Shown: positions 1-31,154 of the stretch, one piece after another | How positions within the stretch are numbered: position 1 is the first letter of the stretch | Layout: the number at the start of each line of letters is the position of its first letter | Origin: a virus | DNA length: 31,154 bases | IMG/VR virus record: IMGVR_UViG_3300036772_000236 | Coordinates: 1 to 31,154 of that record | Reading direction: 5' to 3' (one strand) | The notes under the pieces: generated by a model | The model's input: only the letters and a program-made list of their open reading frames with translations | Databases searched by the model: none | What the model was told of the DNA's origin: nothing | Translations under genes and position numbers: made by a program

Positions 1-1005
1 CAGCACATAGATGCCGTGGCACTGGCCGGCGGTCGCGCAAACCGCGCAGTTGGAATCAATCGTGTTGCCTGAGATTGTGATATTCCCGAGCGTGCCCTGA
101 ATTCCGGCATACTGCTGCGCGTCGACCACGGACTGAAAACCGTTGCCCGTCACACTGCCGTTCGAGATCGCGCCGGATGTGTAAAGGTAGTCGACCAGAA
201 CGCCCCACGCGCCATTGTTCCGAACGGTGCAATGGTCGATGGTGAAGCTTGTCGCCGTCGTCGAGCCTTTTAGTTCAATGCCGTTCGAAATCCCGCGCTC
301 GATCACGCAGTTCGAGAATTTGACGCCGACCACCGAGGTAGAACCGACATTCACGGTAGTGTCCGCGAGCGCGTTGCCGTCCCTGAAATTAAGGCTGTCG
401 AAGGTGACATAGCTCGCATTGTTCGTTTCGCAGGCCCGCGCCCGCGATCCCGCCTCGATGCCCGGCGCCGTGTAATAGGTCGAGGGATCGGTATCGCTCG
501 GCGACCAGACGTAGAGCACACCAGCCGACCACCACCAGTCGAACGTCGTCGTAATGTTCGCGAGCGCCGCAACCGGGATTCCGCGCGCGCCGCTGAAATA
601 CACGATATGCGGCTGCGTGGCGACGCTTGCCTGCCACACGTTCGCCGTGTTCCGCGTCCAGCCTGCGGTGATCAGATCGGACGCCGTGATGATCGGCAGC
701 GCGCCCGCGCCGTAGGCGCCGTAAAGGACAGGCGATGCAGACGAGCCGCCGGTCCCGGCCGGAACCAGATCCTCGCGCCAGACGCCGCCTCGCTTGAAGC
801 CTACAGACTGGCCCGGCGTCAGACTGATGCCGTTCACGTGCCCCACTGTCTTCCACGGCTGCGCGAGCGTGCCCGGGTTCGCGTCGACGCCTGCCGCGCT
901 GTCAACGTAATACGTGAAGGTGGGCGCCGCGCTCTTTGCCCCGACCGGGACAAAGCCGCGCTGATCGGCTTCACCCAAAACCGCGACCGCGCCCCCGAAT
1001 CCCAT
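1..1005 (-). CDS. Beta-helix tailspike/tail fibre, C-terminus cut by window edge
   Basis: The minus-strand frame from the ATG at 1005 is open for 335 codons to the left edge, so the C-terminus is missing. The N-terminus contains YYVDSAAGVDANPGTLAQPW near residues 32-51, typical of DUF1565-type right-handed beta-helix proteins. Short repeats with Asn and Gly turns follow (FSNCVIE, IDHCTVRNNG, ITISGNTIDSN), as expected for stacked helix rungs. Phage proteins of this kind are receptor-binding spikes that often degrade capsule or LPS. Its ATG directly follows the TGA of the upstream small gene, so it belongs to the end of the packaging operon. The fold call is firm; the substrate and enzymatic activity are unknown. 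Confidence 0.8.
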   Translation of the reverse strand, partial: MGFGGAVAVLGEADQRGFVPVGAKSAAPTFTYYVDSAAGVDANPGTLAQPWKTVGHVNGISLTPGQSVGFKRGGVWREDLVPAGTGGSSASPVLYGAYGAGALPIITASDLITAGWTRNTANVWQASVATQPHIVYFSGARGIPVAALANITTTFDWWWSAGVLYVWSPSDTDPSTYYTAPGIEAGSRARACETNNASYVTFDSLNFRDGNALADTTVNVGSTSVVGVKFSNCVIERGISNGIELKGSTTATSFTIDHCTVRNNGAWGVLVDYLYTSGAISNGSVTGNGFQSVVDAQQYAGIQGTLGNITISGNTIDSNCAVCATAGQCHGIYVL

Positions 1006-1284
1006 TCAGCGAAGCCTCAGCGTGATAGTGGTGTCGGCGCCCGCGATCACGAACAGGCCGCCGGGGTTCAAAGTCAGCCCGTTGAACGCTATGCTCGCCG
1101 GCAGTTCGAGCGAGGCCGGATCGTTCACGACGGGGTTCGTATCCGAGCGAATGAAAATGCTCCCCGGCCCGATATTGAGCAGATCGACCGCGCCCGCCCA
1201 GCCGGATCCGGAAGTGAGCGTATACACTCCGCTGGCGGCGGCGATCGGAAGCGTGTTATATGGTCCCAGGTTTACGTTTGGCAT
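1006..1284 (-). CDS. Small hypothetical virion-associated protein (92 aa)
   Basis: This 92-residue protein starts at the ATG at 1284 and overlaps the end of the methyltransferase gene by 13 bases. Its stop abuts the start of the tailspike. It is rich in Gly, Ser, Thr and Ala with alternating hydrophobic residues (GSIFIRSD, LFVIAGADTTITLRL), suggesting a small all-beta protein. That resembles decoration, stabiliser or tail-associated proteins placed beside structural genes. The 104-aa protein at 26696-27010 has a similar size and composition, though I cannot show homology. No catalytic motif is visible. The reading frame is well supported by tight packing; the virion role is inferred from position. 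Confidence 0.7.
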   Translation of the reverse strand: MPNVNLGPYNTLPIAAASGVYTLTSGSGWAGAVDLLNIGPGSIFIRSDTNPVVNDPASLELPASIAFNGLTLNPGGLFVIAGADTTITLRLR

Positions 1285-1949
1285 AAGAAATCCATCGGTT
1301 CCTGCCGCGCGGGCCCGGCGGATGCCGCGAAACAGAAATCCAATACCTGCTGATCAAGTCGCTTCGCCGCCAGCGCGCAATAGCGCTCCTCGATCTCGAT
1401 TCCGACCCCGCGCAAGCCAAACTGCCGCGCGGCGATAAGGGTCGTTCCGCTTCCCATGAACGGGTCGACGACCGAGGTAACGCCGGGGAACTGGCGCAGG
1501 CACCACTTCATGAGCGCGAGCGGCTTTTGCGTTGGATGCCCGACGCGCTCCGCGTTCGTAGCGGCGATCGACTGCACGAGGTATCGGGTGTTGCGGTTCT
1601 GATTCGTCCAGGCAAACTCAACCCCGCCCATCGACGGCGGCGCATCCGGTTTGCACCACGCGAGCCAGCCGCGCGAAGGCGCGAGCGCGTAGTGATTGCC
1701 GCCCCAGACCACCTGGATTTTCCCGTGTGGCAAAACTGACGGCAGATCGTCGAATGTCTGATCGTCCCAGCGTTCGGGCTCGCGCCCTGCGCGCTCCTGC
1801 CATTTCGTCGGGTCCGCCGCGAATCCAATCCCGTATGGGGGGTCCGTCAACAGGAGGTCGAACGCACTTAGTGCGGGCAACACATCGCGGCAGTCGCCGC
1901 AATAGATCGAGATGCCCGCGTTTTCGTAGTACGGCGTCAAGACATCCAC
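1272..1949 (-). CDS. Beta-class DNA methyltransferase (N6-adenine or N4-cytosine)
   Basis: The 225-residue protein carries DPPYG at residues 36-40 (motif IV) and DPFMGSGTT at 162-170 (motif I, SAM binding), preceded by HPTQKP at 138-143. The order motif IV, then target-recognition region, then motif I defines the beta class of the N6_N4_Mtase family. DPPY favours adenine N6 methylation, but N4-cytosine cannot be excluded. The start is GTG at 1949, inside the last codons of the terminase gene. No cognate restriction endonuclease is visible nearby, so it is probably an orphan phage methylase that protects phage DNA or alters host regulation. Its place between TerL and tail genes links its expression to packaging. 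Confidence 0.92.
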   Translation of the reverse strand: MDVLTPYYENAGISIYCGDCRDVLPALSAFDLLLTDPPYGIGFAADPTKWQERAGREPERWDDQTFDDLPSVLPHGKIQVVWGGNHYALAPSRGWLAWCKPDAPPSMGGVEFAWTNQNRNTRYLVQSIAATNAERVGHPTQKPLALMKWCLRQFPGVTSVVDPFMGSGTTLIAARQFGLRGVGIEIEERYCALAAKRLDQQVLDFCFAASAGPARQEPMDFLCQT

Positions 1950-3433
1950 CCCCCGCGCGGTGGCACGTAGCCGTAATCCGCAGCGCGCGGCGCGGCGACC
2001 GCCTGCGTGAACGTGAGCGCGAGCGCGTCCGCGTCATCAACCGGCGGAACGTTGCGCTTCTGCATCTCCTGTTTCGATTCCAAAACAAGCTGGTTCGAGC
2101 GGTTCAGGTGGTAGCCCGGGCTCGTTAAATCGACTTCGAGCTTTTCGTCGTTCCTGTCGATCGCGCCGCGCGCGAGCCACTCTTTCATTTCGTTCCACAT
2201 GTACGAGCGCATGTTCGCGAAATGAATATCGGGCGTCCGCGTCTCGCCGAAATTGACTTCGACCACGTTGTCGAACCCGAGCAGATGGAGGCGTTCGACG
2301 ATGGGCGCGCCGAACGCCGAATCGACGAACAGCGCGGCGACGCGCGCGTCCGGATCGCGCACGCTCAAAACCTGCGATAGCTTCGCGATCATGACTTCGC
2401 GGGTGCCGGTTTCGCCGGCGAGGCGGATCGGATGCGGAATGCGCGGGCCCGGGCGCGCGTTCAGACCGCGGCGGAAGCGCACCACGTTCCACGCCTGGCC
2501 GCCGGCGGAAACATCGCAGCCCGCGACCAGCGGCTCGTCGGCGAGGGCTTCGCGCTCGCGTTTCTGCGCGTCCTGCACGCGCCCGAGATCGATGTACTGC
2601 AGTTCCGACGCATGAGGCGGGACGCCGCGCACGCGGACGCGCACGAAGTCGGAGTCCTCGCCGTAATCCGCGACCCATTCGCCGATCTGTTTCAGGTTTG
2701 TGCGGCGCGACGTGCGGGAGTCGATTGAGCGGTGATTCCAGCGCGGCCGCCCGGCGCCGAACGTGACGCGGTGAAAAAAGCCGCTGTTTCGCGTGGGGTT
2801 GCCAAACAAAAACTCCATCGGCTCGCCATCGCTCAAACCTCCCTCAGCCGCTTCAAAGATCGAGTCCGGTACCGCGCTCGCCTCATCGAAAATATAGAAG
2901 GACGTCGCCGTAGCGGCGTGCTGGCCGTGGAAGGCCTCCGAGTTTTCCTCGCGGCATGTCTGCGCGCTGCAAAACCACTTCGCCGCGTAATGGACGTGAT
3001 ACATGCGATTCCCGGTCACGCGGAACCAGTGCGCCGTTATGCAAAGCCCCGTCCAGTACTGAATCGCCGCCCAGGTTTTGGTTTGCAATTGAATAAAGGT
3101 GTTTGCAGTAACGGTCCCCTGGGAAAACGGGCGCGTCGACATGATCCAGTCGACGAGCCACGCTACCAGCGTCGATTTGCCGATGCCGTGCCCGCTGGCC
3201 GTCGCCATGCGGATTGCGATTACCGCGTGCGCGCCGTCGAAGCCGCGCTCGCGCACTTCGCGCCCCACGTCACACAGAAACGCGGTTTGCCATTCATCGG
3301 GACCGGCCTCGTCGGCCAGTTGGCCCGGTTCGCCCCAGGGGTATGCGGCGAGTACGAAGCCAAGCGGGTCCGCGAAGTACTGCGCCAGCTCGCCGGCGAG
3401 CTCGATGTCAGTTTGGTTGTCGAGCGCCGTCAT
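1937..3433 (-). CDS. terL: Terminase large subunit (packaging ATPase-nuclease)
   Basis: This 498-residue protein has both terminase domains. The ATPase domain shows a Walker A-like SGHGIGKST at residues 80-88, Walker B SFYIFDEAS at 178-186 with catalytic Glu184, and a coupling motif GNPTRNSG at 211-218. The RNase H-like nuclease domain shows acidic residues in AGCDVSAGG (Asp307), ALFVDSAFG (Asp371) and PPVDDADALAL (Asp466, 467 and 469). It drives DNA into the prohead and cuts concatemers. Length fits the family. The gene starts at the ATG at 3433, overlapping the small-subunit gene by 26 bases, and its 3' end overlaps the methyltransferase start. The call is very secure; the packaging mode (headful or cos) cannot be read from it. 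Confidence 0.97.
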   Translation of the reverse strand: MTALDNQTDIELAGELAQYFADPLGFVLAAYPWGEPGQLADEAGPDEWQTAFLCDVGREVRERGFDGAHAVIAIRMATASGHGIGKSTLVAWLVDWIMSTRPFSQGTVTANTFIQLQTKTWAAIQYWTGLCITAHWFRVTGNRMYHVHYAAKWFCSAQTCREENSEAFHGQHAATATSFYIFDEASAVPDSIFEAAEGGLSDGEPMEFLFGNPTRNSGFFHRVTFGAGRPRWNHRSIDSRTSRRTNLKQIGEWVADYGEDSDFVRVRVRGVPPHASELQYIDLGRVQDAQKREREALADEPLVAGCDVSAGGQAWNVVRFRRGLNARPGPRIPHPIRLAGETGTREVMIAKLSQVLSVRDPDARVAALFVDSAFGAPIVERLHLLGFDNVVEVNFGETRTPDIHFANMRSYMWNEMKEWLARGAIDRNDEKLEVDLTSPGYHLNRSNQLVLESKQEMQKRNVPPVDDADALALTFTQAVAAPRAADYGYVPPRGGWMS

Positions 3434-4115
3434 GGCCGTTTACCGCCTGCGCTTCCGCGTCGGCTGCAGCCTTCGCCGCGGCCACGCGCGCGCGCCCCGC
3501 ATTCAGGCGCTGGACAATTTCGATCGGGCCGCCGCCCGGCCCGGTGAGCTCCATCGAGCCGTACTGGCGGTATCGCTCGGGCATCTCGGCGCGCAGCCGC
3601 AGCGCGAGCAGCATGTCGGATTTCTTCCAGACGCCGAGCGGACGCGAGCCCGGCACGTCGCGGACGCCGATCTTCGCCGGTGTCAAGACCTTGCCGCCGC
3701 GGCCGAGAACCGCGGGCTCGATCTCGTATTCCTCCTGCGGATAAGTCCAGCGGCCCTGAAAGACGTTCGGCTCGAAAACGCCCACCATCGCGCGGCGCGT
3801 GGCTTCGTCTTCGAGCGATTGCGCGGCCTCGGCCTTCGCCTGCTTGAAGCGCGGCGCGTATTCCGGGCGGTCCCGCAGCCAGTCGTAGTGCGAGCGCGGA
3901 TTGATATGCGCCGCGCGCGCCGCGGTGCGGATCGAGGCGCAGACCACATACGCCGCCAGAAATGCCGCCATCTTGTCGACGGTGCGGCCTGGCCGTTTTG
4001 CGCGCTTCGCTTTTCGCGGCGCGGGCGCTGCAGGCGTCGCGGCTTCCGGTTGCGGTTTGGGTTTCGCGGTGCGTTTAGCGGCCTTTTTGGCGGGTTTAAG
4101 CGGCTTCGTCTTCAT
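3408..4115 (-). CDS. terS: Terminase small subunit
   Basis: The 235-residue product has a Lys/Ala/Pro-rich basic tail (residues 1-45) and then a helix-turn-helix at about 58-82 (SIRTAARAAHINPRSHYDWL), expected to bind the pac or cos site. A C-terminal segment KKSDMLLALRLRAEMPERYR near 165-185 resembles the segment seen before the C-terminus in many small-terminase-like phage proteins. It lies directly upstream of, and overlaps, terL, the classic arrangement. The start ATG at 4115 overlaps the stop of the preceding membrane-protein gene as ATGA, indicating coupled translation. Identification rests on HTH, C-terminal motif and position together. Confidence 0.88.
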   Translation of the reverse strand: MKTKPLKPAKKAAKRTAKPKPQPEAATPAAPAPRKAKRAKRPGRTVDKMAAFLAAYVVCASIRTAARAAHINPRSHYDWLRDRPEYAPRFKQAKAEAAQSLEDEATRRAMVGVFEPNVFQGRWTYPQEEYEIEPAVLGRGGKVLTPAKIGVRDVPGSRPLGVWKKSDMLLALRLRAEMPERYRQYGSMELTGPGGGPIEIVQRLNAGRARVAAAKAAADAEAQAVNGHDGARQPN

Positions 4116-4351
4116 GCGGGGGGCAGGGTATCGATGTTTTTATCCGCCGGGCGTTCCATTTGCCTGCCCCACGGTGTCCCGAAAGCCCACTGCGAAAAGC
4201 CGCCGCCCAGGGTGGCGAGCGTCGTCACAATTGGCATAAGCCCGTGGCTGGTAGCTTCTTCTACTTTGCCCAGCGCGATTTCCGCGGCGAGCCACGCGAG
4301 AATAGCGAGCAACGCAAAGCCGAAAACCATCTTGAAGTAATCGAGTCTCAC
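4112..4351 (-). CDS. Small membrane protein, unknown function
   Basis: This 79-residue protein has a hydrophobic segment at residues 8-26 (VFGFALLAILAWLAAEIAL) and a weaker one near 38-57 (LMPIVTTLATLGGGFSQWAF), then a polar tail. It could span the membrane once or twice. The start is GTG at 4351, overlapping the NusG-like stop as GTGA, and its own stop overlaps the terS start as ATGA. Small size and hydrophobicity would suit a holin or other lysis or superinfection protein, but no endolysin is adjacent, so I do not name it a holin. The reading frame is well supported by coupling on both sides. Confidence 0.78.
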   Translation of the reverse strand: MRLDYFKMVFGFALLAILAWLAAEIALGKVEEATSHGLMPIVTTLATLGGGFSQWAFGTPWGRQMERPADKNIDTLPPA

Positions 4352-4761
4352 GCCGCCGCCCGCGCGCAGTAGATTTCCGCCTCGCCGATTTCGAGCGCGC
4401 AGGCGCGGTTCAGAAACTCAGCGCGGACAACCAGCCGCCGGCCGCCCTTTGATCTCTCTACTACGCCCGTAAAGCCCGCGAGCGGCCCGCGCGCAACCGT
4501 CACGATTTCCCCTCCGTGCCATTCCGCCGGCGTGAGCGATTCCGGGTTCGCCGCGGCAATCTGCAGATTTCGGATTACCTCGGCCGGAATCGCTTCGGGA
4601 CGCCGCCCTCCGAGCAGCCCCACGACGCCGCGCGCCGCGAGAATCGCCGAGCGATCCGCCGCGAGATCCGCGCAGACGAAAACGTAGCCGGGAAACAGCG
4701 GACGCCGGCGCAGGAGGTCCGCGCCGTGGAAGCGATGGCGGCGCAGGTAAAACGGCACCAC
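4348..4761 (-). CDS. NusG/RfaH-like transcription elongation or antitermination factor; true start upstream
   Basis: The protein has the NusG N-terminal signature PLFPGYVFV at residues 21-29 and a C-terminal KOW-type segment GGEIVTVARGPLAGFTGVV at 83-101. Such factors bind the RNA polymerase clamp and promote elongation or antitermination; specialised paralogues (RfaH, LoaP, UpxY) act on single operons. The GTG at 4761 used here is probably too short: in the same frame the sequence upstream encodes ALWYALRTRSNFEFAVAAAL (about 4839-4780), the usual first strand and helix of the domain. No in-frame ATG, GTG or TTG exists between the upstream stop (4930-4932) and 4761. As first gene of the packaging operon it probably lets polymerase read through the late genes; that is inference. 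Confidence 0.85.
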   Translation of the reverse strand: MVPFYLRRHRFHGADLLRRRPLFPGYVFVCADLAADRSAILAARGVVGLLGGRRPEAIPAEVIRNLQIAAANPESLTPAEWHGGEIVTVARGPLAGFTGVVERSKGGRRLVVRAEFLNRACALEIGEAEIYCARAAA

Positions 4762-4965
4762 GGTTTCAAGGCGCGAGGCGAGCGCGGCGGCGACAGCGAA
4801 CTCGAAATTAGAACGGGTGCGGAGCGCGTACCAGAGCGCGGGGTCTTCAGGTTGTAAAAAAGGCCGCGCTACGCGCCCTTCGGTCGAAATCGACGCGACG
4901 ATCGGTCCAGCAATGACCGGCGGATCCAGTCACGGGTATAGTCGTCGCGCGCGCGGAAAGATTTT

Positions 4966-5019
4966 CACACACTATTGGGAATTGCGGTTTCCCCGCAAAT
5001 CGTGTCTCAGCCGATCTCG
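4966..5019. repeat. Left copy of ~55-bp inverted duplication (pairs with 7192-7250)
   Basis: Positions 4966-4999 read, on the plus strand, CACACACTATTGGGA, four bases, then CGGTTTCCCCGCAAA. The reverse complement of 7217-7250 matches 32 of these 34 bases. After an unmatched spacer of different length (6 against 11 bases), CTCAGCCGATCTCG at 5006-5019 again matches the reverse complement of 7192-7205 with one difference. This copy covers the 3' end of the coiled-coil gene and lies upstream of the NusG-like packaging operon. Read on the minus strand it contains TTGCGG, a 16-base spacer and AATAGT, which could be a promoter. Function is unknown. Confidence 0.85.
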
Positions 5020-5456
5020 AATGTTTTCAGCGGCCGCGCGCCGCGGTAGCCGTACGTGACGACGCGCGCGAGCACGTCCGGCGCCAGTGTCTCTTCGAGC
5101 GCCTTGAGCGTCGGCCGCGCGATCGCGGCGTAGGCTTTCAGTCCCATCGATTTCTGGACGGCCGCGTAATCGACTTCCGACTGCCAGGCGCACGCGCCGA
5201 GCGTCGCGAAGTACGCATCGCCGCGCGCTTCGAAGGATTTCGACGCGGGTTTCTTTTCGAACTGGCGGCGGATCAGTTCGCGCAGGGTTTCGACGCGGCG
5301 CAGTTTGACGCGCGCCTGCACCAGTTCGGCTTCCAAACTCCCGAGCTCGTCGATATAACGCGCCAATAAAACCGCGGGGTCCGTCTCGACGACGGCGAGC
5401 GCGGCTTTTTTAGCCGTCGGCGACGGCGCGGCGGGTTTGCGGGCGGGGGCGGCCAC
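5007..5456 (-). CDS. Coiled-coil hypothetical protein
   Basis: The conserved-looking part is the C-terminal ~140 residues. A long amphipathic helix (RYIDELGSLEAELVQARVKL and following) is succeeded by a compact domain ending ARVVTYGYRGARPLKTFEIG. The frame is open up to 5741, but that would run through the divergent plus-strand gene at 5650 and the palindromic operator region, so I take the in-frame GTG at 5456. ATG codons at 5561 and 5591 remain possible. No enzymatic motif is visible. The size and helical N-terminus loosely recall Gam-like DNA-end-binding phage proteins, but I see no decisive match. It is transcribed toward the NusG-like gene and divergently from the two-HTH regulator. Confidence 0.6.
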   Translation of the reverse strand: MAAPARKPAAPSPTAKKAALAVVETDPAVLLARYIDELGSLEAELVQARVKLRRVETLRELIRRQFEKKPASKSFEARGDAYFATLGACAWQSEVDYAAVQKSMGLKAYAAIARPTLKALEETLAPDVLARVVTYGYRGARPLKTFEIG

Positions 5457-5551
5457 GTGTCTGTAAGTCGTCGCGGCCGCGGCGGGGTTCGCGCATGTTC
5501 GCTTTTTGTTCTCTTTTCGCTTTTTATTCGCATGACACGCTCGGCGCTCCC

Positions 5552-5608
5552 TTGAAGTCATGACTTCAACCGTCTGTCGGTGGTGTCGCATGTTAGACTC
5601 GACAGACG
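5552..5608. promoter_or_regulatory. Two palindromic operator-like sites between divergent genes
   Basis: TTGAAGTCATGACTTCAA at 5552-5569 is a perfect 18-bp palindrome. Immediately next to it CGTCTGTCG (5571-5579) and CGACAGACG (5600-5608) form a perfect 9-bp inverted repeat with a 20-base spacer. Both lie between the start of the plus-strand two-HTH gene (5650) and the minus-strand coiled-coil gene. Paired, distinct dyads between divergent genes are what repressor binding sites look like. No clear sigma70 promoter was resolved. The binding proteins are unknown; the HTH protein starting at 5650 is a candidate autoregulator. Confidence 0.65.
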
Positions 5609-5649
5609 CGACCGACGCTTTAACGACACGCGCGACAAAGGGGTGACAA

Positions 5650-6384
5650 GTGGGAATAGATTCAATCGAAACGGCATTGTGGCTCGGCCCTCCAAAGAAA
5701 GGCGCGACAGGTCCGCTCGACAGTGACGACTGGCTCGGCAAAGCGCAGGCCGCCGCATTGCTCGGCGTGCATCCCCGGCAACTTGAGCGGCGGGCGAGCG
5801 CAGGTCAGGTTAGAAAACGCATCCTGCCCAAAAAGCCGTCCGAGAAAGCGGCCCGAGTGGTTTATTTTAGGGAGGATCTGGAAGCGATTAAACGCGATCC
5901 GCCCGAAGCTCACATGGACGAGTCCGAACTGGTCCTGTTAAAACAACACGAGGAAAAAGAACAGGAGAAGGAACGCGCCGCAATCGAACGCGAGCGCAAT
6001 ATCGTAGTGTCGGTGGATCGCCTCATCGCGGCCATCGAAATACAGAACAGGGCGACATCTGATTCGGACCGCGCAGCACAATCCGCCGCCGATGCAAAGC
6101 AACTCCAGGCGATTGAGGCACTCTCAGCGGCTTTTATACGCGCGTTTCCGCCTCCCGCGCCCGGACCGAGGTATTGGCTCAAACTGACTGAGGCCGCCGA
6201 ATATTCCGGGCTCACTGAGGCGTGGCTGCTCGCTCAAGCGCGCGCAGGCGCAGAATATGCTCTGAACGTAGGAATGGGAACCCGCGCGAACTGGCGGTTC
6301 AACCGTGAGATGCTCGGTACCGGCAGCGGACGACCAAAAGGCGAACTGACGTTCAACCGGGAAACGCCGCAAACCGTGCCCTGA
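5650..6384 (+). CDS. Two-HTH DNA-binding protein with central coiled coil
   Basis: This 244-residue protein starts at GTG 5650, preceded by AAAGGGG at 5637-5643, a good Shine-Dalgarno site. Residues 28-82 form a MerR/excisionase-type helix-turn-helix (WLGKAQAAALLGVHPRQLER, then a wing with VVYFREDLEAI). Residues about 90-165 are charged and helical (EEKEQEKERAAIERER). Residues 175-222 form a second HTH-like unit (WLKLTEAAEYSGLTEAWLLA). Two DNA-binding units joined by a long helix suggest a regulator that bridges or dimerises over two sites. It is the only plus-strand gene in this area and is divergent from the coiled-coil gene, with palindromes between. Repressor, excisionase or partition-type roles are all possible. 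Confidence 0.8.
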   Translation: MGIDSIETALWLGPPKKGATGPLDSDDWLGKAQAAALLGVHPRQLERRASAGQVRKRILPKKPSEKAARVVYFREDLEAIKRDPPEAHMDESELVLLKQHEEKEQEKERAAIERERNIVVSVDRLIAAIEIQNRATSDSDRAAQSAADAKQLQAIEALSAAFIRAFPPPAPGPRYWLKLTEAAEYSGLTEAWLLAQARAGAEYALNVGMGTRANWRFNREMLGTGSGRPKGELTFNRETPQTVP

Positions 6385-7054
6385 GCAGCGTGACACCCGA
6401 ATTATGCAGACGATATGCGCGGCCCGGGGATATCCCGAGCAGCGCCGCAGCCGCGCGCACCGTAGTCGCGGCCGCCGCGCCGCCTGCATAAACTACCTGC
6501 AATAGCCGTTTCTCGCCCGCTGGCAGCGTTTCGACGGCCGCGCGAATGGTTTGGCCGCGGCGAGCGCCGTCGATCGCGTCCTCGATCGCCGAAGCGCCGT
6601 CGATGCTGCAGCCAAAATCATCAGCGCACGGAAGCGGCTCGGTAAGCGGCTTCAACGCATGGCGCCCTTCGCCGCCCGACCATTCGCGGCGCACTGCGTC
6701 CGCGATCGCGCCGCGGATATGCGGCCGAGCAAAGGCCTCGAACGGCACGCCGCGGTTTTCGCGCGGCCTGTAGCGGCCGGCGGCGCGCATCAGGCCGAGC
6801 CGGCCGGCCGATTCCAGATCGTCCAGATCGAACCGCGCGGGCAATTTGGCTCTTACTGCCCGCGCGATCGGCGCCACCAGTTGAAGATGGTCGCAGACCA
6901 GCGCGTCCCGGCGGGATCGGGAGAGCTGCCGGGGTTTGGCTGAATGACTGATCGCGCTGGCCGTAGTGGTCGGATTGTACCGACCTGTATTAATTGGGTC
7001 AAGGTCGCTGTTTGTTCGCCTTTTGTTTACCTTTTCGCCGTTTGGTTGCGTCAT
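6353..7054 (-). CDS. FliA/WhiG-type sigma factor (phage-encoded)
   Basis: Counting from ATG 7054, residues about 52-123 match sigma region 2: LVCDHLQLVAPIARAVRAKL, then DLDDLESAGRLGLMRAAGRY and FEAFARPHIRGAIADAVRR. This is the core-binding and -10-recognition domain of the FliA subgroup. Residues about 166-228 form region 4 (VETLPAGEKRLLQ to TVRAAAALLGISPGRAYRL), the -35-recognition HTH. Region 3 is reduced. It probably redirects host polymerase to phage promoters. The start is uncertain: ATGs at 7054 and 7072 are possible, but a strong promoter at 6974-7002 lies inside that extension, and no ATG, GTG or TTG occurs between it and region 2. The 3' end overlaps the convergent two-HTH gene by 32 bases. 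Confidence 0.85.
   Translation of the reverse strand: MTQPNGEKVNKRRTNSDLDPINTGRYNPTTTASAISHSAKPRQLSRSRRDALVCDHLQLVAPIARAVRAKLPARFDLDDLESAGRLGLMRAAGRYRPRENRGVPFEAFARPHIRGAIADAVRREWSGGEGRHALKPLTEPLPCADDFGCSIDGASAIEDAIDGARRGQTIRAAVETLPAGEKRLLQVVYAGGAAAATTVRAAAALLGISPGRAYRLHNSGVTLLRARFAAFPG
6968..7002 (-). promoter_or_regulatory. Sigma70-type promoter with operator over the -10 box
   Basis: On the minus strand TTGACC (7002-6997) and TACAAT (6979-6974) are separated by exactly 17 bases, close to the sigma70 consensus. The -10 box is enclosed by a perfect inverted repeat: GGTCGG (6968-6973), the six -10 bases, and CCGACC (6980-6985). A protein bound there would block the promoter. It points toward the sigma-factor gene, with transcription expected to start near 6967. 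This is downstream of the ATG candidates for that gene, so either the sigma start is non-canonical or the promoter makes a shorter product. Confidence 0.65.
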
Positions 7055-7191
7055 TCGCGAGGTGATTCGCATCCGCGCCGGTTTTCGCGGTGCGGGCGGT
7101 TTGAGCGCCACGCAGCCGCGAGCCCTCGGCGCGTCCGCCGGGCGAAAGACGCTCACCGCCTGGCAGTGGATTTATTTTTTTTGCTTGGGCA

Positions 7192-7250
7192 CGAAATCGG
7201 CTGAGGCGGGTGACGTTTTGCGGGGAAACCGTAAATCCCAATAGTGTGTG
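7192..7250. repeat. Right copy of ~55-bp inverted duplication (pairs with 4966-5019)
   Basis: Positions 7217-7250 on the plus strand contain TTTGCGGGGAAACCG, four bases, then TCCCAATAGTGTGTG. They match the reverse complement of 4966-4999 at 32 of 34 bases. CGAAATCGGCTGAG at 7192-7205 matches the second conserved block. The pair encloses about 2.2 kb with the coiled-coil gene, the two-HTH gene and the sigma factor. Each copy includes GGGGAAACC, which resembles the 10-bp repeats just to the right at 7287-7326. This copy lies in a gene-free stretch between the sigma gene and the replication operon. Confidence 0.85.
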
Positions 7251-7286
7251 CCGCGTCGACAGCCACGCCCCTACGGGGGTCAGGTT

Positions 7287-7326
7287 GGGGAAAACCGGGG
7301 AACGACGGGGGAATCTGGGGGAAAAC
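7287..7326. repeat. Four helically phased 10-bp repeats (GGGGAAAACC-like)
   Basis: Four units begin at exactly 10-base steps: GGGGAAAACC (7287), GGGGAACGAC (7297), GGGGGAATCT (7307) and GGGGGAAAAC (7317). Ten-base spacing puts the G-runs and A-runs on the same helix face, which is typical for iterons or bent DNA. They lie just downstream of the replication operon and next to the inverted duplication, whose GGGGAAACC core is similar. Origin iterons or a binding array for a phage regulator are both possible. Confidence 0.7.
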
Positions 7327-7329
7327 TGC

Positions 7330-7902
7330 TTAGGCGGCCGGTGTGGTTTCGAGGATTCGCCGGGTTTCTTCATGCGTGGCGTGTTCGCGCTGCGACGCTT
7401 TCAGTTCCGCGATCTCGTCGGCAGTGGGTACGGGCGCATTCCGCAGCGCGCGCAATCTGAGTTTGCGTTTACGCTCCGCAACGCGAGGATCGGCGACGCC
7501 CGCAATGGAGTCATCGAGATTTGCGCGGCGTCCGATCTCCTGCACCATCTCGTCGAGGGAGTCGGAAACCGAAGCTACATGACCAGCCGGAAGCGCCAAC
7601 GGCGGCGGCGCAGCGAGTTGCGGCCGTTCGCTCGGGACGCCGTCAAGGTACACGCTGGAAGAAGTTTCGATGCCATCGAGCGGGCGGAAACGCGAACAGA
7701 AGCAGGCGCGCATTTCGCCCGGTCCCGGCCATTCGTTGTAGATCCCGCTCGTCATGCGCGCGATCAGCCAGTCAACCTGATCCATATCTGCCGCCATTCG
7801 GCCGATCAGGCGCGCAATAGCCAGGCGTGCGCCCGCATTTGAGGGGAAAAACTTAAGGACGGATAAATCGCCCACCAGATCGAGAATATCTGCCGGATTC
7901 AT
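7330..7902 (-). CDS. Conserved phage protein in replication operon, unknown function
   Basis: The start ATG at 7902 overlaps the TGA of the initiator gene as ATGA and is preceded by a GGAAGG-type ribosome site; the frame is open further upstream but only through the initiator gene. The 190-residue product begins MNPADILDLVGDLSVLKFFP. Its distinctive part is IARMTSGIYNEWPGPGEMRACFCSRFRPLDGIE at about residues 47-79 (a Trp/Pro turn then paired cysteines). The C-terminal half is Arg/Glu-rich and helical. Position directly after an initiator would suit a helicase loader or other replication partner, but no Walker motif is present. I do not assign a function. Confidence 0.75.
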   Translation of the reverse strand: MNPADILDLVGDLSVLKFFPSNAGARLAIARLIGRMAADMDQVDWLIARMTSGIYNEWPGPGEMRACFCSRFRPLDGIETSSSVYLDGVPSERPQLAAPPPLALPAGHVASVSDSLDEMVQEIGRRANLDDSIAGVADPRVAERKRKLRLRALRNAPVPTADEIAELKASQREHATHEETRRILETTPAA

Positions 7903-8894
7903 AGCGGACGCCTTCCGCGCGACATGCGCCATTTCGCCAGATCGAGCGCAGCCTGAGTTGCAGGAGAGTGGATGCCGTTCGCCTGGCCTCCGTTTGCCGT
8001 GCCCACCACGGCCGCGTAGGCTTCGCGGTTCGCTTCGCAGGCAGCGGCGATCTTGATGAACAGCTTCCAACTGCGCGGCTGCGCGGACTCGCAGGCTTTC
8101 GTGAACTGCTCGAATACGCGCTCGTCGGGGATATGCGCCGCGATCGCGTCGAGCACCTGTGGGCTGAGTCCCGTGGGTAGCGGAAATTTGCCGGTCAGCC
8201 ACGCGCGCAGCAGTTCTTTGAGTGTTGGCGGGGAAACAGACGAACGAACGGTTTCTGTTGCTGCCGGAAGCGGCGCAGAAACGGTCTGTTCGTCCGCTTC
8301 GCTCTCTTTCTCACGAACTTCTTTTTTTCTCAATAAGGATAGGCCCCCGTTTGTCCTGGAAGCCAGGTACTTTTTGTAATCGGAGAGCAGGACTTTTTTG
8401 ATTCGTTTGACCGTGGAGTTAGCGACTTCCATTTCCGCAATGTCCGTGGAGTGCGCGACTTTCCAGTCCTCGTAAAAACTCCGAAACTCATCGGATTTTT
8501 CGCTGCCCGCGTTCGGTTGGGCGCCGAGGACCGGACTCGGGACCGGGTAAAGGACTTTCCCCCGGACCTTCACGTATCCGCGCCGCTCGAGGTAGGAGAC
8601 GGCCGCTGAGACTCGCCGCTTATCGACACCCAGTTCGCGCGCACAGTCCGCTTGAAACTTTTTCACCGTCGTGTCGGGAACGATGCAGTAAAGGGAATGG
8701 CAACCCCACGAGTAACGCTTGATCCAGGCGAGGACGCGCTCGGCAATTGTCGCCAGGCGATCGCCCATGATCGCGGCGAGCGAATCGTTGAAGTCTTTCG
8801 TGTAATAGAGATCGCGCGTTGCGCGCTCGAAGTCAGGCCGCGGATCCTCCGAAAAGTCCGGGGAGTCCAGGACTTTTTTGGCATCGGCGATCAT
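7899..8894 (-). CDS. Replication initiator-like protein with winged helix
   Basis: The 331-residue protein starts at ATG 8894, overlapping the upstream stop as ATGA and preceded by a G-run. Residues about 50-117 contain a winged helix-turn-helix (FQADCARELGVDKRRVSAAV, then YLERRGYVKVRGKVLY as the wing), typical of phage initiators and plasmid-type replication proteins. The middle is charged and probably flexible. The C-terminal part (about 225-331) is helical and may bind a loader or helicase. Copies of a GGACTTTT motif occur within and just before the gene, as origin repeats do inside lambda O. Initiator is the best reading, but a transcription regulator with the same fold is not excluded. 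Confidence 0.7.
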   Translation of the reverse strand: MIADAKKVLDSPDFSEDPRPDFERATRDLYYTKDFNDSLAAIMGDRLATIAERVLAWIKRYSWGCHSLYCIVPDTTVKKFQADCARELGVDKRRVSAAVSYLERRGYVKVRGKVLYPVPSPVLGAQPNAGSEKSDEFRSFYEDWKVAHSTDIAEMEVANSTVKRIKKVLLSDYKKYLASRTNGGLSLLRKKEVREKESEADEQTVSAPLPAATETVRSSVSPPTLKELLRAWLTGKFPLPTGLSPQVLDAIAAHIPDERVFEQFTKACESAQPRSWKLFIKIAAACEANREAYAAVVGTANGGQANGIHSPATQAALDLAKWRMSRGRRPL

Positions 8895-8926
8895 AGGCCC
8901 CCCCGGACTTTTTTAAAAAGTCCGGG
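8849..8926. repeat. Cluster of CCGGACTTTT motifs including a 12-bp-arm palindrome
   Basis: GAAAAGTCCGGGG (8851-8863), AGGACTTTTTTGG (8869-8881) and a perfect palindrome with 12-base arms (CCCGGACTTTTT at 8902-8913, one central T, its complement at 8915-8926) lie within 80 bases. A degenerate copy, CCGGACT, follows at 8932-8938, and further copies lie inside the gene at 8388-8400 and near 8551. The cluster spans the junction of the HTH gene and the initiator gene. This could be the initiator's binding region (origin) or an operator for the operon. Confidence 0.65.
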
Positions 8927-9523
8927 AAGTACCGGACTATCTTTACGGTTCTTTACATTTACCGCGTCCAGCAGTTCCTCGACGCTCTCTTTGATCGCGT
9001 CCTGCGCGCCGAGCTGGCGCAGCCAGGCTTCGGCGCGGGGTCCGCTGGGGGGCGTGCGCTGTATGGCAAAGCGCGTCGCTTGGTTTCCGCCAGCCAGACG
9101 GTACAGCAGGGCATAACAGTATTCCGGCGCGTACGTGGTTCCATATGCAGTGTGCAGCGCCACGGAAAAGGCTTTCGCGGTCCAGCCCCGCCTCTTGCCC
9201 CAGACTTTGCCGATCTGCTCATCTGTCAGGATCGGCGCACGACCGACAGGGGAATGGCCGCGTGCCATCTGCGGATCGTCCAGCACCAGCGGCGGCGGCC
9301 GCAGCACGCGCGAACGCTTCTCGCCGCGTACCCAGCGGGACACCGTTGGCTGCGAAACGTTTAACGTCTTCGCGATCCAGATCTGTGTCCAGCCCTCACG
9401 AAAGGCCTTGATCGCCATCATGCGGCGCCATGCGATGTCCGCGTCGGTCGGCTGCGCAGACGTCGCTCCTGTCGCGGTGGGCGGCGGCTTCGGGTTGTCG
9501 GCGTTTGGGTTGGATTCGATCAA
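8891..9523 (-). CDS. Paired-HTH DNA-binding protein resembling the IS630 transposase N-terminus
   Basis: Residues 36-66 form a homeodomain-like HTH (AFREGWTQIWIAKTLNVSQP, then TVSRWVRG). Residues 98-145 (LTDEQIGKVWGKRRGWTAKAF to YALLYRLAG) form a winged HTH as seen in the second half of the IS630/Tc1-like transposase DNA-binding region. No DDE catalytic domain follows; the protein ends after about 60 more residues with LFKKVRGGL. It is therefore not an active transposase but could be a DNA-binding domain taken over for phage control. It leads the replication operon and overlaps the initiator as ATGA. The start used is TTG 9523; no ATG is in frame upstream. MMAIKAF (residue 35) is a shorter alternative. 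Confidence 0.75.
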   Translation of the reverse strand: MIESNPNADNPKPPPTATGATSAQPTDADIAWRRMMAIKAFREGWTQIWIAKTLNVSQPTVSRWVRGEKRSRVLRPPPLVLDDPQMARGHSPVGRAPILTDEQIGKVWGKRRGWTAKAFSVALHTAYGTTYAPEYCYALLYRLAGGNQATRFAIQRTPPSGPRAEAWLRQLGAQDAIKESVEELLDAVNVKNRKDSPVLPGLFKKVRGGL

Positions 9524-9747
9524 ATTTCCGGCTCGCAGGGGGCGGGGAGAAACTTTTGCGAGTGGGTATCTTGCCAGGCGACCGGGGGGTTGTTACTCTA
9601 ATCTCGTGCGTTTGTCACGCGCTCACCCTTGCCGGGTCGTTCTGGTTTGATTTTCCGTTGCACTCGCTGTTCGTCTTTTCCGCCAAGAATTTGGAGCAGC
9701 GCGGTGTGAAAAAGTCGTCAGTGATCTGGTGGGGGTAGAAATGACCG

Positions 9748-9812
9748 TAATATGCGGTTCGCGCGAAAGTCAGGCGACCATCCGGTCGCGACTTCCGTGA
9801 TTCTGCATATTA
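9748..9812. promoter_or_regulatory. Nested dyad: TAATATGC arms around a hairpin
   Basis: TAATATGC (9748-9755) is repeated inverted as GCATATTA (9805-9812). Inside, GCGACC (9774-9779) and GGTCGC (9784-9789) form a hairpin with a four-base loop, extended by AAGTC (9767-9771) and GACTT (9790-9794). AT-rich arms around a GC-rich hairpin in a gene-free region next to replication genes fit an operator or origin element. No binding protein can be named. Confidence 0.5.
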
Positions 9813-9862
9813 TGTAAACATTTCCGTGTGACGCTCTGACGCGCGCTCCGCACTTAAAACTG

Positions 9863-9905
9863 CGCCCGGTTTCGGCCCTTCGGGGCTCGGAAATCGGGCG
9901 TTTTT
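9863..9905. terminator. Rho-independent terminator, probably bidirectional
   Basis: CGCCCG (9863-9868) pairs with CGGGCG (9895-9900), with further pairing through GTTTC and GAAAT around a TTCG loop. On the plus strand TTTTT follows at 9901-9905; on the minus strand the hairpin is followed by CAGTTTTAAG. It lies just beyond the stop of the minus-strand gene at 9911-10099, supporting that small gene as real. Confidence 0.75.
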
Positions 9906-9910
9906 CTGCG

Positions 9911-10099
9911 TTATTTTTTAAGTGACAATTCGACACAATCGTTAACCGTAAATTTTACAAAATACGACCCTTGCTCGTCATCAGGAATTTTTGCGATACG
10001 GCGGGCGATCAAGGCTGCAACTAGAACGCGCTTCGCGCCTTTCGGTTGGCGTCCGGGCGCGAGTGCGGCGGCAAAGCACAGATCGATGGCAAAAAGCAT
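9911..10099 (-). CDS. Small hypothetical protein (62 aa)
   Basis: ATG at 10099 opens a 62-residue frame ending with KIPDDEQGSYFVKFTVNDCVELSLKK and a TAA at 9911. A strong terminator follows immediately in the direction of transcription, and the predicted sequence has mixed charged and beta-type character rather than the Arg/Ala-rich look of antisense frames in this genome. The frame continues upstream as far as 10172 (including RTFWTRDPDLD) without a canonical start, so the protein may be longer. No family is recognised. It is an isolated single gene between the replication operon and the plus-strand gene at 10236. Confidence 0.5.
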   Translation of the reverse strand: MLFAIDLCFAAALAPGRQPKGAKRVLVAALIARRIAKIPDDEQGSYFVKFTVNDCVELSLKK

Positions 10100-10235
10100 A
10101 TCCAGGTCGGGGTCGCGCGTCCAGAATGTCCGTTTCGGAAGGCGGCGAACAAACGGCGGATTTCCACAGACTTAATAGTTTCCACCTGGTACGCTGGTAC
10201 TTTTCAGTACGGTTACAGTTCCGCTACATTGGTCG

Positions 10236-10859
10236 TTGCTCGTGAGTATCCCGCGCACGGCGCTCGCGCGGCCCGCGGCAACCGCCCGGCGGACGCCCGC
10301 CTATTCCCTGCTCGTCCGCAGGATCCCGCGGCGCGGCCAGATCTTCGACGGCCGCTTTTTGCGTGCGGGTTCGCACGTTGAAGAATCCGCGCTCTGGCCC
10401 GATCCGAGATATCCACAGATTCCGTTGCTAATCGAGTTTGCCGGGACGGAGTACGGCGGCGGCATCGGGAATAACCGCGGGCACAACCGCGCGCCCGACG
10501 TCCATGTGCTCTGGCGCTACAGCGCGCCGCGTCACGAGTTTGACGAGATCGCGCGCACTGCGAGCCACGGCGCCGAATGGTTTCACCATTTGCGGCCGAT
10601 CGTCGAGCGCGAGATCCGGCGGCCGGCTCTTTCCGGATCCGATCACGCAGACGCCGCGCGCCGCGTCTCGCTGCGGCTTCTCGCCGCGCTCGACAGCGAA
10701 CTGGACGAGCTCGAAGACGAAGGCCGCGCGAATGCGCTCGGGCTGCTCTACAACCAGGTGGCGGCGCGGTTCGCGGCTGCGATCGCCGACAGCGCGCGGC
10801 CGCTGCGGGGTTCGCTTTTCGGCCGCGAGACGCGCGCGAGGCGCGATCACGCGGCCTGA
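10236..10859 (+). CDS. Hypothetical protein, divergent from replication operon
   Basis: The 207-residue frame begins at TTG 10236 (GTG 10242 is an alternative) without a clear ribosome site. The first ~35 residues are Arg/Ala/Pro-rich and may not all be translated. The middle (HVEESALWPDPRYPQIPLLI to GGIGNNRGHNRAPDVHVLWR) looks like a folded domain. The C-terminal third is helical (LLAALDSELDELEDEGRANA). G/C-ending codons favour this strand over the opposite frame at 10428-10850. I do not recognise the family and see no catalytic motif. It ends four bases from the convergent gene at 10864, and is isolated on its strand. Confidence 0.6.
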   Translation: MLVSIPRTALARPAATARRTPAYSLLVRRIPRRGQIFDGRFLRAGSHVEESALWPDPRYPQIPLLIEFAGTEYGGGIGNNRGHNRAPDVHVLWRYSAPRHEFDEIARTASHGAEWFHHLRPIVEREIRRPALSGSDHADAARRVSLRLLAALDSELDELEDEGRANALGLLYNQVAARFAAAIADSARPLRGSLFGRETRARRDHAA

Positions 10860-10863
10860 GGCG

Positions 10864-11154
10864 TCAGTTTCGCGTTAGCCACGGGTTTGGGACCGCGGTC
10901 GCGAGTTCCGCCAGTTGCGCGGCGGTCGGTCGGCAGCCGCGCGGCAACGGCGGCCCGCATTCGAGGCACATCACGATGGCGGCCGGGTGCTCGGCGAGAA
11001 TCGCCTGTCCCGATGGGGCGATCATGAGGCGGCGCGCGCACTTCGCGCAGACGCGGGTGTAGATCGAGGCCCGCGCGGCGAAAGGCGAATCCGCGAGAGC
11101 GCAAACCATCACGACGCGCTCGGCTTTCTCCTTCGCTTTCTTCGCTTGCTTCAC
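10864..11154 (-). CDS. Small zinc-finger-like protein
   Basis: This 96-residue protein has Cys pairs in RVCAKCARR (about 34-40) and VMCLECGPP (about 61-68), spaced like a four-cysteine zinc ribbon, with a basic Lys/Ala N-terminus (MKQAKKAKEKAERV). Zinc ribbons of this kind in phage accessory genes usually bind nucleic acid or host proteins. It is the last gene of the eleven-gene minus-strand run from 13950, with its start overlapping the upstream stop (TGA 11151-11153). Function unknown. Confidence 0.7.
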   Translation of the reverse strand: MKQAKKAKEKAERVVMVCALADSPFAARASIYTRVCAKCARRLMIAPSGQAILAEHPAAIVMCLECGPPLPRGCRPTAAQLAELATAVPNPWLTRN

Positions 11155-11357
11155 GGCTCGCCTTCCTTCGCCGCGTCCGCCTCGGAGTCGCCGTCGAGGA
11201 ACGCTTTCAGACGGTCGGCCGCGTCGCCCTCCGCGAAAGCGATCACATAGAGCACGCGCCCTTCTTTGTCTCTCCCGACGACGTTGGCGATATCGGCGTT
11301 TGTGGTTTCCGCCAAATCTATCAGCGCGTGCATGCCCCTCTTACCTGCCTCGGTCAC
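11151..11357 (-). CDS. Small acidic hypothetical protein (68 aa)
   Basis: The product is strongly acidic, with a short alpha/beta-like core (MHALIDLAETTNADIANVVG, then VLYVIAFAEGDAADRLKAFL) and an Asp/Glu-rich tail. Both ends overlap neighbours as ATGA, so it is translated in the coupled run. Acidic small phage proteins often mimic DNA or bind host factors, but nothing here proves that. No family recognised. Confidence 0.65.
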   Translation of the reverse strand: MTEAGKRGMHALIDLAETTNADIANVVGRDKEGRVLYVIAFAEGDAADRLKAFLDGDSEADAAKEGEP

Positions 11358-11674
11358 GCGCCGCCGCCGCCTTCTTTCGCCGCGTCTTCCGCTTTTGGCG
11401 CGTAAATCCCGAGCCCGTAGTGCCGCGCCCAGACCGCGAGCGCGTTCATATCCCAGTCGGCGCGCTTCGGTTCATCGAAGATGAACAGCCGCAGCTCTGC
11501 GGGCAGCAGCCCGAGCGCCTCGGCGTTCGCGATCAGCGAATCGGGCAGCGGGTCGTTCGGATCGAGCGCGGATCCGGACGCCTCTTCGAGCGCGGCGAGC
11601 ACGTCCGCGCGGTAAAAAATTTTCCACCACTTATGCTGCGCGCGCGGCGCGGGCGTGGGGTTCGGCGGGGTCAT
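11354..11674 (-). CDS. Hypothetical protein (106 aa)
   Basis: The frame is open to 11725, but the ATG at 11674 overlaps the TGA of the upstream HNH-like gene as ATGA and is the probable start. The protein begins MTPPNPTPAPRAQHKWWKIF and contains a predicted helical domain with ALDPNDPLPDSLIANAEALG and DWDMNALAVWARHYGLGIYA. The C-terminus is Gly/Ala-rich. No known motif is visible. Position within the accessory run suggests an early, non-structural role. Confidence 0.65.
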   Translation of the reverse strand: MTPPNPTPAPRAQHKWWKIFYRADVLAALEEASGSALDPNDPLPDSLIANAEALGLLPAELRLFIFDEPKRADWDMNALAVWARHYGLGIYAPKAEDAAKEGGGGA

Positions 11675-12027
11675 CCGAACAGCTCTCCCTGCGCGCCCGC
11701 AAACGCCCGCGCGGGCAGAGCCCACGCCGGCGTCGCCGCGAATTCGATCTCAGCCAAAAGCCACAATTGCCCGGAGGCCTCAGCGCGGCGGCGGCGCAGA
11801 ACGGCAGCGCGGTGCGGCGCGTCCCGGCGCGCATGGCAGCCAGGGCAGACGATGCGAACCGAGCTGGTAACGGGGTTATGCGTCTCATGGCAGAGGTTCG
11901 CATACTTCGCGATCGCGCGGCCGCAGTCGCGGCACCACGCGCCGCGCAGTTCGAGCAGCCGCATGCGGTAGCGCCGCCAGGCTGGGCCATAGAAGCCCAA
12001 TGCGCGGTATTCAGCGCGGATCGGCAT
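11671..12027 (-). CDS. HNH-type nuclease-like protein
   Basis: Residues 32-35 (CRDC) and 61-65 (CPGCH) provide two zinc-binding cysteine pairs, with LCHETHN at 45-51 between them. The pattern CxxC, then H-x2-H-N, then CxxCH matches the zinc-stabilised HNH (beta-beta-alpha metal) fold; His47 or His50, Asn51 and His65 are the likely active-site residues. An N-terminal segment YGPAWRRYRMRLLELRGAWC is typical of these proteins. It is 118 residues, small for an HNH homing endonuclease but normal for phage HNH proteins that assist packaging or nick DNA. It is far from terS/terL here. Identity as HNH is likely; activity is not proven. Confidence 0.72.
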   Translation of the reverse strand: MPIRAEYRALGFYGPAWRRYRMRLLELRGAWCRDCGRAIAKYANLCHETHNPVTSSVRIVCPGCHARRDAPHRAAVLRRRRAEASGQLWLLAEIEFAATPAWALPARAFAGAQGELFG

Positions 12028-12196
12028 CGTTCTTATCGTCTCGCTTTTTCATCATATTCGCGCCCGCGATCGCCGCCGACTGCCGCATGAGCTCATCCAT
12101 GACCCGCCGCGAATGGGCAAGCCATTTCCGCGTAATCCAAAAGTCGGCCACAGTCCCGCAGAAAACCAGCGCGAGTAGAATGTCCGTGGTCGTCAT
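12011..12196 (-). CDS. Small single-pass membrane protein (61 aa)
   Basis: The N-terminus (MTTTDILLALVFCGTVADFW) gives one transmembrane helix at residues 5-20, followed by a basic, helical cytoplasmic tail (RKWLAHSRRVMDELMRQSAA). It overlaps the HNH-like gene by 17 bases and the upstream gene as ATGA. Single-pass proteins of this size in phage accessory regions include superinfection-exclusion and lysis-control proteins; neither can be shown here. Confidence 0.65.
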   Translation of the reverse strand: MTTTDILLALVFCGTVADFWITRKWLAHSRRVMDELMRQSAAIAGANMMKKRDDKNDADPR

Positions 12197-12507
12197 AGCG
12201 GATCCATTCCCGCGGCCACCGCGCGCGCGATCCAGTTATCGAGCGCGGCAAGCGAAAAAATCACGCGCGCGTCGAGGCGCAGGTCGGCGAGCGCGCGCAT
12301 CGAGGCCGCCGTCAGGTGCGGGTTCGCGTCCCACGCGGGCGAATCGACCCATTGCTCGCAATACGCGCGCAGGTACGCGATATCCCGCATGGTGAGCATA
12401 TCGCGGTGCATCAGGTAGGTTTCGACTGCGAACGCGAGCACGCCGCCGGTTTCGTGCTTCCAGTATTTCGGCGCGGCGGGGTCGCCGGGCGCGGGCAGCG
12501 GGCTCAT
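12193..12507 (-). CDS. Conserved-type phage hypothetical protein (104 aa)
   Basis: The open frame reaches 12705, but ATG 12507 overlaps the stop of the upstream gene as ATGA and is preferred. The protein contains YLMHRDMLTMRDIAYLRAYC, then EQWVDSPAWDANPH, and ends ALDNWIARAVAAGMDPL. This arrangement (helical, 'RAYxxQW', terminal 'GxDPL') is familiar from phage accessory regions but has no assigned function that I can name. It lies among zinc-finger genes in the coupled run. Confidence 0.7.
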   Translation of the reverse strand: MSPLPAPGDPAAPKYWKHETGGVLAFAVETYLMHRDMLTMRDIAYLRAYCEQWVDSPAWDANPHLTAASMRALADLRLDARVIFSLAALDNWIARAVAAGMDPL

Positions 12508-12812
12508 GTGCTCGCCCTCCGCGCGCGGTCGACGAACCCGCGTACGCCTTCGCCCTGCCGCGCCGGTTCCGCATAATGCGCGCGGGGAGCCTGCACCGCG
12601 GGCGCCGCAACGGCGCGCCGCGCCATGAACCCGCGCCAGCCGCGCTCGCAAGCCAGCGCGAGTTCGAGCAGCCTTTCCGTCGACAGTTGCGGCACCGCCG
12701 GGCATCCGCGCGCGTGATTTGCGTCGCGCGAATCCGCCGCGCCGCAGTGCGGGCAGCGTTGCGGCTCGTGCCAGTGATGCGTCTGCGGCGGGCGATATTT
12801 CGCGCGGTTCAT
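12504..12812 (-). CDS. Small Cys/His zinc-binding protein
   Basis: The N-terminal third carries HHWHEPQRCPHCGAADSRD followed by ARGCP, a probable zinc knuckle formed by CPHC with His/Cys partners (about residues 12-38). A helical middle (LSTERLLELALACERGWRGF) and a basic Arg/Ala tail follow. The 102-residue gene begins at ATG 12812, 14 bases after the upstream stop; one of few small gaps in this run. It may bind nucleic acid; function unknown. Confidence 0.65.
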   Translation of the reverse strand: MNRAKYRPPQTHHWHEPQRCPHCGAADSRDANHARGCPAVPQLSTERLLELALACERGWRGFMARRAVAAPAVQAPRAHYAEPARQGEGVRGFVDRARRAST

Positions 12813-12825
12813 ATCGGTTTAGGCC

Positions 12826-13110
12826 TCAGTTTTGCCCCGCCCGCAGCAGATGAATATTCCTTACGAGGCGCGCGAGATCGTCGAGAGTTTTTCTGTCTGC
12901 GATCAGATCATATGCTTCCGCATCCGTGAATCCCCGCAGCTTGCCGTCCTCGAACGTCATCACCGCGCCGCAGTCGATGCATGCGACGGGATCGCCCGGC
13001 TGAGGGTCCGGTATGCGCCCACCGCCAGTGCCGATGGCGTTGAACGTATGGCCGCATTCGAGGCAGCGCGCCTCGGCGATGCGCACCGCGTCGGGGGGTA
13101 GATCGGTCAT
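12826..13110 (-). CDS. Zinc-ribbon protein (94 aa)
   Basis: Two CxxC pairs, ARCLECGHTF (residues 15-24) and VACIDCGAVMTF (about 43-54), form a classic four-cysteine zinc ribbon, followed by a helical tail with DLIADRKTLDDLARLVRNIH. The start ATG 13110 overlaps the upstream stop as ATGA. Zinc ribbons of this layout in phages can act on transcription or on host enzymes. The ribbon is clear; partner and role are not. Confidence 0.7.
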   Translation of the reverse strand: MTDLPPDAVRIAEARCLECGHTFNAIGTGGGRIPDPQPGDPVACIDCGAVMTFEDGKLRGFTDAEAYDLIADRKTLDDLARLVRNIHLLRAGQN

Positions 13111-13328
13111 GCTCCCTCCTTCCGGCTGCGCGATCGGGACGCCGAATGCCGCGGACGCAGGGCGTCCATGCGCTCGCGGCTCGCGTCTACGATCTGCTGC
13201 GCGAGCCCTTCGATTTTATCGGCGTCGACCAGCTCGATTGCGAGCTTGACGAGCGCTTCTTTCGCCTCGGCGAGCGTCAGCGGCTGATCGCCTCTCACAT
13301 TAACCGAAATATCGACTTGAAGGCTCAT
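13107..13328 (-). CDS. Small hypothetical protein (73 aa)
   Basis: The protein starts MSLQVDISVNVRGDQPLTLA, a beta strand with a turn, followed by a helix (EAKEALVKLAIELVDADKIE) and a very basic tail (RPRHSASRSRSRKEGA) that could contact nucleic acid. It is coupled on both sides by ATGA overlaps. No family recognised. Confidence 0.65.
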   Translation of the reverse strand: MSLQVDISVNVRGDQPLTLAEAKEALVKLAIELVDADKIEGLAQQIVDASRERMDALRPRHSASRSRSRKEGA

Positions 13329-13711
13329 GCCGGCTGCACCCTCATATCCGCGCGGCTTGTTGCCCGATCCGCACTGTCGCGTTTAACGTGCGCGAGAAAA
13401 CGCGCCTGCAATAGACGGAGCAGATCGCGCGTGTTCTTATTCGCGCCAGGATTCGCAGCGATCGCGCGTGCGACGAGCGTATCGAGATCGCCTGCGGCGA
13501 TCGCCGCCGCGCATTCATCACATGCGCCCCACTCGCCCGCGTCGCATTTTGCGCGCAGAGGCGCGCCCGCTGCATCGCGGCCGTCGATGACGAAAGCAGA
13601 ATGCAGGAATGTCCAGAGTTCCCCGCATTCGGCGTGGCATGTATCGCACGTCAGCGGCATAGCTGCGAGCTCGGCGGGTGTCAGATCGGGAACGTATTTC
13701 GGCTCGCTCAA
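13325..13711 (-). CDS. Cys-rich hypothetical protein (128 aa)
   Basis: Cysteines occur as LTCDTCHAECGELW (residues 20-33) and later as AKCDAGEWGACDECAAAI (about 54-71), giving at least two zinc-binding pairs. The C-terminal half is helical (NKNTRDLLRLLQARFLAHVK). The gene overlaps both neighbours as ATGA in the coupled run. Several phage proteins with separated CxxC pairs bind nucleic acid, but this one is not recognised. Confidence 0.65.
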   Translation of the reverse strand: MSEPKYVPDLTPAELAAMPLTCDTCHAECGELWTFLHSAFVIDGRDAAGAPLRAKCDAGEWGACDECAAAIAAGDLDTLVARAIAANPGANKNTRDLLRLLQARFLAHVKRDSADRATSRADMRVQPA

Positions 13712-13950
13712 CTTACAGCCTCCGTCGAGCCGCAGCCCTGCGGCTCGCGTTCGCGCACAGCCGGGTTACGGTGGCATTCGCGCCAGTTTGGCGTAGCCTT
13801 CGCGAGCTCCATCACGCACGGCGAATGCGCCGACGTGATGAGCGCGCACTGATTCGAGGTCGGGTTATCAATGAAGAAGGGATCGCCGCCCGTGAAATGA
13901 ATCGCTCGCGCGAAAAACGGGCAGAATGCGAGCTTTGATGATTCGCCCAT
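13708..13950 (-). CDS. Small Cys-containing hypothetical protein, first gene of the run
   Basis: About 80 residues from ATG 13950 (GTG 13953 also possible). The sequence GESSKLAFCPFFARAIHFTG to DNPTSNQCALITSAHSPCVM has evenly spaced cysteines and aromatic residues, suggesting a small metal-binding or disulfide fold; a further Cys occurs in WRECHRNP. It is the promoter-proximal gene of the run that ends at 10864. No ribosome site or promoter is clear upstream. Function unknown. Confidence 0.6.
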   Translation of the reverse strand: MGESSKLAFCPFFARAIHFTGGDPFFIDNPTSNQCALITSAHSPCVMELAKATPNWRECHRNPAVREREPQGCGSTEAVS

Positions 13951-14252
13951 CACCGAAAGTCTAACCCACCGCGGTCGCGTCCGCAGGCGGATCCGCGCGC
14001 CGCGCCCGCGAAACGAGTTGGTCGCAATCTGCGAAAACCGCGTATCGCGCCGCGTATTTTTCAGGGGGGCAGGGTGTTACCTCAATGTACCCGCGGGGAG
14101 CCCGAAGGGCGAACTTCGGCGAGGTCGTGAACAAGTCTCAACGTCAAAGTAGTATGTGGTTTGAGCGCGGTCGGGCGTTCGGCGCGATTGCGTCGCGCGT
14201 GGCGTGAAATGGTGTACTCTTGAGTGAGTCAATACCATTGAGAAAAAGGACC
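13951..14252. other. Gene-free stretch between divergent accessory run and integrase
   Basis: About 300 bases separate the first accessory gene (minus) from the integrase (plus). No gene is convincing. TAGTAT occurs near 14147-14152 in an otherwise GC-rich sequence and might be a -10 box for the integrase, but its -35 is poor. A phage attachment site often lies beside the integrase gene; none can be recognised without the host junction. Confidence 0.35.
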
Positions 14253-14924
14253 ATGCCCGCGAGAAAAACACCGACAAAACGCCCAAAAACACGCCGAGTG
14301 GTTCAGTCCAGCCGAATTGAACCTCCCAAGAAACCCCGCCGCATAAAGCGAGCGTACTCTCTGAGCGCTGATTCCCAGTACCTGACAGCCTCTGAAATCG
14401 CTGCGTTGTTCAATGTGATAACGAGCGTTCGCGACCGCGCATTGTTCCGCGTCATCTACCATCGGGGGCTGCGCTCAAGCGAGGCCGGTTTACTTCAGTT
14501 GAGCGACTGGAACGAGCGCGACAATAAACTGTTCGTACGCCGCGGCAAAGGCTCGGAATCTAAGGAGTATCATTTGCTCCCGTTTGAAGCGACCGCACTG
14601 CGCGCCTGGATAAAGCGGCGCGGTCGTGAGCCGGGCCCGTTGTTCCCCACCAGACAGAAACGTTCGGGCGGCCTTGGCATTCATCGTAATCAGCTTTTTC
14701 GACTCTTCCGGGGGTATTGCCTGAAAGCAGGTATCCGGCCCGAAAAACATCACATGCATGTTCTCAAACACTCCTGCGGTACGCATTTGAGCGATCGCGG
14801 CAACTCACAGGACGTTATCAAGGACTGGCTCGGCCACAAATCCGCGCAATCCACTCAGGTATATATGCACTTCTCGCAACACAGGCGAGATGAGGCCTGG
14901 GAACGCAACAAGGACTGGCGTTGA
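14253..14924 (+). CDS. int: Tyrosine recombinase / phage integrase (short form)
   Basis: With the ATG at 14253 the protein has 223 residues. The catalytic set is visible: Arg74 in RGLRSSE, Lys99 in RRGKGS, His169 in HVLKHS, His195 in WLGHKSAQ and nucleophile Tyr204 in TQVYMHF. The usual second arginine (HxxR) is Lys172 here. The N-terminal core-binding domain is missing or reduced to a basic tail (residues 1-33), so it is a minimal catalytic-domain integrase. AAAAAGGA precedes the ATG very closely; TTG 14220 is an alternative start. It should integrate phage DNA at an att site. The downstream T5orf172 gene starts at its stop (TTGA). Confidence 0.9.
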   Translation: MPARKTPTKRPKTRRVVQSSRIEPPKKPRRIKRAYSLSADSQYLTASEIAALFNVITSVRDRALFRVIYHRGLRSSEAGLLQLSDWNERDNKLFVRRGKGSESKEYHLLPFEATALRAWIKRRGREPGPLFPTRQKRSGGLGIHRNQLFRLFRGYCLKAGIRPEKHHMHVLKHSCGTHLSDRGNSQDVIKDWLGHKSAQSTQVYMHFSQHRRDEAWERNKDWR

Positions 14925-15412
14925 AGAAAGCGCGGGTTGGATTCATCTATTTCGTGACGACGCCGGGGTACCGGCACGTCAAAATCGGCTGGACGATCAA
15001 CGTCGACCAGCGGGTTACAGCGATCGGTCAGGGGATGCCCGGTCTGCGCATCGCCGGAACCATGCCGGGAACGAGGGCGACTGAAAGATCGCTTCATCAG
15101 AAGTTCGCTGCACTGAAGGTGCGCGGTGAATGGTTCAGATATGCGCCCGAGATTCGCACCTACGTTAGGAGCATCGCGACGATGAAGTTCGAGGATGACA
15201 TAACCCACGTCAGGAGCAACGCTTGGCGCAGCGCGACGGCGAAGCGCCTGGAAAACTGGGGATTGGAACGCCTCACGACCGAGGCGCGCGAACGCATTCA
15301 CCGCGAGAACCGGGAAGCGGCCCTCGATTACGAACGAGAGAGCGAACGCGAACGCGAAGCCGATAAGGCGTGGAAGCGCGCCTGGCGCGATGCGGCCGGG
15401 AACTACCGGTAA
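14921..15412 (+). CDS. T5orf172-type (GIY-YIG superfamily) protein
   Basis: Residues 7-85 form a GIY-YIG-related domain: FIYFV at 8-12, VKIGWT at 20-25, Arg31, ERSLHQKF at 55-62 and GEWFR at 69-73. This matches the T5orf172 branch, whose members include phage nucleases and uncharacterised proteins. The C-terminal half (90-163) is a long charged helix (AALDYERESEREREADKAWK), possibly DNA-binding. The start TTG 14921 overlaps the integrase stop, so the two are co-translated. A paralogue lies at 17335-17769 and a more distant GIY-YIG frame at 30319. A nuclease role is likely but not shown. Confidence 0.82.
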   Translation: MKKARVGFIYFVTTPGYRHVKIGWTINVDQRVTAIGQGMPGLRIAGTMPGTRATERSLHQKFAALKVRGEWFRYAPEIRTYVRSIATMKFEDDITHVRSNAWRSATAKRLENWGLERLTTEARERIHRENREAALDYERESEREREADKAWKRAWRDAAGNYR

Positions 15413-15418
15413 ACGCAA

Positions 15419-15446
15419 AAACGCCCGGCGCGGACGCCGAGCGTTT
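15419..15446. terminator. Bidirectional terminator between convergent genes
   Basis: AAACGC and CGGCG (15419-15430, with one extra C) pair with CGCCG and GCGTTT (15435-15446) around a CGGA loop; one C-A mismatch interrupts the stem. A-rich sequence precedes and T-rich sequence follows, so it works on either strand. It lies between the plus gene ending at 15412 and the minus gene ending at 15486. Confidence 0.75.
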
Positions 15447-15485
15447 CTGTCTGCAAAAGCCCAGATTGGAATCTCGATCTGAATT

Positions 15486-15818
15486 TTACCGCCCCGCCGC
15501 CTGAAAGTAAATCTCGATCCGCGCCTTGATCGCAGCCATTGCGCACGCGAAACCGACCAGCGCGAGGTCGCGCGGGTCTTCGTCCGCCTCGCGCTTCGCC
15601 GGCCGCTGTTCGGTGCGCGCGATCAGCCGCAGCAGGGCGTGGGATTTGGCGAGCTGCTTCCGCAGCTCCGCGGCGTCCGCCTCGGCGCGTTCCGCGGCGT
15701 CGCGGTTCTCGGCGCAGAGCCCGCACGCGAAACGGCCGAGGATCAAAGCCTCGGCCGTGGCGTTATCGAGCTCGTCGCGGTCTGCGTCATTCAGCCAGTG
15801 GGCCGTGGGGTTGCTCAC
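15486..15818 (-). CDS. Small hypothetical protein with CxxC (110 aa)
   Basis: The preferred start is GTG 15818, overlapping the upstream stop as GTGA, although the frame is open to 15857. ACGLCAEN at residues 31-38 is a single CxxC pair. A long helix follows (AERAEADAAELRKQLAKSHA), then a hydrophobic C-terminus (LALVGFACAMAAIKARIEIY) that could be an amphipathic helix. Last gene of the 15486-17066 minus-strand block. Function unknown. Confidence 0.62.
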   Translation of the reverse strand: MSNPTAHWLNDADRDELDNATAEALILGRFACGLCAENRDAAERAEADAAELRKQLAKSHALLRLIARTEQRPAKREADEDPRDLALVGFACAMAAIKARIEIYFQAAGR

Positions 15819-16024
15819 CGCGCGTCCTCCGGATCCGTGGCTTTGCGCTTCTGCCACTCAGCGTCCGCCTCACGATTGAACCGGATCGACGCAAGGCAGC
15901 GTTTGCAGGTCACCGCGGACTCGTCGGTCGTCAGGGCGACGTTATACTTCCAGCACTGCGCGATGAACCTGCCGCCTGGCAGGTCTTTGCGCATGTGAAC
16001 TGCCGCATTCTTTGTCGCCATCAG
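15815..16024 (-). CDS. Small Cys-containing protein (69 aa)
   Basis: ATG 16024 overlaps the upstream stop as ATGA; the longer open frame to 16342 runs through the neighbouring gene and is rejected. The sequence has Cys23 (AQCWKYN) and TCKRC at 38-42, plausibly a three-Cys/one-His zinc site with His9. The C-terminus is charged. Not recognised. Confidence 0.62.
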   Translation of the reverse strand: MMATKNAAVHMRKDLPGGRFIAQCWKYNVALTTDESAVTCKRCLASIRFNREADAEWQKRKATDPEDAR

Positions 16025-16683
16025 TAGCGCGCCCCCATTGCGGCCTTCTCGGCGTTGATGTAAATCGTCAGGCCGCAGGCCCGGACATCCTCGGGCGTGA
16101 ACGTGATGCCCATGCCGCGCTTCGTGGCATACGCCTGCGTTTCCGCCAGTGCGTCGATTGCCGCGCACATCGCCGACATCATGCGCTGCGCTTCGGTGGA
16201 TACCGGCGAGGCCTTCGGCGCGGCGGCGTGGAACGCCTGCGCGCCGTGCTGACGGGCGATCGCGACGGATTTCTCGAGCAACGCTTCCTCGCGGGTCGGC
16301 GCCTGGCGCGCCTGCGGTTCGCGCGGCGTTTCCCGAACCCATGCGGGCGCGTCGTCGGCATCGTAAGCGCGCGCCGGCGAGGCGTCCGCGGGCTCGTCGA
16401 TGCGTTTCACGCGGATCGAGTAGCCGCCGCCGCGGCCATGCGTGACGCGGGCGACGGCGATGAAGTCCGCAGGCTGGACGCGCAGATCGCGCAGCGCGTG
16501 CTCGAATTCCGAGGCCTCCTCATCGTTCAGGAACAGCTTGCGGTTATCGACGGCGGTAAACATGACGCGGCCGCCGGGATAGCGCGAGGCAACGGGCTTG
16601 CCTTCGATGAATTTCAAAGCGAACACCTGCGGATTGGCGTCGAGACGAATGTCGTCGACGCGCGGCATGGTTGCGGTCGCCAT
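16021..16683 (-). CDS. Hypothetical phage protein, possible nucleic-acid-binding N-domain
   Basis: The 220-residue protein starts MATATMPRVDDIRLDANPQV at ATG 16683, overlapping the upstream TAA. The first ~90 residues look like a compact beta-rich domain (ALKFIEGKPVASRYPGGRVM, then RKLFLNDEEASEF, then GGGYSIRVKRI). A flexible Ala/Pro/Glu linker follows, and a C-terminal helical region (MSAMCAAIDALAETQAYATK). No known family can be named; small beta-domains of this type in phage accessory operons sometimes bind single-stranded DNA, but that is only a guess. Confidence 0.68.
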   Translation of the reverse strand: MATATMPRVDDIRLDANPQVFALKFIEGKPVASRYPGGRVMFTAVDNRKLFLNDEEASEFEHALRDLRVQPADFIAVARVTHGRGGGYSIRVKRIDEPADASPARAYDADDAPAWVRETPREPQARQAPTREEALLEKSVAIARQHGAQAFHAAAPKASPVSTEAQRMMSAMCAAIDALAETQAYATKRGMGITFTPEDVRACGLTIYINAEKAAMGARY

Positions 16684-17066
16684 TATGCGGCCCTCCGTTT
16701 CTTTTTGCCGTCGCCGACGCGGACAAACAAGCCGTTTCCGATCGCCGCATAGCTGGTCAGCCAGCCGCCGATTGCGATCGCGACGGGCGCGGCGATCGCG
16801 GGCGCGGCAGCGGCGGAAGCCGCGATATCCGCCGCAACGAAGGCGTCGCAATCGGCGCAAAAGCCGTCCTTCAAATGCGCCGCGCAGTGGTATAGGTCGC
16901 AGCCATCGCACTTAAGCGTCTCGTCCGGATGGGCATCGCACTTCGTACCCTTGAGCACGTTGCCGTGGCGGCAGGCGTGGGTGCGTTCCCAGTTGCGCTC
17001 CTCGGCGAACTGCTCGTCGTGTGCTTCTTCCGCGAGGCTGGGGTAATCGTAATCGGTGTAGGGCAT
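16683..17066 (-). CDS. Zinc-cluster protein with C-terminal membrane segment
   Basis: Residues 32-73 hold seven cysteines and several histidines (ACRHGN, TKCDAHPD, LKCDGCDLYHCAAH, GFCADC), resembling a B-box/AN1-like two-zinc cluster. A hydrophobic stretch at about 79-110 (IAASAAAAPAIAAPVAIAIG) could span the membrane, ending with a basic KKKRRAA tail. Start ATG 17066 has a good AGGAG upstream. It is the first gene of the minus block and is transcribed from the operator-rich divergent region. A membrane-anchored zinc domain is unusual for a phage accessory protein; function unknown. Confidence 0.72.
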   Translation of the reverse strand: MPYTDYDYPSLAEEAHDEQFAEERNWERTHACRHGNVLKGTKCDAHPDETLKCDGCDLYHCAAHLKDGFCADCDAFVAADIAASAAAAPAIAAPVAIAIGGWLTSYAAIGNGLFVRVGDGKKKRRAA

Positions 17067-17116
17067 TGGGTTTGTGTCTCCTGTGGAACTTGCTTACCTG
17101 CAAGCATCCTAAGTTC

Positions 17117-17145
17117 AGTGTACTTGACTTTGTGCTTGTTTGCAA
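17117..17145 (-). promoter_or_regulatory. Possible minus-strand promoter for 15486-17066 block
   Basis: On the minus strand TTGCAA (17145-17140), a 17-base spacer and TACACT (17122-17117) match the sigma70 consensus at four of six bases each. It overlaps operator site 2 and is about 50 bases upstream of the ATG at 17066. Confidence 0.5.
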
Positions 17146-17152
17146 GCATAAT
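17124..17152 (+). promoter_or_regulatory. Strong sigma70-type promoter for the plus-strand block
   Basis: TTGACT (17124-17129) and CATAAT (17147-17152) are separated by exactly 17 bases. Operator site 2 fills most of the spacer. AAGGA at 17181-17185 then provides a ribosome site for ATGs at 17188-17194. Binding of a repressor at site 2 would exclude RNA polymerase. Confidence 0.75.
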
Positions 17153-17200
17153 CTTTGCAGGCAAGCAAATACTTGCAGGAAAGGATTATGATGATGGGTG

Positions 17201-17389
17201 ATGGCGAAAGAACCGAAAGAGGAAAAGGCGGCGCTGACAGTTCAGCAGATGGCGGCTATGGGGGGCAAGGCCCGCGCGAAGGGGATGACGAAGAAGCGCC
17301 GGAAGGAAATAGCGGCGGCGGGCGCGAAGGCGCGGTGGGGGGATCGGGATGCGTCTATTTCATCGAAACCCACGACGGAGCCTTCGTGA
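17201..17389 (+). CDS. Small basic protein with MT-xx-RRKEIA-type motif, overlapping next gene
   Basis: ATG 17201 (or GTG 17198) opens a 62-residue frame with AAMGGKARAKGMTKKRRKEI and AAAGAKARWG at about 18-47. The same motif recurs at the C-terminus of the GIY-YIG protein read in the -1 frame (MTPERRKEIAQKAIETRW), which strongly suggests this frame is translated, at least to about 17340. After the motif the frame continues only 15 codons. It may be a separate small DNA-binding protein or the N-terminal part of a frameshift fusion at the six-G run 17337-17342. The ribosome site at 17181-17185 is better spaced for the other frame. Confidence 0.55.
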   Translation: MAKEPKEEKAALTVQQMAAMGGKARAKGMTKKRRKEIAAAGAKARWGDRDASISSKPTTEPS

Positions 17390-17769
17390 AGATCGGCTAT
17401 TCAGCGCGTGTTCACGGACGGATGCGCGAAATAGGGTTCCGCGGGCATAGAACGCTGCGTCTGGTGGGGTGGATGCCCGGCACGATGGAAACGGAAAAAT
17501 GGCTGCACCATAAGTTTGCTGAGGATTGCGACCACCTTGAATGGTTTCGGAACTCGATCGCGATTCAGGCTTTCATGGCTGCCGTGGGATTAATAAAACC
17601 GCCCCACTCTCTAGACACGATTGGAGAGAAAGACGCGGGTGCGGTGGCAATGGCGTTGAAACGCGCAGCCAGTATGACGCCCGAACGCCGCAAGGAGATC
17701 GCGCAGAAAGCGATTGAAACGAGATGGAAGAACGCGAAGAAAAAGAAGGCCGGAAAGACGGAGGCATGA
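17335..17769 (+). CDS. T5orf172-type (GIY-YIG superfamily) protein with C-terminal basic motif
   Basis: From GTG 17335 (GAAGG just upstream) the product has 144 residues. CVYFIETHDG (6-15), VKIGYS (18-23), TEKWLHHKF (53-61) and LEWFR (68-72) match the domain of the 14921 gene. Residues 110-131 carry ASMTPERRKEIAQKAIETRW, a basic helix-type motif also found upstream in another frame. The frame is open back to ATGs at 17188-17194, behind a good ribosome site, but the intervening residues are Gly/Glu-rich low-complexity sequence, as expected of a shadow frame. Three expression routes are possible: start at 17335, start at 17191, or -1 frameshift from the 17201 frame. Nuclease role likely, not proven. 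Confidence 0.78.
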   Translation: MGGSGCVYFIETHDGAFVKIGYSARVHGRMREIGFRGHRTLRLVGWMPGTMETEKWLHHKFAEDCDHLEWFRNSIAIQAFMAAVGLIKPPHSLDTIGEKDAGAVAMALKRAASMTPERRKEIAQKAIETRWKNAKKKKAGKTEA

Positions 17770-17773
17770 CTGC

Positions 17774-17971
17774 GTGACGGACGTTCAGATACTCACGGTT
17801 GCGATAGCCATCGTGGTGCCCGCCGCGGCCGTCATTTACTCCAATTCGCGGGTGGGCGATGTGGTCAAACTGATCAGTTCCGAATCAGCGTTGCTGCGGT
17901 CGGAGATGACACGGCGATTTGATGCGCTCGAAGCAAAGCTCAAGATTCACGAACTGGAGCACCATCAGTGA
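17774..17971 (+). CDS. Small membrane protein with coiled-coil tail (65 aa)
   Basis: GTG 17774, preceded by GGAGG at suitable distance, starts a 65-residue protein. Residues 5-23 (QILTVAIAIVVPAAAVIYS) are one transmembrane helix, and 27-62 form a coiled coil (VKLISSESALLRSEMTRRFD). The following gene is also a coiled-coil protein and starts at its stop (TGATG), so the two may interact. The frame is open to 17714 but through the GIY-YIG gene. Function unknown; candidates are superinfection exclusion or lysis control. Confidence 0.7.
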   Translation: MTDVQILTVAIAIVVPAAAVIYSNSRVGDVVKLISSESALLRSEMTRRFDALEAKLKIHELEHHQ

Positions 17972-18261
17972 TGGACGAAGAACTAAAGAATCATCTGCAG
18001 GGTATGGAAGATCGCATGGCCGCGCTGATAATCGGCACGGTGCACACGGAGATTGCCGCGTCCGAACAGCGCATGAAAACGGAGATAGGTACGGCTGTTG
18101 AGGCGTCGCAGAACAGGCTGCTCGCCGAGTTCTGGAAGTGGGCGCGCACTGCCGACGCGCGCTATCGCCAGAGCTCGGGCCTCATCAGCGGTTTCGGCGA
18201 GCGCGTCACGCTGGTCGAGGATCGCGTGTCGGAACTGGAACGTGGTAAGGGCGCAGCATGA
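17971..18261 (+). CDS. Coiled-coil hypothetical protein (96 aa)
   Basis: ATG 17971 shares a base with the upstream TGA. The protein is almost wholly helical with heptad-like pattern (LKNHLQGMEDRMAALIIGTV, RMKTEIGTAVEASQNRLLAE) and ends ERVTLVEDRVSELERG. It has no membrane segment and no cysteine. It may form an oligomer with the membrane protein before it. Not recognised as a named family. Confidence 0.7.
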   Translation: MDEELKNHLQGMEDRMAALIIGTVHTEIAASEQRMKTEIGTAVEASQNRLLAEFWKWARTADARYRQSSGLISGFGERVTLVEDRVSELERGKGAA

Positions 18262-18485
18262 TAAACCAGGCGGAACTGGTTATCTGCCGCAGGCGCGGCC
18301 ACAGCGTCGATGTCTCATTTAGAGCAGGCTGGGTGCAATGCAAATGGTGCCGCCTCTGGCTGCGCGAGGTTTGCACCGTCGAAGAGCGTGAAGATATGCC
18401 GCCCGAAGATGAGCAGAATCCCCTTCTGAAGCTTCGCCGCGACACGCAAAAGCTCGTCTCTGATGCGGAAAAGCTTAATGATTGA
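18258..18485 (+). CDS. Small zinc-knuckle-like protein (75 aa)
   Basis: ATGA overlap at 18258. Residues 10-31 hold CRRRGHSVDVSFRAGWVQ then CKWC, giving Cys10, His15, Cys28 and Cys31, a likely single zinc site. An acidic linker and a helix (LLKLRRDTQKLVSDAEKLND) follow. It is co-translated with both neighbours. Function unknown. Confidence 0.68.
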   Translation: MINQAELVICRRRGHSVDVSFRAGWVQCKWCRLWLREVCTVEEREDMPPEDEQNPLLKLRRDTQKLVSDAEKLND

Positions 18486-18804
18486 AGAACCAAGCCTTAT
18501 GCGCGAAATCGGCAAGGTCGCGTGGTATCTGGCGAAATTCCTGGGCGTCGGGCTTGGCGTGCTCGGGTTGATTTTCCTGATCTTTCAGCGCAGCCCCCTT
18601 GCGGCTGTCGCCACATCTTACGCGCTGGTCATTGCGCTCATGATCGGCTTTACTGCCTGGTCAAGCTACAAGTGGAAGCGCGACGCCTTCCGCGAACAAG
18701 CCCAACGCGAGCGCGAACGCACCGCGCGCGAACGCGAGCGGGAGGCCCGCGAACGCGAGCATGCGGCGACGATGAATGCGATCCGCAACGCGCCGCCCGA
18801 CTGA
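18478..18804 (+). CDS. Membrane protein with two TM helices and charged tail
   Basis: From ATG 18478 (GGAAAAG upstream) the protein has 108 residues with hydrophobic segments at 14-36 (VAWYLAKFLGVGLGVLGLIF) and 41-60 (LAAVATSYALVIALMIGFTA), then a highly charged helix rich in Arg-Glu repeats (EREREAREREHAATMNAI). Class II holins have two TM helices and a charged tail, so holin is a possibility, but there is no lysin nearby. It is the last gene of the plus block and ends five bases from the convergent spike gene. The start at 18463 is less likely. Confidence 0.7.
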   Translation: MIEEPSLMREIGKVAWYLAKFLGVGLGVLGLIFLIFQRSPLAAVATSYALVIALMIGFTAWSSYKWKRDAFREQAQRERERTAREREREAREREHAATMNAIRNAPPD

Positions 18805-18809
18805 AACGG

Positions 18810-20972
18810 TCAGTATTTCCCGATAATCAGCCAGAACGGATCGGTCGCTACCACGGTGACAGAGTTCCCGAATGACGGCAGCGAATAAGACGGCATCGCG
18901 TTGATCGTTCCGGTTGCCGGCGTCACGGTGCAGGCGTTCGCCGACGATTCGTGTTTAACGATCGTGAGCCGTCTCCGCTTCGCCGGCGACGGAATGGTGA
19001 TGGTCGCGGGACCGGACGAGGCATCGCACAGAATGACCTCATCGAGCGCCACGGCCGTGTAATTGCCCACGGGAGCCGCAATCTGGGGCGCGACGCCGCT
19101 GGTGTAAGAGGTCAGATCGCTGTCGATGGATACGGCGGCGCCGGGCTGCGAAGCACTCGTCCAGATCTGCACCTGGCTCACTTGGCCGGCGACGGCCGAA
19201 CACTGCACATAACTCCCGTTTACCGCATCGATGTAGGTCGAACAGGGGTTCAGTCCGTAGTCTGTCGTCACGGCGTCGTTTACGCGTGTCCACAGATTGG
19301 CTCCCCCGTAGGTCACGGGGCCCGACGTCGGATAGTTATCGATCATGCCGTTGGCGGACCCGAGCGGAATGAGGCGCGTCACCGTTCCCACCGTATAATC
19401 GTGGCCTGCTTTGTCGTTGATCCCCAGATTTCGGTCGAATCCCCCCCGGCTCATGTGGGAATCTTCCAGCTTGAGGATAGTCGCCACAGTGAAATGGCCG
19501 GTGATGTAGTCGTACAGAAAAGCGTTTGTTTCGACGCTGTCGATGCCGAGCGCGCAATTTTCAAAATGAAAGATCGTCAGTACGACGGTGAGGGAGTCTC
19601 TTACTTTCGCGCAGACCGGAAATGCATCGCCCGCCGCGCCGCCGACGATTGTCCAGCGGGACAGGACGCCGCCCGACACCTGGTAGAGATCGAGCGGAAC
19701 GACGGTCGTCGCGCCGGCGCGGGCTTGCATCGTCACTTCGTTCAGTTTCAAATTCTGGAAAGGATTACCGTGCCCATAGAAACAGAATCCGCCGTCAGTG
19801 CAGTTGCCAACCGTGATGTTGTCGATGACAGTGTTCTCCTGAATGTGCTCGGCCTCGATGCCCGAGCAACCGACAGGCCCGATAGCAGCAAGCCCGCAGT
19901 CGATCGAAATATTACGCAATCCGGATGAGGGCACGCCGTTAGCCCCGGTGGCGGTGCCCATATGGATCATTGCGCCGTAGCTGTAACCGGCCGGCACTGG
20001 CGCCGTGAAGGATGGGAGAGCCTGCAGCATGGCGCCTCCCCCGGCCCCGGGCCCGCACAGGACGACCCCCTGGGGTAAATCCAGTTGCCCGGAGATCCTG
20101 TAGGTAGCGGCAGGAAAGTCGATGCAGTTGCCCACGATGCCGCCGACGCCGCTTGCGCCCGCTGCCGCAATGGCTTGCAGGATGGGCATAGTATCGTCCG
20201 ACATACCGTCGCCCTTCGCGCCCCACCAGAACGGCGACGAAGGCGTCTGCCGCGGTATTTTGACTATGCCCAGGGATTCGTCGAAGATTTGTATCGTTGC
20301 CGCGGCCGTGAATCCTCCGGAAAGAGTGACAGTAGCGCCCGTGGCGGGCTGAATACTGCCGCCGGGGTTGAAGTGCAAATTGCAGTTGAGCGTCTGCGTC
20401 GCAACCGTTTTCCACGCTTTGGTGACTATGAGCGGCTCTGGCGAAGCGTTGTTGCACGCCGTCGCGATATCGCTGTAACCGATGTCATAAATACCCATCG
20501 ATCCGAGCACGTCTCCGACCGTCACGGGAACGGTGCCGCCGGCCGGCTGATACCCGATATTGCCCGATCCGTTCGACGCGCTGAGATCCGAGCGCAGCTT
20601 GAATCCCTGATCGATAACACCGTCGACGGTGTAAAGCACCGTGCCGGCCGTGCAATTCATCGGCGAGCCCTTCGCGCGCAGGACGAACTTATACGCGACG
20701 ATGCCTATCCATACGTTTGCGCGGCCGGAAGCATCGAGCACGATGGGGTTGGTGTTTGGGGTGCCGTTGGCGTTCTGGTAGCTTGTGAGGGGCGTCGTCG
20801 TGCCCGCGGCATATGTGCAAAGCTGGCCGCCACTGAGCGGCTTGCCGTTGTTATCGAAAAACTGCAACTGCGGCACGGGGCTGACGGTCGCGACGGGCGT
20901 CTGCGCGGACGCAAACACGGACGCGAGAGCCGCGAATAGAGCGCCGATTACAAGCGAGCGCGTGAGCTGCAT
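18810..20972 (-). CDS. Beta-helix spike protein with N-terminal signal peptide
   Basis: Residues 1-23 look like a Sec signal peptide: Arg at position 5, a hydrophobic core LVIGALFAALASVFA and an ASA cleavage site before Gln24. Residues about 33-105 match a phage tail-fibre adaptor domain (QFFDNNGKPLSGGQLCTYAA, then NPIVLDASGRANVWIG). GAKGDGMSDD at 251-260 is the entry motif of pectate-lyase-3-type beta helices, and the body to about 560 has helix-rung repeats. The 720-residue protein has about 16 cysteines, many for a cytoplasm-assembled spike. It probably binds or cuts surface polysaccharide. The signal peptide raises the option that it is exported. AAAGGA lies upstream of ATG 20972. Confidence 0.85.
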   Translation of the reverse strand: MQLTRSLVIGALFAALASVFASAQTPVATVSPVPQLQFFDNNGKPLSGGQLCTYAAGTTTPLTSYQNANGTPNTNPIVLDASGRANVWIGIVAYKFVLRAKGSPMNCTAGTVLYTVDGVIDQGFKLRSDLSASNGSGNIGYQPAGGTVPVTVGDVLGSMGIYDIGYSDIATACNNASPEPLIVTKAWKTVATQTLNCNLHFNPGGSIQPATGATVTLSGGFTAAATIQIFDESLGIVKIPRQTPSSPFWWGAKGDGMSDDTMPILQAIAAAGASGVGGIVGNCIDFPAATYRISGQLDLPQGVVLCGPGAGGGAMLQALPSFTAPVPAGYSYGAMIHMGTATGANGVPSSGLRNISIDCGLAAIGPVGCSGIEAEHIQENTVIDNITVGNCTDGGFCFYGHGNPFQNLKLNEVTMQARAGATTVVPLDLYQVSGGVLSRWTIVGGAAGDAFPVCAKVRDSLTVVLTIFHFENCALGIDSVETNAFLYDYITGHFTVATILKLEDSHMSRGGFDRNLGINDKAGHDYTVGTVTRLIPLGSANGMIDNYPTSGPVTYGGANLWTRVNDAVTTDYGLNPCSTYIDAVNGSYVQCSAVAGQVSQVQIWTSASQPGAAVSIDSDLTSYTSGVAPQIAAPVGNYTAVALDEVILCDASSGPATITIPSPAKRRRLTIVKHESSANACTVTPATGTINAMPSYSLPSFGNSVTVVATDPFWLIIGKY

Positions 20973-21007
20973 GGGTCTTTGTGTCCTTTCGGTGTGATGA
21001 GTTGTTT

Positions 21008-23107
21008 TTATTGAGCCGTCGCGGCGCGTGCTGTGGCTGCGGGAAGCTGGCGGCTTACGGTGTCATAGAGGCGCGCGAGCGCAGGCGAGCCCGGCGTAAG
21101 ATCGGATGACGCGGCAAGAATACGCCGTCCGGCGTCTGTCAGCATCAGCCTGCGCGCCATGATCGCGAGCCCGGCGGCGGTGCTGATACTGCCCAAGACC
21201 GGGTGACCTGTAGCGGTCAGACCTAACCCGCCCGCGCCTGCGCCCAGAAGCGTTAACGGCAGCGAACCGGGATCTGACAGCGCCGGGCGCTTGGTTTGCG
21301 CAGCCACTTTCGCCGCGGCATCCGCTTTATCCGCCGCGAGCACGGCCTGCTGAGAGAGGTTTTTCAGGCCATCCATTGCGGCCTTATCCGGACCCTTGAA
21401 GAACACGCCACGCGCTTCCTGCGTCTTGTCCAGGGCGTTAAAGAAATTCTCGGGGTCAAACGCGCCGCGGACATTGTCCGTCGCCTGGTTCATCGCATCC
21501 GCGGCCATCTGGTATTGAACCGCCGCGCGCCCGCGGGGATCGAGCGCGTCGAAGAACCGCTGCGCCTTGTCCCCTTTACCTGCCTGGATGAATTTGCCGA
21601 ATATCTGATCGGCCTCGGCGTCCGTGGTCGTTCCGGCGAGGTTGGGCGCGCCTGCTTTTGCTACGTCCGACGCCTTGAACGGGACGCGGGTCTGCGCATA
21701 GTACTTATCTGCGGCGTCGGCTGCGGCCTGCACATCCGGCGCGCCTGCGGCGGTGTAATTCCGAAGATCCGTATCGACGGCATCGCGCACGCCCTGAAGC
21801 GCCGCCGCCGATGAAGGTCCGAGCAACTGTTTACCAGTGCCCGTGCGCATCGCGCTGATGCGGTCGCCCAGCTCGGAGCGGAACTGACGAATGAGGTTAT
21901 AACTATTGTCAACCAGCTCGTCGCCCCGATCCGGTCCCGCGCCGATGTTCTTCTGAACGGTCTTGAGCAGATTTATCAGATGCACGTCCGGGTCTTTCGC
22001 TTTTTGCGCGTGATCGAGCGTGTCGGAAATCGCTTGTTCCGTCTCATCGAGCGGGACATCGCCCATTTCCGGATGGCTCTGAACGGCCTGCCATACCTTG
22101 TCATAGAGAGCCTCGGAGGTTTGCCGCGTGCGCCAATTCGCGAGGCCGATACTCGCCTGCTGAATCTGGGCGGGCGTCGAAGCCGCCCCCATCTGCGTCT
22201 GGAGCGCCTGCGCAGCCTTGTCGCCCCCCGCTGCGGCCTGCGCGACGTCCGCAGCGCCTTCAAACGGCGTATTCTGCAGTGCGCTTTGAAGCCGAGCGGT
22301 TTCGCCCGCGACGGCCTGCTGCGTGCCTGCGTGCGTTGCCGCCGCATTCCGCGCCGCTGCTGCTGCGTCAGCCGCAGCGATTTCCTCGGGTAGCTGGACT
22401 GTGCGGGCATTTATCAGCTTCGCTGCCCCGCGCGCGACCGCGCTCGCCGCGCCGCCCATCGCGCCCCCCGTTGCCGCGCCGATGGCCGTCTGACCGAGCT
22501 TCGGCGCGAAATAACCGCCGCCCGGCCCCGCCACGTCGACGGGCTGCATTGCGCTCGCTGCCGCGCCCGTCAGCGCGCCTTTCGCAACTGCGCCTGCGAC
22601 GGTTTTGCCCGCGCCGCCGGGTGCCGGAAGGAGCAGAGCGCCCAGAAGGTTTGCCACGGTTGACGGGTTGGGCCGGTCTGCGCGGTAACGATCCTGCAGG
22701 ATCTTCGTCAGAAGGTCCTGGTATTGCGCGTCGGCGTCGGAAGCAATGCCCATCTTATTGAGAATGTGCGCGCCGAACTGCATTACACCCGTGCTTGCCG
22801 CGACGAGCGGATGCACCACATCGGCCCCAACGCCCGGTGTGTCGCTGAACGGCGCGGAAATGCTGGTTTCCATCGACGGCTCCCGGTTCGCGTTCGCCAC
22901 GTCTCCCCGCCGGTAAAGATGAGCTTTCGCGATCACCGCCGGGTCGTAGCCGTAGGCCCGGATGATTTCGTCGTCGGTTTTCGGCGCGGCGGGCACATTT
23001 CCGCGCGCCTGCCCGGCGAGTGCGGTATAGTCGATCGCGCCGGAACCGGAGGAAGGAGCGCCGCGCGCCTGCGCCGCCAGCGCATTGTAATCGATCGGGT
23101 CAGCCAT
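21008..23107 (-). CDS. Large ejection/internal virion protein
   Basis: This 699-residue protein has N-terminal duplicated motifs IDYNALAAQARG (5-16) and IDYTALAGQARG (25-36), a Gly/Ala-rich stretch at about 150-235 (LLGALLLPAPGGAGKTVAGA, GAATGGAMGGAASAVARGAA) able to enter or cross membranes, and then long helical regions. That layout and its place after two other Ala/Gln-rich proteins fit the P22 gp16/gp20-like or T7 internal-core class, which are injected with DNA. No transglycosylase motif is visible. Start ATG 23107 lies three bases from the upstream stop. Confidence 0.7.
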   Translation of the reverse strand: MADPIDYNALAAQARGAPSSGSGAIDYTALAGQARGNVPAAPKTDDEIIRAYGYDPAVIAKAHLYRRGDVANANREPSMETSISAPFSDTPGVGADVVHPLVAASTGVMQFGAHILNKMGIASDADAQYQDLLTKILQDRYRADRPNPSTVANLLGALLLPAPGGAGKTVAGAVAKGALTGAAASAMQPVDVAGPGGGYFAPKLGQTAIGAATGGAMGGAASAVARGAAKLINARTVQLPEEIAAADAAAAARNAAATHAGTQQAVAGETARLQSALQNTPFEGAADVAQAAAGGDKAAQALQTQMGAASTPAQIQQASIGLANWRTRQTSEALYDKVWQAVQSHPEMGDVPLDETEQAISDTLDHAQKAKDPDVHLINLLKTVQKNIGAGPDRGDELVDNSYNLIRQFRSELGDRISAMRTGTGKQLLGPSSAAALQGVRDAVDTDLRNYTAAGAPDVQAAADAADKYYAQTRVPFKASDVAKAGAPNLAGTTTDAEADQIFGKFIQAGKGDKAQRFFDALDPRGRAAVQYQMAADAMNQATDNVRGAFDPENFFNALDKTQEARGVFFKGPDKAAMDGLKNLSQQAVLAADKADAAAKVAAQTKRPALSDPGSLPLTLLGAGAGGLGLTATGHPVLGSISTAAGLAIMARRLMLTDAGRRILAASSDLTPGSPALARLYDTVSRQLPAATARAATAQ

Positions 23108-23110
23108 GCG

Positions 23111-24829
23111 TTACTGTCTCGTCGTAGTGCCGCCCGCGCTTTTCACCAGCGATTCAAATGCGCGCGCCTCGGCTTCGGAGTTAAACGGATGGGTGGAACC
23201 ATCGCCCGCCTTGACTGTGATCCGACCCGCAGCGGGCGCGGGCGCGGCCGTCGAGCCCGGACGGACGGCGTTCTCGCCGAACCGCTGTTTATGCGTCTGA
23301 TCGAGCACGCGGTTCGCGCCGTCACTCACGCCCGCGAGCGCGCCGTTAAGCGTTCCCGCGTCCATCGCGACGTTGGGGCTCGATTGTTCGAGCTGCTGAA
23401 AGAGCTGCGCCGGCATCCGGCCGCCGAGCATCGCTTTCCCTTCCTGGAAAACCAGATACCGCATGTTCGTTCTGAGTTGCTGCGCTTTCGCCTCCTGCGC
23501 CGGCGTAAGCCCGAGCGCCGTGCCCGCGGTTTGCTCGGCGTTGCCGAGCCGCCCGAGGATCGGCCCAACGCGCTTTTGAATTTCCGGGTCCGAGAGCGCC
23601 TCTTTGATCTGCGCGACGGCGTCGAGCGAATTGCGCGCCGCGCGTTCCTGATCGACGGCCGTGCCCGTTAACGGCTTCGGGAACGGTTGCCCGGTCGCCG
23701 CCGTATAGGCCTGCATGACCGGCGTGCGCAGCGCCGGCGGTACCTGGTTCGCGGTGTCCGGGTTATCGGCGATCTGCTTCGCCCATCCTTTGACCGCATC
23801 GCCGCCGAATTCCATCGCGAATTTCTGCGCGTTGATGCCGGCGTTCTGTCCCTCGATCGCGATGCGGCGCGCGTTCTGCGCCTGCGTGACCTTCCGGTCC
23901 GCCTCGGTTGCGACATCTCGCGCGGTTTCGCGGTCCTGCGTCGCCCGTTGTTCCGCCGTCATCTGCGCCCGGTTGAACGCCGCCATATTTTCGGGCGACC
24001 ATTTCAGCGGAATACGCCCGGCTTCCTCGGGCGTCGCCTTCGCCGCGATCGCAGCCGCGCGCGCGGCTTCGAGCGAGGGTTGATCTGTCGCCGCGCCGGC
24101 CGCCTGCAACGCGGTGTTTACTTTCGCGACGCGCTCTTTTTCGGTTGCGGTTTCTGCTTCGCTTTGCGCCGCGCCCGCGCGCGTCACAGCCGCGCCTGCG
24201 GTCTGTTCTTTCGTTCGCTGTTCGCGCATTTTCAGCGACTGCGCGAGTAAAGGGTCGATGATTGCCTGCACGCCCTCGGGCGTCGGGTTCTGTTGAATCT
24301 GTGAGGCGATTTGCGCGGCCTGCGGCGCGGGTAATACACCGTCCCGCACGGCTTTGCCTATGGTCGCGGTCGCGAGCGCCGGGTTATATTTCCCGTCCGC
24401 GATCACCTGAAGATGCGAAGCGACGTAATCGTCGGTCGCGGTCTTCTGCTCCATCTGCGTCTTTTTCAGCTTCGCGGTTGCCTCGTTCGCATCGGCGAAC
24501 GTCTTCGTAAGACCTGGTATCGCGGAGCCGTGGCCGCCGGCGGCGAGGTTGCTGAGGATCGTCGGCGAAAGCGTGAGGTTACCATCCGCATCCGGCGTCA
24601 TTCCGGTCTTGAAAGCGTTGTCGAGCGCCTCCTGATCGGCGATCGCCTTTTGTTTCTGCTGCAGTTCCAGCCTGCCCGTCTGCAACTGCTGCTGCTGGAT
24701 CTGCTGTTGTACGATGCCCGATTTGAGCGTCTGCAGTTTCGAATACGCCGCGAGCGGATCGGGGATCGCGATCTGCGGCACCTGCCAGCGCGCCATCGTG
24801 TCGGTTATCAAGCTCGGGTCAATTGGCAT
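23111..24829 (-). CDS. Ejection/internal virion protein, Gln-rich helical
   Basis: The 572-residue product is largely helical, with a Gln-rich stretch near 39-62 (VQQQIQQQQLQTGRLELQQK) and many Ala/Glu/Gln helices, then a C-terminal domain with GRITVKAGDGSTHPFNSEAE and a short helix. The ATG at 24829 has AGGGAC upstream. It lies between two other ejection-type genes, which supports a role in DNA injection. No enzyme motif is visible. Confidence 0.68.
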   Translation of the reverse strand: MPIDPSLITDTMARWQVPQIAIPDPLAAYSKLQTLKSGIVQQQIQQQQLQTGRLELQQKQKAIADQEALDNAFKTGMTPDADGNLTLSPTILSNLAAGGHGSAIPGLTKTFADANEATAKLKKTQMEQKTATDDYVASHLQVIADGKYNPALATATIGKAVRDGVLPAPQAAQIASQIQQNPTPEGVQAIIDPLLAQSLKMREQRTKEQTAGAAVTRAGAAQSEAETATEKERVAKVNTALQAAGAATDQPSLEAARAAAIAAKATPEEAGRIPLKWSPENMAAFNRAQMTAEQRATQDRETARDVATEADRKVTQAQNARRIAIEGQNAGINAQKFAMEFGGDAVKGWAKQIADNPDTANQVPPALRTPVMQAYTAATGQPFPKPLTGTAVDQERAARNSLDAVAQIKEALSDPEIQKRVGPILGRLGNAEQTAGTALGLTPAQEAKAQQLRTNMRYLVFQEGKAMLGGRMPAQLFQQLEQSSPNVAMDAGTLNGALAGVSDGANRVLDQTHKQRFGENAVRPGSTAAPAPAAGRITVKAGDGSTHPFNSEAEARAFESLVKSAGGTTTRQ

Positions 24830-24838
24830 GGTTTGTCC

Positions 24839-25684
24839 CTAGTCGGCGGATCCGTATCTACTACCTGAACTCCCCGTCAGCGCAGCCAAAAGCCCGGCGT
24901 TCTGGTAGGTATTCAACGCGGAGTTTACGGTGCTGCCCAGGCCGCCGAGCCCGGCGTTCAACGCGCTCGCCGACCCAAGCGTTCCCGCCGCCGCCGCGTT
25001 GCCGCCTTCGGTCAGCAGATTGCCGATATTCGTCGCCGTACTCGCGCCCGTCTGCGCCAGCGTGTTCGTCGCGTTCTGGCCGAGGCCCGCGACCGACGCG
25101 AGGCGGTTGAACTGGTTCGTCTGGTTCGTGTTATACGCGTTGAAGCGCGTCTGGTAGCCGGTGAGCGCGTCCTGAAAATTGGTGTTGTAGCCCGTCAGCG
25201 CGCGGTTATAGACGTTGCTGTACTCGTTCGACGCATAATCCTGACCGTACTGCGCAAGCGCCTTCAGCGTGCCGCCACTGAACGCGCCGCCGGACGCGGC
25301 CGCGCCGCGTTCGAGCGCCTGTTCGCCCTGCTGGAGGCGAAACGCGTAGCCGGGATCGTTCGAGTTGTCGAGCGTCGGCGCGACGAACGGCGCAGGCTGC
25401 GCGAACGTCTCGCCGAACGGCGTCACGAGCGCGCCGCCGGGCTGCGTGCCCGCCGTCAGTTGGGCGAGGCCGCCGGCGCCCGCCGTGAGCCAGGGGGCCT
25501 CGTTCGCCTGCGTGATGTTAAACTCGCGCTGCTGTTCGGCGATCGCTGCCGCGTCGGACTGCTGCTGCTGCTTCGAGGCCGTCGATGCCGCACTGGATCC
25601 AAGCAGGCCGCTGGCAAGGCCGCCCGCTGCGGAAAGGCCGCCGCCGATAAGCGCCGCTGTCCCGATGCTGACTCCGATGCTCAT
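24839..25684 (-). CDS. DNA ejection/transfer-type virion protein
   Basis: From ATG 25684 (ATGA overlap with the oxygenase stop) the protein has 281 residues. It begins MSIGVSIGTAALIGGGLSAA with a Gly-rich hydrophobic segment and SKQQQQSD, then Tyr/Asn-rich helices (NEYSNVYNRALTGYNTNFQD, YNTNQTNQFNRLASVAGLGQ). This pattern is typical of short-tailed-phage proteins placed before the large ejection proteins (P22 gp7-like region). The frame is open to 25966 but through the next gene. Function by family resemblance and position. Confidence 0.75.
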   Translation of the reverse strand: MSIGVSIGTAALIGGGLSAAGGLASGLLGSSAASTASKQQQQSDAAAIAEQQREFNITQANEAPWLTAGAGGLAQLTAGTQPGGALVTPFGETFAQPAPFVAPTLDNSNDPGYAFRLQQGEQALERGAAASGGAFSGGTLKALAQYGQDYASNEYSNVYNRALTGYNTNFQDALTGYQTRFNAYNTNQTNQFNRLASVAGLGQNATNTLAQTGASTATNIGNLLTEGGNAAAAGTLGSASALNAGLGGLGSTVNSALNTYQNAGLLAALTGSSGSRYGSAD

Positions 25685-26223
25685 GCGGCCCACCTCCCGA
25701 AAACCACCTGCGTCAGGCGCGCGTCCGCGTCCGCGCCCCAATTGCCGAAAAGCGCGCGCGAGTGAAAGAACGTCGAATCGAAAAACACGAGGCGATTGAA
25801 AACCGCACGCACGCGCCGGCGCGCGTGCCATCCCTCGGGCGTACGCCCCTCGACGGAGCGCTCGTGCGGAATCGCGCTTTTGAGGGCGCCGGTCTTCACA
25901 TGCCGCCAGAACACCGTGCCGTCGTCTTTCGGCGGATCCGGATTCAGATAAAGCAGCGCCGTCCACTCGCCCATATCGGCGTCGGTGTGAATGAAGTGCG
26001 GTTCCTGCTGGCCTGCGGGACTGCGGCGGAAAAACGAGAGCGTCGGAACGATGCCGGGAAACAGCGCGGCGAGCTTTTCGGGCACGTCCGCCGGCGTCGG
26101 CAGCGCGATTCCGTGGAACGTGGCTTCCGGAAATTCGTAGGTGCGAAACTCGCGCGCGATCGCGTCCGCGCGGTAGGCCGAGGGATCGGCGAGAAAGCCG
26201 TCGAATACGCGCACGTCAGGCAT
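25681..26223 (-). CDS. 2-oxoglutarate/Fe(II) oxygenase-like protein (DUF6445-type)
   Basis: The 180-residue protein from ATG 26223 shows the facial-triad pattern: IHTDADMGEWTALLYLNP with His79 and Asp81, and a distal FFHSR with His154; Arg169 could bind 2-oxoglutarate. EPHFIHTD and FWRH at 105-108 fit the double-stranded beta-helix fold. Phages carry several such enzymes; some hydroxylate proteins or DNA bases. It lies inside the virion operon, between the GNAT gene and an ejection gene, so a virion protein may be its substrate (inference). Overlap of eight bases with the GNAT gene. Confidence 0.72.
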   Translation of the reverse strand: MPDVRVFDGFLADPSAYRADAIAREFRTYEFPEATFHGIALPTPADVPEKLAALFPGIVPTLSFFRRSPAGQQEPHFIHTDADMGEWTALLYLNPDPPKDDGTVFWRHVKTGALKSAIPHERSVEGRTPEGWHARRRVRAVFNRLVFFDSTFFHSRALFGNWGADADARLTQVVFGRWAA

Positions 26224-26689
26224 GCCGCGAAACTCCGTTCGTAAGCGCTTTCGCGTATCGCATCTCGATCGGTTCGAAACCAGCGCGCAGATAGAACCGC
26301 GCGACCTTCTCGGGCATCGAGTCAAACAGGTGAACCATCTGAATCGATGCCGCGCCGCGGTCGCGCGCCCACTGTTCAAATCGCCGGTAAAGCCTGACGC
26401 CCGCGCCGCGCTGCGCCTCGCGCACGAACCAGAAAAATTCTTCGGCGATGAGTTGATCGCCGTAGATCCCGCGATGGATGACGCCGCCGAGCAGACCAGT
26501 AATGGTGCCCGATTCATCGAAGTCGGCGAAAATCACGCCGCCGCCGTCGAGCAGTTGCGTCCAGATTTCGCGGAAGTGATCGAGACGGAAGCCGCCGCCG
26601 TTTTCGCGCAGCAAGGGCGACGCGGCGTGAAACTCGCGCGCCGCGGCGGCTACGCGGTCGAGGTCGGCGGGCTGCATACTGCGAATCAT
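26216..26689 (-). CDS. GNAT-family N-acetyltransferase
   Basis: The 157-residue protein has the GNAT acetyl-CoA loop at REAQRGAGVRL (90-100, with R94-G95-A96-G97) after EEFFWFV (strand 4), and the C-terminal KVARFYLRAGFEPIEMRYAK (128-147) typical of the last helix and strand. Such proteins acetylate amines or proteins with acetyl-CoA. Phage GNATs beside virion genes are common but poorly understood. It is co-transcribed with the oxygenase-like gene. Substrate unknown. Confidence 0.85.
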   Translation of the reverse strand: MIRSMQPADLDRVAAAAREFHAASPLLRENGGGFRLDHFREIWTQLLDGGGVIFADFDESGTITGLLGGVIHRGIYGDQLIAEEFFWFVREAQRGAGVRLYRRFEQWARDRGAASIQMVHLFDSMPEKVARFYLRAGFEPIEMRYAKALTNGVSRHA

Positions 26690-26695
26690 GGCGTT

Positions 26696-27010
26696 TTACG
26701 AGCTCGGCGTGGCCGGTGTCTCCAAAATCGCGCCGAGCACGTTTACGGCTGCGGACGGCGTAATCGCTATGGTGTCGCCGGGCATGCCGATTTTGTTGAT
26801 CGCGGCAGCGCACTCGAAGGTTTCGAGCGGCCCGAGCGTCCGCGTCGTGTAAATCGCGATGCCGTACACCGTCAGCGTGAACGTGCAGGCGTTTACCGCG
26901 TCCGGGTTCGAGACGCTGAGCCCCTTGATGATGCCTTTCTGGTTGCCGCCGATCGTATAGAGCGTCGCAAGCGCCGATGGCGTGCCCTTGAATTGTTTGG
27001 GAGTAATCAT
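26696..27010 (-). CDS. Small structural-type protein (104 aa)
   Basis: The protein starts MITPKQFKGTPSALATLYTI at ATG 27010 behind AAGAGA. It is beta-rich (ACTFTLTVYGIAIYTTRTLG, GDTIAITPSAAVNVLGAILE) with no charged helix, as in small head-tail or decoration proteins. Its size and composition resemble the 92-aa protein at 1006-1284. It sits between a C1q-like virion protein and the GNAT gene. Structural role inferred. Confidence 0.7.
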   Translation of the reverse strand: MITPKQFKGTPSALATLYTIGGNQKGIIKGLSVSNPDAVNACTFTLTVYGIAIYTTRTLGPLETFECAAAINKIGMPGDTIAITPSAAVNVLGAILETPATPSS

Positions 27011-27019
27011 AGAGTCTCT

Positions 27020-27982
27020 TCAGGCGACCCGGATGGCGGAAATCATGGTGGTGCCGCCCGCGCCGAGGCACAAACTGGCGCCAGTGCCTGCCGTCTGCGC
27101 CGCTGCAAGCTGCAGGATCGTGCCGGCCGCGGCGGCTATAATCCACTGCTGGCCGATCATCGCGCGGAATCCGTCATTCGTCGCCGGCGTCAGGACTGCG
27201 ACCTCCGGCTGAAGCGCGGACACGACCGAGAGCGCACCCTGGAAAGTCGTCGCTCCATCGGCGGCGGCGTAGTAAAAGTCGAATATACCCGTGACAAGAT
27301 ATGTACCGGCCCCGGTGATCGTGAGTGCAGCGCCCGTCAGATCGGTATATGAGCCTGCGGCGAGCGCGGTGTTCGCCGAGGCGTAGGCGATCTGCGCGGC
27401 GAGCGGCGGCGCTCCCGCGAGCGAAGACAGCGGGGTCGGCGTGGGCGCGTTCGATGCGTTGCCGACCCAGATGTCGTTATTCGGCAGCGTGGCCGCGATC
27501 AGGTCCGCGCTCGCATTGCTCGCGACGACAGCGGCCGAGCGCGGCACAACGGGCACGCTGACGGGCGCCGGCGCGGCGAGCAGCGCTTCGAGCGCGGCAA
27601 TCTCGCCCGCAGCATCGCCGCGCGGCGCGGGTTCGGCGGCGAATGTTTCGAGCGCGCGCCTGTCGCCGTCCGCCGCGGCATCGGCGAACGCGCGGCCGGC
27701 GAGCGCGGCGTGCATTGCGGCCTCGACGAACCGCTCCCGCGGCGCGGCGCCGGATCCGATCAGCCACGCAAGCGAAAGCGCCTCTTCGACGCCGGCGGCG
27801 TTTTCGGCGAGCGCGGCATCGAGCGCGCCGTCCGCGATCGCTTCTAAAATTTCGAGATCGCCCACGGTCAGAAGTCCCGAGCGCGACGCGAGCAGCCAGC
27901 GAAAGAAAAACATCGTGGGCGTACCGTCGGCGTTGACGATCGCCATCTGCGGCGTTAATCCGGCTTCAACAGAATTCGCCAT
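27020..27982 (-). CDS. Virion protein with C1q/jelly-roll-like C-terminal domain
   Basis: From ATG 27982 (TGATG overlap) the product has 320 residues. The first part (GTPTMFFFRWLLASRSGLLT, then Ala/Glu-rich helices to about 140) is alpha-helical. The C-terminal ~130 residues (GAALTITGAGTYLVTGIFDF, then QWIIAAAAGTILQLAAAQTA, TTMISAIRV) read like the C1q/TNF-type trimeric domains found at the ends of phage tail appendages. It may be a minor tail or receptor-binding protein. Location after the gp10-like gene fits a tail component. Confidence 0.68.
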   Translation of the reverse strand: MANSVEAGLTPQMAIVNADGTPTMFFFRWLLASRSGLLTVGDLEILEAIADGALDAALAENAAGVEEALSLAWLIGSGAAPRERFVEAAMHAALAGRAFADAAADGDRRALETFAAEPAPRGDAAGEIAALEALLAAPAPVSVPVVPRSAAVVASNASADLIAATLPNNDIWVGNASNAPTPTPLSSLAGAPPLAAQIAYASANTALAAGSYTDLTGAALTITGAGTYLVTGIFDFYYAAADGATTFQGALSVVSALQPEVAVLTPATNDGFRAMIGQQWIIAAAAGTILQLAAAQTAGTGASLCLGAGGTTMISAIRVA

Positions 27983-29457
27983 CACCACGCCCCGAACGTG
28001 ACTTCGACATTGGCGTCGACCACGACCCAGTTATTCGGATCCGTCGTCGAGAGTTCCGGAACCCAGGCGCGCCCCGAGCCGAGCTGATCGAAGATGACGC
28101 GCGCGCCCGTGTCGCCGATTCTGCCGCCCTGCGCCCATATTTCGTTCGACCACGTTTTACCCGAATCGCCCGAATAGCGCAGCATCATCTGCGGATTCGC
28201 GCCCTCGGCCGCCGGGTCGCCGTCGAGGCCGATGCCGGGCTCAATGACGATTTCAAGGCGCGTAACGAAGGCCTGTTTATTTTCCTTCGCGATAACGGGG
28301 CCCTGGCGCAGACGTTTGATCGGCCGCCCGTCTTCGGTGTAGACGGTCGGATCTTCGCGGTAGATTTTGCCGTCCGTCCCGCACACATAATGCACGCCAT
28401 TCGCATAACAGTGAAACCGCTGCGTCTGCGCGTGCAGCGTGCCCGTCGCCGCGTCGAATGAGGCGCGCTGGTGCCAGAGATCCGTCACGAGGTCATAAAC
28501 CCAGGTCGCGTCGCCTGCGGGAAACGTGATGCGATAAAAGGTGTGCCCGTCCCGCTGGTCGATGCTCGCGATCGCGTCCGCGGCCGTCGGATATTTCCGC
28601 CACGCCTGCTCGACGGCGTGTGTGGAAACCCGTTTCGGGATAAAGCCGTCCGCGCGATAAACGGTACCGCCGCCGTACTCGTTCGCGCCGAGCCACATCA
28701 GCGTGTTGTCGATGCGTTTGAGCGAAGCAGCCGCGGAGACGCCCTGCTCGATGAACGCGCCGGGCACGGGCGCCAGAGGAAACGTCGCCGCGCCCGAGTT
28801 GTAGTAAACCGCGGTGCGCTTCGAACCCATCAGGTAGACATATTCGTGATCGGAAATAATCGCCCGAACGAGATCGGCCGAGCCGAGGTTCGAGGAAAAA
28901 TCGATCGCGGACCAGTCCGCGCCATCGTTCGGCTGCGAAATCTGGAAGTTTCGCGAGTCGGGCGTGAGCGCGATGAAATAGCCGTCAAGAAACGCAGGCA
29001 TCACGCAGCCCGAAAACAGGCCCGGCGTCACGCCGTCGGGTTCAACGCCGCCGGTGATTTCGGCGAGCGTATTCACGGCCGTGTCGAAGATATAGCCATG
29101 CCCTGCCGAGGCAATCATCAACTGCGACGGCGTCTTCGAATTCGCGACGATATACGCGGGGTTGCCGTCGTCTTCTACGGGCGCGTAGGACGTAAATGTC
29201 CCGTCAGCCATGAATTCGACCAGGCTCACGCCAATAACGGCCCACATGCGGCCGTCGAGCGCGAAGATTTCGCGGCCCGCGCCGAGAGCCGAGGTATCGG
29301 CGTGCAGGATGAGTCCAGGCGTCGGGTAGTAGTTCACGGCGGATTTGCCGAGCTTCGATTCGACGATTTCGGGATACCAGTTAATCAGGCGATCGCCTGA
29401 AACCGCGTACGATCGCGCCTCATACGCTCCTGCCACGAAACCGCTGTAGGGCGCCAT
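27982..29457 (-). CDS. P22 gp10-like packaged-DNA stabilisation protein
   Basis: The true start is ATG 29457, sharing bases with the upstream TAA; the frame open to 29652 crosses the neighbour. The 491-residue protein begins MAPYSGFVAGAYEARSYAVS, then RLINWYPEIVESKLGKSA and YYPTPGL, the signature of the Phage_stabilise family (P22 gp10 is of similar size). Beta-propeller-like repeats follow. These proteins plug the portal after packaging and help build the tail hub. This is the strongest evidence for a P22-like tail assembly pathway here. Confidence 0.85.
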   Translation of the reverse strand: MAPYSGFVAGAYEARSYAVSGDRLINWYPEIVESKLGKSAVNYYPTPGLILHADTSALGAGREIFALDGRMWAVIGVSLVEFMADGTFTSYAPVEDDGNPAYIVANSKTPSQLMIASAGHGYIFDTAVNTLAEITGGVEPDGVTPGLFSGCVMPAFLDGYFIALTPDSRNFQISQPNDGADWSAIDFSSNLGSADLVRAIISDHEYVYLMGSKRTAVYYNSGAATFPLAPVPGAFIEQGVSAAASLKRIDNTLMWLGANEYGGGTVYRADGFIPKRVSTHAVEQAWRKYPTAADAIASIDQRDGHTFYRITFPAGDATWVYDLVTDLWHQRASFDAATGTLHAQTQRFHCYANGVHYVCGTDGKIYREDPTVYTEDGRPIKRLRQGPVIAKENKQAFVTRLEIVIEPGIGLDGDPAAEGANPQMMLRYSGDSGKTWSNEIWAQGGRIGDTGARVIFDQLGSGRAWVPELSTTDPNNWVVVDANVEVTFGAW

Positions 29458-30239
29458 TAGCGAGTTCTCCCGATAAACGTATTCGAGCGGCCATCCCAGT
29501 AACCGGGCTGCGCGCCGGGAAGGCCGTCGTCCATCCGCATGATGGGCGCGGGCGTCACGTTCGCGCTTTCGATCGCGAGCCGCGCGGCCTGGTAAAGCGC
29601 CGTCACAGTCGCATCCGGCTGGCGGCCATAGCGCGGGTAGAGACGCAGACACGTCCCGTAGAGCAGGTATTCGTAATAACCGGGTGGAAACGCCAGATCG
29701 TCGAAGTAACTCGATGCCTGCGTGAGCGGCGCGGCGGCCCAGTACTCGATATAATTCGGCACCGTGGGCGTCTCGGGCAGCCAGATATTGCCGTAGATGG
29801 GCACGGGCGCGAGCGCATTCTCGATGGGATCCGCGGGGCTCGGGATCTCCTGCGCCGTCCGGTCGTACCAGAGCGCGCGCGGAATCGGAGTCTGCGTCGC
29901 GCGCAGCCGCCAGTTCTGGTAGCCGTCCCAGTCGAGGACGGCCATAGGGTTGTGCGGCGGATTGAGAGGGGTACCCGATACGTCAATCAGATTTGCGCGC
30001 AGAATGCGCGTCGGCCGCGGTGCCTCGATGTCAAGCGACGAGTCCGGGCCGACGGCATATTCCTGCCGCGGCGGGTCCAATATGAACGTGGTTTGAACCG
30101 TGGTCAGTTGTTTGAGCGGGTCGGCGTTCGAGGTATCGATCTGCCCGATAAGCGCGCGAAATGCATTCGTGGTCTGCGCATCGGTGGGCGGATCCGCCTG
30201 GCCCAAAACATTCGTTACTTGAAGCGCCTCTGTCAACAA
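29457..30239 (-). CDS. Head-tail adaptor-like protein (gp4-type position)
   Basis: The 260-residue protein has a middle domain with DPPRQEYAVGPDSSLDIEAP and NPMAVLDWDGYQNWR, and a C-terminal helical part FPPGYYEYLLYGTCLRLYPR, YGRQPDATVTALYQAARLAI. That arrangement, upstream of the gp10-like gene, fits the adaptor/gp4-type protein of short-tailed phages, but it is longer than P22 gp4. TTG 30239 is the only canonical start. In-frame upstream codons spell TTILDLL (from 30251) and a GAGG lies before ACG 30254, so the real start may be non-canonical. Confidence 0.7.
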   Translation of the reverse strand: MLTEALQVTNVLGQADPPTDAQTTNAFRALIGQIDTSNADPLKQLTTVQTTFILDPPRQEYAVGPDSSLDIEAPRPTRILRANLIDVSGTPLNPPHNPMAVLDWDGYQNWRLRATQTPIPRALWYDRTAQEIPSPADPIENALAPVPIYGNIWLPETPTVPNYIEYWAAAPLTQASSYFDDLAFPPGYYEYLLYGTCLRLYPRYGRQPDATVTALYQAARLAIESANVTPAPIMRMDDGLPGAQPGYWDGRSNTFIGRTR

Positions 30240-30288
30240 GTCAAGGATGGTCGTACTGGTACCTCACTAGACCTGAAACCCTATTAAA

Positions 30289-30311
30289 CATTGGTGTTTT
30301 CGCACACAATG
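30289..30311. promoter_or_regulatory. Dyad between adaptor gene and GIY-YIG frame
   Basis: CATTG and GTGT (30289-30297) face ACAC and AATG (30304-30311) in an inverted repeat with one unpaired base, around TTTTCGC. It lies 8 bases before the plus-strand ATG 30319 and about 35 bases upstream of the adaptor frame. Operator or hairpin; no promoter boxes are certain. Confidence 0.4.
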
Positions 30312-30318
30312 GTAATGG

Positions 30319-30546
30319 ATGGAATGGCTTATATATGCGCTCCGGTGCCCGCGCACGCGCGAGGTGCGCTACGTCGGGAAGACGAGGCCGAAAAGAATAG
30401 ATGCAAGGCTGAATCAGCACGTCGCTGATGCCGTGAAAAGCGGCGGGAAGACCCGCAGCCAACGGTGGATTCTTTCGCTCAGCGAAGCGATTAGGAAGGG
30501 CTGGAGGACGCGGCGACGGAATGCCGCCGCGTCTCCCTCGGAATGA
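30319..30546 (+). CDS. Short GIY-YIG domain protein, possibly truncated
   Basis: The 75-residue frame begins MEWLIYALRCPRTREVRYVG, giving LIY and YVGKT as the GIY-YIG pair, followed by RIDARLNQHV (the catalytic-Arg helix) and SQRWILSL. A complete GIY-YIG nuclease usually continues for at least 20-30 more residues including a conserved Glu; here the frame ends with a basic, unlikely sequence (KGWRTRRRNAAASPSE) over an inverted repeat. It lies on the plus strand in an otherwise minus-strand virion operon, as an insertion would. No ribosome site is clear. Likely a remnant or minimal domain. Confidence 0.6.
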   Translation: MEWLIYALRCPRTREVRYVGKTRPKRIDARLNQHVADAVKSGGKTRSQRWILSLSEAIRKGWRTRRRNAAASPSE

Positions 30547-30577
30547 CCTTGTAATCGTCATTTCGCGCGCTTTCCGG

Positions 30578-31154
30578 TTAGTGCTTGCCGCCGTTTTTCT
30601 TCAATAACGGCGGTTCGTCGTTTTTCGCGTCTTTCGCATCTTTCGCGTCTTTCGCGGAATCGGCATGCGGCTGCGGCACGCTCGGGCCGCCCTTGCCTTC
30701 CGGCATGGCCGGTCCTGGTTGCGATTCGAGCGACGTCTGCGTCGGACGCTGTCCCTGCGCGGCCTTCTCCCGTGCGGGCGGGTGCGCGATTGCATCGGCC
30801 GGCGTATCGTACCAGGTACCCGAACCCGAGCCCTCAAGCGCCAAATCGTCATTCGAGTTCGTCATCTTCACGTACTTGAAGCCCGGCGGTTCGTCGATCG
30901 CCTGATATTTGAGCTTCGGATAGGGAGGCCCCGGCGGTTCTTCGCTGCGGCCGCCCGGAGGCGCGAACGCCGCCGCCGCGGCGCCCTTCATGGCTTCGGT
31001 TGTGCCTGGCGGCCAGGTTACAGGGCCCCCAATATCGCGCCCGAATTCGACGTACGGCAAGTGCGCACGTGCGCGGGCATAGCGCGCCTCGTCGGGCGAG
31101 TCGTACCAGCCCTTGTCATCAACAGGCGGCTTCGAGGCTTCATCGCCCGGCGCG
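30578..31154 (-). CDS. C-terminal part of a Pro-rich hypothetical protein, cut by right edge
   Basis: The minus frame is open from the right edge to the stop at 30578 (at least 191 residues). It has two related motifs, GWYDSPDEARYARARAH (encoded near 31110-31061) and TWYDTPADAIAHPPAREKA, separated by a Pro/Gly-rich linker, and it ends in a low-complexity KDAKDAKDAK stretch. WYD-[ST]-P-x-[ED/A]A repeats suggest a small repeated domain. It is upstream of the adaptor gene, where coat- or scaffold-linked genes usually lie in P22-like phages. Not recognised. Confidence 0.65.
   Translation of the reverse strand, partial: APGDEASKPPVDDKGWYDSPDEARYARARAHLPYVEFGRDIGGPVTWPPGTTEAMKGAAAAAFAPPGGRSEEPPGPPYPKLKYQAIDEPPGFKYVKMTNSNDDLALEGSGSGTWYDTPADAIAHPPAREKAAQGQRPTQTSLESQPGPAMPEGKGGPSVPQPHADSAKDAKDAKDAKNDEPPLLKKNGGKH
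30624..30656. repeat. 9-bp tandem repeat coding Lys-Asp-Ala
   Basis: TTCGCGTCT at 30624-30632 is followed by TTCGCATCT, TTCGCGTCT and a partial unit, all in 9-base steps. In the minus-strand gene they encode the repeated Lys-Asp-Ala near the C-terminus. Slippage at such repeats can vary the length of the tail. Confidence 0.8.

Follow-up and report, generated by a model that had tools for sequence, protein, structure and literature searches.

Mirrored copies of one element flank the regulator genes

The virus record IMGVR_UViG_3300036772_000236, whose own assembly is the single contig analyzed here over its full 31,154 nt (the window), contains an element of ~57 bases that is present twice, in mirrored orientation, on either side of the regulator genes. 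The gene adjoining copy 1 downstream encodes a NusG-family protein and heads a leftward packaging operon, and we tentatively favor, at less than even confidence, the idea that the two copies, which face outward, may be sites at which the phage loads its own NusG paralogue for processive antitermination. By analogy, such sites would be the functional counterpart of lambda nutL/nutR, with a NusG-family factor replacing N. Each copy consists of two blocks:

4966–5003, minus strand: copy 1, block B (ACGATTTGCGGGGAAACCGCAATTCCCAATAGTGTGTG), identical to copy 2 at 35 of 38 positions
5006–5019, minus strand: copy 1, block A (CGAGATCGGCTGAG), identical to copy 2 at 13 of 14 positions
7192–7205, plus strand: copy 2, block A (CGAAATCGGCTGAG)
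7213–7250, plus strand: copy 2, block B (ACGTTTTGCGGGGAAACCGTAAATCCCAATAGTGTGTG)

Both copies point outward from the regulator block and, read in this direction, each runs from block A (CGARATCGGCTGAG) over a short spacer to block B (ACGWTTTGCGGGGAAACCGYAAWTCCCAATAGTGTGTG). The spacer measures 2 nt in copy 1 and 7 nt in copy 2, and besides this length change the copies differ by four substitutions; their flanks, outer as well as inner, are unrelated. In a repeat scan of the whole window, no inverted repeat ranked above the pair 4966–5003/7213–7250 (38 nt; 92% complementary; arms separated by 2,209 nt), and the remaining long inverted pairs were 70–83% complementary. A 32-base core with ≤3 mismatches occurred twice in the window and never in 100 shuffles, which excludes a chance origin of the duplication; the 31-kb contig has no third copy. 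A first-pass annotation of this DNA had described an inverted duplication of ~55 bp with outward-facing copies, and both points are borne out by these data. Its figure for the larger block (32 of 34 bases) was slightly low, while that for the smaller block (13 of 14) agrees with ours.

The region between the copies includes the following features:

5007–5741, minus strand: coiled-coil gene (ORF and coding score)
5650–6384, plus strand: HTH_17/excisionase-type regulator gene (domain and family matches)
6353–7156, minus strand: FliA/WhiG-type sigma gene (Pfam Sigma70_r2, 5e-9; FliA_WhiG, 6e-19)
5552–5569: perfect palindrome of 18 bp (TTGAAGTCATGACTTCAA) in the divergent start region of the coiled-coil and HTH genes
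5864–5892, minus strand: leftward sigma-70-like promoter candidate (TTTAAT-17-TAAAAT), rank 2 in the window

The true start of the coiled-coil gene is probably near 5460–5530, and the ATG at 7054 is the likelier start of the sigma gene. The copies enclose the coiled-coil, HTH, and sigma ORFs as originally described, with the correction that copy 1 overlaps the end of the coiled-coil gene, where its block A doubles as the final codons and stop (Glu-Ile-Gly-stop).

Block A is part of a coding sequence in copy 1 but not in copy 2, as would be expected if the 3' end of the coiled-coil gene had been duplicated in inverted form together with its downstream sequence, either recently or without any function. 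The modest divergence between the copies points the same way, as do changes in a predicted hairpin (see below) that are no better than random and the fact that conservation in relatives could not be shown. We nevertheless consider this explanation unlikely, because both blocks were kept while the intervening spacer changed in length and sequence, and because the two copies neatly delimit the regulator block.

Far less probable still is an invertible segment of 4.97–7.25 kb with ends that are flipped by site-specific recombination. The inverted orientation and the identical central bases would suit such a segment, and a short tyrosine recombinase encoded at 14220–14924 also matches DNA-invertase models (1.5e-18). 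However, this recombinase matches XerA/XerC and phage integrase models better, its gene is 7 kb distant, and the proposed sites differ in spacing and at four bases. Moreover, no site is present beside the recombinase gene: apart from the pair itself, the core is matched in the window only at 8227 and 26052, with 2 mismatches and at chance level.

The copies are poor matches to sigma-70 and FliA promoters

The first-pass annotation proposed TTGCGG-N16-AATAGT as a promoter used twice. This motif ranks about 409 to 410 in the window (212 in the best alternative register) and is absent from the consensus scan. Neither copy has good sigma-70 −35/−10 hexamers at 16–18 nt (ranks 212–410). Similarly, neither scores against the FliA (sigma-28) promoter TAAAGTTT-N11-GCCGATAA, a consensus that may not be that of the phage sigma factor, and the search for FliA-type promoters returned none. 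The GCCGAT within block A is one of >50 in the window. The element is, therefore, not a good candidate for a sigma-70 or FliA promoter. The further suggestion that it is more than an ordinary promoter holds, in that the whole tract is conserved, including the tail; this conservation exceeds what a promoter needs and, together with the outward orientation, favors loading of the NusG paralogue at the copies.

Alternatively, a regulator of the phage could bind both copies as DNA, by analogy with lambda oL/oR; the HTH protein, the phage sigma factor, and a repressor are the candidates. Copy 1 would then control the NusG/packaging operon and copy 2 the sigma gene, which starts ~60–150 bp away. We regard such operators as quite possible and place the loading sites slightly ahead of them. 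Both copies are located just ahead of regulator genes and have the HTH and sigma genes between them, their orientation would be immaterial for operators, and the TTGCGG-N5-CCGCAA half-sites are approximately one helical turn apart, as would suit a dimer. The lambda oL/oR pair likewise appears as inverted repeats. By contrast, the long asymmetric conserved tail and the 38-bp tract exceed the needs of a simple operator, the palindrome is broken in copy 2, and the copies fit neither sigma-70 nor FliA promoters. Also, the 18-bp perfect palindrome at 5552–5569, which is the sole one of its kind in the window and is likely an operator, is the better candidate.

A NusG-family gene with a putative leader terminator heads the packaging operon

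Two features lie to the left of copy 1:

4348–4842, minus strand: NusG/UpxY/RfaH/LoaP-family antiterminator paralogue, first gene of the leftward packaging operon
4856–4881, minus strand: terminator-like hairpin followed by T6 (stem of −12.2 kcal/mol, TTTTTTAC tail; fold z of −2.4), between copy 1 and the NusG-type gene

The NusG-type gene was not named in the first-pass annotation, and taking it into account changes the most natural reading of the element. The ORF matches Pfam NusG above the cut-off (1.3e-6) and KOW below it, as well as phrog_6386 (3.2e-15). An AlphaFold model, for which 29 relatives were used, comprises an NGN domain together with a KOW domain folded as a beta barrel (pLDDT of 84, well predicted from approximately residue 23) and matches NusG and RfaH structures in a fold search. 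Based on sequence and this model, the protein encoded behind copy 1 is a member of the NusG family with NGN and KOW domains. By curated cut-offs, it is not UpxY (1.1e-17; 64.6 bits against a cut-off of 100), LoaP (42.2 against 125 bits), or RfaH (50.2 against 144.5 bits). Among solved structures, its best sequence match is 8f5g, an entry titled as a NusG-RNA complex, and this is a point in favor of loading at the copies.

In the stretch 4834–4935 on the minus strand, which also contains the terminator-like hairpin, ATG, GTG, and TTG are absent in frame from the upstream stop to the first conserved residue (Trp-Tyr) of the NusG-type ORF, and possible start codons are limited to CTG, ATT, or ATC. 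An unusual start, a frameshift, or a sequence error could each account for this.

The genes for the small and large terminase subunits are located downstream of the NusG-type gene, all of them leftward, and the earlier proposal that links the element to the packaging operon stands. Toward the right end of the contig, the long genes are leftward too, and a circular or permuted genome would make one long leftward late operon. The presence of a NusG paralogue and a terminator-like hairpin directly behind copy 1, followed by leftward terminase genes, argues for antitermination starting at the element.

A possible hairpin in both copies and a proposed model for NusG loading

Each copy could form a hairpin with a five-base GGAAA loop in the outward transcript:

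4982–4998, minus strand: possible RNA hairpin of copy 1, UUGCGG-GGAAA-CCGCAA (a 26-nt stretch folds at −11.2 kcal/mol)
7217–7235, plus strand: possible RNA hairpin of copy 2, UUUGCGG-GGAAA-CCGUAAA, with one G-U pair

In copy 2, the predicted fold is −8.1 kcal/mol on the outward strand and −2.1 kcal/mol on the opposite strand; that this copy keeps the GGAAA-loop hairpin on the outward strand only favors loading of the NusG paralogue there. Survival of the hairpin between the copies is not significant, since three changes placed at random in copy 1 preserve it equally well in 52% of cases. This weakens the case for loading sites, and we dropped copy-to-copy conservation of the hairpin as a sign of RNA function. 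Rfam gave no family above the gathering threshold in the whole window. No boxA-like match was found beside either copy, and boxA-like matches in the window are at or below chance; the lack of an adjoining boxA-like sequence and the predicted nature of the terminator also count against loading at these sites.

If the copies do load the NusG paralogue, leftward transcription would start in the regulator block, possibly at the candidate promoter at 5892–5864, and cross the coiled-coil gene. The sequence of copy 1 would then be exposed, in the form of either an RNA hairpin or non-template DNA, for the NusG paralogue to load there onto RNA polymerase, and the loaded complex would pass the putative terminator at 4881–4856 and continue through the packaging and structural genes. 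Copy 2 might have the same role for a rightward transcript. By coding scores, the genes at 7.3–9.5 kb to the right of copy 2 are on the minus strand, and outward transcription from copy 2 would therefore be antisense to them. That copy 2 points into leftward genes and has no obvious sense target is the weakest point of the proposal. A still bolder version, in which the viral NusG paralogue, in place of an N or Q protein, acts at the mirrored hairpins as an early-to-late switch that couples read-through of the packaging operon to antisense shutdown of the replication-side genes, appears improbable to us.

To the right of copy 2, two leftward genes meet between a pair of AAAAGTCCGGG...hairpin sequences (8852–8879 and 8916–8943) that are 82% alike, and a strong leftward promoter-like site is present nearby at 8917–8890. 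Farther along, the plus strand at 9862–9901 has a very strong hairpin (−28 kcal/mol) followed by a T-rich stretch. We considered this strong terminator as the end of a rightward transcript; it is explained instead by the small leftward ORF that it adjoins (9911–10099, minus strand).

Comparison with known antitermination systems and operators

The same repeat scan applied to the lambda regulatory region recovered the oL/oR as well as the nutL/nutR pairs as inverted repeats around the regulators. Because lambda has mirrored pairs for both classes of sites, the pattern alone decides neither for nut sites nor for operators. Recovery of nutL/nutR as an inverted pair around regulators (20 nt, 90%, 2,730 nt apart, hairpins with five-base loops) nonetheless lends support to loading sites. 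Like the phage pair, nutL/nutR with N are mirrored outward sites ~2–3 kb apart around regulators, form short hairpins with five-base loops, and have the antiterminator gene directly downstream of the leftward site; the lambda-type five-base-loop hairpin is found in the predicted outward transcripts of both phage copies. The phage pair differs from nut in that it has no boxA, that a NusG paralogue replaces N, and that copy 2 has no sense genes to its right. The gene behind copy 1, which was screened for an N-type arginine-rich antiterminator, encodes a NusG-family protein instead. Judged by its sequence, the element is not a lambda nut site, as boxA is missing beside the copies and an N-type protein behind copy 1. 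The oL/oR pair shares with the phage pair the inverted regulatory sites on both sides of regulator genes and differs in that no sigma-70-like promoter coincides with the phage copies.

Other NusG paralogues also offer parallels. In the dfn and mln leaders on which LoaP acts, a small hairpin precedes an intrinsic terminator, and the same hairpin is present in the two target leaders (PMC12691694). The phage likewise combines a NusG-family protein with a predicted leader hairpin and terminator; the LoaP hairpins are UNCG-type, whereas the phage loop is GGAAA. UpxY prevents termination in the leader upstream of upxY in Bacteroides capsule operons (PMC7819879). The UpxY model is the best-scoring curated model for the phage protein, and both genes head their own operons; however, the phage protein scores below the family cut-off, UpxY serves capsule genes rather than a phage packaging operon, and the literature consulted describes no mirrored pair for UpxY. 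The LoaP (PMC12691694) and UpxY (PMC7819879) leaders are precedents that favor loading at the phage copies. RfaH is a NusG paralogue recruited by a specific leader element, ops, which forms a hairpin in non-template DNA (PMC7819879). The phage protein differs from RfaH in that its KOW domain is modeled as a beta barrel and not as a helical hairpin, and it scores below the RfaH cut-off. On these data, the phage protein may recognize RNA, as for LoaP (PMC12691694), or non-template DNA, as for RfaH (PMC7819879).

Phage NusG paralogues recur upstream of terminase genes

Exact and relaxed patterns for the element gave no match in IMG/VR, and 396 acidobacterial genomes contained none with ≤3 mismatches, a result of little weight, as the phage host need not be an acidobacterium. 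A search of related phages for the block also gave no match, as none of the relatives that were found shares this early module. For the sigma and HTH proteins, neither IMG/VR nor the cultured phages yielded a useful relative; an acidobacterial sigma match proved to be a chromosomal FliA with flagellar genes as neighbors and was rejected as a prophage gene. The closest phage by terminase (L004; large terminase 80% identical to window 1937–4115) has a different early module without the NusG gene and the element, and its unrelated early region marks a sharp exchange of regulatory modules. Near the other terminase relatives and in alphaproteobacterial prophages, the NusG gene was not found.

A two-sequence profile search identified relatives of the NusG-type protein at 48 viral loci. 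In all 19 loci with a recognized large terminase (L003, L030, L033, L035, L038–L044, L047, L049, L054, L061, L065, L066, L073, and L075), the gene for the large terminase is located 0.5–2.9 kb downstream of the NusG paralogue on the same strand; by comparison, arbitrary ORFs of these loci are placed in this way in 63 of 279 cases. The count of 19 includes L003 and one of each duplicate, and several loci are close relatives, so that the independent cases are fewer; loci without a recognized terminase, including a group of large phages, were not counted, and few terminase queries were used. The terminases belong to phrog_38, phrog_9, and phrog_2. This recurrence upstream of terminase supports the proposal that the NusG paralogue loads at the copies. 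On the other side, no relative with the element was found, and the leaders of other phage NusG genes are enriched neither in repeats (10 of 55 versus 51 of 295 controls) nor in terminators (8 of 54 versus 45 of 216). A dedicated pair of sites is, therefore, not general to phage NusG genes.

NusG paralogues activate long capsule, antibiotic, and conjugation operons, and the two reviews cited here touch only briefly on copies carried by prophages (PMC7593976, PMC7819879). If the proposal is true, a phage NusG paralogue with dedicated recruitment sites for late genes would be a further route beside N and Q, and the mirrored pair would provide a compact test sequence for recruitment of NusG paralogues. 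Independently of this pair, the question can already be tested, given that NusG paralogues recur in several phage groups immediately ahead of terminase genes.

We also noted that in one group of phage NusG loci, the gene for the small terminase subunit directly precedes the NusG paralogue. The contig with the closest NusG paralogue (L029:1971–6336) additionally contains genes for a GroEL-like chaperonin and a Ku-like DNA end-binding protein. Upstream of another phage NusG paralogue, ~210 nt (L071:5315–5525) are largely self-complementary with internal repeats.
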